From a virus: a stretch of DNA of 34,724 nt. The translations under genes were made by a program, and so were the position numbers. Below, piece by piece: positions 1 to 34,724 of the stretch (its first letter is position 1; each line of letters starts with the position of its first letter). The stretch lies in the IMG/VR virus record IMGVR_UViG_3300021961_000309, positions 1 through 34,724 of that record. One strand, given 5' to 3'. Under the pieces are notes generated by a model that did not search any database, was not told the origin of the DNA, and saw nothing but the letters and a program-made list of their open reading frames with translations.

Positions 1-1
1 A

Positions 2-2197
2 TTGACTGCAGGAAGTGGATTAACTGGTGGTGGAACAATAGCTTCTACAAGAACATTTAATGTTGGAGCAGGAACGGGTGTTACTGTAAACGCTAACGAT
101 GTAGCAATCGGACAGGCAGTTGCAACAAATTCAAATGTAACATTTGGTTCAGTAACTGTATCAAATGATGTTACAATCAATGGTGATTTAAATGTATTGG
201 GAGATGCAGTAGAATTACAAGTAAGTAATTTAAGAATTGAAGATAAATTAATTGAAGTTGCAAGTGGTTCCGCTAATTCAGAAGCCGCAGATGGTGCTGG
301 ATTATTAATCGGTGGAGCAAATGAAACTTTAAAATGGAATCATGGTAGTACTAATTTCCAATTTAGTGATGATTTATATGTAAGTGGTAGTATTACTTTA
401 AGTGGAAATGTAGATGGTAGAGATATTGCTTCTGATGGTTCAAAACTTGATGGTATAGAGGCAAGTGCAGATGTAACCGATACCACGAATGTAACTGCAG
501 CAGGTGCATTAATGGATTCTGAACTAACAGATTTAGATGGTGTTAAATCATTAACCGTACCAAATAGTACAACAATTTCAACATTTGGTGCAAGTTTAGT
601 AGATGATGCAAACGCATCAGCAGCAAGAACAACATTAGGAGTAGATGCAACTGGTACTGATAATAGTACTTTAAGTGGATTAACTGCAACTGCAATCGGT
701 AAAGCGATTGTAACAGGTTCAAATGCTGCAGCTGTTCGAAGTACAATTGGAGTAGATACAGCTGGAACAGATAACTCAACCAACGTAACACTTTCAGGAA
801 CACCTAATTACATCACAATTAGTGGACAAACAATCACAAGAAACACAATTGACATTGGTGATGATACAAATTTAAGTGGTGGAACTGGTATTACATTAAC
901 AGGTGATACACTATCCACTACAGATTCAGAAATTGTTCATGATAATTTAAGTGGATTTGTTGCTAACGAACACATAGACCATAGTGGAGTAACACTAACT
1001 GCTGGAAATGGATTGACTGGTGGTGGTACAATAGCCGCAAGTAGAACTTTTGCAGTTGGTGCTGGTACAGGTATTACTGTTGCAGCAGATGCTGTTTCTA
1101 CAAATGATTCTGAAATCGTTCATGATAACTTGAGTGGTTTTGTAGCAAATGAACACATTGACCATACTTCTGTAACATTGACTGCAGGAAGTGGATTAAC
1201 TGGTGGTGGTACAATTGCATCAAATAGAACATTTAATGTTGGGGCAGGAACACATATAACTGTAAACTCAAATGATGTAGCGGTTAATACAGGTACATTG
1301 ATTGCATCAATTTCTGGTTCAATTGTTACTACAGCAAATGTAACTTCAGCAGGTGCTTTGATGGATTCTGAAGTAGATGCAGATATCAAAACTTTATCAC
1401 TTCCAGCAAGTACAACAATATCCACATTTGGTAAATCTCTTGTGGATGATGCAGATGCAGGTACTGCAAGAGCAACATTAGGAGTAGATGCAGCTGGAAC
1501 AGATAACTCTACTGATGTAACACTTTCAGGAACACCAAATTATATTACAATTAGTGGACAAACAATCACAAGAAACACAATTGACATTGGTGATGATACA
1601 AATTTAGTTGCAGGTACAAACATTACATTAAGTGGTGATACATTAAATGTAGATGATGCATTCTTAAAAAATAATGCCGATGATACTACAAGTGGTACAT
1701 TAACAGCCGCAAACTTTATAACTTCAGGTAAAATAGGTGCAGCCACAAACGATGAGTATTTTGATTTCGGAACTGATGCAATGATTAAAGTTGGAATTGA
1801 TAATGTTGAAGATTTCAGATTCTCTGATGGTGGTACATTCCACGCTAGAGCTGATGTAATTGCTTATTCATCAACACCTTCTGATGAAAGATTAAAAGAT
1901 AATGTTATAACTATTGATAATGGTTTATCATTAGTGAATCAATTACGAGGTGTAACTTATGATTGGAATGTTGGTAGTAAACAAGGTACAAGAGATATTG
2001 GTGTAATTGCACAAGAAGTAGAAAAAGTATTACCTGAATTAGTAAAAGAAAATAAACTACCATTAATTACAGATTCAGATGAAACCTATAAGACTGTAGA
2101 TTACGAAAAATTAACAGCAGTATTAATTGAAGCTGTAAAAGAATTATCACAAAAAGTGGAAAACATAGAAAAGAATTGTGATTGTTTGAACAAATAG
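2..2197 (+). CDS. Tail fibre/spike with C-terminal S74 chaperone domain (5' partial)
   Basis: This is the C-terminal 731 residues of a receptor-binding or structural fibre; the frame is open to the left edge, so the true start lies outside the window. Most of it is low-complexity, Gly/Thr/Ser/Asn-rich beta-repeat sequence with recurring modules (GLTGGGTI, NYITISGQTITRNTIDIG, EIVHDNLSGFVANEHIDH), as in trimeric beta-helical phage fibres. The last ~105 residues match the intramolecular chaperone/peptidase S74 family: SDERLKDN with candidate catalytic Ser627 and Lys632, then GVIAQEVEKVLPELV, and a coiled coil at the end. In that family the chaperone directs trimer folding and then cuts itself off before the Ser. 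The gene is followed by a late-promoter-like site and tail genes. The function is well supported; which receptor it binds cannot be read. Confidence 0.9.
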   Translation: MTAGSGLTGGGTIASTRTFNVGAGTGVTVNANDVAIGQAVATNSNVTFGSVTVSNDVTINGDLNVLGDAVELQVSNLRIEDKLIEVASGSANSEAADGAGLLIGGANETLKWNHGSTNFQFSDDLYVSGSITLSGNVDGRDIASDGSKLDGIEASADVTDTTNVTAAGALMDSELTDLDGVKSLTVPNSTTISTFGASLVDDANASAARTTLGVDATGTDNSTLSGLTATAIGKAIVTGSNAAAVRSTIGVDTAGTDNSTNVTLSGTPNYITISGQTITRNTIDIGDDTNLSGGTGITLTGDTLSTTDSEIVHDNLSGFVANEHIDHSGVTLTAGNGLTGGGTIAASRTFAVGAGTGITVAADAVSTNDSEIVHDNLSGFVANEHIDHTSVTLTAGSGLTGGGTIASNRTFNVGAGTHITVNSNDVAVNTGTLIASISGSIVTTANVTSAGALMDSEVDADIKTLSLPASTTISTFGKSLVDDADAGTARATLGVDAAGTDNSTDVTLSGTPNYITISGQTITRNTIDIGDDTNLVAGTNITLSGDTLNVDDAFLKNNADDTTSGTLTAANFITSGKIGAATNDEYFDFGTDAMIKVGIDNVEDFRFSDGGTFHARADVIAYSSTPSDERLKDNVITIDNGLSLVNQLRGVTYDWNVGSKQGTRDIGVIAQEVEKVLPELVKENKLPLITDSDETYKTVDYEKLTAVLIEAVKELSQKVENIEKNCDCLNK
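785..1606 (+). repeat. Modular direct repeats inside the fibre gene
   Basis: A ~90-nt block at 785-874 recurs almost unchanged at 1517-1606, an offset of 732 nt. A second block encoding EIVHDNLSGFVANEHIDH occurs near 926 and 1108. A third, encoding LTAGSGLTGGGTI, occurs near 4, 998 and 1181. Similarity at the DNA level, not only the protein level, points to recent duplication or recombination between modules. Confidence 0.85.
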
Positions 2198-2200
2198 TTT

Positions 2201-2210
2201 TATATTTATA
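2201..2210 (+). promoter_or_regulatory. Candidate phage late promoter, TATATTTATA
   Basis: This is one of four intergenic copies of an ATATTTATWA motif (the others start at 5261, 7111 and 16451), each 25-54 nt before a start codon in or just after the tail module. It sits 30 nt after the fibre stop codon and 39 nt before the next ATG. T4-like late promoters are AT-rich -10 octamers (TATAAATA in T4); equating this motif with that role is inference. Confidence 0.4.
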
Positions 2211-2239
2211 TATAGTAATAACAAGTTATAGGAGTTATA

Positions 2240-2530
2240 ATGTCGAAAGATAAAAAAATCAAATTCACAGAAGATGAATTAACATCTCTTGCAGATTTAA
2301 GAAATACATATCAGGCAGTTCAAAATGATTTTGGAGTTTTAAAGTTAAGAAGAATTTCTTTAGAACAACAATTAAATCAACTTGATGAAGCTGAATCTCA
2401 AGTAGAATTGAAATACATCGATACTCAGAAATTTGAACAAGATTTGGTAAAAACTTTAAATGAAAAATATGGTTCAGGTAATCTCGATGCCGAAACAGGA
2501 GTTTTTACACCAATAAACGAAGAAAAGTAA
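2240..2530 (+). CDS. Small acidic coiled-coil protein in the tail module
   Basis: The product is 96 residues with no recognised family. Residues ~10-75 are helical and heptad-like, rich in Leu, Glu and Gln (RRISLEQQLNQLDEAESQ), so a coiled coil is likely. The tail (GNLDAETGVFTPINEEK) looks extended. The start is set by the SD sequence AGGAG, 7 nt before ATG. It lies between the fibre and sheath genes and shares their orientation, which suggests a small virion or assembly protein. It has no signal peptide or membrane segment. A function cannot be given. Confidence 0.8.
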   Translation: MSKDKKIKFTEDELTSLADLRNTYQAVQNDFGVLKLRRISLEQQLNQLDEAESQVELKYIDTQKFEQDLVKTLNEKYGSGNLDAETGVFTPINEEK

Positions 2531-2542
2531 AAAAAATTACCC

Positions 2543-2566
2543 ACTTCAATTGATTTTGAGGTTTTT
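2543..2566 (+). terminator. Weak Rho-independent terminator candidate
   Basis: ACTTCAA (2543-2549) can pair with TTGAGGT (2556-2562, one G-U) across a 6-nt loop, followed by a short T run to 2566. The stem is AT-rich and only 7 bp, so it may be partial. It lies directly after the 96-residue gene and before the sheath promoter region. Confidence 0.35.
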
Positions 2567-2587
2567 AAATGATACTTATTAACCGAG

Positions 2588-2608
2588 TATATCGTTCCGA
2601 TATATAAT
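2588..2608 (+). promoter_or_regulatory. Inverted repeat overlapping a TATAAT box before the sheath gene
   Basis: TATATCG-TTC-CGATATA (2588-2604) is a perfect 7-bp inverted repeat. Its right arm runs into TATAAT at 2603-2608, 39 nt before the sheath ATG. No TTGACA-like -35 is visible. It may be a regulated promoter or a 5' hairpin; the role is inference. Confidence 0.4.
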
Positions 2609-2646
2609 AATTGAATGTAATTTAATTACACAATAGGAGAATAACT

Positions 2647-4989
2647 ATGGCTGAAAGAATAGTAAGTCCAGGTGTATTTACACGAGAAAAGGATTTATCA
2701 TTTCTACCACAAGGTATTGCTGAAATTGGAGCAGCTATTATTGGACCAACAGAAAAAGGTCCAGCTTTTGTTCCAACTCAGATAACAAGCTTTTCACAAT
2801 TTGAAAATGTCTTTGGTAGTGTTGATACTCGTTTCTATGTACCTTACACTGTACAAGAATATATTAAAAACGCACCTACGGTTACCGTAGTTCGTGTTTT
2901 AGGTTTGGGTGGATATCAGTCAAGTACTTTAAGATTTGAAGTCTCACAATCAAATGGTGATTATAGAACTGTTGCAGTTTTAAAACCATCAAGAAACGCA
3001 CCATCATTCGATATTGGCGGACCAGCATCCGCTTCTGTTGATGCAAGTGCAGATTGGGCAAATACAGTTTTAACTGTAGGAGCAAATAGTGCAGTATCAG
3101 TATCTTTTGATACAGGTTCTGCAAACTATATTGCTAAAATCTATGGTACAGACCCACAAACCACAAACCACGATGTTTATGTTTATAAACAATTTAAATA
3201 TACAACATCAACTTCTGGATACACTTCTACAAACGATATAAGAGTTGTAAGTGCTTCTACATCAACTGGTGAAGATTTCACACATGATTATGCAGTAGCA
3301 ACAACACCTTACATCGTATCACAATTAAGTGGTGGAAGTAGAAAGAATTTGTTTAAAGTAAATACTCGTTCACATGGTACAAATGTAAACGATGATTTCA
3401 AAGTTGCTATAGCAGATATAACTGCAGCTGGTGATGTACCAGGTAGTGATTATGGTTCATTTACTTTAAGAGTGTTGAATAATAATCCTGGTGAAAACAA
3501 CGATGGTGAAGTTCTTGAAGAATTTCCAAATCTGAACTTTGACCCAGATTCAATAAATTTTGCACCAAGAGCAATCGGTGATAGATATGTAACAATAGAT
3601 TCAAATGGAAAATTAACCTACAATGGTGATTGGCCAAATCAATCTGTTCATGTTTATCTAAGTGATTACGAAACACAACTTGAGGGTATTGATGAATCAT
3701 TAGTACCACATGGTTTTGCAGCAGCAAGTAATCCAGTTCTTGGTACTACAACAATCCCAAGTGGTTCATTTAAAACATCACAAACCAATACAAATGGTTC
3801 TTTTGACCAAAATGTATATTATGGTTGGGATTTTGGAAATACTGATAACCAACAGTATTTAGCACCATTACCAGCAAGTGCTGGAAGTGGAAACAACGCA
3901 GCATTCTCACTTGAGAATATGAATGGACATGCCGATGCAAGTACAATAGGAGCTGATACATACTCAGATGATTCTGAAGCTATCACTCTTGCACTATCTG
4001 CAAAAGCACAAAGAAAATTCGTTGTTCCTTTCCAAGGCGGTTTTGATGGAGATAATCCAACAACACTAAAAGCAACTGGTAATAGTATTACAAGTACAAA
4101 CACACAAGGTTTTGATTGTAGTGGAGCACTAAAAAGTGGTTCGATTGCTTACAAACGAGCAATTAATGCAGTTTCAAATCCTGATGAGTTTGATATTAAC
4201 CTATTAGTAACACCTGGTATTATCCATGAATATCATAGTTCAGTATCACAACACGGAATTAGTAAAGTAGAATCTCGTGCAGATGCATTCTATGTAATGG
4301 ATGGTTCAAGATGGGGTAGAAGTGTAACAAATGCAATTGCAGATGTTAAAACACTTGATACCAACTACGCTGGTGTTTACTATCCCTGGGTTAAGATATT
4401 AGATACTGTTAAAAATAAACCAATGTGGGTTCCACCATCAGTTGTGTTACCTGGAGTGATTAGTTTCACAGACCAAGTAGCTCATGAGTGGTTCGCACCA
4501 GCTGGATTAAACAGAGGTGGTTTATCCTCAGTATTAGAAGCAAAAACAAGATTAACTCATACAGAAAGAGATGACTTGTATGAAAACAGAGTTAATCCGA
4601 TTGCTTCATTCCCAGGTCAAGGTGTTGTAGTGTTTGGACAAAAAACATTACAAGGAAAACCATCTGCTCTTGATAGAATCAATGTAAGAAGACTGTTAAT
4701 TAGACTTCGTAAATTCATTGCAAGTTCTTCAAGATACTTGGTATTCGAACAAAATACAGCAGCAACAAGAAACAGATTCTTAGGAATAGTAAATCCATTC
4801 TTAGAATCAGTTCAAGCTAATAGTGGTTTGAGTGCGTTTAAAGTTGTGATGGACGATTCAAACAACACACCAGATGTTGTTGATAGAAATCAGTTAGTAG
4901 GACAGATATTTATCCAACCTACAAGAACTGCTGAGTTCATCGTATTAGACTTCGTAATACAACCGACAGGAGCAGCATTTCCTGAATAA
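2647..4989 (+). CDS. Contractile tail sheath protein (gp18-like)
   Basis: This is the sheath subunit that polymerises around the tail tube and contracts during DNA injection. The N-terminus (MAERIVSPGVFTREKD, then AAIIGPTEKGPAFVPT and FENVFGS) is the typical myoviral sheath start. The C-terminal third carries the conserved core (GVYYPWVKI, WVPPSVVLPGVI, NPIASFPGQGVVVFGQKTL, INVRRLLIRLRKFI, NRFLGIVNPFLESVQ) and ends in the usual short beta tail. At 780 residues it is longer than T4 gp18 (659 as recalled); the extra length is in the variable middle, probably a surface domain. The start has SD AGGAG 8 nt upstream. It is followed by a strong terminator and then the tube gene. Confidence 0.96.
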   Translation: MAERIVSPGVFTREKDLSFLPQGIAEIGAAIIGPTEKGPAFVPTQITSFSQFENVFGSVDTRFYVPYTVQEYIKNAPTVTVVRVLGLGGYQSSTLRFEVSQSNGDYRTVAVLKPSRNAPSFDIGGPASASVDASADWANTVLTVGANSAVSVSFDTGSANYIAKIYGTDPQTTNHDVYVYKQFKYTTSTSGYTSTNDIRVVSASTSTGEDFTHDYAVATTPYIVSQLSGGSRKNLFKVNTRSHGTNVNDDFKVAIADITAAGDVPGSDYGSFTLRVLNNNPGENNDGEVLEEFPNLNFDPDSINFAPRAIGDRYVTIDSNGKLTYNGDWPNQSVHVYLSDYETQLEGIDESLVPHGFAAASNPVLGTTTIPSGSFKTSQTNTNGSFDQNVYYGWDFGNTDNQQYLAPLPASAGSGNNAAFSLENMNGHADASTIGADTYSDDSEAITLALSAKAQRKFVVPFQGGFDGDNPTTLKATGNSITSTNTQGFDCSGALKSGSIAYKRAINAVSNPDEFDINLLVTPGIIHEYHSSVSQHGISKVESRADAFYVMDGSRWGRSVTNAIADVKTLDTNYAGVYYPWVKILDTVKNKPMWVPPSVVLPGVISFTDQVAHEWFAPAGLNRGGLSSVLEAKTRLTHTERDDLYENRVNPIASFPGQGVVVFGQKTLQGKPSALDRINVRRLLIRLRKFIASSSRYLVFEQNTAATRNRFLGIVNPFLESVQANSGLSAFKVVMDDSNNTPDVVDRNQLVGQIFIQPTRTAEFIVLDFVIQPTGAAFPE

Positions 4990-5017
4990 GTTTAATTTAT
5001 AAATTAACTTATAAAAG

Positions 5018-5050
5018 AAAAGCCCCATTCTTTCGAGTGGGGCTTTTTTT
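5018..5050 (+). terminator. Strong Rho-independent terminator after the sheath gene
   Basis: AAAGCCCCA (5019-5027) pairs with TGGGGCTTT (5038-5046). Pairing continues inwards through ATTC/GAGT to a UUUC tetraloop, followed by a T run to 5050. It is GC-rich in an AT-rich genome and lies 29 nt after the sheath stop. Confidence 0.93.
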
Positions 5051-5190
5051 ATTTAAATTAGGTTCCAAATGGATTACGATATTAACACCTAACTATGACT
5101 GAAATTAAAACATTTACATCACTTCCTTTCACTTTCTTTATACTTAAATATAACGATAAAAATACATACAAGTCAAGTCTTTTTTAAAAA

Positions 5191-5212
5191 ACTTCTAAAA
5201 AACTTCTAAGAA
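5191..5212 (+). promoter_or_regulatory. Paired ACTTCTAA repeats, candidate operator
   Basis: ACTTCTAA occurs at 5191 and again at 5202, 11 nt apart, one helical turn. The second copy contains TTCTAAGAA, an inverted repeat of TTCT around one base. The same element occurs twice, 22 nt apart, before the ribonucleotide reductase gene (29957 and 29979). Shared sequence with helical phasing suggests a DNA-binding protein, but this is inference. Confidence 0.4.
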
Positions 5213-5260
5213 CTATATCAAAATACTTATTGCATCAATATCATTTTTTTTACAAACTTG

Positions 5261-5270
5261 ATATTTATTA
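5261..5270 (+). promoter_or_regulatory. Candidate late promoter, ATATTTATTA
   Basis: This copy has the form GATATTTATTA, identical over 11 nt to the one at 7110-7120. It lies 54 nt before the tube ATG and downstream of the sheath terminator, where a new promoter would be needed. Confidence 0.42.
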
Positions 5271-5314
5271 ATGTATTAAAGAATAACGGCAAACAAAACT
5301 TTAGGAGAAATAAA

Positions 5315-5806
5315 ATGGCCGACATATTATCAACAGACGAAATATTTTTTACACCGTTTGAACCAAAAACGAAAAATCGTTTCGTTATGTATATCGATGG
5401 TATTCCATCATATTTCGTTAAAACCGCGAATAGACCAAATATTACATTTGAAGAAATAGAATTAAATCACATCAATGTTAAAAGATACCTAAAAGGTAAA
5501 GGTGTTTGGGAAACATTAGAAATCACATTATACGACCCAATCGTTCCAAGTGGAGCACAAGCAGTTATGGAGTGGGTAAGATTACACCATGAATCAGTAA
5601 CAGGTCGTGATGGATATGCTGATTTTTATAAGAAAGATATTACTTTCAATATGTTAGGACCAGTTGGTGATAAAGTTGAGGAATGGGTATTGAAAGGTGC
5701 TTTCATTCAATCAGCTAACTTCAATGATTTAGATTTTGCTAATGGTACAGATGTGGCAGATATTACTCTAACACTTCGTTACGATTACGCAATACTTTCT
5801 TACTAA
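5315..5806 (+). CDS. Tail tube protein (gp19-like)
   Basis: This 163-residue protein forms the hexameric rings of the inner tail tube. The N-terminus (DIFF-like stretch, then PKTKNRFVMYIDGIPSYFVK) and the core (FEEIELNHINVKRYLKG, WETLEITLYDPI, SGAQAVMEWVRLHHESVTG) are characteristic of the T4 gp19 family, whose members are ~160-165 residues. The ATG at 5315 is preceded by SD AGGAGA 6 nt upstream and gives the normal family length; the frame extends upstream to a TTG without an SD. It sits directly before the chaperone-like pair and the tape measure gene, the usual tail order. Confidence 0.95.
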   Translation: MADILSTDEIFFTPFEPKTKNRFVMYIDGIPSYFVKTANRPNITFEEIELNHINVKRYLKGKGVWETLEITLYDPIVPSGAQAVMEWVRLHHESVTGRDGYADFYKKDITFNMLGPVGDKVEEWVLKGAFIQSANFNDLDFANGTDVADITLTLRYDYAILSY

Positions 5807-5821
5807 GAGTTTAACAATAAC

Positions 5822-5845
5822 CGGTTCGTAGAACCGATTCGGAGG
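5822..5845 (+). promoter_or_regulatory. Hairpin at the ribosome-binding site of the two-TM gene
   Basis: CGGTTC (5822-5827) pairs with GAACCG (5831-5836) over a GTA loop. An alternative pairing CCGA/TCGG (5834-5842) would reach into the GGAGG SD sequence at 5841-5845. The two folds exclude each other, so the SD could be open or partly masked. Both are short. Confidence 0.3.
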
Positions 5846-5849
5846 GCAT

Positions 5850-6077
5850 ATGAAAATGTGGGAAATATTCAAAGATAATAATGATTATAACGAGAAATCA
5901 ATAATTGGTTTCGGTGCGTTTACAGTAATGGTTTTGTTTGCGATGGCAGATGTTGTAACAGGTATCATGGGTAAAGATTTAGTTATCAATGATGTAGTAT
6001 ACAATTCATTCCTATTCACTACATTAGGTAGTTTTGGAATTGCAGGAGCAGAAAAAGTATTAGGAAATAAAAAATAA
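5850..6077 (+). CDS. Small membrane protein with two TM helices, holin candidate
   Basis: The product is 75 residues. A charged N-terminus (~18 residues) is followed by a hydrophobic segment at ~19-40 (IIGFGAFTVMVLFAMADVVT), a short polar loop, a second segment at ~51-67 (YNSFLFTTLGSFGIAGA) and a basic tail (GNKK). Size, two helices and basic C-terminus fit small holins, which make lethal lesions in the inner membrane at lysis, but many phage membrane proteins look like this and no endolysin gene is nearby. The SD GGAGG lies 4 nt before the ATG. It is located between the tube gene and the chaperone-like genes. Confidence 0.75.
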   Translation: MKMWEIFKDNNDYNEKSIIGFGAFTVMVLFAMADVVTGIMGKDLVINDVVYNSFLFTTLGSFGIAGAEKVLGNKK

Positions 6078-6149
6078 ATTAGATTTTTCTAAAGTTATAA
6101 CATAGTTATATACATATGGTTTTAATTACATTTCACAGGAGAAAACAAA

Positions 6150-6926
6150 ATGGCTGAAAATCAGTACGCGTTTCCTACCGAAGAACTATCCTTACCTTCA
6201 AAAGGTTTATTATATTCAGAAGATAGTCCATTAAGTAGTGGAACAATAGAAGTTAAATACATGACAGCAAGAGAAGAAGATATTCTTTCTTCAGCAAATT
6301 TAATCGAAAAGGGCACAGTAATTGATAAGTTACTTGAAAGTGTCATTGCAAATCCTAAAGTTAAATTAGATGATTTGTTGATTGGAGATAAAAATGCTCT
6401 TATGTTAGGTACAAGAGTGTTGGGTTATGGTAAAGATTATACCGTAACATTAGAAGACCCTGATACTTCATTAGAAGTGGAACACACTTTTGATTTAACT
6501 TCACTAAAAACAAAAAAAATCGATGAAAAACTTTTCAAAGATGGTAAAAATGAATTTGAATTTACATTACCTACTTCTAAAAGAGTAATCACATTCAAAT
6601 TACTTACTCATCAAGATGAAAGAAAAATCGATGAAGAGTTAAAAGCTACAGCTAAATTAACTCAAGTTACAGGTGTTTCAAACGAATTAACCACAAGGTT
6701 AAAACACCAAATCATTTCAGTTGATGGTGAAACCGATAGAAAAGTAGTGAACGAATTTGTTCAAAATCAGTTTCTTGCAAGAGATTCAAAGGAGTTTAGA
6801 AAGTTTTACACAGATATAAGTCCTGATATCATCTTCAAAACTGATTATACAAGCCAAATAGGAGAGTCCCACACGGTTAATGTACCGATTGGGATACGAT
6901 TTTTTTGGCCCGAATCCGAAGTATAA
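6150..6926 (+). CDS. gp26-like baseplate/tail assembly protein, probable upstream half of a chaperone pair
   Basis: At 258 residues, the N-terminus (FPTEELSLPSKGLLYSEDSP, then GTIEVKYMTAREEDILSS, LIEKGTVIDKLLES) resembles the T4 baseplate-hub family gp26 as found in many marine T4-like phages. Family knowledge: T4 gp26 is needed for hub assembly but is not clearly part of the finished baseplate. The gene sits between the tube and tape measure genes, where tail assembly chaperones (lambda G/GT type) normally lie. Its 3' end, reading RFFWPESEV, overlaps by 47 nt an ORF in another frame and contains a run of seven Ts. I infer that it works as a tape-measure chaperone, alone or as a frameshifted fusion. 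The SD is AGGAG. Confidence 0.85.
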   Translation: MAENQYAFPTEELSLPSKGLLYSEDSPLSSGTIEVKYMTAREEDILSSANLIEKGTVIDKLLESVIANPKVKLDDLLIGDKNALMLGTRVLGYGKDYTVTLEDPDTSLEVEHTFDLTSLKTKKIDEKLFKDGKNEFEFTLPTSKRVITFKLLTHQDERKIDEELKATAKLTQVTGVSNELTTRLKHQIISVDGETDRKVVNEFVQNQFLARDSKEFRKFYTDISPDIIFKTDYTSQIGESHTVNVPIGIRFFWPESEV

Positions 6927-7095
6927 AGAAGTAGTTCACGACGAAATCTTTTCATTAATCAATTACGGAAATAGTTTCACTTTTTCCGATGTCTACACTA
7001 TGCCTGTTATGATGAGAAGATATTATCTCGATAAATTAGTCAAAGTTAAAAAACAAGAACAAGAAGCTCAAAAGAAAGCTATGCAAAACAGATAA
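6880..7095 (+). CDS. Short overlapping ORF, probably made as a frameshift extension of the gp26-like protein
   Basis: The product is 71 residues if started at the ATG at 6880, but the nearest SD-like sequence (AGGAG at 6860-6864) is 15 nt away, which is poor. The first ~12 residues only re-read the end of the upstream gene. The part that looks like real protein begins at about KYKEVVHDEIFSLINYG and continues with FSDVYTMPVMMRRYYLDKL and a Lys/Gln/Glu-rich helix. Slippage by +1 or -2 on the T7 run would join RFF directly to GPNPKYKEVV, giving a ~314-residue fusion, the organisation of tail assembly chaperones. Similar short ORFs in T4-like phages are annotated as gp51-like, by recollection only. 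Confidence 0.75.
   Translation: MYRLGYDFFGPNPKYKEVVHDEIFSLINYGNSFTFSDVYTMPVMMRRYYLDKLVKVKKQEQEAQKKAMQNR
6900..6906 (+). promoter_or_regulatory. Candidate programmed frameshift site, T7 run
   Basis: Upstream codons read CGA TTT TTT TGG CCC. A Phe tRNA on the second TTT can re-pair with TTT after moving +1 or -2, and both moves enter the frame of the downstream ORF. The stop of the 0 frame follows only 18 nt later (6924-6926). A -1 shift would not give the downstream frame. This is sequence-based inference. Confidence 0.5.
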
Positions 7096-7110
7096 AATCT
7101 TTGATATGTG

Positions 7111-7120
7111 ATATTTATTA
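7111..7120 (+). promoter_or_regulatory. Candidate late promoter, ATATTTATTA
   Basis: GATATTTATTA is repeated exactly from 5260-5270. It lies 41 nt before the ATG of the 58-residue gene and upstream of the tape measure gene. Confidence 0.42.
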
Positions 7121-7151
7121 TTGATTTATAATATTCAAAATCGGAGTAAAT

Positions 7152-7328
7152 ATGTCTAAGAAAAAAATAACTATGGAAGGCTTTATTGATAATGTTCTTC
7201 GTAGGTGGAAAAAATCAGTAAATAAAAATTTTGATGATAAAATGGAAGATTTATTGAAAAATGGAACACCTGCTCAACAAAAACATGCTGTCAAAGCCCT
7301 AAATGCTTTAGAAAAGGCATTTAAATAA
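7152..7328 (+). CDS. Small basic helical protein, unknown
   Basis: The product is 58 residues, running from MSKKKITMEGFIDNVLRRWK to LNALEKAFK. It is Lys-rich, predicted helical, and has no cysteine pairs or membrane segment. The start is supported by SD CGGAG 6 nt upstream and a late-promoter-like motif. It precedes the tape measure gene, so a small tail-assembly role is possible, but no family is recognised. The coding signal rests on the clear SD, the full open frame and tight packing. Confidence 0.7.
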   Translation: MSKKKITMEGFIDNVLRRWKKSVNKNFDDKMEDLLKNGTPAQQKHAVKALNALEKAFK

Positions 7329-7386
7329 TTTTTTCTTTTTAATTGTTACATCCACATTTCATAAATTTATTTAAAGTAGAGAAGGC

Positions 7387-10179
7387 ATGGCAATAGACCC
7401 AAAACAACAGAACAAAATTCTAAAAGAATCAGAAAGAATTCAACAGAGGATAAATGAGTCTCAATCTGAATCAGAGAAATCTATTCTTAGAATTCTTAGG
7501 GAAAGAGCTAAACTTCTTGAACTTGACAAAAAGGTTAATGAAGAATTAGTAATATACAATAGAGCCAAAGAACAGGGAGATACCAAAGCTTTAGAAGCTT
7601 CTAAATCAAGAATTGATGGTTGGAAAAAAGAAAAGAGTGTAATCAAAGAATATTTGGGTTCACTTGATGATGTAAATACTGGTTTTAATGATTTAGGTAA
7701 AAAAATTGAAAAAATAAGTTCTAAAAGTCTTCAATCTCTTAACTTTGATGATAGGAAGGCAAAATCTTATTCTAATGCAATAGGTAAAATTGGTGAAACT
7801 GCTGATAGTTTCGGTGGTAGTGATAGAGCTAGAGATATTTTTAAAGAAATAGTTGAACTTGGAATAGACTCTAATGATATTAGTACTAAAAAACAATTAT
7901 TAACTTATGATGAAGCAGATGCTTTACAAGACCTTGAGGATTTAGAAGAGAAATTAATTACTCTTGCTGAAGAAGATAGAGATATAGCTCAAGAAACATT
8001 AGATTTGGTTCGTAAAAGGGCAGATGCAGTTAAAGAAGATATTAAGAATACTGGTAAGTTGACGAAAGAAGCAAAAGCTCAAGATAAAGCTAGAGAAGTA
8101 TTTAATAAAAAATATGACGAATTTAATGATAAAGTTGAAGAAACTGTATTATTTGCTAAAGCATTTACAAAAGAAATATCAAAAGACCCTACGAAACTTT
8201 TAAAATTAGCTCTTGTTGCGTTTACATTAGGTTTAGCTAAAGCACTTAAATCATTTGCTGAAGATGTTAAAAAAGTAACTCAAGATGTTGGGACAAGTTT
8301 ATCACAAAGTCTTAAAATTGTGAGAAAAGATATTGGTGTTCTTGATAATTTAATACAAAAGACATTTTTAGGTGTTGACCAAACAACAGCAATTAATCCA
8401 TTAGTTCAACAATTTGGTACTTTAAGAGCAGAAAACAATAAATTTATAAAAGATATAGCTCAAGGTTCAGTATTATTAGGGGTTCAAGCTGAACATGCTG
8501 CATTTGCATTAAGACAATTTCAAGTAACAGGTGGTGTTTCAACTGAAAATCTTGAAACTCAAATGAGTATTACAAGACAATTAGCAGAACAAAATAATAT
8601 TCCTATTGGTAGGTTGTTCGCAGATTTAGCAGAAAATTCAGAAGATATTGCATCATTTGGTGGAGACAATCTTTCAAATATGAAAAGAGCTGCAATTGAA
8701 GCTCGTAAAATGGGTGTGAATTTATCAACTACTGCTAAGATTGCAAACTCATTATTAGATTTCGAATCTTCTATTCAATCTGAAATGGAAGCATCCTTAA
8801 TGATAGGGAAACAATTAAACTTCAACAGAGCTCGACAATTAGCTCTTGAGGGTGATGTTGCAGGAGCAGCTAGAGATGTTGTTAATCAATTAGGTGGACA
8901 AGCAGAATTTACAAAATTAAATGTATTACAAAGAAGAAAACTTGCACAAGCTCTTGGAGTGAGTGTTGAGGAGTTAAGTAAATTAGCAAGTGGTAAACTT
9001 GAAGTTGGAATGGATGATAGTCAGGTAGACCCTACTTTACCATATATTACAAGGATGGAAAAGAGTTTAGGTGTTATTCAACATTTATTAGATTCAATGT
9101 TAGGTAACATAGGATTAATAGTTGGTGCTTTGTTCTTTTTAACAAAAGGTCGTGGATTACTCAAAGGATTGGGAATGGGTAAATTCTTTAAATCAGGTTT
9201 CGGTAAAATGGGTAAATTATTTGGGGTTGGTAAAGGTGCTAATTTGGTGGCCAAAAGTAACCCAAAACTTTTACAAATGTATAGAAAGACTGGAATGTCA
9301 TTTCGAGGTGGAACAATGGCACAATTCCTTAAAGAACGTTCAATACAACAAAGTATGAAACCAGGTTTATTTGCAAGAGGTGGTAATATGTTTAAAGGAA
9401 TTCTTGGAAAAACTGGTAATATGTTTAAAGGACTTCAACGTTCAATACAACAAAGTATGAAACCAGGTTTATTTGCAAAAACTGGTAATATGTTCAAAGG
9501 ACTTCAACGTTCAATACAACAAAGTATGAAACCAGGTTTATTTGCAAAAGTTGGTAATATGTTCAAAGGACTTCAACGTTCAATACAACAAAGTATGAAA
9601 CCAGGTTTATTTGCAAAAGTTGGTAATATGTTTAAAGGAATTCTTGGAAAAGGTAAGGGTATGTTGGGAAGAGGCCTTGGTATGTTTAGAGGAGTTAATC
9701 CAGGAGCTCTTATGGGTACAGCAGCTGCTTTTGGAACAGATAAACTTAGAGATTCAAAACTGGTAACTCCTGGTAGTGGTGCAGATAAATCACTTGGTAT
9801 ATTAGGGGAAACAGCAAAATATGCAGGAATAGGGGCAACACTTGGTTCTATCATACCTGGTGTTGGTACTGCATTAGGTGCAGGAGCGGGTTCAGCATTA
9901 GGTGGTACAATTGGACTATATAAAGAATTTTTTGGAAAAAATAAAGATAGAGGTAAAACCTTAACATCAAGTTCAACAGAAGCTCAAAAAGCATCTGAAA
10001 CAGCTACAGTGATTGCAGATAAACTTACTGTAACTTTAAATGAACAATTTAGTTCACAAATACAAACATTAGAATCACAAGTATCACAATTAGAAAAAAC
10101 TAATGTTACTAATCAGGCAATATTAGATGCTATACTAAAAGGTAATGTAGATAGAAGAAACATGGCAGATAACGGATAA
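7387..10179 (+). CDS. Tape measure protein
   Basis: This 930-residue protein would set tail length and occupy the tube before ejection. Residues 1-260 are highly charged coiled coil. A hydrophobic segment lies at ~268-287 (PTKLLKLALVAFTLGLAKAL), a second at ~570-585 (GLIVGALFFLTKG) and a Gly/Ala-rich stretch at ~811-845 (GIGATLGSIIPGVGTALG), followed by a C-terminal coiled coil. Residues ~651-753 are near-identical 23-residue repeats. Coiled coils, hydrophobic patches, internal repeats, size and position after tube and chaperone-like genes all fit a tape measure. The start has SD GAGAAGG close to the ATG. It is much longer than T4 gp29 (590 as recalled), which would predict a longer tail. Confidence 0.88.
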   Translation: MAIDPKQQNKILKESERIQQRINESQSESEKSILRILRERAKLLELDKKVNEELVIYNRAKEQGDTKALEASKSRIDGWKKEKSVIKEYLGSLDDVNTGFNDLGKKIEKISSKSLQSLNFDDRKAKSYSNAIGKIGETADSFGGSDRARDIFKEIVELGIDSNDISTKKQLLTYDEADALQDLEDLEEKLITLAEEDRDIAQETLDLVRKRADAVKEDIKNTGKLTKEAKAQDKAREVFNKKYDEFNDKVEETVLFAKAFTKEISKDPTKLLKLALVAFTLGLAKALKSFAEDVKKVTQDVGTSLSQSLKIVRKDIGVLDNLIQKTFLGVDQTTAINPLVQQFGTLRAENNKFIKDIAQGSVLLGVQAEHAAFALRQFQVTGGVSTENLETQMSITRQLAEQNNIPIGRLFADLAENSEDIASFGGDNLSNMKRAAIEARKMGVNLSTTAKIANSLLDFESSIQSEMEASLMIGKQLNFNRARQLALEGDVAGAARDVVNQLGGQAEFTKLNVLQRRKLAQALGVSVEELSKLASGKLEVGMDDSQVDPTLPYITRMEKSLGVIQHLLDSMLGNIGLIVGALFFLTKGRGLLKGLGMGKFFKSGFGKMGKLFGVGKGANLVAKSNPKLLQMYRKTGMSFRGGTMAQFLKERSIQQSMKPGLFARGGNMFKGILGKTGNMFKGLQRSIQQSMKPGLFAKTGNMFKGLQRSIQQSMKPGLFAKVGNMFKGLQRSIQQSMKPGLFAKVGNMFKGILGKGKGMLGRGLGMFRGVNPGALMGTAAAFGTDKLRDSKLVTPGSGADKSLGILGETAKYAGIGATLGSIIPGVGTALGAGAGSALGGTIGLYKEFFGKNKDRGKTLTSSSTEAQKASETATVIADKLTVTLNEQFSSQIQTLESQVSQLEKTNVTNQAILDAILKGNVDRRNMADNG
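9337..9645 (+). repeat. Tandem 69-nt repeats in the tape measure gene
   Basis: Units begin at 9337, 9439, 9508 and 9577, spaced 102, 69 and 69 nt. Each encodes RSIQQSMKPGLFAK-x-GNMFKG; the first unit carries an extra 33 nt. DNA identity between the last three units is nearly complete, including synonymous positions, so the expansion is recent. The period keeps the frame, so copy number can change without breaking the gene. Confidence 0.95.
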
Positions 10180-10183
10180 AAAC

Positions 10184-13030
10184 ATGGCATTATTTGATAA
10201 AGTAAAAGATATAAGACAATTTAATTGGAACCAAAAAGTAGGTGGTCCTGATAGAAATAATCAAGATAATTTACCTGAAGAAGCAATTGGTGAAAAGAAT
10301 TTAATTGACCAAGATTGGGAAGGACAACATAAAAAGTTTGGTGGTATAAATGCACTTCGAGGTGAAAATAATCTTGGATTTGACCAACCATTTATTTTAA
10401 AAGAAATTGGTGATAGATATGAAAGTGCCGATTTAGATGATGGTATATTTAGAGGTGGTTTAGCATTAAATGTTGTTAGAGCAGCTGAAGATGTTACAAG
10501 ATTAACAAAGTTTGCATTAACACCAAAAGGAATTATCTTTAATTTAAAACAAGCTATTTTACAACAACAAAACGCAAGAGTTAAAAATAGAACTTATAAT
10601 CCACTTGGTATATTAGGTTCTGTTATTCCAGCAGTTCATTTAACAAGACATAAAATAAGAGATGATTACAATAATGCAAATGATGGTAAATTAGAAAAAA
10701 TTTATCAAAGAAGAATTGTATCAGGTATAAATCCAGGTGGAGTTGCAGAAGTAATTGGAGATGCAGTTGATGCAGTTGTGGATGCATTTAGAGACCCATT
10801 AAATGTTGTTAATAGTGTACAAGTATTACAAAGTACAAAAGATAAATTAAGAGATTTAAATCCAAACATTCCTACTGATTACAAAGAACAAACAGAATCA
10901 AGATTCTCTACAGAGGATGATAAGTTAAGAAACGAACCTGTTCCATTTAGTAAAGATGGTAAAGAAGAAGAATCAAAGATTTATAAAGAATTACCAAATA
11001 GTGAATCAGAAAGTGATGAGTTATTAAAAGAAAAAACTCAAATGGTAATCAATAACGAAGAATTAGAGGGTGGTAATAGTACCTTTAGTGATAAGATAGA
11101 TGATATTGATTATGGTGATAATAGAATACCAAATAGTGAATCAGAAAGTGATGAGTTATTAAAATCTCAAACTCAAATGCTAACAAATAAAGAGGAATTA
11201 GAGGGTGGTAATAGTATCTTTAGTGATAAGATAGATGATATTGATTATGGTGATAATAGAATACCAAGTAGTCCAACATCATATGATTTATTAGAAGAAA
11301 CTAAACAAGATGATGGTTTAATAAACGAAGAACCATATACTGAAATAGAAAGAAATGTTGGCCAACTACGAACCAATGAAGAGAAAGAATTATACGATGA
11401 ACTTCCACAAAACAAATCTGAACGAATTGAGGTATTGAAATCAAAAAGTGTAGATAATAATTTAAGAAACACAACATTACCAAAACAATCTGTTACAGAT
11501 GAGGTTAAATCTCAAATAAGAAATAGTTCTACTGTAAAATCAGATGTTATATTGAATTATAATGATATACCTTCTGATAAACTATCTGAACGATTAAAAT
11601 CTCAAACAGATGCTCAATATTCAGATTCATTTGAAAGTGAAAATAGTATATTCAATAATATAAATGTTGATTTTAATGGTGCATTTTACGAATCTATAGA
11701 CAAATTTAATAATAAGGAAGTAAAGAGTATATTTGAATATGATTCAGGCCCGAAATCTGGATATCCAAAAAGTACCGTAAGTAATATAAATGTAACAAAG
11801 GGAGATATTAAGTCAGTAGATATTCAAGAGGCAGAACTTTATAATCTTGGTAAAGGTACTATTAAAACTCTGAATAAAAATCCATACTCAGTAGGAGTTT
11901 CAAATCAATTACAAGTGCCTTATGGTGGTCAGTTTGGAAATTTATCAACAAAAGATTTACCAACAGATTTTATAAAATTTAGAATTAGAGATGCAGTTAA
12001 TGGTAAGTGGATTATATTTCCAGCATTCATTACAAACGTAACCGATACAGTAACTCCTGAATGGACTACTGAAAGATATATTGGTAGACCTGATAATGTT
12101 CATCTTTATAATGGAGCTGCACGAAATGTTAATTTTGAATTTAGAGTTGCAGCATTCACTAAACAAGAAATACCATTAATACAAGAAAAAATGAACGCAC
12201 TAATCGGATTGGGTTGGCCTACATTTAAAAAGATTTTAAGTACAGATGATGAAGAAAGAATGGTAGCACCATATATTTATTTAACTATTGGTGATATGTT
12301 TAATAACACACCAGGATATTTTAACAACATCACAATTACGGCAGACGAATCTACGCCTTGGGAAATTGATGATGGATTACAAATACCACATTACTTTACT
12401 GTTAGTTTAGATTTTGTTCATGTTGGTAAATACTTACCTAATACATTAGGATTACATTATGATGGTATTAAACATTTAAGAGATTCTGGAGTTGGTAATG
12501 GAAACTTTGGTGTATTTGGAGATAGGTATCCAAGAGATGATAGAGGATTCACAACTGTAAATAGGACTGATGAAGCCAGAAGTGGATGGGCTAAACATTT
12601 AGCAGAACAGTATACGATGAAAGCTGGTGTTGGAAGAGGTGTAGATGATTTCAAAAAAGAAAAACCATTCAAGACACCAAAAGTAGATAGAACTTTACTT
12701 GATAATGCTATGAATAGTGTTGATGGAATGGGTGATAGAATTATAAATGCATTAAATCAACCATCACCAAAACCTGTTACTAAACCAACATTAACAACAA
12801 ATATTAGTCCATTAACTCAACAAATATTAACACCAGTACCATTTAATTCTACTGAACAAGATAATACAAGTGTTTCATTTGATGGTTTTTTAACAAGTGA
12901 TGATGGAAGTTTCGGTGATGATGCTACACCAGCAACAAAAACTAAAGCAAGTAATGATGGTATACGAAATGTTAATGGATTTAGTCAAAGGGGTGGTAAG
13001 AATTCTAATGGGACAACCACTCAACAATAA
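10184..13030 (+). CDS. Large baseplate/tail protein, possible tube initiator (gp48/gp54-like)
   Basis: The product is 948 residues. The N-terminal ~200 residues contain a hydrophobic helical stretch (GIFRGGLALNVVRAAEDV; GILGSVIPAVHL). Residues ~215-530 are acidic, low-complexity linker with two 45-residue repeats. Residues ~575-760 look like a folded domain (QVPYGGQFGNLSTKDLPTDF, WIIFPAFITNVTDTVTPEW, IGRPDNVHLYNGAARNVNF, PHYFTVSLDFVHVGKYLP). Its beta-rich, tube-like pattern and position suggest a tail-tube initiator or baseplate cap of the gp48/gp54 type; this is inference, not a clear family match. It begins 4 nt after the tape measure stop, implying translational coupling. The C-terminal ~120 residues are disordered. 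Confidence 0.85.
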   Translation: MALFDKVKDIRQFNWNQKVGGPDRNNQDNLPEEAIGEKNLIDQDWEGQHKKFGGINALRGENNLGFDQPFILKEIGDRYESADLDDGIFRGGLALNVVRAAEDVTRLTKFALTPKGIIFNLKQAILQQQNARVKNRTYNPLGILGSVIPAVHLTRHKIRDDYNNANDGKLEKIYQRRIVSGINPGGVAEVIGDAVDAVVDAFRDPLNVVNSVQVLQSTKDKLRDLNPNIPTDYKEQTESRFSTEDDKLRNEPVPFSKDGKEEESKIYKELPNSESESDELLKEKTQMVINNEELEGGNSTFSDKIDDIDYGDNRIPNSESESDELLKSQTQMLTNKEELEGGNSIFSDKIDDIDYGDNRIPSSPTSYDLLEETKQDDGLINEEPYTEIERNVGQLRTNEEKELYDELPQNKSERIEVLKSKSVDNNLRNTTLPKQSVTDEVKSQIRNSSTVKSDVILNYNDIPSDKLSERLKSQTDAQYSDSFESENSIFNNINVDFNGAFYESIDKFNNKEVKSIFEYDSGPKSGYPKSTVSNINVTKGDIKSVDIQEAELYNLGKGTIKTLNKNPYSVGVSNQLQVPYGGQFGNLSTKDLPTDFIKFRIRDAVNGKWIIFPAFITNVTDTVTPEWTTERYIGRPDNVHLYNGAARNVNFEFRVAAFTKQEIPLIQEKMNALIGLGWPTFKKILSTDDEERMVAPYIYLTIGDMFNNTPGYFNNITITADESTPWEIDDGLQIPHYFTVSLDFVHVGKYLPNTLGLHYDGIKHLRDSGVGNGNFGVFGDRYPRDDRGFTTVNRTDEARSGWAKHLAEQYTMKAGVGRGVDDFKKEKPFKTPKVDRTLLDNAMNSVDGMGDRIINALNQPSPKPVTKPTLTTNISPLTQQILTPVPFNSTEQDNTSVSFDGFLTSDDGSFGDDATPATKTKASNDGIRNVNGFSQRGGKNSNGTTTQQ
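10994..11263 (+). repeat. Two tandem 135-nt repeats
   Basis: Two 45-codon units (10994-11128 and 11129-11263) each begin PNSESESDELLK or PSSPTSYDLL-like at the boundary and contain EELEGGNS-x-FSDKIDDIDYGDNRI. They are nearly identical in DNA and lie in the acidic linker of the tail protein. They look like a recent in-frame duplication. Confidence 0.88.
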
Positions 13031-13040
13031 AAGGTAAATT

Positions 13041-13343
13041 ATGGCAAGATATAAACATACAGAGATAATCAAAGATAAAGTAACTAATAAAAGAGTTTTA
13101 AAAACTACTGAATATCCTGAAATCACACCAAGTGATGCAGATATTATTTATTACGCAAAATTCGATGATACTTTAATGGGGTTGGCAGATAGATTTTACG
13201 GAGACCAAACAATGTGGTGGATTATAGCTCGTGCAAATAATTTTCAAGGTAAAACAAAATTTCAAGTTGGACAAAAACTTATAATTCCAGCAAACACAGG
13301 TGATATTAATAAAAAATTATTAAAACTTAATTTCAATCAGTAA
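13041..13343 (+). CDS. LysM-like baseplate protein (gp53-like)
   Basis: The product is 100 residues. An N-terminal beta stretch is followed at ~40-93 by a LysM-like domain: DDTLMGLADRFYGDQTMWWI, then IARANN and VGQKLIIPA, the typical pattern in which a repeat ends in an 'LxIP' strand. T4 gp53 and P2 gpX-type tail proteins carry such a domain, which in baseplates helps assembly rather than peptidoglycan binding. The start has SD AAAGG 6 nt upstream. It is placed between the tube-initiator-like gene and the hub-like gene, as expected for a baseplate component. Confidence 0.85.
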   Translation: MARYKHTEIIKDKVTNKRVLKTTEYPEITPSDADIIYYAKFDDTLMGLADRFYGDQTMWWIIARANNFQGKTKFQVGQKLIIPANTGDINKKLLKLNFNQ

Positions 13344-16300
13344 TGTTTCAGTTTAAAGATATCGATAAAACAGTCCAAAAAACTCTATATGATAGAATTA
13401 GAGCTTTAAATCGTAAAAATGGACACATAGGTGAGAATTTAAATCTTGACCCTGTCGACCAAAATCCACAATTCAGAGGTTTTAGTATGGATGAGATGAT
13501 GACAAAGGCTTGTTGGGCTAGAGTTACTTGTCCTGTTTTTAAAAAGGATGATGAAGGAGAAATAACCGATACAGATTTTTTTAGAATATCAAGTGCTTTT
13601 GAAAATGGTGAAGAACGAAATAATATTCATAAAAATGAACCATTAGCTGTTAATGAAAAAATGAATTCTTCTAAATCTGGTTTTTTCACAACTGATGCTA
13701 ATGCAATATTTAGACCACATTCAGGTATTTCATCTATCACTACTTCATTTCAAGGTGGTCAAGGTACTACTCAACAAGCAGTTATTAATTGGAAATTCTA
13801 TGATATTAGAAAATTTAAAGAGTATGAAAATGCTTTATTAAAAGTAGGTAAAATGGTTATGGTGGAATTTGGGTGGAGTAAAAATAATGGAATTCATTTA
13901 GATAAACAACCTGTTGATGATGTTGAAGATTTTATAAAAGTTTATAGAGCTACAAATGAACAGATAAAAAAAGCGGGTGGTGATTATCATACAATGATAG
14001 GAAAGATTACATCATTTGATTATAAAATAAATCAAAATGGTGGATTTGATTGCACTACTACTATCGTTTCACTTGGAGTGGATATTTTCAAAAGTAAAGT
14101 AGAAGAAAATTCTGATGATGTAAAAATTAATGATGTTCTTCTTGAGAACACAAACGAAAAAACACTCAATGATGTTTACGCTAATTCTAATTTTTATTTT
14201 GAAAAATTTATGGCAAATTTAGATGATAACATAAAAGAATTTGAAAAGGCTGGTTATCCAGGAGTTTATCATGATGGTGAAACGGGTTGGTGTAATTGGG
14301 GATTTTTTGAAGATGTTGTTATTAATTCATTTTTTTCATGGACAAAAAAGAATCCTGATTTAGATGCTAATGGTACAAATGAAGAACAAAATTCAAACAA
14401 TAATCCTAAGTTACTAACTTTAATGAAAAGTAGGAGTATCACTTACAAAACTGAACCTGATGACGATGGTCTTGGTGGTGGTAAAATTGTAGATACTATT
14501 GCAGCAAATACACAATGTAGAAGTAATAAAAATTTATTTACTATTAGTAAAGATATAATACTGCCAGGTAAAATTCCAGGATTAGATGGAATCAATGTTG
14601 AAGGTGGTGAAGATGTGGACCCAAAATTAACTGGAAATGTTGGTTCTTTGATGCAAAAAAGATATGAGGGAACTGAAGTTTTAGAAAATTATGCAAAAAT
14701 TTATCAAAACTTTAAAAAAATAAATGATGGTAGATTTCCTAATTGGGCCATACAAACGAAATCTGGTGAAAGAGGAGTTATCAGAAACTTTGTTTTTAGT
14801 TCAGATTTTTTAAAACAACAATTTGGTAGTGGGATACATAATTTAGATAGTGGGTTGAATAGTTTTTGGAAAAGTGTTAGTTCACAATATAATAACTTTT
14901 GGGATTTTGACCTTGTGATAGATACTGATAATAGTGGAAAGATTGGTATGATTGATAGGTACACAACAGAACAACGAATACGAGAAAAGAAAGATAATTT
15001 TGTACCAGAGAAAAAGTTTGATTTAGAACAAACATTTGTGTTTTCAAATTATGGAAAAGATTCCTTAATGAAAAGTTTTGATACTTCAGTTCGATTGAGT
15101 GCAGAACAGGCAACTATGGCTGCACTACACACAAATAAAAATTTTAGTTCTGAAAATATTGAACAAACCACAAACACTCCTGAAGATATAGGAGTTAGAG
15201 CATTATCAACATTATTAAATGTTCAATTATCAGGTACTCAAGTGAAACCAAATGATGATTCTGATAAAGACCAAATCATGAAAGATATTTCTCATCCTGC
15301 TAGTATTGGTAAAATTATGAAGTATCTTCCCGCTGAGGATGGAGATTTACAAGGTAAATTTGGTATCATTGATGCTCCAAGTTTTATTAAATCTATTACA
15401 GGAGACCAATCTTATGAAGAATCATTAGAAGAAGCAGAAATGAATAAGATTGATGAAGAATCTTCAATAGAGTTTAGTGAATCATTTAATTGGTTTGATG
15501 AAAACAATCCTGCAAATGCTGGTATGATTTACACACCAACAGGTCAAATGATTCAATCATATAGAAAAACCATGTTATTATTAACAAGTAAAAAATTAAA
15601 AACATTAAAAGACTTTGACCCATTAGTTCCTTTAGAAATCAGTTTTAGTATGCCAGGAATTGGTGGTATTGATTTATTTGATATGTTTGAAGTGGATTAT
15701 TTACCAGAAACTTATTTAGAGTTTGCTGCATTTCAAGTTAAATCAATGGAACATAGTATTGATACATCGGGATGGACAACCAATATCACAGGACAAATGA
15801 GAGTTGATATGCAATATCTTATTGAAAAACTTGGTTCACTTCCAGACGATGAAGAGATAAATGTAATAACAGACCCTAATCAAACAATTGATTTTATAGA
15901 TGTTACAATTGCTAAAAGATTGAGAGATAAAAAGAAAAACTCTCAAAGTAATGAATCATCTACATCTGATACAAATGTTGTTACGAGTGATGTAAACGCA
16001 AATGAACTGAAATCTGCTGAAGTACAGGAACAAGTACAACAAGTAGAGGAAATCTATCAACAACCCGAACCAAAAAATTCCACAAATTCCACAACCACAA
16101 CCACAACCACACAAACAGATTATGGTACTGTAACCGAAACTGAAGAAAAAATAACTAATCCAGATGGTTCAACAGTTACCACTACTTCACAAGTTGCAAC
16201 AGGTTATGTTTCTTCAAGTATAATTTTTAGTGGACAAACAGACGAGGGTTATGTTGTTTGGATTAAACTATTGGAAAATGGAAAATCTCTTGACCCACCA

Positions 16301-16423
16301 AAATATGCTCAAGGTGTCTCTTCTCCTGAAAGCTCTTCTCGTAAAGATATTGCAGCTTTGAAAGCTCGTAATAATGCAGCCAAAGGAAAAACTACAAGTA
16401 AATTACCACGATATGCAAGATAA
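13343..16423 (+). CDS. Large baseplate hub-like protein
   Basis: The product is 1026 residues, and its start overlaps the previous stop as TAATG. Residues ~125-170 (FRPHSGISSITTSFQGGQGT, VINWKFYDIRKFKEYENALL, VGKMVMVEFGW) resemble the structural 'hub' proteins of marine T4-like and related phages. A further conserved block lies at ~730-830 (PTGQMIQSYRKTMLLLTSKK, PLEISFSMPGIGGIDLFDMF). The last ~170 residues are a Gln/Glu/Thr-rich linker, including a run of Thr codons made of an ACAACC microsatellite (about 16091-16110), then a short domain ending in basic residues. Placement at the end of the tail operon after a LysM protein suggests a hub or spike role (gp27-like), but no lysozyme domain is seen. 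Confidence 0.8.
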   Translation: MFQFKDIDKTVQKTLYDRIRALNRKNGHIGENLNLDPVDQNPQFRGFSMDEMMTKACWARVTCPVFKKDDEGEITDTDFFRISSAFENGEERNNIHKNEPLAVNEKMNSSKSGFFTTDANAIFRPHSGISSITTSFQGGQGTTQQAVINWKFYDIRKFKEYENALLKVGKMVMVEFGWSKNNGIHLDKQPVDDVEDFIKVYRATNEQIKKAGGDYHTMIGKITSFDYKINQNGGFDCTTTIVSLGVDIFKSKVEENSDDVKINDVLLENTNEKTLNDVYANSNFYFEKFMANLDDNIKEFEKAGYPGVYHDGETGWCNWGFFEDVVINSFFSWTKKNPDLDANGTNEEQNSNNNPKLLTLMKSRSITYKTEPDDDGLGGGKIVDTIAANTQCRSNKNLFTISKDIILPGKIPGLDGINVEGGEDVDPKLTGNVGSLMQKRYEGTEVLENYAKIYQNFKKINDGRFPNWAIQTKSGERGVIRNFVFSSDFLKQQFGSGIHNLDSGLNSFWKSVSSQYNNFWDFDLVIDTDNSGKIGMIDRYTTEQRIREKKDNFVPEKKFDLEQTFVFSNYGKDSLMKSFDTSVRLSAEQATMAALHTNKNFSSENIEQTTNTPEDIGVRALSTLLNVQLSGTQVKPNDDSDKDQIMKDISHPASIGKIMKYLPAEDGDLQGKFGIIDAPSFIKSITGDQSYEESLEEAEMNKIDEESSIEFSESFNWFDENNPANAGMIYTPTGQMIQSYRKTMLLLTSKKLKTLKDFDPLVPLEISFSMPGIGGIDLFDMFEVDYLPETYLEFAAFQVKSMEHSIDTSGWTTNITGQMRVDMQYLIEKLGSLPDDEEINVITDPNQTIDFIDVTIAKRLRDKKKNSQSNESSTSDTNVVTSDVNANELKSAEVQEQVQQVEEIYQQPEPKNSTNSTTTTTTTQTDYGTVTETEEKITNPDGSTVTTTSQVATGYVSSSIIFSGQTDEGYVVWIKLLENGKSLDPPKYAQGVSSPESSSRKDIAALKARNNAAKGKTTSKLPRYAR

Positions 16424-16450
16424 AAAAATTACATTTTGAAGTGAAAACTT

Positions 16451-16460
16451 TATATTTATA
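16451..16460 (+). promoter_or_regulatory. Candidate late-type promoter, TATATTTATA
   Basis: Same ATATTTATWA motif as at 2201, 5261 and 7111. It lies 27 nt after the hub gene stop and 25 nt before the small basic ORF that leads into thyX, so it may drive the thyX block. Confidence 0.38.
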
Positions 16461-16475
16461 ATCAAAGGTTATATA

Positions 16476-16631
16476 ATGAAAATTCTAAATACTATAAATA
16501 CATTCATTCGAATGATTACAATTAAAATTTGGTTAAAGACTCCAATGGGGAAAAGGTATGCAACCAAATACAAACGAAAAAGAAAAATGGGACTTACTCA
16601 ATTATTAAAAGGAGAACAAGATGAAAATTGA
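16476..16631 (+). CDS. Small basic protein upstream of thyX, unknown
   Basis: The product is 51 residues, with an N-terminus MKILNTINTFIRMITIKIWL (amphipathic or weakly hydrophobic) and a strongly basic middle (KRYATKYKRKRKMG). Its stop overlaps the first codons of thyX by 11 nt and the thyX SD AAAGGAGAA lies inside it, which suggests coupling. Its own SD is weak (AAAGG, 8 nt upstream). It could encode a small nucleic-acid-binding or membrane-active peptide, or merely a leader; no family is recognised. Confidence 0.5.
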   Translation: MKILNTINTFIRMITIKIWLKTPMGKRYATKYKRKRKMGLTQLLKGEQDEN

Positions 16632-17316
16632 TATCTTGGATAAAGGATACATTGAATTGGTGGATACACTTGGTGATGATTTAACACCAGTGAATGCAGC
16701 TCGTGTATCATTCGGTGGTAGAAGTGAAACCTTTGAAGAGAAAGATAGAAAACTATCTAAATTCTTAATCAAACATAAACACTTTTCACCATTCAGACAC
16801 CAACATTGTATGTTTATAATTAAAGCACCAGAGTTTGTGATGAGACAATGGTATAAGCACGTGGTTGGAATTGAAACAACAAGTTCACACGTTACTAAAG
16901 ACCATGCTTGGAATGAGATTAGTGGTAGATATGTTCCATATGATGAGTTCTACGAACCAACAGAATTTAGAAAACAATCAGAAGATAACAAACAGGCAAG
17001 TGATGGGTTAGTGGAGAATCAAAAGAATGCAAAAAAGGTTTGGGAAATGGGACAGAATGTTGCAATCTCTTGTTACAGACAATTATTAGATATGGGTATG
17101 GCAAAAGAACAAGCCAGAAGTATCTTACCACTTACAGTCTATACAAAAGTTTGGTGGACAGCATCATTTCAAAGTATTATGAACTTTATAGAACTACGAG
17201 ATGAGGCAACATCTCAAGTTGAAATACAAGAATATGCCAGAGGATTAAAAGAGATAATGTTAAAAACATTTCCTGAAACAACAAAATTATGGAGTGAGAT
17301 TTATTTAGAAAAATGA
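16621..17316 (+). CDS. thyX: Flavin-dependent thymidylate synthase ThyX
   Basis: ThyX methylates dUMP to dTMP using methylene-tetrahydrofolate, FAD and NADPH, supplying dTTP for phage DNA. The 231-residue length is normal. Visible family features: AARVSFGG near 26-33, HFSPFRHQH at 54-62, the substrate/flavin motif region at 75-104, and the C-terminal EQARSILPLTVYTKVWWTAS at 163-182 followed by NFIELR and SQVEIQEYA. The usual RHRxxSxNExSxRY signature is altered: KHV (79-81) replaces RHR, and about 12 extra residues separate it from NEISGRY (98-104). The retained NE, S101 and R103 argue that it is active. A strong SD precedes the start. The rimK-like gene overlaps its end by 4 nt. Confidence 0.95.
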   Translation: MKIDILDKGYIELVDTLGDDLTPVNAARVSFGGRSETFEEKDRKLSKFLIKHKHFSPFRHQHCMFIIKAPEFVMRQWYKHVVGIETTSSHVTKDHAWNEISGRYVPYDEFYEPTEFRKQSEDNKQASDGLVENQKNAKKVWEMGQNVAISCYRQLLDMGMAKEQARSILPLTVYTKVWWTASFQSIMNFIELRDEATSQVEIQEYARGLKEIMLKTFPETTKLWSEIYLEK

Positions 17317-18206
17317 GTATCAATGGTTGGATAATACATAAAAAAGAATTAGGAGAAAACCACGAAGTCGAACGATTGGTTGAAGAATTTAACAAACAAC
17401 ATATTAAGATTCGTGTAGTGAATCCACAAGATGTTGATATATTTGTAAATCGTGATGATAGAAAATCTATCATTGTCGAGGGGAAACAAGTTCCATTACC
17501 AGATTTCGTTTTACCGAGAACCGGTAGTGGAACGACTTATTTTATCAAAGCAATCATCAGACACTTAGAAAGATTGGGTGTTACTTTGATTAACGGAAGT
17601 GATGCGATTGATAATGTTAAAGATAAATTATATTCACAACAAATATTAGGTGGTTCTAATTTACCAGTTCCAAACACAATGTTGGTTAAACACCCGATTG
17701 ATGTGGACTTGGTAGAAAAGAGTATGCAATATCCTTTGATTATTAAAACACTAAGTGGTAGTTATGGTAGTGGTGTGTTTATGGTTGAGAAGAGAAAACA
17801 ATTTGTGGACTTGGTCAAAATGGCAGAACTATCTAATTCTTATTACAATATTATTATACAAGAATTTATAAAAGATTCTTTTGGAAAAGATTTGAGAGTA
17901 TTTGTTATCAATGGTAAAGTCGCTGGGTGTATGATGAGACAATCAATCGACGGAGACTTTCGTGCCAACTTAACTCGTGGTGGAGAAGCAATCCCTTATC
18001 AGATTGACGAAGACATTGAGTGGATTGGTGGTGAGTGTGCCAGACTTTTAGATTTGGATATAGCAGGTGTAGACTTGTTGTTCCACGAAGATAAATATAT
18101 GATTTGTGAGGTAAATTCAGCACCAGGTTTTGAAGGTATGGAAAAATATACCAAGATAAACATCGCAGAAAAAATAGTTAATTTTGTAAAATACAAATTA
18201 GGTTAA
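17313..18206 (+). CDS. RimK-type ATP-grasp ligase
   Basis: RimK-family enzymes use ATP to join an amino acid, classically glutamate, to a carboxylate; E. coli RimK adds Glu to the C-terminus of ribosomal protein S6. The 297-residue length is typical. Visible ATP-grasp elements are PLIIKTLSGSYGSGV (141-155, Lys145 and the Gly-rich loop), IIQEFI (181-186), GKDLRVFVINGKV (191-203), ANLTRGG (218-224), GVDLLF (252-257) and CEVNSAPGFEG (265-275, Glu266 and Asn268 as metal ligands). All look intact. ATGA overlap with thyX indicates one operon. The substrate could be S6, another host protein or a peptide; it cannot be read from the sequence. Confidence 0.92.
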   Translation: MSINGWIIHKKELGENHEVERLVEEFNKQHIKIRVVNPQDVDIFVNRDDRKSIIVEGKQVPLPDFVLPRTGSGTTYFIKAIIRHLERLGVTLINGSDAIDNVKDKLYSQQILGGSNLPVPNTMLVKHPIDVDLVEKSMQYPLIIKTLSGSYGSGVFMVEKRKQFVDLVKMAELSNSYYNIIIQEFIKDSFGKDLRVFVINGKVAGCMMRQSIDGDFRANLTRGGEAIPYQIDEDIEWIGGECARLLDLDIAGVDLLFHEDKYMICEVNSAPGFEGMEKYTKINIAEKIVNFVKYKLG

Positions 18207-19466
18207 ATGGTTATAGTAAATTCGAAAGAGAAGTGGGATACATTACAAAAAGTAGTGAATCAAAATCACTTCATCTATCTACAAGTTTTATCGGATGTGA
18301 ACAAACATCCAAAAGAGAATCGTGTGTCTTGTTTTTATATCAGAACACTACTACGAGAATATATCGTGCCTGTAAACCATAATGAAAAGTTTGGTACAAT
18401 AGAACATATCAAAGTTAATAAAGACCAGTTTGTAAATGATTTAAAATCACACAAACACAACACGATGATAAGTTCTGATACATTGATAGATTTAAGTTGG
18501 AATCATTATATGAAAACAAATGAATCTTATGATAATGATAAACACTTAACAACAGCACACCATTGGTATTACAGAACACACTATGATAAAGAAAATATTA
18601 ACGATGTGATTCCATTAGTAAAACATGCTGAATATTTTAAAAATGTATCTGAAGATTTTGTACCTTATTTGAATGATAAACATGACCAAACAATCTTAGA
18701 AGTTTTATCTGATGTAGAAAAAAATGGAGTAGAAACCATTGATGGTATAGTATATTCAGAATACAATCCATACACTTCAACAGGTCGTCCAAGTAATCGT
18801 TTCGGTGGATTGAACTTTGCAGCTCTGAATAAAAAAGATGGTAGTAGAAAGAAGTTTGTTAGTAGATTTGATAATGGTGTATTAGTGGAGTTTGATTACG
18901 ATGCATATCATCCACGATTAATTGGTAGTAAAATTAATTATAAATTTCCAAATGGAAGTGTTCACCAACATTTAGCAGATACTTATGGATTAAGTTATGA
19001 TGAGGGTAAGGCTCTAACATTCAAGTATTTGTATGGTGGAATTACAAATGAAATAAAAGATAATCCATTTTTTAGTAAAGTAGATGAATATATACAAGAA
19101 CTTTGGAATGGTTGGAAAAAGGATAAAAAAGTAGTTTCTGATATTTATAATAGAGAAATACATAGGGTTAATTTACCTGATATGAATCCAAATAAATTGT
19201 TTAATTATATGATACAATTAATGGAAACAGAAAAGAATATTGAGATATTAAATAAATTAATATCTGAAATTAAAGATAACTCAAGTAAATTAATTCTTTA
19301 TAATTATGATGCGTTCTTATTTGATTTTGATTACAAAAAAGACGGATTAGAATATTTGAAAAAAGTAAAAGATATATTAGAAGATGATGGTAAGTATCCA
19401 ACACGAGTTTACATGGGAGATAATTATCACGAAATGAAAGAGATAACGGAGAAATTCATTGTATAG
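18207..19466 (+). CDS. Minimal family A DNA polymerase-like protein
   Basis: At 419 residues it is too short for a full Pol I. The palm/fingers signatures are visible but divergent: TSTGRPSN (191-198) for the TxTGRLSS motif; motif A FDYDAYHPRL (229-238) with Asp230 and Arg237; motif B KALTFKYLYGG (268-278), keeping the Lys, Phe and Tyr-Gly of Taq KTINFGVLYG; and motif C LYNYDAFLFD (364-373), keeping the Asp (368) of HDE but changing His to Tyr and Glu to Ala. Both metal-binding aspartates are therefore present. The N-terminal ~170 residues show no 3'-5' exonuclease motifs. It starts straight after the RimK stop. It could be a specialised polymerase (repair, priming or translesion), a replicase subunit or a structural relative. 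Family assignment is good; activity is uncertain. Confidence 0.82.
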   Translation: MVIVNSKEKWDTLQKVVNQNHFIYLQVLSDVNKHPKENRVSCFYIRTLLREYIVPVNHNEKFGTIEHIKVNKDQFVNDLKSHKHNTMISSDTLIDLSWNHYMKTNESYDNDKHLTTAHHWYYRTHYDKENINDVIPLVKHAEYFKNVSEDFVPYLNDKHDQTILEVLSDVEKNGVETIDGIVYSEYNPYTSTGRPSNRFGGLNFAALNKKDGSRKKFVSRFDNGVLVEFDYDAYHPRLIGSKINYKFPNGSVHQHLADTYGLSYDEGKALTFKYLYGGITNEIKDNPFFSKVDEYIQELWNGWKKDKKVVSDIYNREIHRVNLPDMNPNKLFNYMIQLMETEKNIEILNKLISEIKDNSSKLILYNYDAFLFDFDYKKDGLEYLKKVKDILEDDGKYPTRVYMGDNYHEMKEITEKFIV

Positions 19467-19944
19467 TTTAAAACAATTGTTATATGAATCATTAAAAAAG
19501 TATCCACACATGAGGCCTTATAGCCAAGAGGAATTGGATTATGAAGTTGATGAATATCTTAAAAATGATTATACAAAAAATAAACTTCCAAAAATGTGGA
19601 AAGATAAAGATGATGGATATGCAGATATTAAAATGGCATTACATGAATATCCAAGTGAAGAAGAGTTAAGAAGTTTAGAGAATTCAGATGTGGGTGAAAT
19701 ATTAGATACTCCTGAAGACGATAGAATGAAAAAGGCTGTAGAACTTGCAAAAGGATATTATAAAAATTATAAAGCAATTATCGATGGTTTAAACAAAAAA
19801 ACAAAATTTCCCGCTCCTATTGTAGTTCGTGATAAATCAAAACGATTATATTTATTAGGGGGAAACACGAGATTAATGTTAGGTGTTGCCATGGGATTAA
19901 ATTTACCAATTAAAATTATTGATTGGAAAAAGGAAATACAATGA
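19459..19944 (+). CDS. ParB/sulfiredoxin-fold protein
   Basis: This is a 161-residue protein. The start is TTG, chosen because SD CGGAG sits 7 nt upstream and the N-terminus SLKQLLYESL is a common phage-protein opening; it overlaps the polymerase-like gene by 8 nt. Residues 117-154 (KFPAPIVVRDK, then LYLLGGNTRLMLGVAMGLNL, PIKII) match the ParB-like fold core, in which GxHR/GGNTR binds nucleotide or metal. Family members include CTPases, nucleases and kinases in phage and mobile elements. The N-terminal half is acidic and helical. ATGA overlap with the next gene indicates co-translation. Enzymatic role unknown. Confidence 0.83.
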   Translation: MYSLKQLLYESLKKYPHMRPYSQEELDYEVDEYLKNDYTKNKLPKMWKDKDDGYADIKMALHEYPSEEELRSLENSDVGEILDTPEDDRMKKAVELAKGYYKNYKAIIDGLNKKTKFPAPIVVRDKSKRLYLLGGNTRLMLGVAMGLNLPIKIIDWKKEIQ

Positions 19945-22007
19945 GTTGGAAAGAAATATTAAATGAATTAAGTTTCAGAGTTAGTGATGGGATACCTGAT
20001 TTAACTAAAGAACAACATTTAATGAAGTTGTATGATATACTACAAGAACATCAATGGCCAGTAGAAGCTCGAGTAGAGTTGATTAAAAATCTTACTACTT
20101 CTGAAAAAGATACCTTAGTAGAAATTGATGATAAGTTATTGAAACACAAATTAACGAATCCAACAACAGGAAACTTAAATCAAGTTTCAACATTATTAGG
20201 TAAAAAGAAATCAGACCAAAAAGCATATAATGTAGCAAAAAACTGGTTAGGAGACCAAGGTGTATCCGATGATGATATAGAAAAAAAATCTGAAGAAGGT
20301 GATGTTGGAGAAGTATCTATGTCTAACACTATAGATAGAGGTGGAGATAGTAAAGTTAAAAATTTAGCACTTAAATATGGATTTAAAGAAGTAGAGGGTG
20401 TATTCAAACCTGCACCAGGTAATGCAGGTTCATTATTAAATGAAATTGTATCTGGTGAAGTTGCACAGATGTTAGAAGAAAATCCAAACTTAAGTGAAGA
20501 AGAACTTATTGATATATTGTATAAGAGATTTGGTGATTCAGAATTATTCAAAAGTAAAAAGAAAAATGGAAATTCAGGTAGTAAAAAACCTGTAGGTGGA
20601 ATAAAGAAAGATGATATACCTGAAGAACATAAAAAAGAGGCAGGTTTATATAGTAAAGTTGTTTTGGCAGTAAGAAGTGGAAAAAGAAAACATAAAAAGG
20701 CTACTGAATCTGCGAAGAAAAATGGATTTAAAAACTCAAAGACAGAAAACTATTATGGACATTCATCATCATTTGATGCAATGGTTAATGATATAAAGGG
20801 TAAACAAGTTATTGGGCCAGATGGTACAGAAATATCACAAGAAGAAGCCGAACAATTAATTAGGTCAGGTGGTGGTGGAGATAATCCATCCGATACAGCC
20901 ACATTAGTATTTGATAAAGATTCAAACAAAGTGATAATGTTATTCCATTCTGATAAAGATAGTACTGAAGCTATTATTGCACAATCAAGTGCAAATGCAG
21001 AGGCAGAAGCAAATGAAAAAAATATTGATAAGTTGGTTGAAGATGGTAAAATAACAGAAGAACAAGGACAAGCAATCAAGGGTGAAAATAGAGAATTAGT
21101 AAATACACTTAATGAAATTGAAACCGAATTAAAAGAAGTTGTTACAGGACCAGGTAATTGGTTCTTAAAAAATGTAAAACCACAAGATGCACTCAAGAGT
21201 ATTATGAATGATGAGAATCCTGATGGAAGTACAGATAAAAATTCAACAAAATCTAAATGGGACCCAGGAGTTATAAGTGGAGCTACTGGTAAGATTAATA
21301 AAAATTTAAAAAAATATTTACCAGAAGGTGCCGACCCAAACAATCCATCAGATGAAGAAGCTTTAGAGGCATTTCTTAAGTTTATGAGTGATGAAAATAA
21401 AGAAGTAGAACCTACAGATGGTCAAGTAACATTGATGGAAAGATTAAACACAAGATTTATTGAACAAGGTGCACCTGATATATTTTCTCAATTAGAAGAT
21501 ATCAGAAATAGAACACTTCAGGCACAAAGAGATTTTATTGAAAACAATGATAAAATAAAAATAGAGATTGATGGTAAAGAGGTAGGATTGGGAACATTAT
21601 TAGAAGCCAATACCGTATGGAAACAATTTCATTTAGAGGCAGTTAATCCTAATTCAGAACAAGGAGTTCACAAATATCCAGGTATGTATGAAACTAATCA
21701 TGGTGGACTTGCAGTTGATAATGAAACACTAACTAAGTGTATGGGTGGTGATGTTAAAAATAAAAATGATTTTATTGTTCGTTTTGAAGTTGGGCCAATT
21801 GAAGAACAAAAGGGTGTTAGTGGAACACAAAAAGGAAAAACAACAGGTGGTAAACGAATCGTATATGCGATAACAGCCGATAATAAAAGAATAGAAATTG
21901 GTCAAAAGGTAATGAGAACCAAGACTGGTAAAACAGGTAAATTACAAACTGTATATAATTGGTCTAAAGAGATGCAGGAATGTTTTGAAAAAGAGGGAAA
22001 TAGATAA
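19941..22007 (+). CDS. Large acidic protein of unknown function
   Basis: The product is 688 residues from ATG 19941, preferred over an upstream in-frame TTG (19923) because it has SD AAGGAA and makes an ATGA overlap with the ParB-fold gene. The sequence is Lys/Glu/Asp/Ser-rich with few cysteines. A helical N-terminus (SWKEILNELSF) is followed by a charged linker at ~190-250 (KSKKKNGNSGSKKPVGG), a block at ~300-350 (TATLVFDKDSNKVIMLFHSD), coiled coil at ~360-410, and a C-terminal region with VNPNSEQGVHKYPGMYETNH and a basic end. No catalytic motif is recognised. Size and composition would suit a virion-associated or DNA-bound protein, but its location away from the tail genes leaves this open. 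Confidence 0.85.
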   Translation: MSWKEILNELSFRVSDGIPDLTKEQHLMKLYDILQEHQWPVEARVELIKNLTTSEKDTLVEIDDKLLKHKLTNPTTGNLNQVSTLLGKKKSDQKAYNVAKNWLGDQGVSDDDIEKKSEEGDVGEVSMSNTIDRGGDSKVKNLALKYGFKEVEGVFKPAPGNAGSLLNEIVSGEVAQMLEENPNLSEEELIDILYKRFGDSELFKSKKKNGNSGSKKPVGGIKKDDIPEEHKKEAGLYSKVVLAVRSGKRKHKKATESAKKNGFKNSKTENYYGHSSSFDAMVNDIKGKQVIGPDGTEISQEEAEQLIRSGGGGDNPSDTATLVFDKDSNKVIMLFHSDKDSTEAIIAQSSANAEAEANEKNIDKLVEDGKITEEQGQAIKGENRELVNTLNEIETELKEVVTGPGNWFLKNVKPQDALKSIMNDENPDGSTDKNSTKSKWDPGVISGATGKINKNLKKYLPEGADPNNPSDEEALEAFLKFMSDENKEVEPTDGQVTLMERLNTRFIEQGAPDIFSQLEDIRNRTLQAQRDFIENNDKIKIEIDGKEVGLGTLLEANTVWKQFHLEAVNPNSEQGVHKYPGMYETNHGGLAVDNETLTKCMGGDVKNKNDFIVRFEVGPIEEQKGVSGTQKGKTTGGKRIVYAITADNKRIEIGQKVMRTKTGKTGKLQTVYNWSKEMQECFEKEGNR

Positions 22008-22414
22008 TGAGAACACAATTATTATGTACATTCACAAGACAATCAAGATTAAATGAAACCATTGATATTATTATATCTTGTAATGAAATACTATACGATA
22101 AAATTTACATCTTTCAAAACCAAGATGATTTAACTCAATTAATTTGTACATATAATATTGAGTTTATGGATAATTATGAAGAAAATATTGAGAACACAAT
22201 CTCACTACACAGAAAAAAACAATCAAACACACTCTACACAATCAATGCATTAAATGAAGTTATCAGAAGTAAAAATAATGGAGTTTTAGATAAACGATTT
22301 AATGTAGATTGGACAGAGTATCAAAATACACTACTATTAACTAATGAAACTGGTTTAAATGTAGTACCTACAAAGATATTCCAAATCGTTGATATACACG
22401 AGTGGAATAAATAA
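22007..22414 (+). CDS. Conserved phage protein of unknown function
   Basis: The product is 135 residues, with a TAATG overlap to the gene before. The opening MRTQLLCTFTRQSRLNETID and the middle SLHRKKQSNTLYTINALNEV feel familiar from unannotated proteins of marine T4-like phages, but I know no function. The protein is alpha/beta with isolated cysteines (7, 25, 47) that do not form a metal motif. Translational coupling ties it to the acidic protein and the ParB-fold protein, so the three may act together. The 19-nt promoter repeat begins within its stop codon. Confidence 0.82.
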   Translation: MRTQLLCTFTRQSRLNETIDIIISCNEILYDKIYIFQNQDDLTQLICTYNIEFMDNYEENIENTISLHRKKQSNTLYTINALNEVIRSKNNGVLDKRFNVDWTEYQNTLLLTNETGLNVVPTKIFQIVDIHEWNK

Positions 22415-22452
22415 AAAAAAGACTTGACATAATGCCTAATATTTCGTACTTT
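22411..22452 (+). promoter_or_regulatory. Sigma-70-type promoter, copy 1 of a repeated cassette
   Basis: A poly-A tract is followed by GACTTGACA with -35 TTGACA at 22424-22429, a 17-nt spacer and -10 TACTTT at 22447-22452. The first 19 nt (22411-22429) recur exactly at 22552-22570, and ATAGTATG follows both -10 boxes at the same distance. The start of transcription would fall at or near the ATG at 22458. Confidence 0.65.
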
Positions 22453-22457
22453 ATAGT

Positions 22458-22568
22458 ATGGAAAAATGTGATAATTGTAACACTACGGATTTTGTTGGGA
22501 CTATATTCTATCCAAATTTATGCATACCTTGTATAATTAAATTAAAAAAAGATAAAAAAAAGACTTGA
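22458..22568 (+). CDS. 36-residue protein with two CxxC pairs, zinc-ribbon-like
   Basis: The frame begins MEKCDNCNTTDFVGTIFYPN and continues LCIPCIIKLKK. Four cysteines at 4, 7, 22 and 25 form CxxC...CxxC, the layout of a small zinc ribbon or knuckle, with a Lys-rich tail. There is no SD: the ATG lies ~6 nt after the -10 box, so it would be made from a leaderless or nearly leaderless mRNA. The stop codon falls inside the -35 of the next promoter. The regular cysteine spacing supports a real gene; the missing SD argues for caution. Confidence 0.5.
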   Translation: MEKCDNCNTTDFVGTIFYPNLCIPCIIKLKKDKKKT

Positions 22569-22593
22569 CACTAATGTTAGAAATGGTTATATT
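22552..22593 (+). promoter_or_regulatory. Sigma-70-type promoter, copy 2 of a repeated cassette
   Basis: TTGACA (22565-22570), a 17-nt spacer and TATATT (22588-22593), preceded by the same poly-A/GACTTGACA block as copy 1. It is closer to consensus than copy 1 and should drive the following small genes. At the position equivalent to the copy 1 start codon an ATG (22599) opens a nine-residue ORF only. Confidence 0.78.
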
Positions 22594-22630
22594 ATAGTAT
22601 GATAATAATGATAAAAAGGAAAAATTAATT

Positions 22631-22855
22631 ATGGATATGGGAACTTTCGCTTTAGGTTGTATGAATTATGAATTGAATAGAGATGCTGGTAGATTACCAG
22701 AACACGATATAGAGTTCCAAGCCGAAACTGGTATAGGTCCGACCTATTTAAATGGTAGACCACAAACAAGACAAGAGCAAAGAGAAGCTCTTGAAGAAGA
22801 TGGAAGAATGACACCACAAGAAATAGAAGAGTGGTTAGATTCTTTGGAAATGTAA
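22631..22855 (+). CDS. Small acidic protein, unknown
   Basis: The product is 74 residues. It opens MDMGTFALGCMNYELNRDAG; the C-terminal half is charged and helical (TRQEQREALEEDGRMTPQEI, EEWLDSLEM). SD AAGGA is 10 nt before the ATG; a second ATG two codons later is possible. It is the first SD-led gene behind the strong promoter and is followed after 12 nt by another small gene, so it probably belongs to an early transcript. Such small acidic early proteins often bind and redirect host enzymes, but nothing here shows a target. Confidence 0.75.
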   Translation: MDMGTFALGCMNYELNRDAGRLPEHDIEFQAETGIGPTYLNGRPQTRQEQREALEEDGRMTPQEIEEWLDSLEM

Positions 22856-22867
22856 AGGAGAAAAATT

Positions 22868-23080
22868 ATGGCAAGATATTTTGTAAATGTAACTATGGAG
22901 ATTTTCACACCAGAACAAGGGTGTGGTGAGAAGGCATTAAAGAATGAGAATAGAGATGCAAGATGGTTTGCAGATACTATTGCAGAAAAAACACAAGAAC
23001 ACATTAAAGATGAGTTCGAATATTCAGAAAGAGATTATCATCTTAATGAAGTTCAAGTGAACTATATGGAAAGAAGTTAA
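22868..23080 (+). CDS. Small protein, unknown
   Basis: The product is 70 residues with an excellent SD (AAGGAG, 7 nt before ATG). It opens with a beta strand (ARYFVNVTMEIFTP) followed by helix (ARWFADTIAEKTQEHIKDEF) and a second strand near the end (NEVQVNYMER), a compact alpha/beta pattern. No family is recognised. It is co-oriented with and close to its neighbours in the promoter-cassette cluster. Confidence 0.77.
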   Translation: MARYFVNVTMEIFTPEQGCGEKALKNENRDARWFADTIAEKTQEHIKDEFEYSERDYHLNEVQVNYMERS

Positions 23081-23083
23081 AAG

Positions 23084-23470
23084 ATGAAAAAATGGTTATT
23101 ATTAATATTTTTTGTTAATGTTTTATTTGCACAAATAAAAATAGAACCTCATGAAAGATATAATTTAAAAAAAGTAGGTCATAAAACTTATGAATTAGTT
23201 TTAAGTGATATAAAACAAACTCTTGTTAGATTAACTGGTGAGGTTGAATCTGATGAACATGAAAGAGTAGTATGGTCTACTGAGAAGAAATTTAAATGGA
23301 GTAATGGTATAACATCTGATGACTTTAAAGTTGTTAATCCATATACATATTCCAACAATGGTGTAGTTAATACAATGTTTGGACCTTTACCTGAAATGAA
23401 AGGTAAGACTATTAAGATTACAGCTAAGTATAAAGAGTTCAAAGATACTATTTTTATAAAACTTAAATAA
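23084..23470 (+). CDS. Secreted or periplasmic protein with signal peptide, unknown
   Basis: The product is 128 residues. MKKWLLLIFFVNVLFA is a classical Sec signal peptide with a likely signal peptidase I site after FA-Q. The mature ~112 residues are beta-rich, Lys-rich and cysteine-free (YELVLSDIKQTLVRLTGEVE, KGKTIKITAKYKEFKDTIFI), consistent with an Ig-like or other small beta-sandwich, though no family is recognised. It begins 3 nt after the previous stop. Export from an infected cell suggests a role at the envelope, such as altering phage adsorption; that is inference. It is the last gene before the structured RNA region. Confidence 0.78.
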   Translation: MKKWLLLIFFVNVLFAQIKIEPHERYNLKKVGHKTYELVLSDIKQTLVRLTGEVESDEHERVVWSTEKKFKWSNGITSDDFKVVNPYTYSNNGVVNTMFGPLPEMKGKTIKITAKYKEFKDTIFIKLK

Positions 23471-23525
23471 GTTAAAAAAAATAAAAAAAAATGTATTTTG
23501 AGAATTTATATACATATATATTAAT

Positions 23526-23541
23526 GTATCAAGTTTGATAC
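23526..23541 (+). promoter_or_regulatory. GTATC-GATAC inverted repeat before the RNA region
   Basis: GTATCAA-GT-TTGATAC is a perfect 7-bp inverted repeat. AT-rich sequence with TATATA (23515-23520) lies 5 nt upstream and could be a -10 box, which would put the repeat at the 5' end of the transcript. A related GTATC-N7-GATAC repeat lies at 24101-24117, just downstream of another -10-like box. Confidence 0.45.
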
Positions 23542-23561
23542 AAAGTTTTTTGACAATTGAG

Positions 23562-23967
23562 AAATCGGAAAGTACAGAGAGTAATTAACTCTGTATGGAA
23601 TTGGCAGAATAATGGGTATCCTTTAGAAGCCCATAACGCAATCCAAGATTAGTTCGTGGTGAACCTACAAAGCCGAATGGTGGGATAGTTGAGACATCAA
23701 TAATCTAATGTACTTGAAGAAAAACAATAGAAACGATTCTATTGACCTTGTTGTGGGTAAGGGTAAAACTGAAATCCCACTTTATGGCTGAACCAATCTA
23801 AACTTGGAGAGATAAAGCAATAATACAGGTGTTGTAACCACTTCAATGAGATTAACCATCTTGAGAAGAATCATCGTAACTGATGGGTATTAGGTACAAG
23901 GTACTAAAAAATCCAAGCTTTAAGTTGTGAGTAATCGTTAATCTCACATTCCCAAGATTTCCAATTT
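23562..23967 (+). ncRNA. Candidate large structured non-coding RNA (~400 nt)
   Basis: The 690-nt gap between genes has no convincing ORF but much pairing potential. A closing helix joins AAAT-C-GGAAA (23562-23571) to TTTCC-A-ATTT (23958-23967), one mismatch. Inside are TACAGAG/CTCTGTA (23573-23579, 23589-23595), ATGGG/CCCAT (23612-23616, 23630-23634), CAAG-ATTAG/CTAAT-CTTG (23644-23652, 23705-23716), an 8-bp hairpin CAATAGAA/TTCTATTG with ACGA loop (23725-23744), GTGGG/CCCAC (23753-23757, 23776-23780), CTTGGA/TCCAAG (23803-23808, 23912-23917) enclosing CCATC/GATGG (23856-23860, 23882-23886), and TGTGAG/CTCACA (23926-23931, 23943-23948). A terminator follows. The base composition is richer in G and C than nearby intergenic DNA. 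No tRNA, tmRNA or intron core is recognised; the class is unknown. Strand is taken from the terminator and neighbours. Confidence 0.62.
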
Positions 23968-23976
23968 AAATATTTA

Positions 23977-24049
23977 AAAAATGGCCCCAGCGATTTTTAG
24001 TTTCCACTATACTACAAACTTAAAAAACAATGGTGGCCATTTTTTTTTT
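23977..24049 (+). terminator. Elaborate Rho-independent terminator ending the RNA region
   Basis: AAAATGGCC (23978-23986) pairs with GGCCATTTT (24035-24043) and a run of nine Ts (24041-24049) follows. Inside the large loop a second stem joins TTTTTAGTTT (23994-24003) to AAACTTAAAAA (24016-24026) with one bulge. The hairpin separates the RNA region from the SSB gene. Confidence 0.75.
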
Positions 24050-24065
24050 GAAAAATGAAAATATT

Positions 24066-24117
24066 TTGTAATAAAGCAAAACACGGTTATACTTATTATT
24101 GTATCGATAAATGATAC
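24066..24117 (+). promoter_or_regulatory. Promoter candidate and inverted repeat before the SSB gene
   Basis: TTGTAA (24066-24071), a 16-nt spacer and TATACT (24088-24093) form a plausible promoter. GTATC-GATAAAT-GATAC (24101-24117) starts 7 nt after the -10, so it would fold at the very 5' end of the SSB mRNA or act as an operator. It lies 45-60 nt before the start codon and echoes the repeat at 23526. Confidence 0.5.
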
Positions 24118-24161
24118 CATTAATAAATAAACAATAAACATAAACTAATAGGAGATACATA

Positions 24162-24920
24162 ATGGATTTAAATGCAATTAAAAAACGATTAAATCAGTTA
24201 CAAACCACGAACAATCGTACTTCCAGTCTTTGGAAGCCACAACCAGGTAAAACTCAAATCAGAATCGTTCCTTACGCTTTCAATAAAGATAATCCTTTTA
24301 TTGAATTATTCTTTCACTACAATTTGAACAATCGTTCTTATCTTTCACCAATTTCTTTTGGTAGACCAGACCCAATTGAGGAGTTTGCTCAAAAACTAAA
24401 AGCAAGTGGTTCGAAAGAAGATTATCAGTTATCAAGGAAACTTGAAGCTAAAATGAGAACTTTTGCACCAGTAATAGTTAGAGGTGAAGAGAAACAAGGA
24501 GTGAAGTTTTGGGGATTTGGAAAGACAGTTTATCAAGAACTACTTTCTATAATCGCAGACCCTGATTATGGAGATATCACAGACCCTGTAAATGGTCGTG
24601 ATGTTGTTGTTGAGTTCATCTCAGCAGAAGAGACTGGAGCAAGTTATCCAACAACAAAAATCAGAGTTAAACCTAATCAAACACCAATTTCAGATGAACC
24701 TGAAGTTCTTGAAGTAGTAAAAACACAACAAGATATTAAGGAAATCTATCAAGAGTTATCTTATGATGACCTTACTGATATATTGAATGAGTGGTTGAAT
24801 CCAAGTGATGATTCATCATCAGATGAAGAAGAAAAAGAAAAAGTTTCTACTTCAGAGATTTCAAACTCAAAGACAGTAAGTAATTCAGCAGATGCGTTTG
24901 ATGAATTGTTCAATTCGTAA
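24162..24920 (+). CDS. Single-stranded DNA-binding protein, gp32-like
   Basis: This is the phage SSB that coats single strands during replication and recombination. Of 252 residues, 1-15 form the short basic N-terminus used for cooperative binding (LNAIKKRLNQLQ), and the core contains the gp32-like FFHYNLNNRSYLSPISFG and FWGFGKTVYQELLSIIADPD. The last ~50 residues are the acidic Ser/Asp/Glu tail (SDDSSSDEEEKEK) that contacts partner proteins, ending DAFDELFNS. There are no cysteines, so the zinc site of T4 gp32 is absent. The SD is AGGAG. It is followed by uvsX after a structured ~100-nt leader. Confidence 0.92.
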   Translation: MDLNAIKKRLNQLQTTNNRTSSLWKPQPGKTQIRIVPYAFNKDNPFIELFFHYNLNNRSYLSPISFGRPDPIEEFAQKLKASGSKEDYQLSRKLEAKMRTFAPVIVRGEEKQGVKFWGFGKTVYQELLSIIADPDYGDITDPVNGRDVVVEFISAEETGASYPTTKIRVKPNQTPISDEPEVLEVVKTQQDIKEIYQELSYDDLTDILNEWLNPSDDSSSDEEEKEKVSTSEISNSKTVSNSADAFDELFNS

Positions 24921-24933
24921 ATAATAACAATAT

Positions 24934-25001
24934 ATAGTGTGTGGCAATTAACAATATAATATGAGGTTGGGCCGTTATTGTAACCCATAACCACACACTA
25001 T
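24934..25001 (+). promoter_or_regulatory. Long hairpin between the SSB and uvsX genes
   Basis: ATAGTGTGTGG (24934-24944) pairs perfectly with CCACACACTAT (24991-25001). The loop holds a competing inner stem GGTTGGG (24965-24971) with CCC-AT-AACC (24984-24992), sharing two bases with the outer stem, so two folds are possible. No U tract follows, which argues against a simple terminator. The uvsX SD lies 9 nt after the stem. Confidence 0.6.
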
Positions 25002-25022
25002 TATTAACTTAAGGAGATTAGG

Positions 25023-26123
25023 ATGGCATCAGTAAATGATGTATTGGCCACAACATTGGCCGATAGTTTAAATAAAAAGTTCAAAGATACTAAGGTAGCA
25101 TACTTCTTAGATGGAAGTGATACAACACCAACAGATATAAAAGATTTTATATCCACAGGTAGTTCTATGTTAGATTTAGCTATATCAAATAAACCTGATG
25201 GTGGAATTGCCGTAGGTAGAATCACAGAAATTAACGGATTGGAATCAAGTGGTAAATCACTACTTGGGGCTCATATGTTAGCAGAAACTCAAAAAAAGGG
25301 TGGTATCGCAGTTTATATAGATACTGAAACTTCAGTTAGTCAAGAGTTTATGGAAGTGATTGGTATTGATATGAATAAAATGTTATACCTACACTTAGAA
25401 ACCGTAGAAGATATATTTGAAGCGATTGAAGAAATCGTAACCAAAGTTAGAGAATCAGATAAAGATAGATTAGTTACTATATTAGTTGATTCACTGGCAG
25501 CCGCTACTACAAAAGTAGAGTTAGAAGCAGATTTTGATAAGGATGGTTGGGCAACAGCCAAGGCTATTATTATATCTAAAGCTATGAGAAAGATTACTCA
25601 AATGATTGGTAGACAGAAAATAGCTTTAGTATTTACAAATCAGTTAAGACAAAAACTCGGAGTAATGTTCGGAGACCCCTGGACTACAAGTGGTGGAAAA
25701 GCATTACCATTCCATGCTTCAACAAGAATTAGATTGAAGAATATGGGACAAATTAAAGATACGGCAAAAAATGTTCTTGGTATGAAGTGTAGAGCACAGA
25801 TTGTTAAGAATAGATTAGGTCCACCTTTACGACATGCAGATTATGATATGTACTTTGATAGAGGTATTGATAATTATGGTGCATGGTTGACTGTGTTGAA
25901 AGAACACAAGTTAGTTAAATCAGGTGGTGCTTGGTATACTCTCACAGACCAGAATGGTGAAGACCACAAATTCCTATCAAAAGATTGGGAAGAGTTGATT
26001 ACCAAAGATGATGAATTGAGAGAGTACGTATATAAAATCATTTGTGATAAGGTTATATTGAAATACAAAGAGAAACTTGGTATTGATGATGTAGAGTTCA
26101 CAGATGAGGTTATCGGTGATTAG
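25023..26123 (+). CDS. uvsX: UvsX/RecA-type recombinase
   Basis: This ATPase forms filaments on single-stranded DNA and drives strand exchange, which T4-like phages use to start replication. It is 366 residues. Walker A is GLESSGKS (72-79), the catalytic Glu lies in TETSVSQEF (101-109), and Walker B is VTILVDSLAA (151-160). The L2/DNA-binding region reads FTNQLRQKLGVMFGDPWTTS, then GGKALPFHAS. SD AAGGAG is 7 nt upstream. It comes directly after its functional partner, the SSB, and its 3' end overlaps the exonuclease gene by 20 nt. Confidence 0.95.
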   Translation: MASVNDVLATTLADSLNKKFKDTKVAYFLDGSDTTPTDIKDFISTGSSMLDLAISNKPDGGIAVGRITEINGLESSGKSLLGAHMLAETQKKGGIAVYIDTETSVSQEFMEVIGIDMNKMLYLHLETVEDIFEAIEEIVTKVRESDKDRLVTILVDSLAAATTKVELEADFDKDGWATAKAIIISKAMRKITQMIGRQKIALVFTNQLRQKLGVMFGDPWTTSGGKALPFHASTRIRLKNMGQIKDTAKNVLGMKCRAQIVKNRLGPPLRHADYDMYFDRGIDNYGAWLTVLKEHKLVKSGGAWYTLTDQNGEDHKFLSKDWEELITKDDELREYVYKIICDKVILKYKEKLGIDDVEFTDEVIGD

Positions 26124-27171
26124 TAAAAAACACTTATCGATACTCGAAGAGATTAAAAAATCTGGCGGAAAAGTTGATAGTGGTAAACCAAATGACTCGG
26201 TTTTATTAATAGACGGGTTAAACACTTTTATTAGAGTGTTTTCTGCGATACCTACTACTAATGAGGATGGTATTCACATTGGTGGAATAGTAGGTTTTTT
26301 AAGGTCAATTGGTTATACTATTAATATGGTTAGACCTACTCGAACTATCATAGTATTTGATGGTAAAGGTGGGTCTAACCGCCGAAGAAAACTTTTTCCT
26401 GAATATAAAGCAGGAAGAAAAATGTCAGTTAGATTGAATCGACACTTAGATGTTTCACTTACAAGAGAAGATGAACACAAGATGATGATTCGACAATTGA
26501 ATCGAGTAATAGAGTATCTTGAATGTTTACCATTAACATTAATGAACATTGAAAATGTAGAAGCAGATGATGTTATTGGTTATGCAGCTAAGCATGTATT
26601 TAATGATAAGGTTACAATTATGTCAACCGATAAAGACTTTCTTCAGTTGGTGGATGATAGAATACAAGTTTATTCACCAACGAAAAAGTTGATGTATGAT
26701 GAAGAAAGAATTGTGAATGAATATGGAATTAATTCAAAGAACTTCTTATTGTTCAGAACTATAGATGGTGATAAATCAGATGGGATACCAGGTATAAAAG
26801 GTGCTGGATTAAAAACACTACTGAAAGTATTTCCATTCCTTGAATCCCCACATGAATATTCTATAGAAGATATTCTGAAGAGTTCAAAAGCAAACCGAAA
26901 AAAATACAAAATATGTGAAACTATTGTAAATAATGAAGAACAATTACTTTTAAATAAGAAACTAATGGATTTAACCGATAGTGTTATGGGTGGTAGTAGT
27001 AAACAAAAAACTCAACATATCACAGGAGAACCAATTCAGAGAATGGTAAAACATAAGTTTCAAAGAATGTTTTTAGAAGATAAGTTGTACACTGCTTTAC
27101 CTAATCTTGAAAGTTGGTTGGCAACTACATTCAATAGATTAAATCATATGGCAGAAAAAACTCATGGGTAG
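26104..27171 (+). CDS. FEN/RNase H-type 5'-3' exonuclease
   Basis: T4 RNase H-type enzymes remove RNA primers and 5' flaps from lagging strands. The 355-residue protein shows the acidic active site in order: LLIDGLN (35-40, Asp37), VFDGKGG (84-90, Asp86), RRRKLFPEYKAGR (93-105), VEADDVIGY (152-160, Asp155 and Asp156), STDKDFLQLV (174-183, Asp176 and Asp178) and GDKSDGIPGIKGAG (222-235, the helix-3-turn-helix DNA contact). The start at 26104 overlaps uvsX; the first ~30 residues precede the fold and are poorly constrained. It overlaps the next small gene by 8 nt. Confidence 0.92.
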   Translation: MRLSVISKKHLSILEEIKKSGGKVDSGKPNDSVLLIDGLNTFIRVFSAIPTTNEDGIHIGGIVGFLRSIGYTINMVRPTRTIIVFDGKGGSNRRRKLFPEYKAGRKMSVRLNRHLDVSLTREDEHKMMIRQLNRVIEYLECLPLTLMNIENVEADDVIGYAAKHVFNDKVTIMSTDKDFLQLVDDRIQVYSPTKKLMYDEERIVNEYGINSKNFLLFRTIDGDKSDGIPGIKGAGLKTLLKVFPFLESPHEYSIEDILKSSKANRKKYKICETIVNNEEQLLLNKKLMDLTDSVMGGSSKQKTQHITGEPIQRMVKHKFQRMFLEDKLYTALPNLESWLATTFNRLNHMAEKTHG

Positions 27172-27349
27172 AAAGAAAAAATATTATACAGAAAAAGAAA
27201 GACGAGAAGCTCAAAGAAAGTGGCAAATGGACCACTACAAAAGAAATTCAGAAGAGATAAAGGCAAAAGCTCGTCAAAAATATCGTGATAGGAAACGAAA
27301 AGAATTTTATGATAAAAAAGTACAAGATATGTATGGGAATTTAGGATGA
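27164..27349 (+). CDS. Small highly basic helical protein, probably nucleic-acid-binding
   Basis: The product is 61 residues, with about half of them Lys, Arg or Glu (GRKKKYYTEKERREAQRKWQ, then KAKARQKYRDRKRKEFYDKK). Predicted as one or two long helices. Overlaps at both ends (8 nt with the nuclease gene, ATGA with the methyltransferase gene) show co-translation in the replication operon. Similar basic openings precede HNH nuclease domains in some phage proteins, but no HNH motif is present. DNA or RNA binding is inferred from charge alone. Confidence 0.75.
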   Translation: MGRKKKYYTEKERREAQRKWQMDHYKRNSEEIKAKARQKYRDRKRKEFYDKKVQDMYGNLG

Positions 27350-28551
27350 CAATACAAGAACACTTCCAAAAGTTTTATAATATGAAACCATATATTTTTA
27401 TTGATGAAAAAGAATGGCAATCCATTATGAAAACTTATGAAAAAGAAGATGTTATTGAAGAGTTATCAAAAGTATTACACACATATAGGCCACCAATACC
27501 AGTTATATCGGAGCGACAAACACTTGATAGTTTGAATAAGTTAAAAGGTATTAGGTGGCCAGAATTATTAGTAGAGAGTGGTTGGTTCCCACGAAATGAA
27601 ACGGAGTCGAAATATGATTTATCTGAAATGTATTTCAAACGAGATAATAGTGGTAATAATGCTTCAAATCCATTTCATATAGAAACAAGATGGAAAGTTG
27701 ATTGGACACGAACACCAAGTGGTTGGAAAACATGGCAAACTGTAAAGGGTATCAAAACAATTGTTAGGGCATTCTATTCATTGGAACAAGTATTAACAAA
27801 GGTTGATGAACAATCAATCAGAATGGCTACAACATTAAGAAAGTATGTGGCATCTCAATTTAAACCAAGTATTGCTAAAGCATTCTATGATTATCATCAA
27901 AGTGTTAATGTACTTGATTTTAGTGCTGGTTGGGGTGATAGGTTAGCAGGATTTTATTGTGGTGAAACTACAGAACATTATGTTGGTATAGACCCTAACA
28001 CTTTAAACCATCCAAATTATAAAAAACAAATCGAGTTTTATGAGAAACATAGGACAATATTTGAGAATGAAAAGAAAGTAGAATTAATTTGTTCACCTGC
28101 TGAAGATGTAGATTTTACAAAGTATGAAAACCATTTTGATACAATCTTTACTTCACCACCTTATTTCAATGTAGAGAAATATTCAGATGAAGATACACAA
28201 AGTTATATAAGATATAAAGATATTGATAGTTGGAATAAAAACTTCTTACACAAAACACTTGAGAAGTTAATTCCTACATTAAAGAAAGATGGGATACTTG
28301 CAATTAATATTGCAGATGTATACAATCCAAAAGATAAAGGTTATTATGAAATCTGTAATCCAATGAATGATTTTCTAAAATCAAAGGGATTAAAATACGC
28401 TGGATGTATAGGAATGGAAATGACCAAACGATTCAATAGTGGTGGTGCAGGAAATGCCAAGAGTGAATATTTCAATGAAGAGTTAAAAGAAAAAACACAA
28501 GAAACACAAAACACTGCATTCGGTGAACCAATTTGGATTTGGAGAAAATAA
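27346..28551 (+). CDS. SAM-dependent DNA methyltransferase
   Basis: The product is 401 residues. The C-terminal half is a class I methyltransferase: motif I VLDFSAGWGDRLAGF (189-203), an acidic SAM ligand in YVGIDPN (212-218), and motif IV FTSPPYFNVEKY (268-279). S/D-PPY motifs mark amino methyltransferases (N6-adenine or N4-cytosine). The N-terminal ~185 residues (PPIPVISERQTLDSLNKLKG; RWKVDWTRTPSGWKTWQTVK) may form the target-recognition part or belong to another fold. There is no linked restriction gene, so protection against host enzymes or epigenetic control is more likely than a complete restriction system. The specificity cannot be read. Confidence 0.88.
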   Translation: MTIQEHFQKFYNMKPYIFIDEKEWQSIMKTYEKEDVIEELSKVLHTYRPPIPVISERQTLDSLNKLKGIRWPELLVESGWFPRNETESKYDLSEMYFKRDNSGNNASNPFHIETRWKVDWTRTPSGWKTWQTVKGIKTIVRAFYSLEQVLTKVDEQSIRMATTLRKYVASQFKPSIAKAFYDYHQSVNVLDFSAGWGDRLAGFYCGETTEHYVGIDPNTLNHPNYKKQIEFYEKHRTIFENEKKVELICSPAEDVDFTKYENHFDTIFTSPPYFNVEKYSDEDTQSYIRYKDIDSWNKNFLHKTLEKLIPTLKKDGILAINIADVYNPKDKGYYEICNPMNDFLKSKGLKYAGCIGMEMTKRFNSGGAGNAKSEYFNEELKEKTQETQNTAFGEPIWIWRK

Positions 28552-28587
28552 ATTGAATTATGAGCAAGGAAAGTTATAGTTATATAT

Positions 28588-29955
28588 ATGAGTATGAGTG
28601 AATCATTAGTAAAATATGGTACTGGTTTTCAAAGTAAGATAATTACATCACTTCTTGTGGATAACAAGTTTACCAAACAAGTTATTGATATTTTAGAAGT
28701 GGGGTATTTTGATTCCGATAGTAATAAATTCTTGATTAGTTCTATCAAGGATTATTTTTCCAAATATAAAAAAAATCCAACAATGGAAGCAATCAAAGTT
28801 CTGATTGATGATGTAGAGAATGGTGCATTAAAAACAGCTATTGTAGATAGTTTAAGAAATGCATGGCAACATCGTGAGAGTAATGATTTAGAATTTGTTC
28901 AAGAAAAAACATTAGAGTTTTGTAAGAATCAAGTTGTTAAGAATGCTATTATGGATTCGGTAGAATTGTTAGAAGTACAGAAGTATGATGAAATAAAAAC
29001 CATTATAGATAAAGCCATGACCGCTGGTATGGAGAGAGATATTGGACACGAATACATTACAGGTTTTGAAGAACGAATGAACCAACAATCAAGAAATACT
29101 ATGCCAACACAATGGGATAGTGTTAATGATTTAATGGATGGTGGATTAGCTGGTGGTGAACTTGGAGTTGTAGTTGCACCTGCTGGTATTGGTAAATCAT
29201 GGACACTTCAGGCTATTGGTGCACATGCAGTTGCAAAAGGATTGACTGTAATTCATTATACATTAGAGTTAAATGCTCAATATGTAGGGTTAAGATATGA
29301 TACAATAGTAAGTGGACAACCAACAGGTAACTTACAATATTATAAAGAAGAAGTTTTAAGTAAGATAAATAAATTAAAAGGTGAGTTGATAATAAAATAT
29401 TATCCAACAAGAACTGCAAGTGTAAACACTTTAACTGCACATTTACAACAATGTGTATTACAAGGTATCAAACCTGATATGGTTATTGTGGATTATGCAG
29501 ATATTATGAAATCAACACAACACTTCACAGAAAAAAGACATCAAATAGGTCATGTGTATGAAGAGTTAAGGGGAATGGGTGGTGAATTTGATATACCGAT
29601 ATGGACTGCTTCACAAGCAAATCGTTCATCATTAGAGGAAGATGTGATTGATGCAAGTAAAGTATCAGAAGACTATTCAAAGGTGATGACAGCTGATTTT
29701 GTTATGAGTATGAGTAGAAAAGTGGAAGATAAGATAGCAAACACAGGTCGTTTTCATGTGATTAAAAATAGATTTGGGCCAGATGGAATAACCTTTCCAG
29801 CAACCATAAATACCAATACAGGTTTCATTCAGATTTATGAAACCAACACTCAAGGTGGTAAAGAAGTACAAGGAAAAATGAATAATGCTGATGAATATAT
29901 TAGAAAAACATTGGCACAGAAGAAGAAAGATTTTGATGGTGAGGGGTTTGAATAA
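28588..29955 (+). CDS. Replicative DNA helicase, DnaB/gp41-like
   Basis: This hexameric helicase would unwind the fork 5'-3' and recruit primase. Of 455 residues, the N-terminal ~150 are helical (ESLVKYGTGFQSKIITSLLV), as in T4 gp41. The RecA-like motor begins near 175 with Walker A APAGIGKS (197-204), the sensor-like HYTLELNAQYVGLR, Walker B MVIVDYADIM (298-307) and WTASQANRS. A C-terminal charged tail ends the protein. The best SD-like sequence (AAGGAAAG) is ~15 nt upstream, so the second ATG, two codons in, may be used. It is followed by the control region of the reductase gene. Confidence 0.93.
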   Translation: MSMSESLVKYGTGFQSKIITSLLVDNKFTKQVIDILEVGYFDSDSNKFLISSIKDYFSKYKKNPTMEAIKVLIDDVENGALKTAIVDSLRNAWQHRESNDLEFVQEKTLEFCKNQVVKNAIMDSVELLEVQKYDEIKTIIDKAMTAGMERDIGHEYITGFEERMNQQSRNTMPTQWDSVNDLMDGGLAGGELGVVVAPAGIGKSWTLQAIGAHAVAKGLTVIHYTLELNAQYVGLRYDTIVSGQPTGNLQYYKEEVLSKINKLKGELIIKYYPTRTASVNTLTAHLQQCVLQGIKPDMVIVDYADIMKSTQHFTEKRHQIGHVYEELRGMGGEFDIPIWTASQANRSSLEEDVIDASKVSEDYSKVMTADFVMSMSRKVEDKIANTGRFHVIKNRFGPDGITFPATINTNTGFIQIYETNTQGGKEVQGKMNNADEYIRKTLAQKKKDFDGEGFE

Positions 29956-29956
29956 A

Positions 29957-29990
29957 ACTTCTAAGAAAATCTTTTTAAACTTCTAAGAAA
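29957..29990 (+). promoter_or_regulatory. Paired ACTTCTAAGAAA repeats, candidate operator
   Basis: ACTTCTAAGAAA occurs exactly at 29957-29968 and 29979-29990, 22 nt apart (two helical turns). Each contains TTCT-A-AGAA, a 4-bp inverted repeat around one base. The same element is paired 11 nt apart at 5191-5212. It begins just after the helicase stop and upstream of the TATAAT box of the reductase gene. Confidence 0.5.
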
Positions 29991-30003
29991 TTGTATATAT
30001 TCG

Positions 30004-30036
30004 GGAATATTCCGCCATATATATCATACATATAAT
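30004..30036 (+). promoter_or_regulatory. Reductase promoter candidate: GGAATATTCC palindrome and TATAAT
   Basis: TATAAT at 30031-30036 is a consensus -10, 45 nt before the reductase ATG. The -35 position holds no TTGACA; instead the perfect 10-bp palindrome GGAATATTCC (30004-30013) covers it. This layout suggests an activator- or repressor-controlled promoter, possibly together with the TTCTAAGAA pair upstream. Confidence 0.5.
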
Positions 30037-30081
30037 ACGAGAAGGTTAATAAAATAGTTTACAAATAAGGAGTTTGTTACA

Positions 30082-32097
30082 ATGGGAGAACATAAGTTTA
30101 AGTTATCAGAAAATTTTGTAAGTAAGTACAAAAGAAAGAAAGCACCATTCGGTTTTAATGGATTAGGTGAGTTAGTTTATATGAGAACCTATTCTCGTAT
30201 CAAAGAGGATGGTAAAAATGAGAGATGGTGGGAAACCGTACAAAGAGTTGTAGAGGGAACTTATTCAATGCAAATGAATTGGATTGAATCACATCAATTA
30301 GGTTGGAATCCATGGCAAGCACAAAAATCAGCACAAGAAATGTATGATAGAATTTTCAATATGAAGTTCTTACCACCAGGTCGTGGTTTATGGGCGATGG
30401 GAACAGCAATCACAGAAGAAAAAGGATTGTATGCCGCACTAAATAATTGTGCATTTGTATCCACAAAAACAATCAAAGATGATTACGCAAAACCATTTTG
30501 TTTCTTAATGGATGCAAGTATGTTAGGAGTTGGAGTAGGATTTGACACTAAAGGAGCGGGGGAAATTATCGTTAAAGGTGTTGATAAAAATAGAGAAACT
30601 ACTTATGAAATACCAGATACAAGAGAAGGTTGGGTGGAATCACTAAGATTATTATTAGAAAGTTATTTCCACAAAACACCAATAGTTAATTTTGATTATA
30701 GTTTACTTAGATTAGCAGGTGAACCAATTAAAGGATTTGGTGGAGTATCATCAGGACCAGAACCATTGGAAGAAGTTCACGGAGATATTAGAAAAGTATT
30801 AGAAAAGAATAGTGGAGAACCAATCACAATCACAACCATTGTAGATATTATGAATCTAATCGGTAAATGTGTTGTAGCAGGTAATGTTAGAAGAACTGCT
30901 GAGATTGTATTTGGAGACCCACATTCAGAAGAATATTTAGATTTAAAAAACTATAAAGTAAATCCACACAGAGACCAATATGGTTGGACATCAAACAATT
31001 CAATATTTGCAGAACTCGGTATGGATTATACAGAAGTTTCAAAACGAATCGTAGATAATGGAGAACCAGGTTTAGCTTGGTTAGAAAACATGAGACACTA
31101 TTCAAGAATGAAGAATGGTGGTGATGATAAAGACCATAGAGCAATGGGTGGTAATCCTTGTTTGGAACAAACATTAGAAAGTTATGAACTATGTTGTTTA
31201 GTGGAAACCTTTCCAGATAATCACGACGATTTAGAAGATTATAAACGAACACTAAAATATGCTTATCTATATGCAAAAACCGTTACACTCGGTAGAACTC
31301 ATTGGAGTGATACAAACAGAGTGATGTTAAGAAACAGAAGAATTGGATGTAGTGTAAGTGGTGTTGCTCAGTTTATTACACATAGAGGATTAAATGAGTT
31401 AAAAACTTGGTTAGAAGACGGATATGACCATATACAAGAATGGGATGATGTTTACTCAGATTGGTTTGCAATACCAAAGAGTATCAAAACCACAAGTGTA
31501 AAACCAAGTGGAACTGTATCATTATTAGCAGGTTCTACACCAGGTTTACATTATCCTGAATCAAGATTTTATATCAGAAGAATTAGGTTATCAATTAATT
31601 CGGAACTAATAGAACCTTTGAAAAAGGCAGGTTATAAAATTGAACCTGCCTTTGGTTCAGAGGATTCAACATTAGTAGTTGAAGTACCAGTAGATGTTGG
31701 TGAGGGAATCAGAACTGCAGAAGAGTTATCCATATGGGAACAATTCTCATTAGCTTCATTCCTACAAAGACATTGGGCTGATAACCAAGTAAGTTGTACC
31801 GTAACATTCAATCCTGAAAAGGAAGGAGATGAAATACCAAATGTATTGAATTATTTCCAATATCATCTAAAGGGTATATCATTACTACCAAGACACGATT
31901 GGGGAGCATATCCACAAATGCCTTATGAAGCAATTGAGGAAAAAGAGTATAATAAACAAATTAAAAAATTAGGTAAGTTGAACTTTGGAGTAATTAAAAA
32001 CGAAGAAGCAGAAATAGATAAATTCTGTAACAATGACTCTTGTGAAATACCAAGTTTGACTGGGGATAACGACGACCAAGAATTTGCAAATGGTTAA
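30082..32097 (+). CDS. nrdJ: Class II (adenosylcobalamin-dependent) ribonucleotide reductase
   Basis: It reduces ribonucleotides to deoxyribonucleotides using a radical generated from adenosylcobalamin, with or without oxygen. The 671-residue length and layout match the monomeric, Lactobacillus leichmannii-like triphosphate reductases. Key residues: Cys123 in NNCAFVSTK (redox pair), the N358-P-C360-L-E362 triad carrying the thiyl-radical Cys and the Glu, Cys371 in ESYELCCLVETF as the redox partner, the phosphate-binding loop KPSGTVSLLAGSTPG, and the C-terminal swinging pair Cys649/Cys654 (CNNDSC). SD AAGGAG is well placed. All catalytic residues are present, so it should be active. It needs B12 from the host or the medium, which bears on the receptor gene downstream. 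Confidence 0.94.
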   Translation: MGEHKFKLSENFVSKYKRKKAPFGFNGLGELVYMRTYSRIKEDGKNERWWETVQRVVEGTYSMQMNWIESHQLGWNPWQAQKSAQEMYDRIFNMKFLPPGRGLWAMGTAITEEKGLYAALNNCAFVSTKTIKDDYAKPFCFLMDASMLGVGVGFDTKGAGEIIVKGVDKNRETTYEIPDTREGWVESLRLLLESYFHKTPIVNFDYSLLRLAGEPIKGFGGVSSGPEPLEEVHGDIRKVLEKNSGEPITITTIVDIMNLIGKCVVAGNVRRTAEIVFGDPHSEEYLDLKNYKVNPHRDQYGWTSNNSIFAELGMDYTEVSKRIVDNGEPGLAWLENMRHYSRMKNGGDDKDHRAMGGNPCLEQTLESYELCCLVETFPDNHDDLEDYKRTLKYAYLYAKTVTLGRTHWSDTNRVMLRNRRIGCSVSGVAQFITHRGLNELKTWLEDGYDHIQEWDDVYSDWFAIPKSIKTTSVKPSGTVSLLAGSTPGLHYPESRFYIRRIRLSINSELIEPLKKAGYKIEPAFGSEDSTLVVEVPVDVGEGIRTAEELSIWEQFSLASFLQRHWADNQVSCTVTFNPEKEGDEIPNVLNYFQYHLKGISLLPRHDWGAYPQMPYEAIEEKEYNKQIKKLGKLNFGVIKNEEAEIDKFCNNDSCEIPSLTGDNDDQEFANG

Positions 32098-32121
32098 AAG
32101 ATTCACATACCGCTGGCAGAC

Positions 32122-32145
32122 GACACACCAGGATAAAAATGTGTC
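32122..32145 (+). other. Small hairpin between nrdJ and the receptor gene
   Basis: GACACA (32122-32127) pairs with TGTGTC (32140-32145) over a 12-nt A-rich loop. There is no U tract, so it is not a terminator. It could be an mRNA processing or stability element. The spacer shows no promoter, which leaves nrdJ and the receptor gene on one transcript. Confidence 0.35.
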
Positions 32146-32174
32146 ATTCACAAGTAAACAACAAGGAGATGATT

Positions 32175-34724
32175 ATGAATTATCGTAATCTTATCGCATC
32201 AGTAGTACTTATGACTGGATTGTTCTCACAATCTATTCACGCTGTTATTACTGATGTTGACTCAAATCCACTTGAGGGAGCTAATGTTGTAGTTGTTGGA
32301 ACTAATATGGGTGCAGTATCGAATGAAGTAGGTATCGCACACATTGACATTCCAGCAGGAACCTACGATGTAACTGCTTCTTTCATTGGTTACTCTTCTC
32401 TAACACAATCAGTTGTAGTTGGAGAGGGTATGGCTACATTAAATTTCATTATGGATATTAATGTGGTTTCCCTATCAGATGTAGAGGTGTTAGCATCTCG
32501 TGCATCTGTAACAACACCTGTGGCATACACTAATGTTACTAAAGAAGAAATGGACTTGAGATTAGGTTCTCAAGATATTCCAATGATTCTTAACACAACA
32601 CCAAGTGTTTACGCTACTCAACAAGGTGGTGGTGCGGGTGATGCTCGTATCAACATTCGTGGTTTTAATCAAAGAAATGTTGCAGTAATGATTAACGGTG
32701 TTCCTCAAAACGACATGGAAAATGGCTGGGTATACTGGTCTAATTGGGATGGTGTAGCAGATGTTGCACAATCTATCCAAGTTCAAAGAGGATTATCTGC
32801 AGTCAATCTGGCAACACCTTCTATTGGTGGAACTATGAATATAATTACCGACCCAACATCATTTGAAAAGGGTGGGAAGTTCAAACAAGAAGCTGGTGAA
32901 GGTGGTTTTCTTAAAACTACTTTTAACTACAATACTGGTCTATTATTAAATGACAAGTTAGCTTTAAGTGGGACAATTGTTCGTAAAACTGGTGATGGAA
33001 TAATCGATGGAACTTGGACTGACGCTTGGGCATACTACTTTGGTAGTTCATATGCTGTAAGTGATAAACAAAGGTTCGAGCTTTATGCAATCGGTGCTCC
33101 ACAAAGACATGGACAAAATCTATACAAACAGAATATTGCTACTTACTCACAAGAGTTAGCTGGTGATATTGAAGGATATGATACTGATGCATTTGCAGAA
33201 GGTAACAAATTCGAAACTGAAGCGGGTAGATTGTTCAATCAAAATGTCGCACCTATTGACCCATCTTATACCGGAAAACAATATTGGTATATGTATGGAG
33301 CAAACACGACAAATAGATTCAATAAGAACTTTTTGAACGAAAGAGAAAACTTCTTCCACAAACCATTAGTGAATTTAAATCACTTCTTAACTATCAATGA
33401 TAAAACAAGATTAAGTTCTGTTTTATATTGGAGTGGTGGTTCAGGTGGTGGTACTGGTACATATGGTAGTGTATCAAGAACACCAGCAGTTGAAGGAGAA
33501 AGATGGTATGCAAGTTCACCTTGGCAATGGGATTGGAATGCAGAAATTGCACAAAATTCTGATAACATTGACGAGAACTTCTCAACATCTGAAAATCGTT
33601 CAACAGGAATTCTTAGAAATTCTATTAACAGACAAGATACATATGGTTTGATTTCTAAATTAAATTATAAAGTAAATGATAATTTAGAACTACAAACTGG
33701 TATCGATTGGAGAACTGCTAAAATAGAACACGCTCGTGAAGTTCGTGATTTATTAGGTGGTGATTACTATGTTGATTATGCAGACGATAACTTTGAAGAT
33801 GGTAAAAAAGTTGGATTAGGTGATATAATTGCTTATCACAATGAAACAACTGTAGATTGGTTAGGTGGATTTGTTCAGGCAAACTACACTACTGATAAAC
33901 TAAATCTTTATGGTATGGGTGGAATCTCATCTATTGAGTACACATATCAAGATTGGTTTACCGTTGAACAAGAGTTAATTTCTGCAGACCCAATACAAAC
34001 TTACCAAGTTAAAGGTGGTGCATTATATAATATAAATGATAATCTTGGATTATTCATTAACACAGGACTTGTAGAAAAAGCTCCTATATTAGATAATGTT
34101 ATCTACTTTGATGGTACAGTTGCATCAGACCCAGCGAACGAAAAGTTCGCACACAATGAGATTGGTGCAAACTTCGGTACACAGAAACTTGGAGTTAGAG
34201 TAAGTGCTTATGATACTGATTGGCAAGATAGAAACCTTACAAAATCTGTAACAACAGGTCAAGGTTCATCAGGTGATACTGATATTATCTTCCTAAGAGG
34301 TGTAAATCAAAAGCATCAAGGTCTTGAAGTTGAAACTAAAGTGAAACCAAATGATATGGTTGAACTTGATTTCATTGCTTCATTCGGTAATTGGAAATTC
34401 GATGGTGATGCTGAAGGAACTTATCAGGAAACTGATTATAATTCCGAAGGTCAAGCAATCGGATACACAACAACCGAATACCAATACGCTCTTAACGGAT
34501 TATATGTTGGAGATATGCCACAAACATCTTATATTTTAGGTGTTACTCTTAAACCTGTTAAAGGATTAAGATTACAGGCATTCTACAAAACATATGATAA
34601 GAACTATTCTGATTGGTCACCATCAGCTCGTGAATATGACGGAACTGCTGATGATGCCGATAGAGCTCAAGTTTGGGAAGCTCCTGGCTACTCAAAACTT
34701 GATTTACACGCATCATATAAACTT
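32175..34724 (+). CDS. TonB-dependent outer-membrane receptor (3' partial)
   Basis: 850 codons are open to the right edge without a stop. The ATG at 32175 has SD AAGGAG 6 nt upstream; an in-frame ATG two codons earlier touches the SD. Residues 1-23 are a signal peptide (LIASVVLMTGLFSQSIHA). Residues ~24-95 form a carboxypeptidase-regulatory-like domain (TDVDSNPLEGANVVVVGTN, AGTYDVTASFIGY). A TonB-box-like stretch (SLSDVEVLASRA, ~99-110) precedes the plug (DIPMILNTTPSVYATQQGGG, INIRGFNQRNVAVMINGVPQ, NDMENGWVYWSNWDG, GTMNIIT), and a beta-barrel with many aromatic-ended strands follows. Such receptors import siderophores, cobalamin, sugars or peptides using TonB energy. The layout is Bacteroidota/Marinimicrobia-like. 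It is a cellular gene family rarely expected in phage; the substrate is not readable. Confidence 0.93.
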   Translation, partial: MNYRNLIASVVLMTGLFSQSIHAVITDVDSNPLEGANVVVVGTNMGAVSNEVGIAHIDIPAGTYDVTASFIGYSSLTQSVVVGEGMATLNFIMDINVVSLSDVEVLASRASVTTPVAYTNVTKEEMDLRLGSQDIPMILNTTPSVYATQQGGGAGDARINIRGFNQRNVAVMINGVPQNDMENGWVYWSNWDGVADVAQSIQVQRGLSAVNLATPSIGGTMNIITDPTSFEKGGKFKQEAGEGGFLKTTFNYNTGLLLNDKLALSGTIVRKTGDGIIDGTWTDAWAYYFGSSYAVSDKQRFELYAIGAPQRHGQNLYKQNIATYSQELAGDIEGYDTDAFAEGNKFETEAGRLFNQNVAPIDPSYTGKQYWYMYGANTTNRFNKNFLNERENFFHKPLVNLNHFLTINDKTRLSSVLYWSGGSGGGTGTYGSVSRTPAVEGERWYASSPWQWDWNAEIAQNSDNIDENFSTSENRSTGILRNSINRQDTYGLISKLNYKVNDNLELQTGIDWRTAKIEHAREVRDLLGGDYYVDYADDNFEDGKKVGLGDIIAYHNETTVDWLGGFVQANYTTDKLNLYGMGGISSIEYTYQDWFTVEQELISADPIQTYQVKGGALYNINDNLGLFINTGLVEKAPILDNVIYFDGTVASDPANEKFAHNEIGANFGTQKLGVRVSAYDTDWQDRNLTKSVTTGQGSSGDTDIIFLRGVNQKHQGLEVETKVKPNDMVELDFIASFGNWKFDGDAEGTYQETDYNSEGQAIGYTTTEYQYALNGLYVGDMPQTSYILGVTLKPVKGLRLQAFYKTYDKNYSDWSPSAREYDGTADDADRAQVWEAPGYSKLDLHASYKL

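Follow-up and report, generated by a model that had tools for sequence, protein, structure and literature searches.

A TonB-dependent receptor as a core gene of T4-like marine phages that probably infect SAR406 bacteria

The receptor gene and its phage neighbourhood

The window considered here is the whole of an IMG/VR virus record (34,724 bases, linear and probably a fragment), and profile searches give it the gene content of a T4-like myovirus, including an S74-ended tail fibre, tail sheath, tail tube, baseplate hub, thymidylate synthase, UvsX, a DnaB-like helicase and a ribonucleotide reductase (RNR). A gene for a TonB-dependent receptor (TBDR) closes the window on the forward strand (32175-34724), starting at an ATG at 32175 and running for 850 codons with no stop before the contig end. 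The initial annotation had described this 850-codon frame, which is indeed open from ATG to contig end, but the gene itself is longer: its 3' end is cut off, with about 62 codons absent by comparison with the 912 residues of its closest relative (L002), and full-length relatives have no internal stops. The Shine-Dalgarno sequence that had been noted is AAGGAG (32163-32168, +), 6 nt before the ATG. The encoded protein begins with a signal-peptide-like N-terminus, followed by a CarboxypepD_reg-like domain (residues 21-105, 32235-32489, +; PF13715/PF13620, E 1e-12, above the curated cut-off), a TonB-box-like motif, DVEVLAS, placed by eye and conserved in phages and hosts (residues 102-108, 32478-32498, +), a TonB plug domain (residues 113-220, 32511-32834, +; PF07715, E 4e-15, 56.7 bits against a curated cut-off of 23.9) and, after the plug, barrel sequence, and the receptor architecture proposed at first sight is borne out, with the TonB box as a candidate motif and, for the barrel, through the AlphaFold model of the L002 receptor described below.

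As the initial annotation also had it, the genes upstream on the same strand are phage replication genes, namely UvsX, the DnaB-like replicative helicase (28588-29955, +; phrog_19), which synteny places in the same conserved gene block, and, directly before the TBDR, nrdJ (30082-32097, +), encoding a monomeric adenosylcobalamin-dependent (class II) RNR with a match to 1L1L. The risk of mis-calling a class I enzyme has been raised before (PMC6370689), and is ruled out here by a score of 350.7 bits against the RTPR equivalog model, whose cut-off is 340.05. Base and codon use is close to that of the neighbours, as had been judged by eye, with a GC of 0.364 and GC3 of 0.209 in the TBDR frame and 0.342 and 0.201 in nrdJ; GC3 in eight bacterial receptor genes that were measured lies between 0.21 and 0.38.

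Elsewhere in the window, a manA RNA motif (RF01745, 59.2 bits, gathering threshold 55.2) occupies 23752-23952 (+) between small genes and the gene at the gp32 position, and a RimK-type alpha-L-glutamate ligase, above its curated subfamily cut-off, is encoded at 17313-18206 (+). Beside uvsX and the gp32-position gene, four related loci (L439-L442) carry cassettes with prepilin-like genes (PF07963 in the one tested), a membrane-anchored protein, a secreted protein and a TonB C-terminal-domain protein; the counterpart region of the window encodes a different, 128-aa secreted protein (23084-23470).

A core gene with its own leader RNA

The contig of L002, the closest relative, matches the window DNA at 99.5% identity over 12 kb spanning the nrdJ-TBDR junction, and continues through a complete TBDR of 912 aa, to which the window TBDR is 99% identical, into a phage DNA polymerase gene, so the impression that the receptor is not mis-joined DNA holds and the question of whether phage genes follow it is answered. 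Between TBDR and polymerase in L002 lies a GC-rich hairpin with a T-rich tail that looks terminator-like by eye, and an automatic terminator scan of that region did not list it. A receptor scan of viral contigs returned 321 relatives, and among the 78 best loci that include DNA before the receptor, 74 have nrdJ directly upstream of it (counted by hand). To avoid the circularity of a receptor bait, nrdJ and the phage DNA polymerase served as extra baits: the receptor was found 61-93 nt behind nrdJ in 66/66 viral loci with enough downstream DNA, and upstream of the polymerase in 67 of 70 loci examined. The three exceptions are a contig that begins 113 nt before the polymerase and two with divergent polymerases (44-46% identity), one of which offers merely 171 nt of upstream DNA. 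Because both baits recover the receptor next door, the TBDR, single-copy in each contig, is a core gene of this T4-like marine phage lineage, and the nrdJ-receptor junction recurs as the initial annotation had suggested looking for. Adjacency to nrdJ is not obligatory, as the receptor is kept away from it in three loci (L044, L071 and L074). That the end of the contig is misassembled or derives from host DNA, as might have been suspected from a frame that runs off the contig and from cellular relatives, is ruled out by this synteny with independent baits, by phage genes on both flanks, by a shared phage-specific leader RNA and by phage-like codon use.

Several further observations concern this neighbourhood. 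Many contigs, the window among them, break inside the receptor gene. Synonymous divergence of the receptor is often far below that of the flanking genes (pairs L013/L022, L010/L013, L045/L053 and L002/L003; for L013/L022, 0.23 in the receptor, 0.86 in nrdJ and 1.62 in the polymerase), as if the receptor were exchanged between phages. A glutamine synthetase gene (PF00120) adjoins the receptor in L028, L029, L058-L060, L067 and L070, and nrdJ lies in three pieces, probably through introns or inteins, at 35432-39968 of G009, the contig of L004.

The leader of the TBDR contains an H-type pseudoknot of 33 nt (32113-32145, +), in which stem 1 pairs CTGG (32113-32116) with CCAG (32128-32131), or CAGG with CCTG as a variant, and stem 2, interleaved with it, pairs GACACA (32122-32127) with TGTGTC (32140-32145), while the third loop is A-rich and an A-rich tail leads onward to the Shine-Dalgarno sequence. 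Across 58 distinct leader sequences, 96.2% of stem cells pair, double changes occupy 48 cells against 13.1 after shuffling (0/500), and pairing falls to 18-52% in slid controls; every phage leader examined has the covarying pseudoknot. The motif occurs 288 times among the collected loci, and 277 occurrences pass a scripted test for a downstream receptor start; the remaining 11 precede, by eye, receptor starts that are truncated or missed by the script. An element spread genome-wide is thus ruled out, since all occurrences precede the TBDR, and the pseudoknot stays with the receptor in the three loci where nrdJ is not upstream. It is absent from the leaders of host receptor genes, and no Rfam 15 covariance model matches 32098-32175 up to E 1. 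A blind search for pseudoknots that allowed loose stems gave no information, as chance hits dominated it. The T4 gene 32 leader likewise consists of an H-type pseudoknot followed by an unstructured A-rich stretch up to the Shine-Dalgarno sequence, but the element described here precedes a receptor gene and not a single-strand-binding protein gene. It may control receptor translation or mRNA stability. A pairing in competition with the pseudoknot is conceivable within 32098-32145, between a TTCACAT further upstream and ATGTG of stem 2; pairing of this type appears in the plain minimum-energy fold and is absent from some leaders.

Bacterial origin and transport features

The nearest cellular relatives of the phage TBDR belong to Ca. 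Neomarinimicrobiota (SAR406, Fidelibacterota), at up to 70% identity, with other FCB phyla next at 45-50%. A maximum-likelihood tree places every phage receptor, together with a single MAG gene, in one clade (SH-aLRT 100) inside SAR406, and the phage clade again falls within SAR406 when the tree is repeated with more bacteria; the comparison with bacterial receptors that had been proposed at the outset therefore points to a SAR406 bacterium as the likely donor and, by the same tree, to SAR406 as probably the host of the phage lineage. SAR406 TBDRs are 60-70% identical to the phage receptor over the full length and share its domains and plug residues, whereas the phage genome context, the pseudoknot leader and a lower GC set the phage gene apart. 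Judged by its neighbours, which are an aminotransferase-like gene and a second receptor in tandem, the MAG gene (L082) is bacterial, and it has a host-type leader. It groups with the phage receptors, either beside or inside their clade, and may be the closest bacterial relative known so far or possibly a gene transferred back.

Selection on the phage receptor is purifying (dN/dS 0.08-0.27), and the features expected of a transporter are intact. All 80 plug positions that are invariant in close hosts have the same majority residue in phages; the TonB-box-like (D)(V/L)EVLASRA is conserved at its expected place in phages and hosts, with EVLASRA invariant among phages; and the barrel loops vary no more among phages than among hosts and show no diversification. 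AlphaFold predicts the full-length L002 receptor as a plug-filled beta-barrel (pLDDT 84, pTM 0.78), and a fold search with this model gave 382 PDB matches at E <= 0.001 with TBDRs on top (TM up to 0.82 by target), among them PqqU, Fiu and FhuA, a ranking that is generic for TBDRs and names no substrate. TonB is encoded in 9 of the 10 SAR406 genomes searched, and energy should therefore be available to the phage receptor. Furthermore, a small protein (about 107-122 aa) that combines a signal-peptide-like start with a TonB C-terminal domain (44.6 bits against a cut-off of 24.6 in the one tested) is encoded in 5 of the 14 long phage contigs; its length leaves no room for the anchor and linker that a full TonB has. 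The window fragment encodes no such protein. The TBDR is thus host-derived, fixed in phage genomes and under selection, which is one of the marks of an auxiliary metabolic gene.

The reading that I prefer, with a probability of roughly 0.55, is that this core gene of SAR406 phages was acquired from the host and encodes a working importer during infection, tuned by the pseudoknot. The gene would have come from a SAR406-type bacterium, probably once; the receptor would be made during infection, inserted into the host outer membrane and energised by host TonB for import, and the phage-specific leader would set its output. The initial annotation, which named neither a substrate nor a host and did not mention the leader pseudoknot, had offered nutrient import or altered adsorption by competitors as the purpose of such a receptor, and putative import is the better supported of the two, since the transport features are kept and the loops undiversified.

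The other proposal, in which the receptor, joined in some phages by the secreted protein with a TonB C-terminal domain, takes the place of host receptors or jams them and so keeps out superinfecting phages or bacteriocins, is rather unlikely. TBDRs are common phage entry points, the fold matches include FhuA bound by T5 pb5 and FhuA blocked by the exclusion lipoprotein Llp, and a TonB domain with neither anchor nor linker, as in the five contigs, could block contact between TonB and receptor; in E. coli, TonB domains placed on their own in the periplasm inhibit transport. However, a decoy or modified receptor should have loops that are altered or evolve fast, and its plug should be relaxed, while here the loops are conserved and the plug is intact, and most contigs lack the TonB-like gene.

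What the receptor may import

Gene neighbourhoods bear on the substrate. In 14 bacterial loci from KSB1, Calditrichota, Ignavibacteriota, Balneolota, Bacteroidota and Chlorobiota, a same-strand gene for a type I phosphodiesterase/nucleotide pyrophosphatase of about 400 aa (PF01663; E about 1e-90 in the four tested by Pfam) lies behind the receptor orthologue, as the next gene in 12 of them and behind a second receptor in the other two, and these orthologues are scattered over the receptor tree. Within SAR406, a deoxynucleoside kinase gene (PF01712, E 1e-57) follows the receptor by 64-175 nt in L083 (= G021), L125 and G123; it also occurs behind a receptor with a partial match in G154, and in G023 it lies 1.5 kb upstream. 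A rough estimate puts the chance of three such adjacencies in 72 genomes at ~1e-5, ignoring relatedness. The phage receptor itself sits between ribonucleotide reductase and DNA polymerase. Together these neighbourhoods and the phage gene position suggest, by association, import of a nucleotide-derived compound or other organophosphate, and I would tentatively name nucleosides, nucleotides or another organophosphate as the most likely substrate, which would feed dNTP and phosphate supply. Against this, the phosphodiesterase neighbours come from phyla other than that of the host, adjacency to the kinase is rare (4 shared contigs for 72 genomes with the receptor), and a search for the kinase in phages found none. 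In most SAR406 genomes no same-strand partner recurs downstream of the receptor, the rare kinase apart. The bolder version, in which a widespread lineage of SAR406 phages carries a fixed, pseudoknot-gated nucleotide or nucleoside importer in its DNA-replication module, sometimes with a phage TonB-like protein, and the lytic phage scavenges extracellular nucleic-acid precursors, is doubtful.

The receptor is unlikely to import a different nutrient, be it an iron-siderophore complex or a glycan. Most characterised TBDRs do import such compounds, the closest solved folds include siderophore receptors, and carbohydrate uptake has been proposed for the SusC-like receptor of the marine megaphage Mar_Mega_1 (PMC9723777); however, the fold ranking is generic, and membership of the SusC/RagA family (TIGR04056) is rejected, as the phage protein is unmatched by the model and host orthologues reach 45-66 bits against a cut-off of 368.25. 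No SusD-like partner was noticed among the recurrent receptor neighbours.

The tight linkage to a true class II RNR invites the thought that the receptor supplies cobalamin to the adenosylcobalamin-dependent NrdJ next to it, and its plug bears a weak similarity to BtuB, yet vitamin B12 import looks unlikely. The BtuB equivalog model gives 31.5 bits against a cut-off of 836, and the receptor is retained where nrdJ is not adjacent. Cobalamin riboswitches are present in 11 of 12 SAR406 genomes, with a receptor-like gene alongside in the ten loci read, and the five such genes checked by Pfam are TBDRs with at most about 25% identity to the phage TBDR family (N-terminal part), while no cobalamin riboswitch was found near seven host orthologues of the phage receptor. 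B12 is an unlikely substrate because the host riboswitch lies before a different receptor and because a PduO-type adenosyltransferase is absent from 14 phage contigs.

Outer-membrane transporters have been seen in marine phages before. The marine megaphages Mar_Mega_1 and LR745206 carry a SusC-like TBDR thought to aid uptake (PMC9723777), but the LR745206 match to the phage receptor spans merely 172 residues at 33% identity, a marine-phage SusC model, the only full-length viral fold match, is 12% identical, and those genes were reported as accessory metabolic genes in single genomes, not as core genes, with no leader RNA described. Two contigs of a human-faecal phage collection encode receptors about 31% identical over the full length. 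The outer-membrane transporter FadL has a different fold and its transport is TonB-independent. Its gene, fadL, is likewise carried by marine phages, as reported from marine viromes (PMC4053976), but is not a core gene as far as reported. A literature search of partial coverage turned up no SAR406 phage with a TBDR, no TBDR with the status of a core gene, and no mention of the leader RNA or of a TonB_C partner, and so, although phage TBDRs as such were reported before, the core-gene status, the RNA element and the TonB-like partner appear to be new.

Metabolic genes of phages are usually sporadic and their products intracellular, whereas here a large transporter of the outer membrane is as fixed as DNA polymerase, with its own conserved RNA element, in a lineage whose likely host phylum is abundant in the ocean and largely uncultured. 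The pseudoknot combined with the TBDR provides a marker for finding these phages in metagenomes, and the gene neighbourhoods suggest a substrate for a receptor family common to many FCB bacteria. This makes it testable whether lytic phages rebuild the nutrient gates of their hosts during infection.
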